Source: Ruminiclostridium sp. (GTDB taxonomy: Bacteria; Bacillota; Clostridia; Oscillospirales; Ruminococcaceae). From it: a stretch of 35,984 bases of DNA. A model generated the notes under the pieces. It was not told the DNA's origin, ran no database searches, and was given only the letters and a program-made list of their open reading frames with translations. Positions 1 through 35,984 of this stretch are shown here, one piece after another. How positions within the stretch are numbered: position 1 is the stretch's first letter; the number at the start of each line of letters is the position of its first letter. The position numbers and the translations under genes were made by a program. The DNA is taken from contig JAIKZF010000050.1 in assembly GCA_024682455.1 (NCBI GenBank), positions 1-35,984 of the forward strand. Reading direction: 5' to 3'.

Positions 1-2
1 GC

Positions 3-125
3 GAAGCGGGCATGAAGAACGTCCACATCAAGCTCTACCCCACCGCTCGCCATGAGCTGCTCCATGATGTCTGCCGCGAGGAGACCATGAAGGATATCCT
101 TGAGTGGATCGAGAAGAATATATAA
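3..125 (+). CDS. Alpha/beta hydrolase, C-terminal end (partial)
   Basis: Only the last 40 codons are inside the window; the gene enters from the left edge. The visible peptide reads as the end of a serine hydrolase of the lysophospholipase / monoacylglycerol lipase (S33) type: the string ARHELLHD supplies the catalytic-triad His that in this family lies about 25-30 residues before the C-terminus, and the final helix DILEWIEKNI is the usual cap of the fold. It ends in TAA, 54 bases before a strong hairpin terminator. The family call is an inference from the C-terminal motif alone; substrate cannot be judged. Confidence 0.6.
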   Translation, partial: EAGMKNVHIKLYPTARHELLHDVCREETMKDILEWIEKNI

Positions 126-177
126 CGGGAAGCAAAGCACAAAACCTGTCAGCTCCGGCAGGCAGTACGACAATAAA

Positions 178-217
178 ATAACTGCGCCTTTTATGCAGCA
201 AAAGGCGCAGTTTTTTC
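178..217. terminator. Bidirectional intrinsic terminator
   Basis: A perfect 12-bp stem (ACTGCGCCTTTT at 181-192 with AAAAGGCGCAGT at 200-211, loop ATGCAGC) is followed on the plus strand by TTTTT and on the minus strand by a T-rich run. It sits between the convergent ends of the hydrolase and the small minus-strand gene, so it probably stops transcription from both sides. Confidence 0.85.
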
Positions 218-250
218 ATATTGTGCGGGGCTTTACAAGTCACGGAAAGT

Positions 251-457
251 TTACGGCTTGCGGGCAAAGGTCACGGTCTTTCCGCGGAAATCTATCTTCA
301 CCACGCTGAAGCCTTCAAACTCAAAGTAGCGCTTGCTCTCGATAAATTCGCTGTCGATGAGAGTGCCGCCGATACGGTAGACCTCCTCAAAGGTGAGGGT
401 CTCGGTGGTGAGGCAGGATCTTTCAAGGTAATTTACCAGCGTTCTGTAAGTTTTCAT
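251..457 (-). CDS. Small hypothetical protein (68 aa)
   Basis: I do not recognise this family. The ORF starts at ATG with a good ribosome binding site (GGAG, 7 nt upstream) and ends next to the bidirectional terminator. The product is a soluble, charged 68-residue protein, with alternating charged and aromatic residues (ESKRYFEFEGF, VVKIDFRGKTVTF) that suggest beta strands in the second half. It has no signal peptide, Cys pair or membrane segment. It lies 26 bases downstream of the lipoprotein gene on the same strand, so both are probably co-transcribed. Confidence that it is a real gene rests on the RBS and its position. Confidence 0.55.
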   Translation of the reverse strand: MKTYRTLVNYLERSCLTTETLTFEEVYRIGGTLIDSEFIESKRYFEFEGFSVVKIDFRGKTVTFARKP

Positions 458-483
458 TGTTCTTCTCCCATTCCTGATATCTG

Positions 484-1086
484 TCAGTTTATCCCGAGCG
501 AGCCGGGTATGATATAGCCTCCGTCGGTGCGCAGTATCTCGCAGAAAAAGCTTACTCCGCGCCCGAAATCTATTCCTTCCGCAGAGAACACGCTTCCCTG
601 TATCTCAAGCGTCCCCGAGCCCACGAAAAGCACAGCGCCTTCGGAGCTTACGGCGACTCCGAAATCCCCGCCGCTGCCGGTCAGGGCGTTGGCGCCGCTT
701 TCGGAGCATACCACGAGCTTTTCGGACTTTGAGTCTATCGCGCAGCCGCCGCTGTTGGTGATGCTCGCGTCCGAAAGCGTGAGCTTGACAGGCTCCTCGG
801 TCGTGATAACGATGCTCCCGCCGTCGTAGGAGCCCGTGATCGTATATATGCCGCCCTCGGAGATGACTATGTCTCTGCTGCTGAACCAGGCGCCCTGTCC
901 GCTGACGAATACCTCGTCGCCGAACTCTATCCTGCATTCGCTGCTGTGAATATCCTCGTCGGTAAAGGCGCGGTACGGCTGGGCTGCAACGGTATAGCTC
1001 TCCGCTATGCCCGCGGTGCAGCCCGTAAGATTTGATACGGCAAGTAAGATGAACGGTATGATAGCAGTCTTTTTCATTTTCTTCAC
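484..1086 (-). CDS. Lipoprotein with Cthe_2159-like beta-sheet repeats
   Basis: The first 23 residues form a lipoprotein signal: a Lys-rich start, a hydrophobic stretch and a lipobox SNLTGC. The mature part (about residues 45-180) resembles the N-terminal part of the Cthe_2159-type carbohydrate-binding beta-solenoid proteins, with the typical pattern EGGIYTITGSYDGG, VKLTLSDASITNSGGCAID and ANALTGSGGDFG. Family members are usually several hundred residues, so at 200 aa this is a short version, probably a surface-anchored protein that may bind acidic polysaccharide. The start is GTG at 1086 or ATG at 1077; neither has a strong Shine-Dalgarno sequence, and the ATG gives the more usual signal peptide (MKKTAIIPF). 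It heads a short unit with the 68-aa gene. Confidence 0.6.
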   Translation of the reverse strand: MKKMKKTAIIPFILLAVSNLTGCTAGIAESYTVAAQPYRAFTDEDIHSSECRIEFGDEVFVSGQGAWFSSRDIVISEGGIYTITGSYDGGSIVITTEEPVKLTLSDASITNSGGCAIDSKSEKLVVCSESGANALTGSGGDFGVAVSSEGAVLFVGSGTLEIQGSVFSAEGIDFGRGVSFFCEILRTDGGYIIPGSLGIN

Positions 1087-1162
1087 ACTTTGATGATAAT
1101 ATGTTTTTATTTTATGATAACATATTACCCCCGGAATGTGAAAGCTGTATGACAGTTTTCTG

Positions 1163-2344
1163 TTAATCTACGAATTTTCCGGTTATCACTACAAATTCGG
1201 GGCTTTCGGTGATATCGAACACCTCGCCGCGGAATGCCGCGAGATCGGCGTCCTTTCCCGTCTCAATGCTCCCCACGCGGTCGTCTATGCCGCATATCCT
1301 CGCGGGGACGGACGTTATCGCGAGGATCGCCTGTTCCTTTGAGAGCCCTCCGCGCACCGCGATCCCCGCCGTCACGGGGAGATACTGTATGGGCGTTTCG
1401 GGATGGTCGGAGCAGATAGCGAATTCCACGCCGTGCTTATGGAGCTTCGCCGCGTTCTCGCAGCTCTGGTTTATCAGCTCGGGCTTGCAGCGGTCGGCGA
1501 ACAGGGGGCCGATGATGCACCTCGCGCGCTCGTCACGCAGCTCGTCTGCTATGAGCCAGCCGTCGGTGGCGTGTATGAGCACATAGTCCAGCGAGAACTC
1601 CTTCGCTATGCGAATGGCGGTAAATATATCGTCCTGCCTGTGGCAATGGAAATGCGCCTTGACCCTGCGCTTCAGCAACGGAATGAGCGCCTCGCACTTT
1701 ATGTCGTAGTCCGGGCGTGAGGTCTCGTCGTCGGTACCCTTCGTACGCTCGTACTCCGCCATGTCCTCCATATATCGCTGAGCCTTGCGGAGCTGCTCGC
1801 GGATAACGGCGGCAGTCGCCATACGGGTCATAGGGGTCTCGTCGCGGTCGTTGTACACGCGCTTCGGATTCTCGCCGAGAGCGAACTTTATAGCGCAGGG
1901 CTCCCTTATCAGCAGCTTATCCACCCGTGTACTGCCGTAGGTCTTCATGGCGAGAAGACTGCCTCCCACGGGGTTCGCGCTGCCCGCTCCAGTCACGACC
2001 GTGCCTATGCCGGCGCGCGCTGCCTCGGAGAAGCACAGATCCGCAGCGTTTATCGCGTCTATCGCGCGCAGATGCGGGGTCGAGGGGTCGGTCTCCTCGT
2101 TCACGTCGTCGCCCTCAAACGCGATGCCGTTCTCGCATATCCCGATGTGACAGTGCGCGTCCACAAAGGCGGGATAGACCGTGAGCCCCGAAGCGTCTAT
2201 CACGTCGCCGGAGTCGAGGCTCCCGGAAAAATCGTCCATGCTGCCGACCGCCGTGATAACGCCGTCATTTGTCTCAATGTAGCCGCACTCGATGATATCT
2301 GCGTCCTCCGAGGCGGTGAATATCCTTGCGTTGTATATTATCAT
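1163..2344 (-). CDS. Metal-dependent amidohydrolase (COG1228-like)
   Basis: 393 aa, full length for an amidohydrolase-superfamily enzyme. The N-terminal beta sandwich is followed by the strand-1 metal motif at residues 60-67 (FVDAHCHIG; H64 and H66). Later come KAHFHCHRQDD and VLIHATDGW, which carry metal-binding His residues, and ICSDHPETP, whose Asp is the likely catalytic residue. The C-terminus returns to the sandwich (GSIETGKDADLAAF). Such enzymes hydrolyse amide or C-N bonds; the family resembles imidazolonepropionase and prolidase-like relatives, but the substrate cannot be told from sequence. The start codon overlaps the aroK stop (ATGA), so it is translated with the shikimate genes although no role in that pathway is known to me. 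Confidence 0.8.
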   Translation of the reverse strand: MIIYNARIFTASEDADIIECGYIETNDGVITAVGSMDDFSGSLDSGDVIDASGLTVYPAFVDAHCHIGICENGIAFEGDDVNEETDPSTPHLRAIDAINAADLCFSEAARAGIGTVVTGAGSANPVGGSLLAMKTYGSTRVDKLLIREPCAIKFALGENPKRVYNDRDETPMTRMATAAVIREQLRKAQRYMEDMAEYERTKGTDDETSRPDYDIKCEALIPLLKRRVKAHFHCHRQDDIFTAIRIAKEFSLDYVLIHATDGWLIADELRDERARCIIGPLFADRCKPELINQSCENAAKLHKHGVEFAICSDHPETPIQYLPVTAGIAVRGGLSKEQAILAITSVPARICGIDDRVGSIETGKDADLAAFRGEVFDITESPEFVVITGKFVD

Positions 2345-2826
2345 AGCTTTTCCCTTATCGCCGCTATTATCGCCGAGGGCGTACCGGCGGCGTTTATCGT
2401 TATTTCGGAGCGCTCGGCGTATACGGGTCTGCGCGCGTCGTAGAGCTCCTTCACCTTTTCCTTCGGGTTGTTGAATGCGAGAGGACGGTTGCTGTCGTCC
2501 TTTATGCGGCTGTAGCAGGTCTCAAAGTCCGCGTCGAGGAATATCACCCTGCCGCTCGCCCGCGCAGTACCGGCGGTCTTTTCATTTATCATCGCGCCGC
2601 CTCCCAGAGCTACCACGCTGTTATCGGGCATTTCCTCTATATATGCGGTTTCCAGCTCGCGGAACCGCGGCTCACCGTACCTTTCAAATATCTCCGGTAT
2701 CGTCATCTTCTCCTTCTCGACTATATACCTGTCGAGGTCGGCGAAGCTCATACCGAGCTTTTTCGCAAGCTCGCGCCCTATGCGGGACTTGCCGCAGCCC
2801 ATGAATCCGCACAGATAAATCCTCAT
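2341..2826 (-). CDS. aroK: Shikimate kinase
   Basis: Phosphorylates shikimate to shikimate-3-phosphate with ATP, the fifth step of the chorismate pathway; cytosolic. The 161-residue length is normal. Walker A is at residues 8-15 (FMGCGKS). The shikimate-binding Asp and Arg lie in FADLDRYI and EPRFRELE, VALGGGAM is the conserved glycine loop, and the lid Arg is in DDSNRPLA. It starts at an ATG that overlaps the aroE stop (ATGA) and ends in the same kind of overlap with the amidohydrolase, so aroE-aroK-amidohydrolase is a tightly coupled unit. Confidence 0.95.
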   Translation of the reverse strand: MRIYLCGFMGCGKSRIGRELAKKLGMSFADLDRYIVEKEKMTIPEIFERYGEPRFRELETAYIEEMPDNSVVALGGGAMINEKTAGTARASGRVIFLDADFETCYSRIKDDSNRPLAFNNPKEKVKELYDARRPVYAERSEITINAAGTPSAIIAAIREKL

Positions 2827-3674
2827 ATCATATTCTCCATATCGGCTATCAGCGTTTTAAGGTCGTCCCCGGCGAACGAGGCGCCGTTCCATATCTCCTG
2901 AGCCGCCGCAGCCTGGAGCACCAGCATGGCCATGCCGGTCATGGCGGGCTTTCCGAGCTCACGCGCCGTCCTTGTCAGCAGGGTGTCATTCGGGTTATAG
3001 ATCACGTCGAACACACTTCCGGCGCTCCTTATTATATCCTCCGAGCACGGCACGGCGTCGGTCTTAGGGAACATACCCACGGGCGAAGCGTTTATCAGCA
3101 GGTCGAACTCAGGAACGCTGCCTCCGAAGTCATCCGCGCAGAGAACCGCGCCCTTTATCCCGGCGGTTTTTATATCCGCGGCGGGCATTCTCGACTTTAT
3201 CCCTTCAACGGTCTTTTCAGCGTCGGCGAGAAAATCGGAAAGCACGGCAACGGTCACACGGCCTCCGCTGTACGCAGCCTCGGCGGCTATCATACGACCC
3301 ACGCCTCCGCAGCCTATGACGAGCACGCGGGAAGCGAGACTTGCCCCGAGCATATCTATCGACCGTGTGAAGCCGAACACATCGGTGTTATAGCCGACCT
3401 TTCCGCTGCCGTTTTTCACGCAGTTGACGGAGCCGAAGCGTTCCGCGGAGTCGTCGAGCCTGCCGCAGTACGGTATTATGCCGACCTTGTGCGGGATAGT
3501 GGCGTTGAAGCCGTCGAGGGCTTCAAGCTCCGCGAATCTGCCGGTCAGCTCCTCGGGCGGTATATCGAGCAGCTTATAGGAGCCGTCGATACCTGCGAGC
3601 TTCATAAGCCGCTCATGTATCTGCGGAGAGAGTGAATGTCCGAGCGGATGCCCGATCAGTGCATATTTTTTCAT
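2823..3674 (-). CDS. aroE: Shikimate dehydrogenase (NADP+)
   Basis: Reduces 3-dehydroshikimate to shikimate with NADPH, just before AroK in the pathway. Residues 8-18 (GHPLGHSLSP) form the shikimate-binding loop, K63 (ATIPHK) and D98 (YNTDVFG) are the catalytic pair, and GCGGVGR at 121-127 is the nucleotide-binding turn. The length from this ATG is 283 aa, as expected. I chose the start at 3674 because it opens exactly at the family N-terminus and has AGGAAAGG a few bases upstream. The open frame continues upstream to 3911, but that extension only translates an 18-bp tandem repeat and is rejected. Confidence 0.95.
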   Translation of the reverse strand: MKKYALIGHPLGHSLSPQIHERLMKLAGIDGSYKLLDIPPEELTGRFAELEALDGFNATIPHKVGIIPYCGRLDDSAERFGSVNCVKNGSGKVGYNTDVFGFTRSIDMLGASLASRVLVIGCGGVGRMIAAEAAYSGGRVTVAVLSDFLADAEKTVEGIKSRMPAADIKTAGIKGAVLCADDFGGSVPEFDLLINASPVGMFPKTDAVPCSEDIIRSAGSVFDVIYNPNDTLLTRTARELGKPAMTGMAMLVLQAAAAQEIWNGASFAGDDLKTLIADMENMI

Positions 3675-3728
3675 TTTTCTACCTTTCCTCTGCGGTGCGC
3701 AGAGTCTGCGCCCACGATCCGTATGTAA

Positions 3729-3927
3729 CTTGTCAAGACGTACTGCCTGCCCCCGCTGCAAGGCGAAGCGGTTTGTTTTAGGGTCCAGCCCTTTTTTAAA
3801 AGGGCTGGCCGCCGGAGGCACTCGAGCGTAAGCGACCACTCGAGCGCAAGCGGCCACTCGAGCGCAAGCGGCCACTCGAGCGCAAGCGGCTACTCGAGCG
3901 CAAGCGGCCACTCGAGCGCAAGCGCCG
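3729..3927 (-). repeat. Dispersed 3'-end repeat, copy 1 (six 18-bp units)
   Basis: Read downstream of fabD (minus strand), the element begins 2 bases after the stop codon. Six tandem 18-bp units occupy 3820-3927; on the plus strand the unit is ACTCGAGCGCAAGCGGCC. Next comes a conserved core with a perfect 11-bp inverted repeat (CCAGCCCTTTT / AAAAGGGCTGG, 3785-3808), then a tail containing AAGGCGAAGCG and TGTCAAGACGTACT. The same element occurs at 13641-13828 and 14751-14882. It has no ORF of its own and no spacer sequences. Because 18 bp is six codons it creates a false N-terminal extension of aroE. Confidence 0.9.
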
Positions 3928-3929
3928 GC

Positions 3930-4829
3930 TCAGGCGTCCATTATCTCCGTTTCGGCGCCGTCGAGCGTTTTGCCGACCATACCGACGAGAGCCTTGCCGG
4001 GGCCGCACTCGACGAATTTCCCGATGCCGTCCGCCTGCATGGCGGCGAGCTCGGAGGTGAAGAGCACGGGCGAGAAGATATGGCGGGAGAGTATATCACG
4101 GATATCGCCGAAATCGGTCAGTCTGCCGCCGGTAACATTCGAATAGAACGCCTTCCGGGGCTCGCCGATAGTGATATCCTTTATCAGCTCCGCGAACTCG
4201 ATGCCGGCTTCCTTCATGTACTCGCTGTGGAAAGCCGCCGCTACCGCAAGCGGGAGAGCACGCTTCGCGCCCCGCTCCTTAAGCAGAGCCGACGCTTTTC
4301 CGACGCCGTCCTCGCTGCCGGCGATAACAGTCTGTACCTTTGTATTATAATTCACGGGAACTACATAATCCCCGCCGTCGTTCACCTGAGCGCACACCTC
4401 CGCGACGGTCTCCGCCGGAAGTCCGATGATCGCCGCCATTTTGCCGCCGTTCTTCTTTGCGGCCTTATCCATGCACGCGGCACGGTGCTTTATGAGCGTG
4501 AAGCCAGTCTCCATATCCACCGCGCCCGCCGTTACGAGCGCAGCGTACTCGCCGAGGGAATGTCCCGCCACGGCGTCGAAGCTGCCTCCGCGCTCCGTGT
4601 ATTTGCGCGCGCATATCAGCGACATCGTGAAAATAGCGGGCTGGGAGACGCGCGTCTCCGCGAGCTCCTCTGCCGTACCCTCAAACATGGCCTTCTTCAC
4701 ATCGAAGCCGAGTATATCGCTGCCCGCGGTGAAGATATCCTCATACAAAGCGGGATTTTCGTCGTATATCGCCTTTCCCATTCCCGGCTTCTGCGAGCCC
4801 TGACCTGAAAACAAAAGTGCTGTCTGCAT
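3930..4829 (-). CDS. fabD: Malonyl-CoA:ACP transacylase
   Basis: Transfers malonyl from CoA to acyl carrier protein and so feeds FabH and FabF. Residues 7-12 (FSGQGS) are the N-terminal oxyanion motif, GHSLGE at 89-94 carries nucleophile S91, R116 binds the malonyl carboxylate and H201 (AFHSEYM) is the catalytic base. I start at ATG 4829 (299 aa) because MQTALLFSGQGSQ is the normal N-terminus and AGGACGGAG lies 6 nt upstream; an in-frame ATG at 4853 would add eight residues. The gene faces away from the rest of the fab operon and shares its control region. In many Firmicutes fabD sits inside the operon between fabK and fabG. Confidence 0.95.
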   Translation of the reverse strand: MQTALLFSGQGSQKPGMGKAIYDENPALYEDIFTAGSDILGFDVKKAMFEGTAEELAETRVSQPAIFTMSLICARKYTERGGSFDAVAGHSLGEYAALVTAGAVDMETGFTLIKHRAACMDKAAKKNGGKMAAIIGLPAETVAEVCAQVNDGGDYVVPVNYNTKVQTVIAGSEDGVGKASALLKERGAKRALPLAVAAAFHSEYMKEAGIEFAELIKDITIGEPRKAFYSNVTGGRLTDFGDIRDILSRHIFSPVLFTSELAAMQADGIGKFVECGPGKALVGMVGKTLDGAETEIMDA

Positions 4830-4859
4830 AGCAAGCTCCGTCCTTTTAAACATTTTTTA

Positions 4860-4875
4860 TTGTGATATTTCACAA
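4860..4875. promoter_or_regulatory. Palindrome upstream of fabD (possible operator)
   Basis: TTGTGATATTTCACAA has 6-bp arms TTGTGA / TCACAA around four bases. It lies 30 bases upstream of the fabD start, where a fabD promoter would be expected (a minus-strand TTGTCA-N17-CACAAT would overlap it). The half-sites resemble Rex or CRP/FNR sites, but the spacing is 2 bp shorter than either usual form. The regulator is unknown. Confidence 0.35.
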
Positions 4876-4894
4876 GTTTTTTGACAAAAAATTG

Positions 4895-4923
4895 TTGACA
4901 AATAACGTAACTACTGTTATAAT
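4895..4923 (+). promoter_or_regulatory. Consensus promoter of the fab operon with overlapping operator-like repeat
   Basis: A perfect vegetative promoter: TTGACA at 4895-4900, 17-bp spacer, TATAAT at 4918-4923. An imperfect inverted repeat (AACTA ... TAGTT, about 4909-4927) covers the -10 box, which is where a repressor would bind. In other Firmicutes fab operons FapR or FabT bind at such positions, but neither gene is in this window. The predicted leader (from about 4930 to 5121) contains two small hairpins (GCGGA/TCCGC at 4936-4951; GCGCGG/CCGCGC at 5053-5067) and no T-tract. Confidence 0.8.
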
Positions 4924-5121
4924 AGTTATGTGTGTGCGGATATTTTTCCGCGGCTCACAGATATATTATATCATATAACGAAAAAAAAAGCAATGGGATA
5001 AGAAAATAAAAGAAAAATAAAGCCGACCACGCAGCCCACGGCAATATCGGCGGCGCGGCTTCCGCGCACATATCGCGCATATATAACATTTACGAAATAA
5101 AATCAATAGGCAGGACATAAA

Positions 5122-6120
5122 ATGAGGGGAATAAAAATTCTCGGCACAGGTACCTATATGCCTGATACCGTCGCAAGCAACGACTGGTTTTCTACTATAC
5201 TCGACACAAACGATGAGTGGATATACTCGCGCACCGGCATAAGAGAGCGCCGTATCTCGGAGGATAAGCCTAACTGGTATATGGCTGTCGAGGCGGCAAA
5301 CGCGGCAATAAAGGACAGCGGTATCGACCCCGCAGAGATCGACCTCGTGCTCGCCGCGACCTGCTCGCCCGATTACTTCTACCCCGCCCTCTCCTGCATA
5401 GTCCAGAACCGTACGGGAGCCTCCGGAGCCGCTGCATTCGACATAAACTCCGCCTGCACAGGCTTCATAAACGCCCTCGATACGGCTTCGCGCTTCCTGG
5501 AGGACAGCGATTACAGAAATGTGCTGATAGTGGCGAGCGAACGCCTCGCACCCCACTGCGACTACACCGACCGCTCGGCAAGCATACTCTTCGGCGACGG
5601 CGCAGGCGCGGCGGTGATAACAAGGAACGATAAGCCCATGTGGTCGTACCTCAGCGCAAAGGGCGATTTCTTCAGCGCCCTCTGGTGCAAGGTCGATCAC
5701 AGCCGCTCGAACTGCCCGCTCCTGAAGCCCGACGCCCTCCCCGAGGGATTGCTGGATACCGAGGCTAAGACCCATACGCTCCAGATGAACGGCAAGGCGG
5801 TATACAAATTTGCCGTCGACGCCATGGAGACCGCTGTGCATAAGGTGCTCGAAAGATCCGGGCTCGGTATGGAGGATATAGATCTGTACATACCTCATCA
5901 GGCAAACGCCCGCATAATAGAGAGCGCGGTAAAAGCCCTCGGGCTGCCGCAGGATAAGGTCTATGTGAACCTCGAAAAGCACGGCAATACCTCCAGCGCC
6001 TGCATCCCCACCTGCCTCGCCGAGCTCAGACAGGCCGGAAAGATACAGGACGGCATGACCGTCTGCCTCGTCGGCTTCGGGGCAGGCCTCACAAGCGGCG
6101 CAATAGTGTTCAATCAGTAG
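5122..6120 (+). CDS. fabH: Beta-ketoacyl-ACP synthase III
   Basis: Starts fatty acid synthesis by condensing acetyl-CoA or a branched acyl-CoA with malonyl-ACP. The thiolase-fold catalytic triad is complete: C112 (NSACTGF), H259 (IPHQANARI) and N289 (KHGNTSSA). The length of 332 aa is normal. FGDGAGAAV at 157-165 is the conserved glycine loop. It is the first gene after the consensus promoter and a leader of about 190 nt, with GGCAGGA before the ATG. A 119-bp gap to fabK carries a degenerate unit of the dispersed repeat directly after the stop codon. Primer preference cannot be judged by eye. Confidence 0.97.
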   Translation: MRGIKILGTGTYMPDTVASNDWFSTILDTNDEWIYSRTGIRERRISEDKPNWYMAVEAANAAIKDSGIDPAEIDLVLAATCSPDYFYPALSCIVQNRTGASGAAAFDINSACTGFINALDTASRFLEDSDYRNVLIVASERLAPHCDYTDRSASILFGDGAGAAVITRNDKPMWSYLSAKGDFFSALWCKVDHSRSNCPLLKPDALPEGLLDTEAKTHTLQMNGKAVYKFAVDAMETAVHKVLERSGLGMEDIDLYIPHQANARIIESAVKALGLPQDKVYVNLEKHGNTSSACIPTCLAELRQAGKIQDGMTVCLVGFGAGLTSGAIVFNQ

Positions 6121-6200
6121 CCGCTGGCGCTTGAGAACGGGAATAAGATGCCGCTTCGCCCGGCCCCCCTTTCAAAAACTTTTGATCGCTCCGCTTTTAA
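6121..6200 (+). repeat. Degenerate copy of the 3'-end repeat after fabH
   Basis: Immediately after the fabH TAG, CCGCTGGCGCTTGAGAA matches the dispersed repeat unit CCGCTTGCGCTCGAGAA at 15 of 17 positions and in the same orientation relative to the gene. The following bases (TGCCGCTTCGCCCGGCC and a C/T-rich then A/T-rich stretch) loosely echo the repeat core, but no clean hairpin remains. It is a weak, decayed match, noted because the position repeats the pattern seen at fabD, acpP and the GGDEF gene. Confidence 0.4.
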
Positions 6201-6239
6201 ACCCGTAATTGATCCGCTCCCGGAGAAAGGATATTTCAG

Positions 6240-7163
6240 ATGAATACAAGAATAACAGAGCTTTTAGGAATAAAATACCCGATCTTACAGGGCGGTATGG
6301 CGTGGGTCGCCGAAAGCACCCTCGCAGCCGCTGTATCCAACGCGGGAGGCGCAGGCATAATCGCCGGCGGCGCGGCTCCGATCGACTACCTGAGAGATCA
6401 GATACGCAGAGCCAAGTCGCTCACCGATAAGCCCTTCGGCGTGAACGTTATGCTGATGAGCCCCAACGCCGAAGACCTCGCGCAGCTCGTAATTGACGAG
6501 GGCGTGGCTTTCGTGACGACCGGAGCGGGCAATCCCGGAAAATTCATGGAGGGCTGGAAAGCCGCGGGGATAAAGGTGATACCCGTTGTCCCGTCAGTAG
6601 CCCTCGCGAGAAGAATGGAGCGCTCCGGCGCCGACGCGGTCATCGCGGAAGGCACCGAAAGCGGCGGACATATAGGAGAAAATACGACGATGTGCCTCGT
6701 TCCGCAGGTAGTGGACGCGGTGCAGATACCCGTGCTCGCCGCGGGCGGCATAGCCGACGGACGCGGCATAGCGGCGGCGTTCATGCTCGGAGCCGAGGGC
6801 GTTCAGGTCGGAACGCGCTTCCTCGCCAGCGACGAGGCACAGATACACAAGAACTATAAGGATCTCGTCATCGGAGCAAAGGACACCGACAGCATAGTGA
6901 CCGGGCGCTTCACCGGACACCCGTGCAGAAATGTGAAGTCGAAGCTCGCGAAGAAGCTCCAGACGTTCGAGAAGGACGGCGGCACTCCCGAGGAATTCGA
7001 GAGGATATCGGCTGGCTCGCTGCGCAAGGCGGTCGTGGACGGCGACCTCGAAGAGGGCTCGTTCATGTGCGGAGCGATAGCGGGTATGATAAACGAAGTA
7101 AAGCCGTGTAAGGACATCATAGAAGAGATGTTCGCGCAGGCTGAAAAATTACTGAAAATATAA
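6240..7163 (+). CDS. fabK: Enoyl-ACP reductase II, FMN-dependent
   Basis: Carries out the last reduction of each elongation cycle, using FMN and NAD(P)H. The 2-nitropropane-dioxygenase-like TIM barrel is evident: ILQGGMAWV at 15-23, IAEGTESGGHIGE at 135-147 with H144 at the position of the catalytic His of the Streptococcus pneumoniae enzyme, and the phosphate-binding AAGGIADGRG followed by GTRFLAS. It is 307 aa, normal length. GGAGAAAGGA lies upstream of the ATG. No fabI or fabL is visible, so this is probably the reductase of the pathway; FabK enzymes are generally insensitive to triclosan. Confidence 0.96.
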   Translation: MNTRITELLGIKYPILQGGMAWVAESTLAAAVSNAGGAGIIAGGAAPIDYLRDQIRRAKSLTDKPFGVNVMLMSPNAEDLAQLVIDEGVAFVTTGAGNPGKFMEGWKAAGIKVIPVVPSVALARRMERSGADAVIAEGTESGGHIGENTTMCLVPQVVDAVQIPVLAAGGIADGRGIAAAFMLGAEGVQVGTRFLASDEAQIHKNYKDLVIGAKDTDSIVTGRFTGHPCRNVKSKLAKKLQTFEKDGGTPEEFERISAGSLRKAVVDGDLEEGSFMCGAIAGMINEVKPCKDIIEEMFAQAEKLLKI

Positions 7164-7181
7164 GCAAAGGCGGAAAAGAAA

Positions 7182-7922
7182 ATGGCAGTTGCACTTATCA
7201 CGGGAGCCTCGCAGGGAATAGGCGAATGTATAGCGAAGAGACTTGCTAAGGACGGCTACGACATAGCGATAAACTACTATCCGACCGAGAACGACAGGGC
7301 GAAAGCGGTCAAGGTCGCCGAGGCGTGCTCGGAGCTGGGAGCCCGGGCGGAGATCTTCCCCGCCGACGTTTCGGACTTCACGCAGTGCGCGGATATGGTC
7401 AAGGCTGTAAAGGACGCGTTCGGGAGCCTTGACGCGCTGGTAAACAACGCGGGCATAACGAAGGACACTCTGCTAACGCTCATGAGCGAGGAGCAGTACG
7501 ACCAGGTCATTGCCGTGAACCAGAAATCCGTGTTCAATATGATGAAGCCCGCCATAAAGCTGATGATGAAGCAGAAAAAGGGCGCTATCGTGAATATGGC
7601 GTCGGTGGCGGGGCTTTACGGAAACCCGGGACAGATAAACTACGCGGCTTCAAAGGCTGCGATAATCGGCATGACAAAGACTGCGGCGAAGGAAGTCGGC
7701 GCGCGCAATATCCGCGTGAACGCCGTAGCGCCGGGACTTATAAAGACGCCCATGACCGACGTGCTCACCGATGAGCAGAAGGGCAAAATATTCGAGAGGA
7801 TAGCCCTCAAGCGCTTCGGCGAGGTCGAGGAGATAGCGTCGGTAGTATCGTTCCTGCTGTCCGACAGCGCGTCGTACATCACGGGACAGACGATAGAGAT
7901 AAGCGGCGGACTTGAAATGTGA
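7182..7922 (+). CDS. fabG: 3-oxoacyl-ACP reductase
   Basis: NADPH-dependent reduction of beta-ketoacyl-ACP. It is a short-chain dehydrogenase with all motifs: TGASQGIG at 7-14 for the cofactor, NNAG at 88-91, N113, and the catalytic S141, Y154 and K158 (YAASK). The 246-aa length is standard. It ends in the usual C-terminal string TGQTIEISGG, seen in housekeeping FabG rather than in random SDR enzymes. It lies 18 bases after fabK and 28 bases before fabF in the operon. Confidence 0.96.
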   Translation: MAVALITGASQGIGECIAKRLAKDGYDIAINYYPTENDRAKAVKVAEACSELGARAEIFPADVSDFTQCADMVKAVKDAFGSLDALVNNAGITKDTLLTLMSEEQYDQVIAVNQKSVFNMMKPAIKLMMKQKKGAIVNMASVAGLYGNPGQINYAASKAAIIGMTKTAAKEVGARNIRVNAVAPGLIKTPMTDVLTDEQKGKIFERIALKRFGEVEEIASVVSFLLSDSASYITGQTIEISGGLEM

Positions 7923-7950
7923 GCCGCCGGGGACAGGAGCAGAAGAAGGA

Positions 7951-9183
7951 ATGAAAAGAGCAGTAATAACGGGACTCGGGATACTGAGCCCGATCGGAAA
8001 CACCGTTGAGGAGTTCCGGGACAGCCTGAGGGCGGGGAAGCACGGCTTCACGCTTGAACCGTGGTTCCCGGGGCAGTCCGAGGAAACGAACGTGGTCGCG
8101 AGGGTGAAAAACTTTGAAGCGGCTCCCTACATAGACAAGAAGGAAGCCCGCCGCACCGACATGGTGACGCAGTACGCGGTGTACGCCTCGAAGAAGGCGC
8201 TTGAGGACGCTAGCACGGACTTCTCGGACATAGACCCGTACAGGCGCGGAGTGATAATAGCCTCCGGCATCGGCGGCATACAGACCACCGAGGAGCAGAT
8301 ACTCAACTACCACAACAAGGGCAACGGCAGGGTCTCGGTATTCACGATACCGATGATGATAGGGAACATGGCTCCCGGAGTCGTGGCGATAAAGACGGGC
8401 TTCAAGGGTGCCAACTACACGATAGTTTCCGCCTGCGCGTCCTCGACACACGCGATAGGCGAGGCGTTCAGGATGATAAAGCACGGCTATCTCGACTGCG
8501 CCATTGCGGGCGGCTCCGAGGCGTGCAGCATAGGGTTCGCCATGGCGGGCTTCAACAATATGCACGCCCTGACGCGCTCGACCGACCCGGACAGAGCCTC
8601 GATACCGTTTGACAAGGAGCGCTCGGGCTTTGTGCTCGGCGACGGCGCGGGCATAGTCATACTGGAGGAATACGAGCACGCGAAAGCGCGCGGCGCGAAG
8701 ATTTACGCGGAGATCGCCGGCTACGGCGCGACCTGCGACGCGTTCCACGAAACGAGCCCCGACCCGGACGGCGGCGCGGGTGCCAAGGCGATAGAGCTTG
8801 CGGTGTCCGAGGCTATGGTGCCGTTCAGCACGATCAACTACTGCAACGCTCACGGCACGTCCACAAAGCTCAACGACAGCACCGAGACCGCGGCGCTGAA
8901 AAAGGCGTTCGGCGACCACGCGTACAAAATCGCGGTGAACTCCACAAAGTCCATGACGGGACATCTTCTCGGAGCCGCGGGCGGACTTGAGACTGTGGCT
9001 GTGGCGTTACAGATGAAGGAAGGCTTCGTTCACCCGACGGTGGGTCTCACCGTTGACGACGAGGAATGTGATCTCGACTGCTGCAAGGGCGGCACAAGGG
9101 AAATGAAGATCACCGGAGCGATAAGCAATTCGCTCGGCTTTGGCGGACACAACGCTGCGCTGTGCTTCCTGCCCGTAGAATGA
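7951..9183 (+). CDS. fabF: Beta-ketoacyl-ACP synthase II
   Basis: Condenses malonyl-ACP with growing acyl-ACP. The catalytic triad is C162 (VSACASST), H301 (NAHGTST) and H338 (MTGHLLGA), with the gating motif GFGGHN near the C-terminus. The length of 410 aa from ATG 7951 is typical, and MKRAVITGLGILSPIGN is the normal N-terminus. The frame is also open from ATG 7912, overlapping the fabG stop, but those 13 extra residues are not family-like. AGGAG lies 11 nt upstream of the chosen ATG. Confidence 0.96.
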   Translation: MKRAVITGLGILSPIGNTVEEFRDSLRAGKHGFTLEPWFPGQSEETNVVARVKNFEAAPYIDKKEARRTDMVTQYAVYASKKALEDASTDFSDIDPYRRGVIIASGIGGIQTTEEQILNYHNKGNGRVSVFTIPMMIGNMAPGVVAIKTGFKGANYTIVSACASSTHAIGEAFRMIKHGYLDCAIAGGSEACSIGFAMAGFNNMHALTRSTDPDRASIPFDKERSGFVLGDGAGIVILEEYEHAKARGAKIYAEIAGYGATCDAFHETSPDPDGGAGAKAIELAVSEAMVPFSTINYCNAHGTSTKLNDSTETAALKKAFGDHAYKIAVNSTKSMTGHLLGAAGGLETVAVALQMKEGFVHPTVGLTVDDEECDLDCCKGGTREMKITGAISNSLGFGGHNAALCFLPVE

Positions 9184-9204
9184 TTATCTGAAAGGGACTT
9201 TTGT

Positions 9205-9657
9205 ATGCAGTACGAAAACGACAAGCTTATCGACGCCGCGAAGGAATACATACAGCTCATGAAAGACAGCGGGCTGGGGTATTTCCGCATAAAGAACGAC
9301 AAATTTGAGATAGAGCTGGGCGACAAGCACCCTCACTTCATGCCTCCCATGCCTCCCATGATGCCTCAGCCGGGTCAGCAGTCCGCTCAGGACTCTCCCG
9401 CTCCGCAGGAAAAGGATAAGCCCGGGAACATCGTGACCTCCCCGATAGTCGGCACGTTCTACGCTGCCCCGTCACCGGAGAAGCCCCCCTATGTGCAGGT
9501 CGGCAAGCAGGTGCACAAGGGCGACGTGCTGTTCATCATCGAGAGCATGAAGCTGATGAACGAGGTTACAAGCGACTACGACGGCGTAGTTGCCGAGATA
9601 ATGGCCGACGACGGCGAGACCGTAGAGTTCGGCGAACCGATAATGCGGATAGAATAA
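9205..9657 (+). CDS. accB: Acetyl-CoA carboxylase biotin carboxyl carrier protein
   Basis: Carries biotin between the carboxylase and transferase halves of acetyl-CoA carboxylase. The C-terminal biotinyl domain has IESMKLMNEV, with K116 as the attachment site. The middle (about residues 42-72) is a flexible linker rich in Pro, Met and Gln, and the N-terminal 40 residues resemble the usual AccB dimer segment. The length of 150 aa is normal. The stop codon overlaps the Shine-Dalgarno sequence of fabZ. No biotin ligase gene is nearby. Confidence 0.96.
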   Translation: MQYENDKLIDAAKEYIQLMKDSGLGYFRIKNDKFEIELGDKHPHFMPPMPPMMPQPGQQSAQDSPAPQEKDKPGNIVTSPIVGTFYAAPSPEKPPYVQVGKQVHKGDVLFIIESMKLMNEVTSDYDGVVAEIMADDGETVEFGEPIMRIE

Positions 9658-9669
9658 GGAGAAAGCGCT

Positions 9670-10095
9670 ATGAAAATGGACATAGAGCAGATCAAGGAGA
9701 TCATACCGCACCGTGACCCGTTCCTGCTGATAGACGAGATCGAGGAGATCGAGGTAGGACAGAGAGTGGTCGCGCTGAAGCATATCAAGGCTGACGATTT
9801 CTGGTTCAGGGGACATTTCCCGGATTACCCGGTAGTACCCGGCGTGCTGATCCTTGAAATGCTCGCGCAGGCAGGCGCCGTGGCTATGCTCGCTATGCCG
9901 GAGAATAAGGGTAAGATCGGCTTCTTCGGAGGCGTAAAGGAAGCAAAATTCCGCAGACAGGTCGTACCCGGCGATACCCTGCGCCTCGAAGTCGAGATCA
10001 TCAAGGTCAAGGGTCCCGTGGGTGTCGGCAAGGGCATAGCTACCGTCAACGGTGAAAAGGCCTGCACTGCAGAAATATCATTTGCAATAAAATAA
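9670..10095 (+). CDS. fabZ: 3-hydroxyacyl-ACP dehydratase
   Basis: Dehydrates beta-hydroxyacyl-ACP to trans-2-enoyl-ACP. It is a hot-dog fold protein of 141 aa with the catalytic H49 ([12 protein letters not shown]) and E63 (ILEMLAQAG). The start at 9670 has AAGGAG overlapping the accB stop, 8 nt upstream; an alternative ATG two codons later is also possible. Its place between accB and accC is common in Firmicutes fab operons. Confidence 0.96.
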
Positions 10096-10112
10096 CATCT
10101 GTGTGAGTTTTT

Positions 10113-11456
10113 ATGATAGATAAGATACTTATTACCAACCGCGGCGAGATAGCGCTCAGAATTATCAGAGCCTGCCGCGAGCTCGGCATCGAGACCGTAG
10201 CGGTGTATTCCACCGCGGATAAAAACGCGCTCCACGCGCAGATAGCCGACAGATCGGTCTGTATCGGCGGCCCCAGAAGCACCGAAAGCTACCTCAATTC
10301 GAGAGCCATTCTCGCCGCCTGCGAGATAACCGGCGCTCAGGCTATACACCCGGGCTTCGGCTTCCTGTCAGAAAGCAGCCGCTTCGTGCGGCTCTGCAAT
10401 AAGTGCGGCATCAAGTGGATAGGCCCCGGAGCCGACGCCATGGACGCAATGGGCGATAAGGCAAACGCCAAGCTCACGATGATGAAAGCGGGAGTCCCTG
10501 TGGTCATGGGCTCCGAAGGCGTAGTCAAGGATCTTGGCGAGGCAAAGCGCATAGCCGGTGAGATAGGCTATCCCGTCCTCGTCAAGGCGAGCGCCGGCGG
10601 AGGCGGACGCGGCATCAGACGCGCCGACAGCGAGAAAGAGCTGGAGCCCGCCATGACCGCCGCAAAGCAGGAGGCTCTGCGCTTCTTCGGCAATGACGAT
10701 ATATATATAGAAAAGTTTATCGTGAACCCGCGCCATATCGAGATACAGATACTCGCGGACGAGCACGGCAATGTGATACATCTCGGCGAGCGCGACTGCT
10801 CCTGCCAGAGACGCCGTCAGAAGGTGCTCGAGGAGTCCCCGAGCCCGATTATGACCCCGGAGCTCCGGGAGAAAATGGGCGAGGCAGCCGTCAGAGCCGC
10901 AAAGGCGTGCGGCTACACGAACGCCGGAACGGTGGAGTTCCTCGTCGACAAGGACAGGAATTTCTACTTTATGGAAATGAACGCGCGTATCCAGGTCGAG
11001 CATCCCGTCACGGAAATGGCGGCGGATATCGACCTTGTGAAGCAGCAGATACTCATAGCGAGCGGTCTGCCGCTGGATATAAAGCAGGAGGACGTACGCC
11101 TGAGCGGTCACGTCATTGAGTGCCGCATAAACGCCGAGGATCCGAAGAACGGCTTCCGGCCGTCCCCGGGAAGGATAGAGTCCATACACGTGCCGGGAGG
11201 CTTCGGCATAAGGATAGACACCGCGGCTTATCAGGGCTATGAGATACCGCAGTATTACGACAATATGATAGCAAAGCTCATCGTGCGCGGCAGGGACAGA
11301 GCCGAGGCGATAACGAAGATGAAGGTTGCTCTCGGCGAGATGCTCATCGAGGGCGTACAGACCAACATAGACTATCAGCTCAGCCTGCTGCGGGACAGCG
11401 AATTCATGAAGGGTCAGTTCGACATAGGCTTCCTTGACCGCAAGGACTTTTCATAA
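10113..11456 (+). CDS. accC: Acetyl-CoA carboxylase, biotin carboxylase subunit
   Basis: Carboxylates biotin on AccB with ATP and bicarbonate. It is an ATP-grasp enzyme of 447 aa. ILITNRGEIALRI opens the biotin carboxylase N-domain, KASAGGGGRGIRR is the glycine-rich ATP lid, HIEIQILADEHGN and CSCQRRRQKVLEESP are catalytic, and MEMNARIQVEHPVTE holds the metal-binding Glu/Asn and the catalytic Arg. It is a stand-alone subunit with no fused biotinyl domain. The Shine-Dalgarno sequence is weak (GTGAG). Confidence 0.97.
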   Translation: MIDKILITNRGEIALRIIRACRELGIETVAVYSTADKNALHAQIADRSVCIGGPRSTESYLNSRAILAACEITGAQAIHPGFGFLSESSRFVRLCNKCGIKWIGPGADAMDAMGDKANAKLTMMKAGVPVVMGSEGVVKDLGEAKRIAGEIGYPVLVKASAGGGGRGIRRADSEKELEPAMTAAKQEALRFFGNDDIYIEKFIVNPRHIEIQILADEHGNVIHLGERDCSCQRRRQKVLEESPSPIMTPELREKMGEAAVRAAKACGYTNAGTVEFLVDKDRNFYFMEMNARIQVEHPVTEMAADIDLVKQQILIASGLPLDIKQEDVRLSGHVIECRINAEDPKNGFRPSPGRIESIHVPGGFGIRIDTAAYQGYEIPQYYDNMIAKLIVRGRDRAEAITKMKVALGEMLIEGVQTNIDYQLSLLRDSEFMKGQFDIGFLDRKDFS

Positions 11457-11477
11457 CGAACGGAGTGGATTATATAA

Positions 11478-12386
11478 ATGGCATTGGAGGATCTTTTCAA
11501 GGTCGTCAAGGACAGATCCAAGGCAGACGTCAAGCCGAAGGAACCAAAGGCGAAGAAGCCCGGCGCGGGCGTTGAGATACCGCAGGGGCTTCTGTTCAAG
11601 TGCCCGAGGTGCGGCTCGGTCTCGTACAGGGACGACTTCGAGCGCAACAAGTCGGTATGCGGCGCGTGCAACTACCACGCGAGGATAAGCGCGCGGACTC
11701 GTCTGGAGATGACCGCGGACAGGGATACCTTCACCGAGCTAGACGCGGGGCTCACTTCGATGAACCCGATAGACTTCCCCGGCTATGAGGCGAAGATATC
11801 GGCTCTGCGCGAGAGCTGCGGGATAAACGAGGCTGTCATCACGGGCGTGTGCCGCATACACCGCTACAATACCGTCATAGGCATCATGGACAGCAACTTC
11901 ATGATGGCGAGCATGGGCAGCGTTGTGGGCGAGAAGATAACAAGAGCGTTTGAATACGCCACCGAGCATAAGCTCCCCGTGGTGATGTTCACCGCGTCGG
12001 GCGGCGCGAGAATGCAGGAGGGCATAATCTCCCTCATGCAGATGGCGAAGACCTCGGGAGCGGTAGCAAGACACAGCGCGGCAGGACAGCTTTATGTCAC
12101 GGTAATGACGGACCCGACGACGGGCGGCGTGACCGCTTCGTTCGCGAGCCTCGGCGATATCATAATAGCCGAGCCCAAGGTGCTCATAGGCTTCGCGGGG
12201 AGACGGGTCATTCAGGATACGATAAAGCAGCAGCTCCCCGATGATTTCCAGTCCGCCGAGTTCATGCTTGAAAACGGCTTTGTGGATATGATCGTAGAGC
12301 GCAAGAATATGCGTTCCACACTTTCAAAGGTGTTCAGGACGCACAACTACACCCGCGACGGTGATTATGTGGGAGGCGGCAGATGA
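11478..12386 (+). CDS. accD: Acetyl-CoA carboxylase, carboxyltransferase beta subunit
   Basis: With AccA it transfers the carboxyl group from biotin to acetyl-CoA, giving malonyl-CoA. A four-Cys zinc ribbon lies near the N-terminus (C42, C45, C61, C64), followed by the crotonase fold with FTASGGARMQEG and DPTTGGVTASFA. The length is 302 aa. The first 35 residues are Lys-rich. The gene ends in an ATGA overlap with accA, which should couple translation of the two subunits in equal amounts. Confidence 0.97.
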   Translation: MALEDLFKVVKDRSKADVKPKEPKAKKPGAGVEIPQGLLFKCPRCGSVSYRDDFERNKSVCGACNYHARISARTRLEMTADRDTFTELDAGLTSMNPIDFPGYEAKISALRESCGINEAVITGVCRIHRYNTVIGIMDSNFMMASMGSVVGEKITRAFEYATEHKLPVVMFTASGGARMQEGIISLMQMAKTSGAVARHSAAGQLYVTVMTDPTTGGVTASFASLGDIIIAEPKVLIGFAGRRVIQDTIKQQLPDDFQSAEFMLENGFVDMIVERKNMRSTLSKVFRTHNYTRDGDYVGGGR

Positions 12387-13198
12387 TGAACGACCTTACG
12401 GCTACCGAAAGACTTGCCGTTATCCACATGAAGGGCAGACCCACGGTAAGAGACTACATACCCGCGCTGTTCGGGAACTTCCTTGAGCTCCACGGAGACA
12501 GGCATTACGGCGACGATGCCGCGATAATCGGCGGTGTCGGCACATTCCGGGACAGACCGGTCACGATAATCGCGCAGGTAAAGGGGCGCAACCTCGAGGA
12601 GAACAAGCGCTCGAATTTCTCGATGCCGCATCCCGAGGGCTACCGCAAGGCTCTGCGCCTCGCGAAGCAGGCTGAGAAATTCCACAGACCCGTTATCTGC
12701 TTCGTAGACACGCCGGGCGCGTTCTGCGGCATAGAGGCGGAGAAGCGCGGTCAGGGCGAGGCTATCGCCCGCAATCTTATGGAATTCATGACACTTAAAA
12801 CGCCGATCATCTCCATAGTGCTCGGCGAGGGCGGCAGCGGCGGAGCTCTTGCTCTAGCGGTATGCGACGAGCTGGCTATGCTGGAGAACGCGCTTTACTC
12901 GGTCATCTCGCCCCGCGGCTTTGCCTCCATACTCTGGAAGGACGCCTCCCGCGAGTCCGAGGCCGCGGAGCTTATGAAGATAACCGCCGAGGATCTTATG
13001 CGATTCGGCGTCTGCGAGCATATCATAGACGAGCCCGACGGCGGAGCGCACAACGACCCCTCGCTCATGTCGGAGAACATCTCCGACTATATCTCGGACG
13101 CGCTTACGAGGCTCTGTCCCGTCGATATCAATGTGCTTCTGGAGCGCCGCTATAAAAAATTCCGCAGGATAGGTGTTTTTGCCGAGACTGAGGACTAA
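12383..13198 (+). CDS. accA: Acetyl-CoA carboxylase, carboxyltransferase alpha subunit
   Basis: Partner of AccD in the carboxyltransferase. It is a 271-aa crotonase-fold protein, shorter at the N-terminus than the enterobacterial protein (about 320 aa) but in the range of Firmicutes. It shows FLELHGDRHYGDD, the CoA-site FVDTPGAFCGIEAE and oxyanion GEGGSGGALA, then VISPRGFASILWKD. The ATG overlaps the accD stop. It is the last gene of the fab/acc transcript before the acpP promoter. Confidence 0.96.
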   Translation: MMNDLTATERLAVIHMKGRPTVRDYIPALFGNFLELHGDRHYGDDAAIIGGVGTFRDRPVTIIAQVKGRNLEENKRSNFSMPHPEGYRKALRLAKQAEKFHRPVICFVDTPGAFCGIEAEKRGQGEAIARNLMEFMTLKTPIISIVLGEGGSGGALALAVCDELAMLENALYSVISPRGFASILWKDASRESEAAELMKITAEDLMRFGVCEHIIDEPDGGAHNDPSLMSENISDYISDALTRLCPVDINVLLERRYKKFRRIGVFAETED

Positions 13199-13274
13199 AA
13201 AATGTGCAAAGTGGCTAAAATACAGATAAATTTTTGTTCTGAATTGCTGATTTTTTAAAAAATCTAAAAAGCTA

Positions 13275-13303
13275 TTGATTTTTTGCGTAGTATCATTTAT
13301 AAT
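13275..13303 (+). promoter_or_regulatory. Promoter of acpP
   Basis: TTGATT at 13275-13280, a 17-bp spacer and TATAAT at 13298-13303, in an AT-rich 146-bp gap between accA and acpP. It gives acpP its own transcription start in addition to read-through from the operon, which fits the high demand for carrier protein. Confidence 0.8.
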
Positions 13304-13344
13304 GGTATTGCAATAAGAAATAAAACTACAAGGAGGCAGCAATT

Positions 13345-13578
13345 ATGATCTTTGATAAGGTAAAAAGCATTATCGCAGACCAGCTCGACGTGGAGGAGGA
13401 TAAGATCACCCAGAGCTCCAATATACAGGACGACCTCGGCGCTGATTCGCTTGATATTGTCGATCTTGTTATGAGCTTTGAGGACGAGTTCGATATTGAG
13501 ATACCCGACGATCAGGTCGAAAACATCAAGACTGTCGGCGACATAGTAAAATACATCGAAGAAAATACCGAAGACTGA
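13345..13578 (+). CDS. acpP: Acyl carrier protein
   Basis: Carries acyl chains on 4'-phosphopantetheine through the fatty acid cycle. It is an acidic four-helix protein of 77 aa with [14 protein letters not shown]35 is the attachment site. Helix III and the C-terminal segment ([17 protein letters not shown]) are typical. It has a full AAGGAGG ribosome binding site, its own promoter and its own terminator, so it is probably the strongest gene in the region. It sits at the 3' end of the cluster rather than next to fabH. Confidence 0.97.
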
Positions 13579-13588
13579 TAAAAACACA

Positions 13589-13617
13589 AAGTCCGCCCAT
13601 TTGGGCGGACTTTTTTG
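13589..13617 (+). terminator. Terminator after acpP
   Basis: A perfect 10-bp stem, AAGTCCGCCC (13589-13598) with GGGCGGACTT (13603-13612), loop ATTT, followed by TTTTTT. It lies 10 bases after the acpP stop and ends the fab/acc/acpP transcripts. Confidence 0.93.
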
Positions 13618-13640
13618 TTGTAACGGATAAGAGTATAAAA

Positions 13641-13828
13641 GAAGCCGCTTGCGCTCGAGAAAGCCGCTTGCGCTCGAGAAAGCCGCTTGCGCTCGAGAAA
13701 GTCGCTTGCGCTCGAGTAAGTCGCTTGCGCTCGAGTGCCTCCGGCGGCCATCCCTTTTAAAAAAGGGCTGGACCCTAAAACAAATCGCTTCGCCTTGCAG
13801 ATTCGTCAGGTAGTACGCCTTGACAAGC
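13641..13828 (+). repeat. Dispersed 3'-end repeat, copy 2 (five 19-bp units)
   Basis: This is the same element as at 3729-3927 but in the opposite orientation, starting just after the acpP terminator. Five units carry CTCGAG every 19 bp exactly (13654, 13673, 13692, 13711, 13730), with unit AAGCCGCTTGCGCTCGAGA. Then follow GCCTCCGGCGGCC, the inverted repeat core (one arm with a single mismatch) and the tail ending TTGACAAGC. The period is 19 bp here, 18 bp in copy 1 and 17-18 bp in copy 3. Confidence 0.9.
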
Positions 13829-13896
13829 AACTGCGAGGCACAGACCTGCCCATTTCTGAAAAGTAACATACGGGTTCGACGCGGGTCGGATAAAGC

Positions 13897-14526
13897 TCAT
13901 TGTATGCCGTACTTCTCTTTCAGCTTTTTGGGTATTTTCTTGTTCTTGTAATAGTAATCAAGGTCATGCTGGCTGACCTCGCGCTGTACGACGCAGGGGT
14001 TGCCGTATGCTACGACATTCGCGGGGATATCCTTTGTCACGACACTGCCCGCGCCTATGATCGTATTATCGCCTATCGTCACGCCGGGCAGTATGAGCAC
14101 GCCCGCGCCTATCCAGCAGTTATTGCCGATATGTACGGGGAAATTATACTGATAGCCCTTGCTGCGCAGTACAGGCTCTATCGGGTGTCCCGCGGACGCA
14201 ACGACCACATTCGGCGCGAACATGGTGTTATCGCCGACGTAGATATGTGTATCGTCCACGAGAGTCAGGTTGAAATTGGCATAGACCATTTTCCCGAAAT
14301 GACAATGCGCGCCTCCGAAATTGGAATGGAACGGAGGCTCGATATAGCTGCCCTCGCCTATCTCCGCGAACATCTCCTTCAGCAGAGCCACTCTCTTCGC
14401 CATTTCCGTCGGGCGGGTATTGTTATATTCGTAAAGCTTATCGAGGCACGTGATCTGATATTCGACTATTTCGCTGTCACGCGGCAAATACAGTTTCCCG
14501 GTATGAAGCTTATCCTTTTCCTTCAT
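13897..14526 (-). CDS. Sugar O-acetyltransferase (maltose/galactoside type)
   Basis: Transfers acetyl from acetyl-CoA to a sugar hydroxyl. It has 209 aa: an N-terminal helical Mac domain (about 5-60), then a left-handed beta-helix of hexapeptide repeats (about 70-180), including VHIGNNCWIGAGVLILPGVTIG. The catalytic His is H114 (ASAGHPIEP). It resembles Maa/LacA-like enzymes; the true acceptor sugar is unknown. The ATG has a strong AAGGAGG. It is a single gene between two copies of the dispersed repeat and reads toward acpP. Confidence 0.88.
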   Translation of the reverse strand: MKEKDKLHTGKLYLPRDSEIVEYQITCLDKLYEYNNTRPTEMAKRVALLKEMFAEIGEGSYIEPPFHSNFGGAHCHFGKMVYANFNLTLVDDTHIYVGDNTMFAPNVVVASAGHPIEPVLRSKGYQYNFPVHIGNNCWIGAGVLILPGVTIGDNTIIGAGSVVTKDIPANVVAYGNPCVVQREVSQHDLDYYYKNKKIPKKLKEKYGIQ

Positions 14527-14661
14527 TTCTATCCCCTCCTTGTTTCATTATAATATATTTTTTGGAATAAATCAACAGTATTTTTCATTTATTTTAAGAT
14601 TTTTTGATTATTTTTTCGCAGGCGGGTGACCGGACGGCTCTGAGCGGTTATTTATGAGAAC

Positions 14662-14692
14662 AGCCCCGGAAAGCATTAAGCTTTCCGGGGCT
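14662..14692. other. Strong hairpin without T-tract
   Basis: AGCCCCGGAAAGC (14662-14674) pairs perfectly with GCTTTCCGGGGCT (14680-14692) across the loop ATTAA. Neither strand has a T-run directly after it (plus continues CAGTCTGTC, minus GTTCTCATA), so it is not a standard terminator. It lies between the acetyltransferase start and repeat copy 3. The rest of the 360-bp gap (14527-14887) is AT-rich sequence and the repeat. Confidence 0.55.
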
Positions 14693-14750
14693 CAGTCTGT
14701 CAAAAAAAGTGCAGTTTTTGGTTTTTATTATTCTTTTACTATCAAAAGGG

Positions 14751-14882
14751 GCACTACCTACCCCCGCTGCAAGGCGAAGCGATTTGTTTTAGGGTCCAGC
14801 CCTTTTTTAAAAGGGGTGGCCGCCGGAGGCACTCGAGCGTAAGCGGCCTCTCGAGCGCAGCGGCCTCTCGAGCGCAGCGGCC
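14751..14882 (-). repeat. Dispersed 3'-end repeat, copy 3 (three units)
   Basis: Read from the GGDEF gene (minus strand), it begins 5 bases after the stop codon: three CTCGAG-containing units (14832, 14850, 14867; spacing 18 and 17), then CCTCCGGCGGCC, the inverted repeat core CCAGCCCTTTT/AAAAGGGGTGG with one mismatch, and AAGGCGAAGCG. It is the shortest array. The orientation relative to the upstream gene is the same as for copies 1 and 2. Confidence 0.88.
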
Positions 14883-14887
14883 GGAGG

Positions 14888-16078
14888 TCATTCGGCTATA
14901 TGGCTTGTGATCTTTTGGGCTTTAAGCTCCCGCTTGTTTTCATACATGAGATTATCCGCCTGCGCGTAGAGCTCATCGTAATCGTAGCTTCCGCTCCCGT
15001 AGCCGAGCCCGCACGCTATAGAACAGAACAGCTTCATGTCCTCCTCATTCAGCTTGTCAAGAGCGAGCTTCCATTTTCTGCGGATCTCATTCGCTTCATC
15101 AAGGGTAACATTCACCGCGACCATAACATATTCATCGCCGCCCATTCTGAACCCGAAAACATTATCCGACACGACTTCCGCTATGCTCTTTGCAGCCTTG
15201 ATGATAAGCGCGTCGCCGTATTCGTGGCCGTAATTGTCGTTTATATGCTTAAGATTGTTGACATCGAAATTAAATACCGCGATGGAGCTCGGGCTTCCGA
15301 AATTCTCCTTTTTGAGCGCCATGTATTTTCCTTTGTTATACAGACCTGTCAGTTTGTCATGCTCGCTTTCATGGACTATCTGTTCCCGCAGTATGCTGTT
15401 CTCGATAAACAGTCTTATAACATTGTGCACCGACGCCTCCATAGGGTCTTCGGCAATGCGGTTATTTCCCTGCTTTATCAGGACTGCACATTCATGCCCC
15501 TGTATGGTCGTATTCAGGATACAGAAAAAACCTTCCGCTTCCTTGCCGCGCGCCAGCGAGAAGAACCGCTCATACCCGTCCGTATTTCCGACCTCGACTC
15601 TGACGAGTTCATCAGTATATGTCGAGCGTATGACCTTGTCCTTGTCCTTTATGAACATCACGACTTCTTCCGAGCCGCAGTAATCCGCAAGACCCGGCAG
15701 AAATGTGTCATAGGACATGGAGAGCTTTTTCATTATGCTCGACTGGAATCTGGACATATTCGTTACGCTGTTCGTATAGCAGGATACCTCGTGTATCAGC
15801 ATGGCGTATTCGCTAATATCCGTTATATGATAGCCGTAAAATGTCTCGTCTCCGCATTGGATAACGGTTTTTCTGACATTTACATATATCTCGTTATTCT
15901 TATCGAGGACCTCCTGTTCATCGAAGTTTTCGGAGATCTTATTTATCTTATCGAGCAGCATCCCGAGATCGTACTCGGTTTTCGGGCTCTGATAGAGGAG
16001 CCTGCCCTCCGTGTCGGTTATGAATATGTTTTTTTCTTCGGCTTCACGGTATTTTTTCAGTACTTCGCTTATATCCAT
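14888..16078 (-). CDS. Soluble diguanylate cyclase (GGDEY active site)
   Basis: Makes cyclic di-GMP from two GTP. The C-terminal GGDEF domain (about 235-390) is well preserved: D241KLTGLYNK, FDVNNLKHINDNYGHEYGD for Mg/GTP, and the active-site loop GGDEY at 313-317, where Tyr replaces the usual Phe. No RxxD inhibitory site is present at the expected place (304-307 reads SDNV). The N-terminal 230 residues have no membrane segment and look like a small PAS-type sensor (ITDTEGRLLYQ) followed by a GAF-like region. It is the last gene of the five-gene operon, 21 bases after the zinc-ribbon gene, with AAAGGA before the ATG. Confidence 0.88.
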   Translation of the reverse strand: MDISEVLKKYREAEEKNIFITDTEGRLLYQSPKTEYDLGMLLDKINKISENFDEQEVLDKNNEIYVNVRKTVIQCGDETFYGYHITDISEYAMLIHEVSCYTNSVTNMSRFQSSIMKKLSMSYDTFLPGLADYCGSEEVVMFIKDKDKVIRSTYTDELVRVEVGNTDGYERFFSLARGKEAEGFFCILNTTIQGHECAVLIKQGNNRIAEDPMEASVHNVIRLFIENSILREQIVHESEHDKLTGLYNKGKYMALKKENFGSPSSIAVFNFDVNNLKHINDNYGHEYGDALIIKAAKSIAEVVSDNVFGFRMGGDEYVMVAVNVTLDEANEIRRKWKLALDKLNEEDMKLFCSIACGLGYGSGSYDYDELYAQADNLMYENKRELKAQKITSHIAE

Positions 16079-16099
16079 ACATTCTGTCCTTTCAGCGGA

Positions 16100-18133
16100 T
16101 CACTGTGCATACTTCGCGATCAGCTCCGACAAATTGCCCTCGAACAAGGTATCGCCTCCCGCGCCGCATACCCTGTAGCCGTCGGTGTCAAAGCTGCCGA
16201 GTACCGTCAGGAAGACATTATCCGGCAGTCTCGCATAGCTCCTGCCGTTTCCGAAGGTGCCGAGCTCCGCGCCGGAAACGATGAAATAATTGTCCCTGCT
16301 GATCGGTATGACGGTACTTCCGTGCATATCCATAAGTCCGAGACCGCGGTTCTGCTTTCCGATAAGGAAGTATCTGTCCGTGCCGATCCTGTAACAGCCG
16401 AATTCATACCTCGGGCAGATCCTGCCGCCTCCGAACCCGGCGTTCGCGTTGGATATGAGCTTGTCGGCGGGTACGGAAAATACGGTATCCCCTCCGATGA
16501 TATCCATTAATACCGCATTGCTTTCGCCGTATTCGTCCTCTTCGCTGCTGAGGGAGTATATGGTATCGTCGAATATGTGTATGCCGTAAGGAGCCTGATT
16601 TCCGTAATGCTGCTTGTAGTTGAAGACATATATCGGTTTAAGGCTTTCGTCAAGCAGGATGCATGTGTCGGAATCCTCCGACGGGTCGTCTTTTTCCTTT
16701 ATCAGCGCGATATATGTCTTACCGTTCACAACAAATGTACCGTTGCTCGGCTCGGTCCTGCCGTCCGCAGAATGGATACGGACAACGCCGTCCGCGAAGC
16801 CTCCTCCGTTTTTGAGGCGTCCGGCGTTTATCCTTGTATATTTTCCGCTCCCGGTACGCTCATAACAATACACATTCGTTACATTGTTGGCGCAGTTGAT
16901 CTCGCCCGTCTCGTCGGAGACCTCGGGGCTGTGCGTGCTGATGTACAGTCTGCCGTTTGCTTCCGTTATCACAGGCAGATACTGGGTGTCATGCCTTCCG
17001 AGAGTTATCACGGTCTCGTCGTTTTCGTCTATGAGCTCGTAAAGCGCGGACGCGGTTTCACCCGTTCTGCCGCGGGTCTCCTTTGTAACGGAGGTCCTCA
17101 GCAGCAGATACGTGTCCCTGCCCTGCGAGGCGGAAACGCTGACCGCTTTGTATCTGACATCGCTGTCCGGGACATATATCCTTCCTGTTTTTCTGTTAAA
17201 AACGCATCTGCTTTTATCCCTTTCGGAGGAGCTGTGCAGTATCCGGGAGATCACACTTTCTCTGTAATAAAAGTATTCGACAAAGTATTCGCTCGGGTCG
17301 CCTTCATACTTCGGGACAAAAACATCTTTAAGCGCAGCCTCTCCCGTATCGCAGTCGTAAACGGTCTGTGAGGCTGTTTTCATTATATCGGAAGCGGCGT
17401 TGTAGCGCTCCTTGTTTGTCATCTTATCATATTCCCTGGGGGAGATGTGCAGCGCGTACTTGTCTCCGATAACACGAAGCGGGTATATATCCGATATACC
17501 GGTAACATTCTCCTGGTACTGATCCGCGAAGCATATACTTCCGTCACGCGCGATAAGCAGCGCGAGCCCGGAGGTCGCATACGGCTGATTTATTCCTGTG
17601 AACGCATAGAGAATATTCTTATATTCGGAGGGCGAAAGCATACTGTTGCTCCTGAACAGTATGAAGCTCATATAGCGCGTGCCGTTCCTGAAGCAGTCCC
17701 CGCTTCTTTCAAGCACGCCGTTTGCCACATTCGTGCCTGTCCAGTTCATATAGCACACGATCTCCGCGATATCATCTCCCCTCACGAGGAAGGGTCTCAA
17801 TTCCTTGCCGGGTGCGTTATCGTCTGCCGCGACGGCATAGCCGCCCCTGAATTCGCTTATCCAGGTGATGTGTTTGGTCTCCGCGAGCTGCTTATGTCCG
17901 GCTATCCATTTCTTATAGAAGGGCTCGTCTCCGTGATGAGGCAGGGAGAATTCCTTCTCTTCGTTATTCTTTACTTCATCAAGACGTTCGCCGCATTTAA
18001 GGCAGAACGCCGCTCCGCTGGCAAGCTCGGCTCCGCATTTCGGGCATACATTCCTCGGGATCTGCTTTGTGCCGCAGTATAAGCAGAACGCTGAATTTTC
18101 CGGAAGTTCCTTTCCGCAATTACGACATAACAT
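16100..18133 (-). CDS. Double zinc-ribbon protein with long beta-rich domain, unknown function
   Basis: I do not recognise the main domain. The first 50 residues hold two zinc ribbons (C3, C6, C17, C20 and C30, C33, C44, C47), the double zinc-ribbon type often found in bacterial signalling proteins. Residues about 70-677 are rich in beta strands with repeated patterns such as GKTYIALI, GRLYIST, DTIYSLSS and FLIGKQNRGLGLMDMHG, suggesting a beta-propeller or WG-repeat-like scaffold. There is no signal peptide or membrane segment, so it is probably cytosolic. Its Shine-Dalgarno sequence (AAGGGGGG) directly follows the stop codon of the peptide synthetase gene, pointing to tight co-expression and perhaps a complex. 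Confidence 0.65.
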   Translation of the reverse strand: MLCRNCGKELPENSAFCLYCGTKQIPRNVCPKCGAELASGAAFCLKCGERLDEVKNNEEKEFSLPHHGDEPFYKKWIAGHKQLAETKHITWISEFRGGYAVAADDNAPGKELRPFLVRGDDIAEIVCYMNWTGTNVANGVLERSGDCFRNGTRYMSFILFRSNSMLSPSEYKNILYAFTGINQPYATSGLALLIARDGSICFADQYQENVTGISDIYPLRVIGDKYALHISPREYDKMTNKERYNAASDIMKTASQTVYDCDTGEAALKDVFVPKYEGDPSEYFVEYFYYRESVISRILHSSSERDKSRCVFNRKTGRIYVPDSDVRYKAVSVSASQGRDTYLLLRTSVTKETRGRTGETASALYELIDENDETVITLGRHDTQYLPVITEANGRLYISTHSPEVSDETGEINCANNVTNVYCYERTGSGKYTRINAGRLKNGGGFADGVVRIHSADGRTEPSNGTFVVNGKTYIALIKEKDDPSEDSDTCILLDESLKPIYVFNYKQHYGNQAPYGIHIFDDTIYSLSSEEDEYGESNAVLMDIIGGDTVFSVPADKLISNANAGFGGGRICPRYEFGCYRIGTDRYFLIGKQNRGLGLMDMHGSTVIPISRDNYFIVSGAELGTFGNGRSYARLPDNVFLTVLGSFDTDGYRVCGAGGDTLFEGNLSELIAKYAQ

Positions 18134-18147
18134 AGCATATCCCCCCC

Positions 18148-21126
18148 TTACTTTTTCCTTGTGAACTCTGACGCGACGATGCCGTTATCGGCGGTCCTTA
18201 CCCGCTCTTTCAGCTCCCCGACGGTAATATCGCTGCCGTCCGCGCATTTTGTCAGTTCCTTTGCCGTTTTTACGAATATCTCACAGAAACGGCTTATGCT
18301 GCTGTCGTCGTATCTGCTCGCGGCATAGTCGATCATGAGCCTGATACCGTCCCTGCCATCGAGTATCTCGATATCGAGAATGGTCTGCGACGCGGCCTGA
18401 TTCTGCCTTATATCCACAGTCTCTATGCCGAGAGAGTCCGACACGGTCATATCGCGGAGATCCTGCTGATAAAGCACATAGGCCGCTTCGATATCTCCCA
18501 CCTGCGAGATGGTATCGACATAAGGATAGACGCTGTGCTCTATGCCTCCGCGCACCTGCTCGTGCGCGTTTTCAAAAACAGATATTATACCGGCGTTATC
18601 ATCAAATCTGAAGCCTACGGGCAGATCGCGGAACAGAAGTCCCACGGCGGACATCGACCGCGTATCCTCGCGCCCGTTGTATATCCACGACAGGCGTATA
18701 TCGTTCAGATCGTTGTAGACGGATACCGCAAGTCCCGCCGCTGTGATGAAGAACTCGTTCCTCGATATGCGCAGCTTTTCTTCGACCGCGGAAAGCTCTT
18801 CCGTTCCGATACCGGGGTCACATTTCAGCTCGCCCATTTCGTTTTCGCGGGATTCATGGTCGGCCGCAGGGTATGTGCTCCACTCGGTGCTTCCGTATTT
18901 TTCCTCGAAGTACTTTCTGCTCTTCTCATAGAATTCCGTGCCGACGGCTCTCTCGCGTTCCTCAAGCAGAAGACAGTAATAGTCGGGAACGAGCTCCGCT
19001 CCGGAGACCGCGCGCTTTACGCTGTCCATGAACACCTTGAACGAGGTCCCGTCAAACATTGTGTGGTGTACATCAAAAAATACATATACGGCTGTTTCGG
19101 TCTCAAAGACCCTGCACCTGTGCAGAAGCCCGCCGATGATCTTAAACGGCTGCACGAGCGTATCCTTCAGCGCGTCGAGCTCCCAGTCGTGGATCTGTTC
19201 TACGGTTATGTTCTTCATCAATTCCGGCGCGTATTTCTGCACGATATCACCGTCGTCGCTGAATTCGAGCGCTGTGAGCAGAGCCGGATGATTCATTATC
19301 GCCGCCTGCATCGCGGCAGCGGCTTTGCCGGCCGTCATCAGGGACTTGTCGAGCCTGAACATCGTAAACAGGTTATACATCGTGGATTTCGGGGTATAAA
19401 GCTGATAATCCACCATGTAGAGCTGCTCCGGAGTGAGCGGGTGAGGACGCTTCATTGCTCTTGCGTTCCCTGCCGCCTCCGACCCGCTGTCGATGCCGGA
19501 ATGAAGGGTATGATAAAGCTTCGCGATCATTGCCGGAGTGCGTCCGCGGAATATTTCGGAGGCATTCAGCCCAGGAAGCCCGCATTCCGCTATCACCTGT
19601 ATCGAGCGGAGGGAATCTCCGCCAAGAGAATAGAAGTCGTCGCTGCTGCCCATACGGCCGATATCCAGCACCTTTGCCATAGCTTCACATATTTTCGCCT
19701 CGGTCTCGTTTGCCGGAGCGGTATAATTCCTGCCGATATCCGCGTTCTCCGGCAGCGGCAGAGCCTTTCTGTCAAGCTTTCCGTTCGGTCTGAGCGGCAC
19801 CGCGTCCACCTTTACATAGTAGGACGGTATCATATAATACGGCAGGTATTCCAGCAGCACCTCGCGCAGAGCGTTGGCTTCTATCCTGATGTTATCCTTG
19901 TAGTACGCGCAGAGATAAGCCCTGCCCTTATCCTCTACACACTTGACCGCAGCCCAGTCCGTATGGAGCACCTCGCGCAGCGCCGCCTCCACCTCGGCGG
20001 GCTCTATGCGGTTTCCGTTTATTTTTATCATATCCGTGCTTCTTCCGAGGATCAGAAGATCGCCGTTTTCATCCTTCTTCGCAAGGTCGCCCGTGTGGCA
20101 CATTCCGTTTACGAACGTCCTTTCGGTCTCCTCGGGCAGACCTATGTACCCGCGCACAAAGGGAGCTTCAAAGCACAGCTCGCCCGTTTCGCCGTCCCCG
20201 ACGGGATCGCCGTCCTCGTTAATGAGGAGAGTCCTGACTCCGGGCTTTCCTACCGGGCATATCCTGTACGGCTTATCTATGCCGAAGAGACTGACCGCGA
20301 AGCCGCTTTCGCTCATCGCGTATACATTTATCAGCCTGACATTCTTCACAAATACATTGTTCGCGGGTTCGGAGCCGACAAACAGAGTTTTCAGGAAGGG
20401 ACCGGTGCTGTCCCCGAGAGCCTGAACATAAGACGGCGTAAGGAATGTGACCGATATCTGCTTTTCCATGAAGAAGCTCTGCAAAAGGACAGGGTCCTTC
20501 AGAGTCGTATACGACACGATAAAGATCCTGCTGTTCTCCGTATTCAGCGCGGCAAGCAGCAGTATCACCGACGCGATGAAATTCAGCGGAACGAGTACAG
20601 CAAGCCTTTCGCCCTTGTCAAACGGCACCCTGCCGTTCAGCTTTATGGAATCTATACACATCTTAAGGCTGCCGTATTCATGCACTACGCCCTTCGGCTT
20701 TCCCGATGTTCCCGATGTATAGACAGCGTAAGCCGCGTCATGGTCGCCCGTCGCGCAGAAGCCGTCAAGCGGCTCGGCAAGCATGATCTCGTCCCAGTTT
20801 GAGGCGCTTATGCGTATCCTGCACCCGCAGTCGCGGCGGATATACTCCGCCCTTTCGGGAGCGTAATTGTCCTCAACAAGCACGAACGCCGCTCCCGCGC
20901 GCCATACTCCCAGCATGGCGACAACAGGCAGTACGCCTCTCGGAAGATCTATGAGCACAAAGTCTTCCCTGCCTATGTTTTTGTTTTTCAGCCAGCCATA
21001 CACTCTTGCGGTCATTTTGCTGAGCTGGGAATATGTTATTCCTTTTGAATGTGCTTCGTCAAACAAAACAGGCGTATTTCCGCTGCTTCCGGCGAAGCTG
21101 TCGAGCCTTTCGATTATCTGCGCCAT
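18148..21126 (-). CDS. Lone NRPS module: adenylation, carrier, condensation
   Basis: 992 aa. The adenylation domain (about 1-460) has YTSGTSGKPKG at 136-146, NVYAMSES at 267-274, GELCFEAP, HTGDL at 344-348, GRSTDMIKINGNRIEPAEVE, and catalytic K450 in NGKLDRK. The carrier domain (about 470-540) has LGGDS with S505 for phosphopantetheine. The condensation domain (about 560-980) has an intact HHTMFDG at 687-693. There is no thioesterase, reductase or epimerase. By known NRPS chemistry it would activate an acid, load it on itself and join it to an amine, which must be free or on another carrier. In the adenylation pocket the usual Asp that holds the alpha-amino group appears to be I184, so the substrate may not be an alpha-amino acid. 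GGAGG precedes the ATG. The signalling context is unusual for an NRPS. Confidence 0.92.
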   Translation of the reverse strand: MAQIIERLDSFAGSSGNTPVLFDEAHSKGITYSQLSKMTARVYGWLKNKNIGREDFVLIDLPRGVLPVVAMLGVWRAGAAFVLVEDNYAPERAEYIRRDCGCRIRISASNWDEIMLAEPLDGFCATGDHDAAYAVYTSGTSGKPKGVVHEYGSLKMCIDSIKLNGRVPFDKGERLAVLVPLNFIASVILLLAALNTENSRIFIVSYTTLKDPVLLQSFFMEKQISVTFLTPSYVQALGDSTGPFLKTLFVGSEPANNVFVKNVRLINVYAMSESGFAVSLFGIDKPYRICPVGKPGVRTLLINEDGDPVGDGETGELCFEAPFVRGYIGLPEETERTFVNGMCHTGDLAKKDENGDLLILGRSTDMIKINGNRIEPAEVEAALREVLHTDWAAVKCVEDKGRAYLCAYYKDNIRIEANALREVLLEYLPYYMIPSYYVKVDAVPLRPNGKLDRKALPLPENADIGRNYTAPANETEAKICEAMAKVLDIGRMGSSDDFYSLGGDSLRSIQVIAECGLPGLNASEIFRGRTPAMIAKLYHTLHSGIDSGSEAAGNARAMKRPHPLTPEQLYMVDYQLYTPKSTMYNLFTMFRLDKSLMTAGKAAAAMQAAIMNHPALLTALEFSDDGDIVQKYAPELMKNITVEQIHDWELDALKDTLVQPFKIIGGLLHRCRVFETETAVYVFFDVHHTMFDGTSFKVFMDSVKRAVSGAELVPDYYCLLLEERERAVGTEFYEKSRKYFEEKYGSTEWSTYPAADHESRENEMGELKCDPGIGTEELSAVEEKLRISRNEFFITAAGLAVSVYNDLNDIRLSWIYNGREDTRSMSAVGLLFRDLPVGFRFDDNAGIISVFENAHEQVRGGIEHSVYPYVDTISQVGDIEAAYVLYQQDLRDMTVSDSLGIETVDIRQNQAASQTILDIEILDGRDGIRLMIDYAASRYDDSSISRFCEIFVKTAKELTKCADGSDITVGELKERVRTADNGIVASEFTRKK

Positions 21127-21180
21127 ATCCGATCCTCCGTAACCCGGCAGAGTACGGTCCCGCCACTCTGCCTGCTGTCC

Positions 21181-21252
21181 TTAACGCTCTATATTTATCA
21201 TTCCCGCGAAGCCTGTGACGTCGAACACGTCATATACAGCCTGTACGGGCTT
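21181..21252 (-). pseudogene. C-terminal remainder of the STAS gene beyond an in-frame TAA
   Basis: After the TAA at 21253-21255 the same reading frame continues for 23 sense codons to a second TAA at 21181-21183. The encoded peptide contains VYDVFDVTGFAGMI, which matches the conserved last helix and strand of RsbV/SpoIIAA-type STAS domains. So the stop looks like a single nonsense change in a gene that was 103 codons long. Confidence 0.75.
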
Positions 21253-21492
21253 TTATACCGTAAGCCTTCCGCTCTTTGCCGCCATTGTCTTATGCAGGCT
21301 CAGGATCACACGCAGCCCCGAAGACGATATATAACTGACTTCCCCGAAATCGAGGCCGAGATCGGTTATGCCGTCAAGCGACTCCCTCACCTCGTCACCA
21401 AGCCTCGCGGAGGTGCCGGTGTCTATCCTTCCCCCGATGAAAACAGTCAGCTTCTCCTGCTCCTGTTTTTTGCTTATCTTAAGCTCGCTCAT
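21253..21492 (-). CDS. STAS-domain anti-anti-sigma-like protein, truncated by nonsense codon
   Basis: In partner-switching systems such a protein (RsbV/SpoIIAA) is dephosphorylated by a SpoIIE/RsbU phosphatase and then binds an anti-sigma kinase. The visible 79 residues cover strands 1-4: LTVFIGGRIDTGTSARL, LGLDFGEVSYISSSGLRVIL, with the phosphorylatable Ser in the ISSSG loop (residues 55-58 region). I start at ATG 21492, which has AAAGGAG 8 nt upstream; an upstream frame to 21564 is not family-like. The product stops at codon 80, about 23 residues short, although the missing part is still present in frame. It lies between the phosphatase (64 bases) and the synthetase. Confidence 0.85.
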   Translation of the reverse strand: MSELKISKKQEQEKLTVFIGGRIDTGTSARLGDEVRESLDGITDLGLDFGEVSYISSSGLRVILSLHKTMAAKSGRLTV

Positions 21493-21556
21493 TTCATTTA
21501 CTCCTTTTGGTTCGTATTGGGTACCGTCAGGGTGAGCGGCGGCCTGACCCGCCTGT

Positions 21557-23710
21557 TCACACAAGCTTTACCGCAAGCATGGTGAGATCGTCGAACTGGT
21601 CGGCTTCTCCGACAAAGCCGTCCAATGCCTCCTTGACCTTCGGGAGGAGCTGTCTCGGTCCCAGATCCCTGTCGGCGTTGAGGGCTTCAAGGAGCCTGTC
21701 TGTGCCGAAAAGGACGCCGTCCGCGTCTGTCGCCTCGGGAACTCCGTCCGTGTACAGGAAAAGCTCTCCGCCCTTTTCTAGCGTTATCTCATATTCCTTA
21801 TACTTCATTCCGCTCATTCCGCCGACAACAAAGCCATGCTTGTCTTTGAGAAGCTCGAATTCGCCGTTCGCCTTCCGCAGTATCGGGAACTCATGTCCCG
21901 CGTTCGACGCGGTGATCTTTCCCGTGGAGATCTCAAGCACACCGAACCATACGGTCACGAACATTTCCTCTTCGTTCTTCTTGCATATCGCCGCGTTCGT
22001 CTGTTCGAGCACCTTCGCGGGGGAATCGCCCTGCATGGCGTAATTGTTTATAAGTATCTTGGACATCATCATGAAAAGAGCCGCGGGAACTCCCTTGCCC
22101 GAAACGTCGGCCATTACCATGCCGAGGTGATCGTCGTCTATGAGGAAGAAGTCGTAGAAGTCTCCCCCGACCTCCTTCGCGGGAGTCATGGTCGCGTATA
22201 TATCCACCTCGGGTCTGTCCGGGAACGCGGGGTATATGTTCGGGAGCATATCCGCCTGTATCTTTCGCGCGAGCCCAAGCTCTGTGCCTATGCGTTCCTT
22301 TTCCTTCGTGATGTTCGTTATATCTATAATGTACTGCTTTGTCTTCTTTGAAAGGTCGTCGAACGATTCCGCGAGCACCTGTATCTCGTCCCCGGTCTTA
22401 TAGATGTCCTTCATCTCAAACAGCTTGCCTGTTCTGCCGCCCTCCTGTATATCGGCGGTCATGCTCTCTATCGGCTCGACTATCCTTCCCGCGAAGTACA
22501 TGACTCCGCAGATGCTTATCAGCAGCACGCACACCATGATTATCAGGACCGCCTGTGCAGCCGAATCGCTGCCGACCCTGAAAGCGTCGGCGGCGTCCTC
22601 GTTTATCTTGTCGTATTCGGAAAGCAGGGCTTTCGTAGGCCTCTCGGTCAGTTCCCTGTCAACGACCATTATCGTCGTCCAGTTTATGACTCCCATCGGT
22701 GTCCCGCACATATAGTAGTCCCTGCCGCCGACGTTTACCGTCCGCAGCCCGGTCTCCGCCCTGAGAGCGTCGGTCACGAATCCCGCCAGCCCGGCATTTT
22801 CGTCGGTCCTGATATCTTCGGCGGTCTCGGCGGTCTCGACCTTGAAGATGCCGTTGTTCTCCGGAGCAAGTATTACCTGACCGTTGTTATTGATTATCAC
22901 TATGAAGCTGTTCTCCGATGCCGACTGCTCAACATAAGCCGCCATCTCGTCAAGGAATATGTCTATGCCCACGACTCCGATCAGCTTCCCGTCAGTATAT
23001 ACCGGAGCGGAACACGTCACGCATACGGTGCCGGTAAACGCGTCCTTCATCACCCCGGAGAAACACAGGCTTCCGCTGTCCGCCGCGCACCTGTACCACG
23101 GTCTTTCGCGGACAGGGAAATGTATCAGCTCGCCGTTCTCATCGAATTTGTTTGAGGATATCCGATCGACACCGATGTGCGTTCCGTCCTCAAAGCCGAT
23201 ATACACGTTCGTATCGTACGGGGAGCTGGTGTACATCGCCTCCATGGCGTCGGTCATGTGAGCCGCTACCGGCAGATACTCGGACTTTGTGTAATCCACG
23301 CCCTCGGCGTAAAGCACCTGCGCGGTCACTATGCCGTCATTTGCGGGGTCGGGCAGGTATACCTCTCCCGGCTCTACCCTGTCCTTATCACGGAACAGAC
23401 CCTCGGCAAGCGTCCGCAGCGTGCATACGTCCTTTTTGACCGATATGAACATATCGTCGGCGATCTGCGCCTGCAGAGCGTTTATCTTGACCATTGAGTC
23501 CTCAAGAGTGCGGTGCATGGTGTTTTCCGACAGGCTTGTGATCGACTCCTGCTGCTCGGCCTTGGCTTTCCCGACCACATTGGTCAGCGTATTCGACTGA
23601 TAGATCGACACACAGCCGAATACAAATATCACGGCAAGCAGGTTGGAAAGCACGAGCACCAGTATCTTGTTATGCAGTCCTCCTATTGTTATACCGAAAA
23701 TCTTCTTCAT
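21557..23710 (-). CDS. Membrane sensor phosphatase: Cache, HAMP, SpoIIE/PP2C
   Basis: 717 aa. Membrane segment at about 14-34, an extracellular double-Cache ligand-binding domain at about 50-380 (FPVRERPWYR, GVVGIDI), a second membrane segment at 386-408, HAMP at 409-465, a linker helix, then a SpoIIE/RsbU-type PP2C phosphatase at about 500-717. Metal-binding motifs are intact: AKEVGGDFYDFF (D517), MADVSGKGVPAALF (D535), LYTDGVPEA and FDDLTMLAV. It should sense a small extracellular molecule and dephosphorylate a STAS protein, the obvious partner being the next gene. GAGG lies before the ATG. It is the first gene of the operon, behind a promoter and a structured leader of about 200 nt. Confidence 0.92.
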   Translation of the reverse strand: MKKIFGITIGGLHNKILVLVLSNLLAVIFVFGCVSIYQSNTLTNVVGKAKAEQQESITSLSENTMHRTLEDSMVKINALQAQIADDMFISVKKDVCTLRTLAEGLFRDKDRVEPGEVYLPDPANDGIVTAQVLYAEGVDYTKSEYLPVAAHMTDAMEAMYTSSPYDTNVYIGFEDGTHIGVDRISSNKFDENGELIHFPVRERPWYRCAADSGSLCFSGVMKDAFTGTVCVTCSAPVYTDGKLIGVVGIDIFLDEMAAYVEQSASENSFIVIINNNGQVILAPENNGIFKVETAETAEDIRTDENAGLAGFVTDALRAETGLRTVNVGGRDYYMCGTPMGVINWTTIMVVDRELTERPTKALLSEYDKINEDAADAFRVGSDSAAQAVLIIMVCVLLISICGVMYFAGRIVEPIESMTADIQEGGRTGKLFEMKDIYKTGDEIQVLAESFDDLSKKTKQYIIDITNITKEKERIGTELGLARKIQADMLPNIYPAFPDRPEVDIYATMTPAKEVGGDFYDFFLIDDDHLGMVMADVSGKGVPAALFMMMSKILINNYAMQGDSPAKVLEQTNAAICKKNEEEMFVTVWFGVLEISTGKITASNAGHEFPILRKANGEFELLKDKHGFVVGGMSGMKYKEYEITLEKGGELFLYTDGVPEATDADGVLFGTDRLLEALNADRDLGPRQLLPKVKEALDGFVGEADQFDDLTMLAVKLV

Positions 23711-23908
23711 ATCCGCACCTCACAGTATTTTCCCGTGATGCGGAGATCAATGCCTCTTCATCACGGTCTTCCTCGCAGGCAGGATACCGGAAACGCTGCT
23801 CCTCTCACGCTCGCGGGAGACCCCGGTATCCGCTTTACGGGCGGGTCACGGCGCACTCCGCAGGACTGCGGGGCTGCTCCGGCTTCCGCCCGGATACAAT
23901 ATCCCATA
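23711..23908 (-). promoter_or_regulatory. Structured 5' leader with mutually exclusive stems (riboswitch candidate)
   Basis: About 200 nt of GC-rich leader separate the promoter from the phosphatase start. Stem A pairs 23892-23897 with 23826-23831 and continues as 23886-23891 with 23839-23844, enclosing a CCGCAG/CTGCGG hairpin. Stem B pairs 23823-23831 with 23782-23790 over 9 bp. A and B share 23826-23831, so only one can form. Stem C (CCGTGATG/CATCACGG, 23733-23740 with 23759-23766) lies just before the ribosome binding site. No T-tract follows, so any control would act on translation. I could not match it to a known riboswitch consensus. Confidence 0.6.
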
Positions 23909-23915
23909 ATAGTAT

Positions 23916-23944
23916 ATTATACCACATAAATGCAAGAAAGGCAA
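23916..23944 (-). promoter_or_regulatory. Promoter of the five-gene signalling/NRPS operon
   Basis: On the minus strand TTGCCT (23939-23944), a 17-bp spacer and TATAAT (23916-23921) form a good vegetative promoter, with the start expected near 23908. It lies in an AT-rich island directly upstream of the GC-rich leader. The remaining 110 bp up to the next gene show nothing clear. Confidence 0.75.
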
Positions 23945-24055
23945 TAGGAGAAGAAGACTAAAATTCAAGCAAGGCTGTCCGGATATTAACGGCGGCGCGG
24001 TCTCCGGAAATCATGTGAGGCGCGGGAATGAAAGTATTGGGCGGGAATTTGCGGC

Positions 24056-25762
24056 TTATTTCGGCACCTTTCCGGTCCCGTGGCAGCGATAACAGAATTT
24101 CGGCATCGATGCTTTTTTGTCAATGCCGGAACCGCCGCATTTCGGACAGGTGACCCCTGTTTTTTCAATGGGGCTGGGTCTGTAGTCGGTATGCTTTACG
24201 GTTCCCGCGGGTTTTATGGTGATGATAAATTCGACGTAATGCTTATTGCTTAACTTGCCCGTCACGTTAACATCTGTGCATTGGAGCATAGCTCCTATCC
24301 TGACGGTGCCGGTCTTCTTGCCTATGACCATAAGGGTCGGATAGTTGTCGGTGAGTTTGTCGTAATCGGCAAGACCTTCGCCCTCCATAATATCCCATGT
24401 ATAAGCATAGATCGCTGCGTTCGGGATATACGGATTGGTTATGATTATATAATCGTCTGCCGACAGATCGTATTTATAGATCCGCTCGGGCTCTATGTTC
24501 TCCCTCTGATAGAACGGGTCTGTATCGTTGAACAGCCTGAACCCGCTGAGATGAACGGAGTTTGTCTTGTCACCCGGGTCCTTGAAAGACGCGCTGTCGA
24601 CCTCAAATTTATAATATTTATACTTCTTGGTGCCGCCCCTTATAAAATATATGTATTCTTTCGGTTTTACCTCAAGCTCCGCAATGGCGGCTCCCGTGAC
24701 GCTGCTGAGCTTTTCCCAGCTTGAAGAATTCTGAGAGGGATCGGACGCCGCGTTGCTTCCGTAAACAGTCCACGCGGTAGGCGTCTGTCTGCTCGGAGAT
24801 TCGTAGGTGTCGAACGGCGAGTAAAGCCTGTAACCGGTTATCGGAGCTGCCTTTGAAAGCTTCCAGATAACATACGCCTTTTCTTTTGAGGTGTGTTTCG
24901 ATTCCCACTTGTCTTTAGTTCCGCCGTAGAAAAGATTATCCTTTACATCGCCGCCGTACCAGCTTTTTGAACCCGATATCGCCGTAACATATACGGTCGA
25001 GCCTATCCCGACTTTGCCTGATGCGGCGGTTTCTTCGCTCTTGCTGTCATCGGTATTCTTTGAAGACGAAGAGGACGATGCCGCCGCGACCGTGACTGTC
25101 AGCCTGAAGGTATCGCCGTTGGTATAAAAGCCGAGCAGATCTGCCTTGCCCGCTTTCAGAGCCTTGAATTTGTATGAGGAAACTACCTCGACTATGCTTT
25201 TGTCCATCGAGAACATTGTCGGCGAGTATTCACCGAAACCGTCAAACATCTTACTCACGGAGTATGTCTTGCCGGCTGTGGCGGTCGTCTTTTTCTGAAC
25301 ATGAGAACCTTTCTCCGCAGAAAGAACATAAGTCATATTTCTTACATATTCATTCTTTGCTATTTTTATCTTGAGATAGTATGTGCTTTTCTTTACTTTT
25401 ATCGAGTTGCTGAGCAGCCCCTTTAAATTGCCGGACGCCAGGGACTTATAATTGGAATCGTACAGGGAAAAGGTGCTTGCGGAGCTTACGTTCCATTTAC
25501 TGTCGGTGGTGAACTGGATATCGCCCGCATGATATATCGGGAGCTTGAAATAGAAGTACCCGCTGTATATCGCGTCATAGCTGATAGCTTTTCTTTTGAG
25601 CACGTGCCAGCCTTCCGCATTTTTAAACGACGACTTTACGGATTCGGAGGCAATGGCACTCACCATGGGAGTAAGAGACAGATCGGGTGAAAAGAACGGC
25701 CCGCAGAAAAGCAATGCTGCCGCGGTAAATACGGCTGTCAGTTTCCTTAACAGTTTTTTCAT
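24056..25762 (-). CDS. Secreted protein with C-terminal DnaJ-type zinc finger
   Basis: 568 aa with a signal peptide (about 1-37, ending near VSAIA). Residues 45-235 are beta-rich with paired patterns such as YSGYFYFKLPIYHAGDIQF. A Ser-rich linker (SSSSSSK) follows at about 230, then a discoidin-like (F5/8 type C) region at about 260-420: GSKSWYGG, YVIWKLSKAAPITGYRLYSP, PTAWTVYGSN and KYYKFEVDS. A further beta domain precedes the C-terminus, where CPKCGGSG and CYRCHGTG form a DnaJ-type zinc finger. The domain identities are read by eye; the function is unknown, possibly binding of a surface polymer. GGAGGA precedes the ATG; the gene has its own promoter. Confidence 0.7.
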   Translation of the reverse strand: MKKLLRKLTAVFTAAALLFCGPFFSPDLSLTPMVSAIASESVKSSFKNAEGWHVLKRKAISYDAIYSGYFYFKLPIYHAGDIQFTTDSKWNVSSASTFSLYDSNYKSLASGNLKGLLSNSIKVKKSTYYLKIKIAKNEYVRNMTYVLSAEKGSHVQKKTTATAGKTYSVSKMFDGFGEYSPTMFSMDKSIVEVVSSYKFKALKAGKADLLGFYTNGDTFRLTVTVAAASSSSSSKNTDDSKSEETAASGKVGIGSTVYVTAISGSKSWYGGDVKDNLFYGGTKDKWESKHTSKEKAYVIWKLSKAAPITGYRLYSPFDTYESPSRQTPTAWTVYGSNAASDPSQNSSSWEKLSSVTGAAIAELEVKPKEYIYFIRGGTKKYKYYKFEVDSASFKDPGDKTNSVHLSGFRLFNDTDPFYQRENIEPERIYKYDLSADDYIIITNPYIPNAAIYAYTWDIMEGEGLADYDKLTDNYPTLMVIGKKTGTVRIGAMLQCTDVNVTGKLSNKHYVEFIITIKPAGTVKHTDYRPSPIEKTGVTCPKCGGSGIDKKASMPKFCYRCHGTGKVPK

Positions 25763-25964
25763 GTTTTTTCCTCCTCATTTCAGATATTATTATACGGTTT
25801 GAGTGTACCGCCCGACCTCCCGGTCATATCGGCAGTTCCGTTCGTCCGGATTTTCGCTGATATTTCGATACGTTATCAAAAGCAGACACGGGGTGATCGT
25901 CCACGCAGGCTGAGCTCTTCTGCCGACAACGTTTCACAGCCTTTTTATCCGGTCATTTTTCTTC
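25763..25964 (-). promoter_or_regulatory. 5' leader of the secreted-protein gene
   Basis: About 195 nt lie between the predicted start of transcription (near 25958) and the ATG. They contain possible pairings such as AGGCTG/CAGCCT and a GACC-GGGA-GGTC hairpin, and no ORF. I could not assign it to a known RNA element; the length alone makes post-transcriptional control possible. Confidence 0.35.
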
Positions 25965-25993
25965 ATTATAACAAGATGTTGTGTGTTTGTCAA
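25965..25993 (-). promoter_or_regulatory. Consensus promoter of the secreted-protein gene
   Basis: On the minus strand TTGACA (25988-25993), a 17-bp spacer and TATAAT (25965-25970) match the vegetative consensus at every position. Confidence 0.85.
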
Positions 25994-26001
25994 GCCGCCA
26001 T

Positions 26002-26113
26002 GACTGTGATGATCTTGACGCAGCGAACCTGCACGGTCAGCTTGATCACAGACTGACAGCGGCTTCGGCTGTGAGACAAAAGACCGCCCCTTACTGATAA
26101 GTAAGGGACGGTC
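26002..26113 (-). terminator. Hairpin region with terminator-like stem
   Basis: At 26082-26113 the stem GACCG.CCCTTACT / AGTAAGGG.CGGTC with loop GATA is followed on the minus strand by TTTTGTC, as for an intrinsic terminator. Next to it, 26005-26052 can form a long interrupted stem (CTGTGAT/ATCACAG, inner TGAC/GTCA and GCAG/CTGC). It may be a second terminator behind tRNA-Gln, or the end of an unrecognised small RNA. Confidence 0.5.
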
Positions 26114-26180
26114 GGGAGCGGCGGCTCGCCGCTGTGATTGCGTTACAAAAAGTATATCCGAACTCCGGACAGTGAGGCAG

Positions 26181-26217
26181 AAAAATAACCCCGTCCCGGA
26201 TAGCCCGAGACGGGATT
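26181..26217 (-). terminator. Terminator of tRNA-Gln
   Basis: On the minus strand CCCGTCTCGG (26205-26214) pairs with CCGGGACGGG (26190-26199) around a 5-nt loop and is followed by TTATTTTT, about 25 bases after the tRNA 3' end. Confidence 0.85.
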
Positions 26218-26237
26218 CGCGGCGATCCGTCGCCCGC

Positions 26238-26313
26238 TGGTTGGACTGGCGGGATTCGAACCCACGGGATGAGGGAGTCAAAGTCCCTTGCCTTACCACT
26301 TGGCGACAGTCCA
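26238..26313 (-). tRNA. tRNA-Gln (anticodon TTG)
   Basis: The minus strand folds as a complete cloverleaf: acceptor TGGACTG/CAGTCCA, D stem GCC/GGC, anticodon stem AGGGA/TCCCT with loop CTTTGAC (anticodon TTG, reads CAA and by wobble CAG), T arm GTGGG-TTCGAAT-CCCGC, then discriminator A and an encoded CCA. It lies between the terminator of jag and its own terminator. Confidence 0.96.
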
Positions 26314-26351
26314 ATACTTATTATCGGGAGCGCGGGCTCCGCGCCTTACAA

Positions 26352-26386
26352 AAACGCCCCGGTCGCCGTCATGCGGCGACCGGGAC
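26352..26386 (-). terminator. Terminator of the rpmH-jag operon
   Basis: A perfect 11-bp stem (CCCGGTCGCCG at 26358-26368 with CGGCGACCGGG at 26374-26384) is followed on the minus strand by GTTTTTG, 8 bases after the jag stop. Confidence 0.88.
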
Positions 26387-26393
26387 GGATCGT

Positions 26394-27386
26394 TTAAAGC
26401 TCGATCTTGCCGTAAAGCGAGGTGTTCTTCTCGATATCCACAGTCTCCTGTGAGAAGGGAGCCGGATCAGGCTCGGAAGGACGGCTCGAAGGCTGCGAAC
26501 GCTTGTACTCACGCTCGAACGAGGTCGAGAAGCCCGAGGACTGCTTGTAGCTCCTGCCGGCGTTGTAATTACGACGGTCACCGCCGCGTCTTCCGCCTCT
26601 GTCTCCCCTGTCGCCCTTATTGTACGTGGGCTTGGTGTTGGAGGAGATAACTACCTTTCTGAACGGCTCCTCGCCGATAGAATTGCTGAATACGCCATCT
26701 ATCTCAGCGACCTTGCTGTGGATTATGCGTCTTTCGTAGGGGTTCATTGGCTCAAGAGTAACGCGTCTGCCCTGCTTGAGCACTCTGTGCGCGGTCTTGA
26801 CCGCGAGAGCTTCGAGAGTCTCCTTCCTCTTCGCGCGGTAACCGTTGCAGTCAACGGCTATGCGGCAGTAGGAATTCTCCGCCTTGTTGCTCGCGAGTAT
26901 CGTGAGGTACTGGAGAGCGTCGAGAGTCTCGCCGCGTCTGCCGATGATAACGCCCAGCTTCTCGCCGACGATATCGAGCACCACCGTGTCGTCATTCTGT
27001 ACTGTGCTTATCGTGTAATTCTCCACTCCGAGAGCGCCCAGCACCTTGTCGAGATATCTTATCGCATTCTGGACCTTCTCGCTTTCGAGGACATTCACGC
27101 CCTCGGGTACCTCGGCGATCTTCTGCTCGGGAGCCTCGGATACGGAAACAGCCTCGTCAGCCTCTGCGGGAGCCGCGGGCTCCTCCGCCGCAGCCGGCTC
27201 AGCGGCCGCCGTGTCGGGAGCATAGGCTCTTATGCGGTAATCGCCCTTCATTGTGAACAGCTTCTTTACCGGCTGCTCTACGATCTCAAAAGTAATGTCA
27301 TTTTCGCCGATGCCGAGAGCGCGGAACTCGTTGACAGCCTGTTCCTTGGCAAGCTCTTCGGTCTTCGCGGTATAGAATCTTTCCAT
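26394..27386 (-). CDS. jag: RNA-binding protein Jag/KhpB (EloR)
   Basis: 330 aa with the family's three domains. Jag-N is at about 1-52 (FYTAKTEELAKEQAV and a GDYRIR end), then an Ala/Glu/Pro-rich linker at 55-95. A KH domain at about 110-185 has the RNA-binding loop GRRG at 149-152, and an R3H domain at about 190-255 has R219xxxH223. A basic tail rich in Gly, Arg and Asp (about 255-290) is followed by a disordered end; this tail is longer than in most homologues and could add RNA binding. In Firmicutes KhpB works with KhpA in control of cell elongation. It lies 18 bases after yidC and is last in the operon. Confidence 0.93.
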   Translation of the reverse strand: MERFYTAKTEELAKEQAVNEFRALGIGENDITFEIVEQPVKKLFTMKGDYRIRAYAPDTAAAEPAAAEEPAAPAEADEAVSVSEAPEQKIAEVPEGVNVLESEKVQNAIRYLDKVLGALGVENYTISTVQNDDTVVLDIVGEKLGVIIGRRGETLDALQYLTILASNKAENSYCRIAVDCNGYRAKRKETLEALAVKTAHRVLKQGRRVTLEPMNPYERRIIHSKVAEIDGVFSNSIGEEPFRKVVISSNTKPTYNKGDRGDRGGRRGGDRRNYNAGRSYKQSSGFSTSFEREYKRSQPSSRPSEPDPAPFSQETVDIEKNTSLYGKIEL

Positions 27387-27404
27387 TTACCTGCGTATCC
27401 TTTC

Positions 27405-28823
27405 TTAAAGATCATCGTCTTCGTCGGGCAGCTCTTTATATTCCTCGCCGTACTTTTCGGCGTCGGCTCTTCTCGCTGCCTCAAGCTTTTTCTTGTTAAG
27501 TTCCTTTATTTCCTTCTGCGTCAGCTTCGAGAGGCGCTCGGTCTTTTCCGAGGTATTGCCCTCCGCGTCCACAGTAACTACCGTTGCACGCTGTTCTCTG
27601 TCCGCGAACTGCGCGTCCATTTTCGCCTTAGCCTCGGCTCTGATCTTATCCGACGGCCAGAACTTGTACATAATGACGCTCTGGAGTATACCGAACAGAT
27701 ACGAAACCGACCAGTAGAAGCCCGCGCCTGCCGGAACGCTGAACACGATGAACAGCGAGATGAAGGGCATCATAAGGAACATGAACTTCATGGAGTTCTG
27801 CTGCTGAGCGAGCTCGGGGTTCTGCTTGTTCATCAGGTACTGCTGAATGAGCATCTGAGCCATTGAGAACACGAACGCGATCACCGGGATAACGATGAGC
27901 TCGTCGAACGCCCATCTCGGCTGCTCTCCGAGGTTTATACCCGCGAAGAAGATGTTCTCGCTGAGCTTTTCAAGTCTCTCCGCAACGCCGGACTCAATGC
28001 CGGAATTCTGGATTATGAGCGCCTTGTTGGCGTCGTTCCTTCCGTAGGTATTGAGCGCGCGGAGCTCTCTGTACAGCGTGTTGTCGGAATAGTTGAGCGT
28101 TATCTGCTGTATAGCGGTCCTTACCTCGTTTGAGAGGCGGGAATCGTTGGAGTAGAGCTTCTGGAGCCTGTCTCCGTTCGATGTGTCGAACAGAGCCGCG
28201 AATTCGTCGAGCTGCTCCTGTGTTACCGTGATATCCTTTCTTGCCTTGTCGATGACAAAGCCCTCGGGAACGGTATTGCGGTTGTTGGTCTTTATCTTCT
28301 TGCCGTTCTCGTCGGTCGATTCGCTCTCGACATAGGTGAGCGTGGTCTCGTCCTTGAGGAACTCAAGCACCGCGACGCGGTCGGGGTCGTTGGCGAGTAT
28401 GGTCTGGACTGTGTCCACCTTTTTCGCCGAGGTAACGATAGCGTTTATCGAGTCGGTATCGAAACGCTCCATGTGCGTCATGGGGCGGTAAACAACGTCG
28501 ATGACTCCGCCGAGTATGATAAAGGTCAGTATTATCGAAAGGCAGCCGCCGGTCGGGTTATAGCCTTCCTTCTGGAGCTTTGCGAGCTCCTCCTGCTGCT
28601 TTTGCTGGTTGTTCTTGTACTTTGTCTGTATCTCACGCACACGAGGCATGAAGAGCTGCGAGATCGCGGTATTCTTCTGCTGGCGCAGATTTATCGGGAA
28701 CATAGCCACACGCACGATGAACGTGAACAGGATTATAGCCCAGCCCACATTCTGCACGAGCAGATAGCAGACCCACATCACATAGCCGAGCGGAGTTCCC
28801 ACTAACGAATATAGCCAATTAAT
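27405..28823 (-). CDS. yidC: Membrane protein insertase YidC/OxaA
   Basis: Inserts and folds membrane proteins with or without SecYEG. It shows the five-helix core: GYVMWVCYLLVQNVGWAII then ILFTFIVRVAMFPI, a cytoplasmic helical hairpin, CLSIILTFIILGGVIDVVY, an extracytoplasmic domain of about 200 residues that is large for a Firmicutes YidC, then IPVIAFVFSMAQMLIQQYL and FMFLMMPFISLFIVFS. The charged C-terminal tail is typical. No ATG exists at the N-terminus. GTG at 28802 has no Shine-Dalgarno sequence and drops conserved residues. ATT at 28821-28823 gives MNWLYSLVGTPLGYVMW and has AGGGTGA 6 nt upstream, so I favour an ATT start. Confidence 0.9.
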   Translation of the reverse strand: MNWLYSLVGTPLGYVMWVCYLLVQNVGWAIILFTFIVRVAMFPINLRQQKNTAISQLFMPRVREIQTKYKNNQQKQQEELAKLQKEGYNPTGGCLSIILTFIILGGVIDVVYRPMTHMERFDTDSINAIVTSAKKVDTVQTILANDPDRVAVLEFLKDETTLTYVESESTDENGKKIKTNNRNTVPEGFVIDKARKDITVTQEQLDEFAALFDTSNGDRLQKLYSNDSRLSNEVRTAIQQITLNYSDNTLYRELRALNTYGRNDANKALIIQNSGIESGVAERLEKLSENIFFAGINLGEQPRWAFDELIVIPVIAFVFSMAQMLIQQYLMNKQNPELAQQQNSMKFMFLMMPFISLFIVFSVPAGAGFYWSVSYLFGILQSVIMYKFWPSDKIRAEAKAKMDAQFADREQRATVVTVDAEGNTSEKTERLSKLTQKEIKELNKKKLEAARRADAEKYGEEYKELPDEDDDL

Positions 28824-28851
28824 AATTTATCACCCTTTTGTTCCGTACACA

Positions 28852-29103
28852 TTATTCTCTGTTGTTTTTGCCGTGCCGGAAGAAGTAAAACTCCTCCGGG
28901 ACGGGGTCATATCCGCCGGCGCTGAACGGGTTGCATCTCACAACTCTCCGTACAGTCAAATAGCCGCCCTTAACGGCGCCGAATCGTCTTATCGCTTCTA
29001 TCCCGTAAGCGGAGCAGGTCGGATAAAACCGGCAGCATGGCGGCTTGATCTTTGAAAATGTCATCCGGTACAGCTTTATAAGCGCTATCAGCAGATACTT
29101 CAT
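28852..29103 (-). CDS. yidD: Membrane protein insertion efficiency factor YidD
   Basis: 83 aa with the family signature [19 protein letters not shown] at about 20-38, then [15 protein letters not shown] and GGYDPVPE. It has an amphipathic N-terminal helix and is thought to help YidC-dependent insertion at the inner face of the membrane. Its ATG overlaps the rnpA stop (ATGA), and the gap to yidC is 28 bases. Confidence 0.96.
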
Positions 29104-29543
29104 TGCTTGTTCTCACCGGAGCCTCCGTTATCGGCGCTGTCCGGTCTGTGGTTCTCATAAGGCTTTTTCGCACCGTCGGGGGGCTTTTTTCCCAGCAGCA
29201 TAGGCTTAAGCTTCGCGCGCATGGTCCCGAGCACCTTTGTCGACTTCATTCCCGCCGTAGCTTCTCTTGCCACGAACACGAGGTCGAAGCGCTTGTCGGT
29301 CTCGGCGCACAGCTCGCTGTCAAAAATACGGAACGCCTCACGAATGACCCGTCTTGCGCGGTTCCTTGTGACGGCGTTTCCGATCTTCTTTCCCGTGACT
29401 ATGCCGCAGCGGTCTCTCCGGCGGTTCGTCTGCCTGAAATAGCACACGAAACCGTAGCTCGGGCAGCACGTTCCCTTTTTATAAAGGTAGCGGAACTCAC
29501 GGTCATTCTTGATAGCGTAAAACCGTTTGGAAAACTCGCCCAT
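29100..29543 (-). CDS. rnpA: Ribonuclease P protein component
   Basis: The protein subunit of RNase P, which helps the catalytic RNA remove 5' leaders from tRNA precursors. The RNR-type motif is present ([17 protein letters not shown] at about 56-72), together with [13 protein letters not shown] near the N-terminus and DLVFVARE. The length of 147 aa is longer than the usual 110-120 because of a basic, then acidic, low-complexity C-terminal tail of about 30 residues. It starts 6 bases after the rpmH stop. Confidence 0.95.
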
Positions 29544-29549
29544 TACCGA

Positions 29550-29684
29550 TCAGTATGTGAGCTGCTTTCTGCCCTTAGCGCGTCTTCTCGCGAGCACCTT
29601 GCGGCCGTTCGCTGTCTTCATTCTTTTTCTGAAGCCGTGCTCCATCTTTCTCTGACGCTTCTTGGGCTGATATGTTCTTTTCAT
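29550..29684 (-). CDS. rpmH: Ribosomal protein bL34
   Basis: 44 aa, very basic, [18 protein letters not shown] at the N-terminus, then [23 protein letters not shown]: the standard L34 sequence of the large ribosomal subunit. GGAGG lies before the ATG. It is the first gene of the rpmH-rnpA-yidD-yidC-jag operon. Confidence 0.97.
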
Positions 29685-29787
29685 GTCATTTACCTCCGTT
29701 TTATTTCTTTATTCCTGTTCAAGCTGCCTTTCCGGCGGTCGTTCCCGTCGGACCGGCAGACCCTTGTACACAAATAGTAACTATATT

Positions 29788-29816
29788 ATTATAATCGGAA
29801 AGTCCCCTTTTGTCAA
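29788..29816 (-). promoter_or_regulatory. Consensus promoter of the rpmH operon
   Basis: On the minus strand TTGACA (29811-29816), a 17-bp spacer and TATAAT (29788-29793). The perfect match fits the strong expression expected for a ribosomal protein gene. Confidence 0.9.
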
Positions 29817-29868
29817 GGGGAAATTTCACCAATTTGATTTTTTTGTTTATTTTTTTGCCGGACAGCGG

Positions 29869-31092
29869 CTATGAGCCGAAGTTTCCGTACTTCTTGACGA
29901 ATTTCTGAGCCTCGATATATTCGTTCGCGAGGATATCGAAATCTATATTGCAGGCGGCGGAATAAACGACCACCTTGTCCCAGTCGCCCTCCTCATAGCT
30001 CTGCGAGAGGTGGAAGATATCGCCGAACACGCCTCCGCCGGTGATACCCTCTTTGATCTCGGTCGAGACCGGCAGGTCCGCTAGAGCCCTTTTCAGCGCC
30101 TCCTCGTCGTGACTGCCCGTTACTATCGAGATAAGTCCCATCAGGTAGACCTCGTTGCTGCGGGAGCCGACGCTTCCGCCGGAGTTGCGCGAGATACGCT
30201 CGCAGAATCTCGCCCTGAACAGCGCGAGGCGCAGTATCTCCGCCGGGGAGTTGCGGTTGAGCCTCTGGAGCCCGACGAGGTATATCCATTCCTTAAGTCT
30301 GTCTATGCCGAGCATTACAAGCGCCTGACGCACCGTGGAGACGGTATTGCCCTTGTCGGCGCAGAGCTGGTTGATGACCTTGAGCAGCTTTATCGTGAGC
30401 ACAGGGTCGGTGGATATGACCGCCGATATGTACTCGATGTTGGGCTCCGGGCTGTACAGCAGCGCGATTATCTCCAGGAAGGTCTTTATCATCGGGCCGC
30501 CGGAGCGCTTTGTCTCAAGCACCGGTCTCGCGAAGAAGCTCCCGCGCATATAGTCGATGTCCAGCTCCCGCGCGAACTCGAAGCTCTCCTGGTCGTCGAT
30601 GCCGTCCGCCAGCGCGCGCTTTCCGCGCTCGTGGCACTTCTTTACGGTATATACTATCTCGTCCGCGTCCGAGAAGATGTTGAAGCGCAGGATATCCGCG
30701 AAATTGAACAGCTCCTCGTTCTCCTCACTGTACAGGAAGCCCGAGAGCGCTATCGTGTAGCCGAGCCTTTTCAGCCTCATTACCCTCTGGAGCGAGCCGG
30801 CGTCCGCGAGAAGCACGGTCGGTATCTCTATAACTATCTTTTCCTTCAGGAACAGCTCATGGAAGCTGTTTTCCAGCATAAGCTTCGAAAATCGTATATA
30901 CGCGGGTCTGTTGTCGAAGAGCGGAAGCATATTGAGCTTGATATACTCCTTTGCCTCCTCTATCTCTTCCGGCGTGACCAGCGATTCGTCGCCTGTGGGA
31001 TTTTTTCTGCTCGCAAAGGAGTACAGCATTTCATACATATCGGTGCCTGCGCTCTGATTGAATACTGCCTGCTTTGAAATAAGAAAACTCAT
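29869..31092 (-). CDS. Degenerate EAL plus HDOD signalling protein
   Basis: 407 aa of the YuxH / CdgJ type. The N-terminal half (about 1-195) has the EAL-domain layout (SKQAVFNQSAGTDMYEMLYSF, KIVIEIPTVLL, DYMRGSFFARP), but the catalytic EAL and metal-binding motifs are absent, so it should not cleave c-di-GMP; it might still bind it. The C-terminal half is an HDOD domain (about 200-400): ISTDPVLTIKLLKVIN, TVRQALVMLGIDRLKEWI. HDOD proteins act in signalling and motility in other bacteria; the output here is unknown. It is the last gene of the FapA/ABC operon. Confidence 0.85.
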   Translation of the reverse strand: MSFLISKQAVFNQSAGTDMYEMLYSFASRKNPTGDESLVTPEEIEEAKEYIKLNMLPLFDNRPAYIRFSKLMLENSFHELFLKEKIVIEIPTVLLADAGSLQRVMRLKRLGYTIALSGFLYSEENEELFNFADILRFNIFSDADEIVYTVKKCHERGKRALADGIDDQESFEFARELDIDYMRGSFFARPVLETKRSGGPMIKTFLEIIALLYSPEPNIEYISAVISTDPVLTIKLLKVINQLCADKGNTVSTVRQALVMLGIDRLKEWIYLVGLQRLNRNSPAEILRLALFRARFCERISRNSGGSVGSRSNEVYLMGLISIVTGSHDEEALKRALADLPVSTEIKEGITGGGVFGDIFHLSQSYEEGDWDKVVVYSAACNIDFDILANEYIEAQKFVKKYGNFGS

Positions 31093-31129
31093 CTGACTTA
31101 TAATGTCCCTTCGTTTAGCTGTATTCGTA

Positions 31130-31831
31130 TTACCATTCTATGTCGTCGACCGACATAGGTGTATCGTTCGTTATTATCTCTCTTACCCTGCTGTTTTTCA
31201 GCCTTATCACTCTGTCCGCCATGGGAGCTATCGCGGAGTTGTGGGTGACGAGTATGACCGTCATCCCGCGCTCGCGGCAGGTGTCCTGGAGAAGCTTAAG
31301 TATCATCTTGCCGGTATTGTAGTCCAGCGCGCCCGTGGGCTCGTCGCACAGCAGGAGCTTGGGCTTTTTCGCCAGAGCCCTCGCGATAGCAACGCGCTGC
31401 TGCTCGCCGCCCGAGAGCTGAGCCGGGAAGTTGTCGAGCCTTTCGCCCAGACCCACCTGCCGCAGTATCTCTTCCGCGGGAATGTAGTCCCTGCACGTCT
31501 GCGCCGCCAGCTCCACATTCTCCTTCGCCGTGAGGTTCTGTATCAGATTGTAGAACTGGAAGATGAATCCTATCTCCAGTCTGCGGTAGGTTATGAGCTC
31601 TTTTCTCGTATATTTCGCGATGTCCCTGCCGTCTATGACCACGCTGCCCTCGTCTATGGTGTCCATTCCGCCGAGCATATTCAGCACGGTGGTCTTCCCG
31701 GAGCCCGAAGGCCCCAGAACTATGGCGAGCTCGCCCTTTTCTATGTCAAAGGTTATGCCGTCGGAGGCATTGATCGTTATTTCGCCCATTTTATAGCGCT
31801 TGTAGACATCTCTGACCGAAACAAAGCTCAC
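31130..31831 (-). CDS. ABC transporter ATPase, MacB/LolD family
   Basis: 233 aa. Walker A GPSGSGKT at 40-47, Q-loop FQFYNL at about 91-96, signature LSGGEQQ at 139-145, Walker B LLLCDEP at 159-165 and H-loop VTHNSAI. The family ATPases work with FtsX/MacB-like permeases in lipoprotein, peptide or cell-wall-related functions. No permease is encoded in this window. The start is GTG with AAGGAGG 8 nt upstream. It lies 21 bases after the FapA gene and 37 bases before the EAL-HDOD gene. Confidence 0.93.
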
Positions 31832-31852
31832 CGCGGCTTCCTCCTTACGGTA

Positions 31853-33229
31853 TCATCTTATGACTATATCGCCGTCCTCGTTGACAGCCACGGTGCCGGG
31901 ACCCGACTTGGTGGTGACGACGAACTGGGAGTTGTTGATGCGGAACGTGACTCCCGGAAATACCGCGCGTTTCAGTTTAACGCACAGGTCGTTGGAATTC
32001 TCTATCTCGTGCTCTATGTCCGAAATGCGGTCGTGGGTCTCCTTGATGAGCCCCATGTGACCGAACTTCGCCTTGATCGAGCGTTTCAGCATCTCGTCCC
32101 TCTCGGGCGGCAGCGGAGCGATCTTTTTCTGCTGTTGGAGAGTGGTGCATACGAGCTCCAGCTGCTGGAGCTGCGCTTCATATTCCTTAAGCTTCTTTTT
32201 CAGCTCGCCGCATTCCTCCGCCAGCACCGCGATGTTTCCGAGTATGATCTGCGTTCTCACGTACGAATCGGAGCCTATGTAGTTTACCTCTATATCCGAG
32301 AGGCAGGTATACTTGCCTCCCACTATGACGGACTTTCCTCCCTGCACCAGCATGGGTCCCTCGCAGTAAACCGTGCAGCCGATGAAGCTCTGCGCCTTGA
32401 GGGTGCCGCCGCAGTTTATGACCGAGTTCTCGCCGAAGTTTACGGAGATATCGCCCTTTGCGGTCACGTTCGAGCTCACGAAGCCCAGTCTGCCGCTGAT
32501 ATTGCCCTCGGCCTCGATAGTCGCGCCGGTGACGTTGCCTGCCACGGACACATTGCCCGCCGACTTTATGAAGAAGCCCTCGTTCACATTGCCCTTGATG
32601 ATGACGTCGCCGATGAAGTCGATATTTCCCACGGACAGATCCACATCGCCGGAGACCACGATCTCCTTGTCCACGACAAAGTGATCCTTGTTCCAGCGCA
32701 GGTTGCCCGAAATGGCGGTAACAAGGTGCTTTCCGTCCTCGGTAACTGCGATGCCGTTGCCGACGGAGAACTTTGCGGGCTTGCCGGGGTACTGGGGTAT
32801 CTGTATGCCGCGGATATCCCTGCCCGGGGTGCCCTGGGTCTCGGGGAAGATATCGGCGACTATGACATTCTGCTTGATGTTCTGGATAAGCCCGAGGTCC
32901 TTGAAGTCCACGTTGCCGAACTCGTCCGCTTTCATCTGCGCACCGCTCTTGCGCTCGAAGTGATACACCAGGTAGCCGTTTCTGCCGTCGACGGGAGGGT
33001 CGCCATTCGCGATCTGAACGCTCAGGCTGTTATCGCTGAAAGCTGCCTTAAAGGCTTCCTCATCGACATTGTACCTTATGCCCTTCATTGCCATATCCTG
33101 GCGCACCTCGGCCTCGGTAACGGGTCTGCCTCCGTTCTTGGGCTGAGTCACGCTCAGTCGTGCTGTCATGAATTTTTCGTCTATTTCGATCAGGAAGCTG
33201 CCGTTGATAGGGTCTGCCATAGTGATCAT
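31853..33229 (-). CDS. FapA/DUF342 family polymer-like protein
   Basis: 458 aa. The N-terminal domain (about 1-150) and the TPGRDIRG motif are typical of DUF342 (FapA, flagellar assembly protein A). The middle (about 165-330) is a right-handed beta-helix with regular repeats: VVSGDVDLSVGNIDFIGDV, IKGNVNEGFFIKSAGNVSV, GNISGRLGF. A coiled coil (about 340-415) follows, and a small C-terminal domain. No flagellar gene is nearby, so the FapA name should not be read as function; it may be a scaffold. Starts at 33229 or at the ATG three codons later are both possible. Confidence 0.85.
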   Translation of the reverse strand: MITMADPINGSFLIEIDEKFMTARLSVTQPKNGGRPVTEAEVRQDMAMKGIRYNVDEEAFKAAFSDNSLSVQIANGDPPVDGRNGYLVYHFERKSGAQMKADEFGNVDFKDLGLIQNIKQNVIVADIFPETQGTPGRDIRGIQIPQYPGKPAKFSVGNGIAVTEDGKHLVTAISGNLRWNKDHFVVDKEIVVSGDVDLSVGNIDFIGDVIIKGNVNEGFFIKSAGNVSVAGNVTGATIEAEGNISGRLGFVSSNVTAKGDISVNFGENSVINCGGTLKAQSFIGCTVYCEGPMLVQGGKSVIVGGKYTCLSDIEVNYIGSDSYVRTQIILGNIAVLAEECGELKKKLKEYEAQLQQLELVCTTLQQQKKIAPLPPERDEMLKRSIKAKFGHMGLIKETHDRISDIEHEIENSNDLCVKLKRAVFPGVTFRINNSQFVVTTKSGPGTVAVNEDGDIVIR

Positions 33230-33295
33230 CTCTTTTCTTTGCAGGAAATTGATTTATTCCGCGCTTCTTTGACGCAGAGCATATCATATCATCTT

Positions 33296-33301
33296 ATTAT
33301 A
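33296..33301 (-). promoter_or_regulatory. Extended -10 promoter of the FapA operon
   Basis: The minus strand carries TGATATAAT, an extended -10 box, about 67 bases before the FapA start, with only a poor -35 region. The surrounding 180-bp gap (33230-33411) is AT-rich and also holds the palindrome AATTATTTCAATAATT (33326-33341). Confidence 0.6.
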
Positions 33302-33411
33302 TCACATTCCGCGAAAATTTTCCACAATTATTTCAATAATTTTCGTCGAACAATGTAAAAATATCGAAACTCAAATTGAGCATTTTCACAACAAAAATTT
33401 TACGATAAGTT

Positions 33412-35799
33412 TCAGATCTTTGTTATTTTCGCGAACGCAGCGGCGAGTTTCTTGGTTCCGCCCTCGTCGAAGCTGATCTCAAGCAGGGTGTCGTTGCCCA
33501 TGGGCGTAGCCGTGAGCACGGTGCCGTCGCCGAACTTCCTGTGATTTATGCGGTCGCCCGCCGAAAAGCTCTGGCTGCCTGCCGCGGGAGCCTTTGCCTG
33601 GGAAGCCGCGCGCTCCTGAAGATAATTGGATTGCTTTCTGCCGCCGTATGTGCGCTCGGACAGACCCGACGCCGTTCCGAAGCCGCTATCAGCGGGCGCT
33701 GTACGCTTTGCCTTATCCTTGTTTTCCATATATTCCTCCGGTATTTCATCTATAAATCTTGATCTCTTGTTATGCTGAGTCTGACCGTACAGCAGTCTCG
33801 ACTCGGCTGTGGTTATGTAAAGTCTGCGCTTGGCGCGGGTTATCGCCACATAGCACAGGCGTCTGTCCTCCTCCAGCTCCATGGGGTCTCCGAAGCTGCG
33901 GTAGCTCGGGAAGATGCCCTCCTCCGCGCCGATGATGTAGACGTTCGTGAATTCGAGGCCCTTCGCCGCGTGCATGGTCATCAGCGTGACCTTGTCCGTC
34001 GAGGTGTCGTAGCTGTCGAGGTCGGATATCAGAGCTACCTGCTCCAGAAAATCGAACAGGGTGTGGCTCTCGTTCTCCTCACAGAACGTTATCATCGAGG
34101 ACTTAAGCTCCTGTATGTTTTCCAGCCTTCCCATGCCCTCGTCGCCCTGGGTCAGCAGCATATCCCGGTACCCCGAGCTTTCGAGCACGTCGTCCAGTAT
34201 TTCCGTGATATCGCGCTCCTCGGCGGTATCTATAAGCTCCCGGAACATCGAAGCCACGGGCTTGAAGGCCTTTGCCTTCTTTGCGGTCGAGGCGAACTCC
34301 TCACAGCGCTCCATGACCTCTATCGGGCTTATCCCGAGCGTGAGCGATATGCGCTCGACCTCAGCCCACGAGGCGTCGCCTATGCCGCGCTTCGGCTCGT
34401 TTATCACCCTCGCAAGGCGCACGGTGTCGAAGGGGTTGCAAATCACGCTCAGGTACGCGATCATGTCGCGTATCTCCTTGCGCTCGTAGAACTTCGTGCC
34501 GCCGACTATCTTGTGCGGTATGCCCGCCTTGCCGAGAGCAAGCTCTATGCTTCTCGACTGGGCGTTGTTGCGGTAGAGCACGGCGTTGTCCGCGTAGGCG
34601 CTGCCCTCGTCCTTGTTCCTCAGTATCTCGTTCGCCACAAAAGCCGCCTCAAGCTGCTCGTCCGGGAACCGCAGCACCTTGATCCTCTCGCCCTCGCCGA
34701 GATCCGACCAGAGCTTCTTCTCCTTATGCTGTGTGTTGTTGCGGATAACGGCGTTCGCGGCGTTAAGTATGTTGGAGGTCGAGCGGTAATTCTGTTCGAG
34801 CTTTACGACCTCGCTGTCAAATTCCTTCTCAAAGGACAGGATATTCTCGATAGTCGCGCCTCTGAAACGGTAGATCGACTGATCCTCGTCGCCCACAACG
34901 CAAAGATTCCCCGAGCCTCCCGCCAGCAGCTTCACGAGCTCGTACTGCGCACTGTTGGTGTCCTGATACTCGTCAACCATTATGTAATCGAAGCGGTCCT
35001 GCCAGTACGCGAGGGTATCCGGGTCCGCCTTAAGCGCCTCGACGGTCTTCATTATTATATCGTCGAAGTCGAGAGCGTTCGCTGCTTTCAGGCGGTTCTG
35101 ATACTCGCGGTAGATGTCGCGCACCGCCCCGAGCATGAAGTCCTTCTTCCCGGACGCGTCGGCGGCGCTGAACCTTTCGGGCGTTATCAGCTTATCCTTC
35201 GCGCGGGATATGATGTTCATGACATTCTTGGGGTCGAAGGTCTTGTCCGAGAGGTTCAGCGTTTTCAGGACGTCTTTGATGATGCGCTTGCAGTCGTCGG
35301 TGTCGTAGATCACGAAATTGCTCTCATAACCTACCGCGCCGATGCTGCGGCGCAGTATACGCACGCAGGCGGAGTGGAAGGTCGACGCCCACACCTCCGC
35401 GGCGGGAGCGTTCATAGCCGCGAGGCGCTCTTTCAGCTCGCCGGCTGCCTTATTGGTAAAGGTCACAGCCAGTATCTTCCACGGTATCGCGCGGTCATGC
35501 CCCATAAGCAGAGACAGGCGCTCGGCGACATCGGGGGTGTTTTCGTATTTCCCGTCCGCGTAATCGCTGAGGAAGCCCCGCTCCTCATCGCTGAGGGTCG
35601 GCTCCCACTCGCTCGTGTACGCGTCTCCGAACAGCAGCAGGTTCGCTATGCGGTTGCACAGCACCGTGGTCTTGCCGCTGCCCGCTCCCGCGATTATAAG
35701 CACCGCGCCTTTCGTTTTGAATATCGCCTTTTTCTGCATATCGTTGGAGCGTGAGAAGAATCTCTCCAGCACTCTTTTCTTCAGTTCCCTGTATCCCAT
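33412..35799 (-). CDS. pcrA: ATP-dependent DNA helicase PcrA/UvrD
   Basis: A 3'-5' superfamily 1 helicase for repair and replication. 795 aa: Walker A AGAGSGKT at 37-44, motif Ia AVTFTNKAA, motif II DEYQDTN, motif III GDEDQSIYRFRGA, motif IV QNYRSTSNIL, motif V TMHAAKGLEF and motif VI CYVAITRAKRRLY. The C-terminal 55 residues form the Tudor-like domain of PcrA (GDRINHRKFGDGTV) that contacts RNA polymerase in Bacillus. An insert of about 40 acidic residues follows motif I (SEWEPTLSDEE). I start at ATG 35799 (AAAGGAT upstream); the frame to 35862 is not family-like. Confidence 0.95.
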   Translation of the reverse strand: MGYRELKKRVLERFFSRSNDMQKKAIFKTKGAVLIIAGAGSGKTTVLCNRIANLLLFGDAYTSEWEPTLSDEERGFLSDYADGKYENTPDVAERLSLLMGHDRAIPWKILAVTFTNKAAGELKERLAAMNAPAAEVWASTFHSACVRILRRSIGAVGYESNFVIYDTDDCKRIIKDVLKTLNLSDKTFDPKNVMNIISRAKDKLITPERFSAADASGKKDFMLGAVRDIYREYQNRLKAANALDFDDIIMKTVEALKADPDTLAYWQDRFDYIMVDEYQDTNSAQYELVKLLAGGSGNLCVVGDEDQSIYRFRGATIENILSFEKEFDSEVVKLEQNYRSTSNILNAANAVIRNNTQHKEKKLWSDLGEGERIKVLRFPDEQLEAAFVANEILRNKDEGSAYADNAVLYRNNAQSRSIELALGKAGIPHKIVGGTKFYERKEIRDMIAYLSVICNPFDTVRLARVINEPKRGIGDASWAEVERISLTLGISPIEVMERCEEFASTAKKAKAFKPVASMFRELIDTAEERDITEILDDVLESSGYRDMLLTQGDEGMGRLENIQELKSSMITFCEENESHTLFDFLEQVALISDLDSYDTSTDKVTLMTMHAAKGLEFTNVYIIGAEEGIFPSYRSFGDPMELEEDRRLCYVAITRAKRRLYITTAESRLLYGQTQHNKRSRFIDEIPEEYMENKDKAKRTAPADSGFGTASGLSERTYGGRKQSNYLQERAASQAKAPAAGSQSFSAGDRINHRKFGDGTVLTATPMGNDTLLEISFDEGGTKKLAAAFAKITKI

Positions 35800-35820
35800 A
35801 AATATCCTTTCGAGTCTGTT

Positions 35821-35878
35821 TTTTCCGTATAAAAAATAAAACAATACAAACCTTACGCGCATTTTCGGCGCGTAAGGT
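35821..35878 (-). terminator. Terminator upstream of pcrA
   Basis: ACCTTACGCGC (35850-35860) pairs with GCGCGTAAGGT (35868-35878); on the minus strand it is followed by TTGTATTGTTTTATTTTTT. It probably ends a minus-strand gene beyond the right edge, or attenuates transcription into pcrA. Confidence 0.7.
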
Positions 35879-35902
35879 CAATACTATTTACCGTGTTTTT
35901 GT

Positions 35903-35939
35903 CGGCTGCGATGTTCTGAACATCAGAACATCGCAGCCG
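35903..35939. other. Perfect 17-bp hairpin
   Basis: CGGCTGCGATGTTCTGA (35903-35919) pairs without mismatch with 35923-35939, leaving the loop ACA. On the plus strand it is followed by TATTATTATT, not a full T-tract, and on the minus strand by ACAAAAACAC. It could be a weak plus-strand terminator. A further GC hairpin (GCGGGGGC/GCCCCCGC) starts at 35950. Confidence 0.55.
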
Positions 35940-35984
35940 TATTATTATTGCGGGGGCTTTCCGCTCGCCCCCGCGCCCCTTCGG

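Follow-up and report, generated by a model that had tools for sequence, protein, structure and literature searches.

Gene row and upstream region

The window, that is, the whole stretch of DNA that was analysed (35,984 nucleotides), carries a row of five minus-strand genes. The sequence-only reading had described this row, and all five reading frames were found again at the same positions. The first gene (21557..23710) encodes an RsbU-like sensor phosphatase with two hydrophobic segments, a dCache_1 domain (Pfam, 4.2e-15) and a SpoIIE/PP2C domain (1.6e-48), and thus supplies the sensor PP2C of an RsbU/V/W switch. It is followed by an RsbV-like STAS switch protein (21253..21492, start codon ATG at 21492; STAS 1.6e-9), an A-T-C NRPS-like enzyme of 992 amino acids (18148..21126; AMP-binding 2.3e-42, PP-binding 9e-5, Condensation 3.2e-31), a zinc-ribbon protein of 677 amino acids (16100..18133; Zn_Ribbon_1 6.1e-15) and a diguanylate cyclase-like protein (14888..16078; GGDEF, PF00990, 5.6e-24). 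On recomputing, the gaps were again 64, 126 (54 to the later STAS stop at 21181), 14 and 21 bases, and the earlier domain assignments of all five proteins were upheld by Pfam. Genes for a phosphatase, a STAS-fold protein and a putative diguanylate cyclase therefore lie in one row, a predicted operon, as in systems of the Sia/Hsb type.

A promoter-like site with an extended -10 element (TTGCCT-17-TATAAT, 10 of 12 matches) is located at 23916..23944 on the minus strand; a single promoter had been proposed for the row. By itself this site is weak evidence, because the 10.4-kb region contains 14 such sites as against 8.8 ± 2.9 in shuffles. By eye, a TATAAT box 5' of SpoIIE is also present in L038, the closest relative of the window locus (at the same place), and in L041. 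The leader between site and gene (23711..23910, minus strand) had been called structured, which was not borne out: its folding barely beats shuffles (z = -1.75; 6 of 200 shuffles as good), and it is not conserved in L038, whose leader is much shorter. It matched Rfam families below threshold, with no match at gathering score, and a riboswitch was accordingly rejected. The sole Rfam match in the window at gathering score is a tRNA, located elsewhere.

Recurrence of the cassette and its partners

Relatives of the NRPS-like enzyme were found at 311 places among about 85,000 species genomes (tblastn, E <= 1e-3). The best 80 of the 311 (57-95% identical) were kept and make 81 loci together with the window, so the sample leans to near relatives; several of the contigs end near the NRPS gene. 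Neighbours were counted with HMMs made from neighbouring genes of these loci themselves (threshold E < 1e-5). Up to 5 kb from the NRPS gene and in its orientation, STAS genes were present in 60 loci, RsbW genes in 29 and SpoIIE genes in 34. Enough upstream sequence was available in 79 loci, and in 47 of these, spread over the tree, a STAS gene lies at most 450 bp upstream of the NRPS gene. As an internal control, 68 flank sides of about 10 kb were compared on both strands between their near (0-5 kb) and far (5-10 kb) parts, which gave 31 vs 2 for STAS, 15 vs 2 for RsbW and 18 vs 2 for SpoIIE. The linkage of partner-switch genes to the NRPS gene exceeds chance. It is strong without being obligatory: 19 of the 81 loci lack any partner-switch gene in this same-strand range of 5 kb, among them 7 of the 34 whose flanks reach at least 5 kb either way. 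Locus L079 of Ruminococcaceae bacterium P7, by its record apparently an isolate, has SpoIIE, RsbW and STAS genes, whereas L099 of Lachnospiraceae AC2029 combines the enzyme and the esterase and has no switch genes close by.

The cassette of which the window locus is a variant is widespread, mainly among Clostridia of the ruminant gut, and its widespread core is the STAS gene plus the NRPS gene. The sequence-only reading had proposed to test whether the five families co-occur. Their linkage is borne out, but the full five-gene set is confined to one clade, and NRPS genes without regulatory neighbours, which that reading had named as counter-evidence, do occur in part of the sample, in the 19 loci. 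The distribution is patchy, with orthologues of the enzyme in 6 of 36 same-genus genomes (window included). Partner-switch genes also adjoin several further NRPS loci and PPTase genes of this genus.

The downstream partner of the enzyme varies among the 81 loci (57 carboxylesterase, 9 MATE, 8 zinc-ribbon, 7 other). MATE genes lie within 2 kb of the NRPS gene in 18 of the 81, so that a transporter, listed as missing by the sequence-only reading, is not generally absent, and in some relatives the MATE protein is fused to a kinase-like tail that matches the RsbW profile (hhalign probability 98.4, E = 9.6e-15). The eight loci with the zinc-ribbon protein belong to the clade of the window. Pfam finds only zinc ribbons in this protein. 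Its AlphaFold2 model, made from 8 sequences, reached pLDDT 71 and pTM 0.61, and many of the top Foldseek matches are, going by their names, presumably beta-propellers; because the best matches have TM-scores to the model of only 0.09-0.23, a beta-propeller-like body is proposed tentatively. The protein may or may not act as a scaffold, the role that the sequence-only reading had suggested.

GGDEF or HD-GYP genes stand beside the NRPS gene in 8 of the 9 zinc-ribbon-type loci seen. A full-length orthologue of the GGDEF protein is present in 4 of the 81 loci, the window included, and a fifth, in L038, lacks residues 118-249. Same-strand GGDEF genes within 5 kb occur in 8 of the 81, being identified by the orthologous protein in the window, L038, L041, L042 and L043 and, in the remaining three, through the GGDEF domain alone. 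The active-site motif reads GGDEY in all four aligned sequences, and no RxxD inhibitory site was seen by eye. A PAS-GAF-GGDEF architecture is tentative, the PAS-GAF part coming from weak Foldseek matches of a poor model (pLDDT 58).

The enzyme, the kinase and the sigma factor

Pfam and the 81-row alignment identified A, T and C domains with their catalytic motifs in the enzyme, as in an NRPS, with HHxxxDG and GGDSL each present in 81 of 81 sequences. The residue that we take to be Asp235, its position having been set by eye from an alignment with LgrA and the A4 motif, is absent from all 81 A domains, while Phe278 and Gly301 are present in all 81 and the pocket is nearly invariant. According to two studies, Asp235 is a feature of A domains that activate alpha-amino acids (PMC12283262, PMC10512218). 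Because of this absence and the nearly invariant pocket, the relatives probably share one acid substrate other than an alpha-amino acid. An orphan product is probably common to many species. Linear gramicidin synthetase LgrA, the best solved relative, likewise combines A, T and C domains whose motifs are intact. Unlike LgrA-like NRPS modules, the window enzyme is a lone A-T-C protein that lacks Asp235 and ends in a Condensation domain, with no thioesterase or other dedicated release domain found by Pfam. A PPTase, also listed as missing by the sequence-only reading, was not found in the window genome, a MAG that is 86% complete, but all 5 same-genus genomes searched have one, so its absence is uninformative as a feature of the system.

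No RsbW-like kinase was found in the window locus with the cassette model, in agreement with the earlier description of the locus. A kinase missing from the system as a whole was rejected, given the 29 loci with RsbW and an RsbW-STAS pair on another contig (C22) of the window genome, where the sequence-only reading had proposed to look. In the window clade only the window, L038 and L039 are without RsbW; the gene lies directly upstream of SpoIIE in L042 and L043, between SpoIIE and STAS in L041, and just upstream of the NRPS gene in L040 and L044. The C22 kinase is 44-49% identical to the kinases of L041-L043, and is therefore a candidate acting in trans and no demonstrated orthologue.

The absence of a sigma factor gene was confirmed for the window locus and extends to nearly the whole sample, since a sigma-70-family ORF was found in 1 of the 81 loci (L092, 4.1 kb from the NRPS gene). 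Nine ORFs taken at eight sigma loci served as queries; one, an additional ORF as long as the other at its locus, is probably no sigma factor. The control of the search, an ECF-type ORF (L130; C94), was recovered. Outside the 81, in the zinc-ribbon-type locus L136, a sigma-like ORF follows downstream of the zinc-ribbon gene at a distance of about 0.8 kb.

A proposed signal-gated pathway and its alternatives

Partner switches are known chiefly for controlling sigma factors, and a few act on diguanylate cyclases. An NRPS-like enzyme beside partner-switch parts suggests a signal-gated small-molecule pathway. What was observed here is the gene set, its recurrence, the intact catalytic motifs, the missing Asp235 and the near-absence of linked sigma genes; we consider, with a probability of about one half, that the partner-switching module of the cassette controls a small-molecule pathway and, in the window clade, c-di-GMP. 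An outside ligand would bind the Cache domain of the membrane phosphatase, which would remove the phosphate that an RsbW-like kinase puts on the STAS protein. This kinase is encoded in the cassette in many relatives and would be supplied at the window locus from elsewhere in the genome. Dephosphorylated STAS would then bind its target and switch it, in a direction that we can only presume. Because almost no cassette has a sigma factor gene, the target is presumably one of the cassette's own output proteins. At the window locus this would most likely be the GGDEF protein, by analogy with SiaC-SiaD, HsbA-HsbD and BgrV-BgrR; since the GGDEF gene is confined to the window clade, it is not the target in most cassettes, and elsewhere the kinase-like tail of the MATE transporter may take this role. 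The enzyme itself would charge its carrier domain with an acid that has no alpha-amino group, and the condensation domain at the end of the protein may release this acid onto a free amine or alcohol as an amide or ester.

STAS-type partners are described as switching diguanylate cyclases in other bacteria (PMC8457831, PMC5085249). SiaABCD of Pseudomonas aeruginosa likewise has a phosphatase, a kinase, a small phosphorylated switch protein and a diguanylate cyclase in one operon, and its switch protein, a DUF1987 protein structurally related to STAS, acts on the cyclase by binding; as described, this operon has no NRPS, zinc-ribbon or esterase genes (PMC8457831), while the gene row of the window locus has no kinase. 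In HsbA-HsbD of P. aeruginosa (PMC5085249) and BgrV-BgrR of Sinorhizobium meliloti (named in PMC8457831), a STAS protein partners a diguanylate cyclase, and unlike at the window locus no biosynthetic enzyme is mentioned in the descriptions consulted. The RsbU-RsbV-RsbW-SigB switch of Bacillus shares the sensor PP2C phosphatase, the STAS antagonist and the HATPase_c_2 kinase with the cassette (summarised in PMC12826045), but 80 of the 81 cassettes have no linked sigma gene, and the switch genes stand among genes for biosynthesis and transport. SypE-SypA of Vibrio fischeri also places a STAS protein under opposing kinase and phosphatase activities with a biofilm output; there, both activities reside in one response-regulator protein and the locus is a polysaccharide locus (PMC8256260, PMC12826045).

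The combination of an NRPS-like enzyme with a partner switch was not found described in the titles and abstract openings of the papers listed by searches of the open-licence PMC literature, which agrees with the earlier statement that no system with this gene set was known. The gene neighbourhoods of HsbA-HsbD and BgrV-BgrR differ from the window locus. If the proposed control is real, a large cassette family that couples the switch with an NRPS-like enzyme, with an esterase or exporter and with transporters fused to kinase-like domains would carry partner switching into the control of how small molecules are made and exported, in a major gut habitat; STAS with the MATE tail and STAS with the GGDEF protein are the candidate target pairs. 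A further-reaching version is speculative and rather doubtful: partner switching in ruminant-gut Clostridia would have moved from sigma factors to the control of natural-product loci, with unphosphorylated STAS directly gating the NRPS-like enzyme, or the MATE exporter by docking on its C-terminal RsbW-like domain, so that an extracellular signal turns synthesis or export on and off post-translationally and, in one clade, also acts on c-di-GMP. Multi-module NRPS loci of the genus may be wired in this way too.

Sigma factors are the classical binding partners of RsbW-like kinases, and the kinase could hold a sigma factor encoded elsewhere, the enzymes of the operon being members of its regulon or passengers. 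With 21 sigma-70 region-2 matches in the window genome such a target is possible, and the ORFs of L092 and L136 point the same way. We nevertheless consider this conventional switch unlikely, as STAS, kinase and phosphatase genes recur beside the NRPS gene while a sigma ORF does so in one cassette of 81, and as the kinase-like domains fused to MATE transporters point to partners other than sigma factors. The genes might also be adjacent or co-transcribed yet functionally separate, through shared induction and block transfer and with no switching at the protein level. The 19 loci without partner-switch genes and the swapping of downstream partners are consistent with this, as is the tree, on which a quick method counted 14 changes in partner-switch presence with modest clustering (10 of 500 shuffles as low); the closely upstream STAS gene in 47 of 79 loci across the tree, and the other NRPS and PPTase genes of the genus that adjoin partner-switch genes, make such separateness distinctly unlikely.

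Decay of the regulatory part in this lineage, with the kinase lost, STAS truncated and only the enzyme still mattering, has an equally small chance in our view, and would be compatible with the signal-gated pathway for the family as a whole. The STAS frame of the window meets a TAA at 21253-21255 and runs on for 23 STAS-like codons to the TAA at 21181; the Pfam match spans the in-frame stop, and no other of the 60 nearest STAS matches stops short of model position 94. The serine motif ISSSGLR is present, and the gene, interrupted here, is intact in L038. In this strain the switch may thus be breaking down; alternatively, the stop may be an assembly error, errors being possible in single MAG assemblies. 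Decay would also fit the absence of an RsbW match to the cassette model from the window and L038 loci, where the L038 contig shows only a PF13581 match below cut-off on the opposite strand, and the broken GGDEF gene of L038. Against it, dN/dS relative to L038 is 0.11-0.23 over the comparable parts of all five genes (SpoIIE 0.17, first 79 codons of STAS 0.23, NRPS 0.11, zinc-ribbon 0.17, GGDEF 0.11-0.16 for the two parts that L038 retains), which indicates constraint until recently.

Distribution of the NRPS-like enzyme and its partner-switch neighbours

Relatives of the window's 992-aa NRPS-like protein are encoded at 311 places in the 84,980 species genomes scanned (tblastn, E <= 1e-3). The best 80 of the 311, which are 57–95% identical to the window protein, were fetched with their flanks; by their record labels they are mostly ruminant-gut MAGs of Ruminococcus, Oscillospiraceae, Lachnospiraceae or Clostridia, and also take in some Bacilli and one Erysipelotrichaceae. 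Within the window's genus the enzyme is patchy: 6 of 36 genomes, counting the window's own, have an orthologue, which in one case is split into two pieces. Neighbour clustering, Pfam analysis of representatives and HMM scans revealed a recurring set of STAS protein, RsbW-like HATPase_c_2 kinase, SpoIIE phosphatase and NRPS, usually together with one of three downstream genes.

Among the window and these 80 loci, same-strand neighbours within 5 kb include STAS in 60, RsbW in 29 and SpoIIE in 34, and STAS lies no more than 450 bp upstream of the NRPS gene in 47 of the 79 loci with 450 bp of upstream sequence. On the 68 flank sides that extend to about 10 kb, matches on either strand lay near the enzyme gene (0–5 kb) more often than far from it (5–10 kb): STAS 31 near vs 2 far, RsbW 15 vs 2, SpoIIE 18 vs 2 and MATE 8 vs 4. 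The sequence-only reading had linked the NRPS with switch genes, and this linkage stands for the 62 of 81 loci with any of the three genes and fails for the other 19, where no same-strand match to any of them lies in the 5 kb to either side (7 of 34 among loci flanked by 5 kb or more at each end). Partner-switch presence requires 14 changes when placed on the NRPS tree, with only modest clustering (10 of 500 shuffles as low).

Gene content and constraint of the window locus

The window corresponds to contig C48 in an assembly of 1.94 Mb (86% complete, 109 contigs). The ORF check and Pfam bore out the five minus-strand genes within 14888..23944 (SpoIIE/Cache phosphatase, STAS, NRPS-like enzyme, zinc-ribbon protein and GGDEF protein) with their strands, coordinates and gaps. 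The proposed promoter-like site is present, and the region around it has more such sites than shuffled sequences. The supposed structured leader has weak structure and no Rfam match at gathering score, and is not common to the window and its closest relative, L038; the observation is thus confirmed, leader excepted.

An in-frame stop interrupts the window's STAS gene, and the 23 codons after it are still STAS-like. STAS is intact in relatives, and the window is alone among the 60 loci with same-strand STAS in that its nearest match ends before model position 94. Between the window and L038, dN/dS is 0.17 for SpoIIE, 0.23 for STAS (first 79 codons), 0.11 for NRPS, 0.17 for the zinc-ribbon gene (663 codons), and 0.16 and 0.11 for two parts of the GGDEF gene. 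These ratios show that the five genes were constrained until recently; the STAS stop is either recent or an assembly error.

Around the five genes, a strong inverted repeat was seen by eye 3' of the GGDEF gene (14661-14692; missing from the terminator scan). Upstream of the operon lies a 568-aa secreted-looking protein with no Pfam match (24056-25762). The window also has a minus-strand tRNA gene (26241-26313) and an EAL + HDOD domain protein by Pfam (29869-31092), perhaps another c-di-GMP-related gene.

Kinase, sigma factor and likeness to known systems

A missing kinase and sigma factor had also been claimed. Within the zinc-ribbon clade, the HMM scan found no RsbW match in the locus of the window, as claimed, nor in those of L038 or L039; such matches do occur in L040, L041, L042, L043 and L044, as in 29 of 81 loci overall, and a PF13581 match that falls short of the cut-off lies on the opposite strand of L038's contig. 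A candidate kinase elsewhere in the window's genome was found on C22, where an RsbW-like kinase and STAS stand directly before an alpha-amylase-like ORF (L118:753-2748; amylase named by eye). The row of STAS, kinase and sigma on C78 of this genome is read as SpoIIAA-SpoIIAB-SigF.

The absence of a sigma factor held: of the 81 loci, only L092 has a sigma-70-family ORF, 4.1 kb from the NRPS. Outside these loci, L136, from another genome of the genus, has a sigma-like ORF 3' of its zinc-ribbon gene (L136:4461-5036). Because a sigma-B module has a local kinase and a linked sigma factor, whereas the window locus has neither, the set is not classed as such. A sigma factor encoded elsewhere may still be the target in trans, since the window's genome has 21 sigma-70 region-2 matches.

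The window's set resembles a Sia/Hsb-type module to which a biosynthetic arm has been added; the likeness draws on SiaC, whose unphosphorylated form activates the cyclase SiaD by binding it, as an excerpt of PMC8457831 states. No description of this gene combination was found in the literature searched. The earlier interpretation, a sensed ligand controlling an amide-forming enzyme and c-di-GMP level, is partly supported; the locus appears to be a new form of partner switching, linked to small-molecule genes, whose output step is a proposal.

On C94 of the window's genome, STAS, a membrane acyltransferase-like ORF (HGSNAT_cat/Acyl_transf_3) and SpoIIE form a row (L130:3693-6710); an ECF-type sigma ORF stands on the opposite strand, some 2.7 kb from this row.

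The enzyme, its downstream genes and other loci of the genus

The 992-aa enzyme has the domain order A-T-C, and HHxxxDG and GGDSL motifs are present in 81/81 sequences. With pocket positions set by eye from alignment to LgrA, Asp is replaced at position 235 by Val, Ile or Ala in 81/81, while 278 is Phe and 301 Gly in all 81 and 299 is Phe in 73. According to excerpts of two papers, Asp235 contacts the alpha-amino group (PMC10512218) and is conserved among alpha-amino-acid-activating domains (PMC12283262), which makes an acid lacking this group the probable substrate; a pocket that hardly varies points to a single acid across these sequences. The terminal C domain suggests that the product would be released onto a free nucleophile.

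The gene downstream of the NRPS is a carboxylesterase in 57 loci, MATE in 9, a zinc-ribbon protein in 8 and another gene in 7; a hydrophobic C-terminal stretch was found in 44 of the 52 esterases with a complete end. On the tree, a fully supported branch sets the zinc-ribbon-type loci apart, and all 8 members have partner-switch genes within 5 kb. Each of the 8 further has a gene for a GGDEF protein (window, L038, L041, L042, L043), for an HD-GYP-like protein (L039, L040, L041, L044; by Pfam on L040 only, the other three by 80–88% identity), or for both. L038's GGDEF protein is without an internal stretch, and the ninth zinc-ribbon locus, L136, has no GGDEF or HD-GYP-like gene on its contig. 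In L039, a leucine carboxyl methyltransferase-like domain is fused to a C-terminal STAS domain (8747-9973).

Twelve MATE proteins end in a tail longer than 110 residues; the profile of these C-terminal tails matches that of RsbW (hhalign probability 98.4, E 9.6e-15). The tailed MATE stands directly upstream of STAS in seven loci (L049, L054, L071, L072, L084, L096, L102), which suggests that transporters may be partners of STAS; the others are in L041, L042, L093, L094 and L114. An ABC-transporter ATPase by Pfam (L043:18806-19900) weakly matches the tail profile (E 2e-5), and is possibly a second transporter class with a kinase-like domain.

The same-genus genomes contain some 22 further NRPS or AMP-binding places. 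Of the 14 fetched, 7 have STAS, RsbW or kinase-tailed MATE (L155, L156, L157, L158, L160, L164, L166), a share biased upwards by picking several for a nearby kinase-like domain; L161 has a long MATE with no tail detected, and the fetched stretches of L159, L162, L163, L165, L167 and L168 hold none of the three. As raw counts, 9 PPTase matches were found in five genomes, and 4 of them have SpoIIE and RsbW-like domains no more than about 3 kb away (L155, L177, L178, L179). STAS, RsbW and SpoIIE adjoin the NRPS loci L155 (G007:C11), L158 with L179 (G024:C86) and L157 (G024:C127), and a PPTase also adjoins the first two. At L177 (G034:C27) and L178 (G007:C60) the PPTase matches adjoin SpoIIE and RsbW-like domains; neither fetched stretch contains an NRPS, and one of the two has a 663-aa SpoIIE-RsbW fusion ORF.
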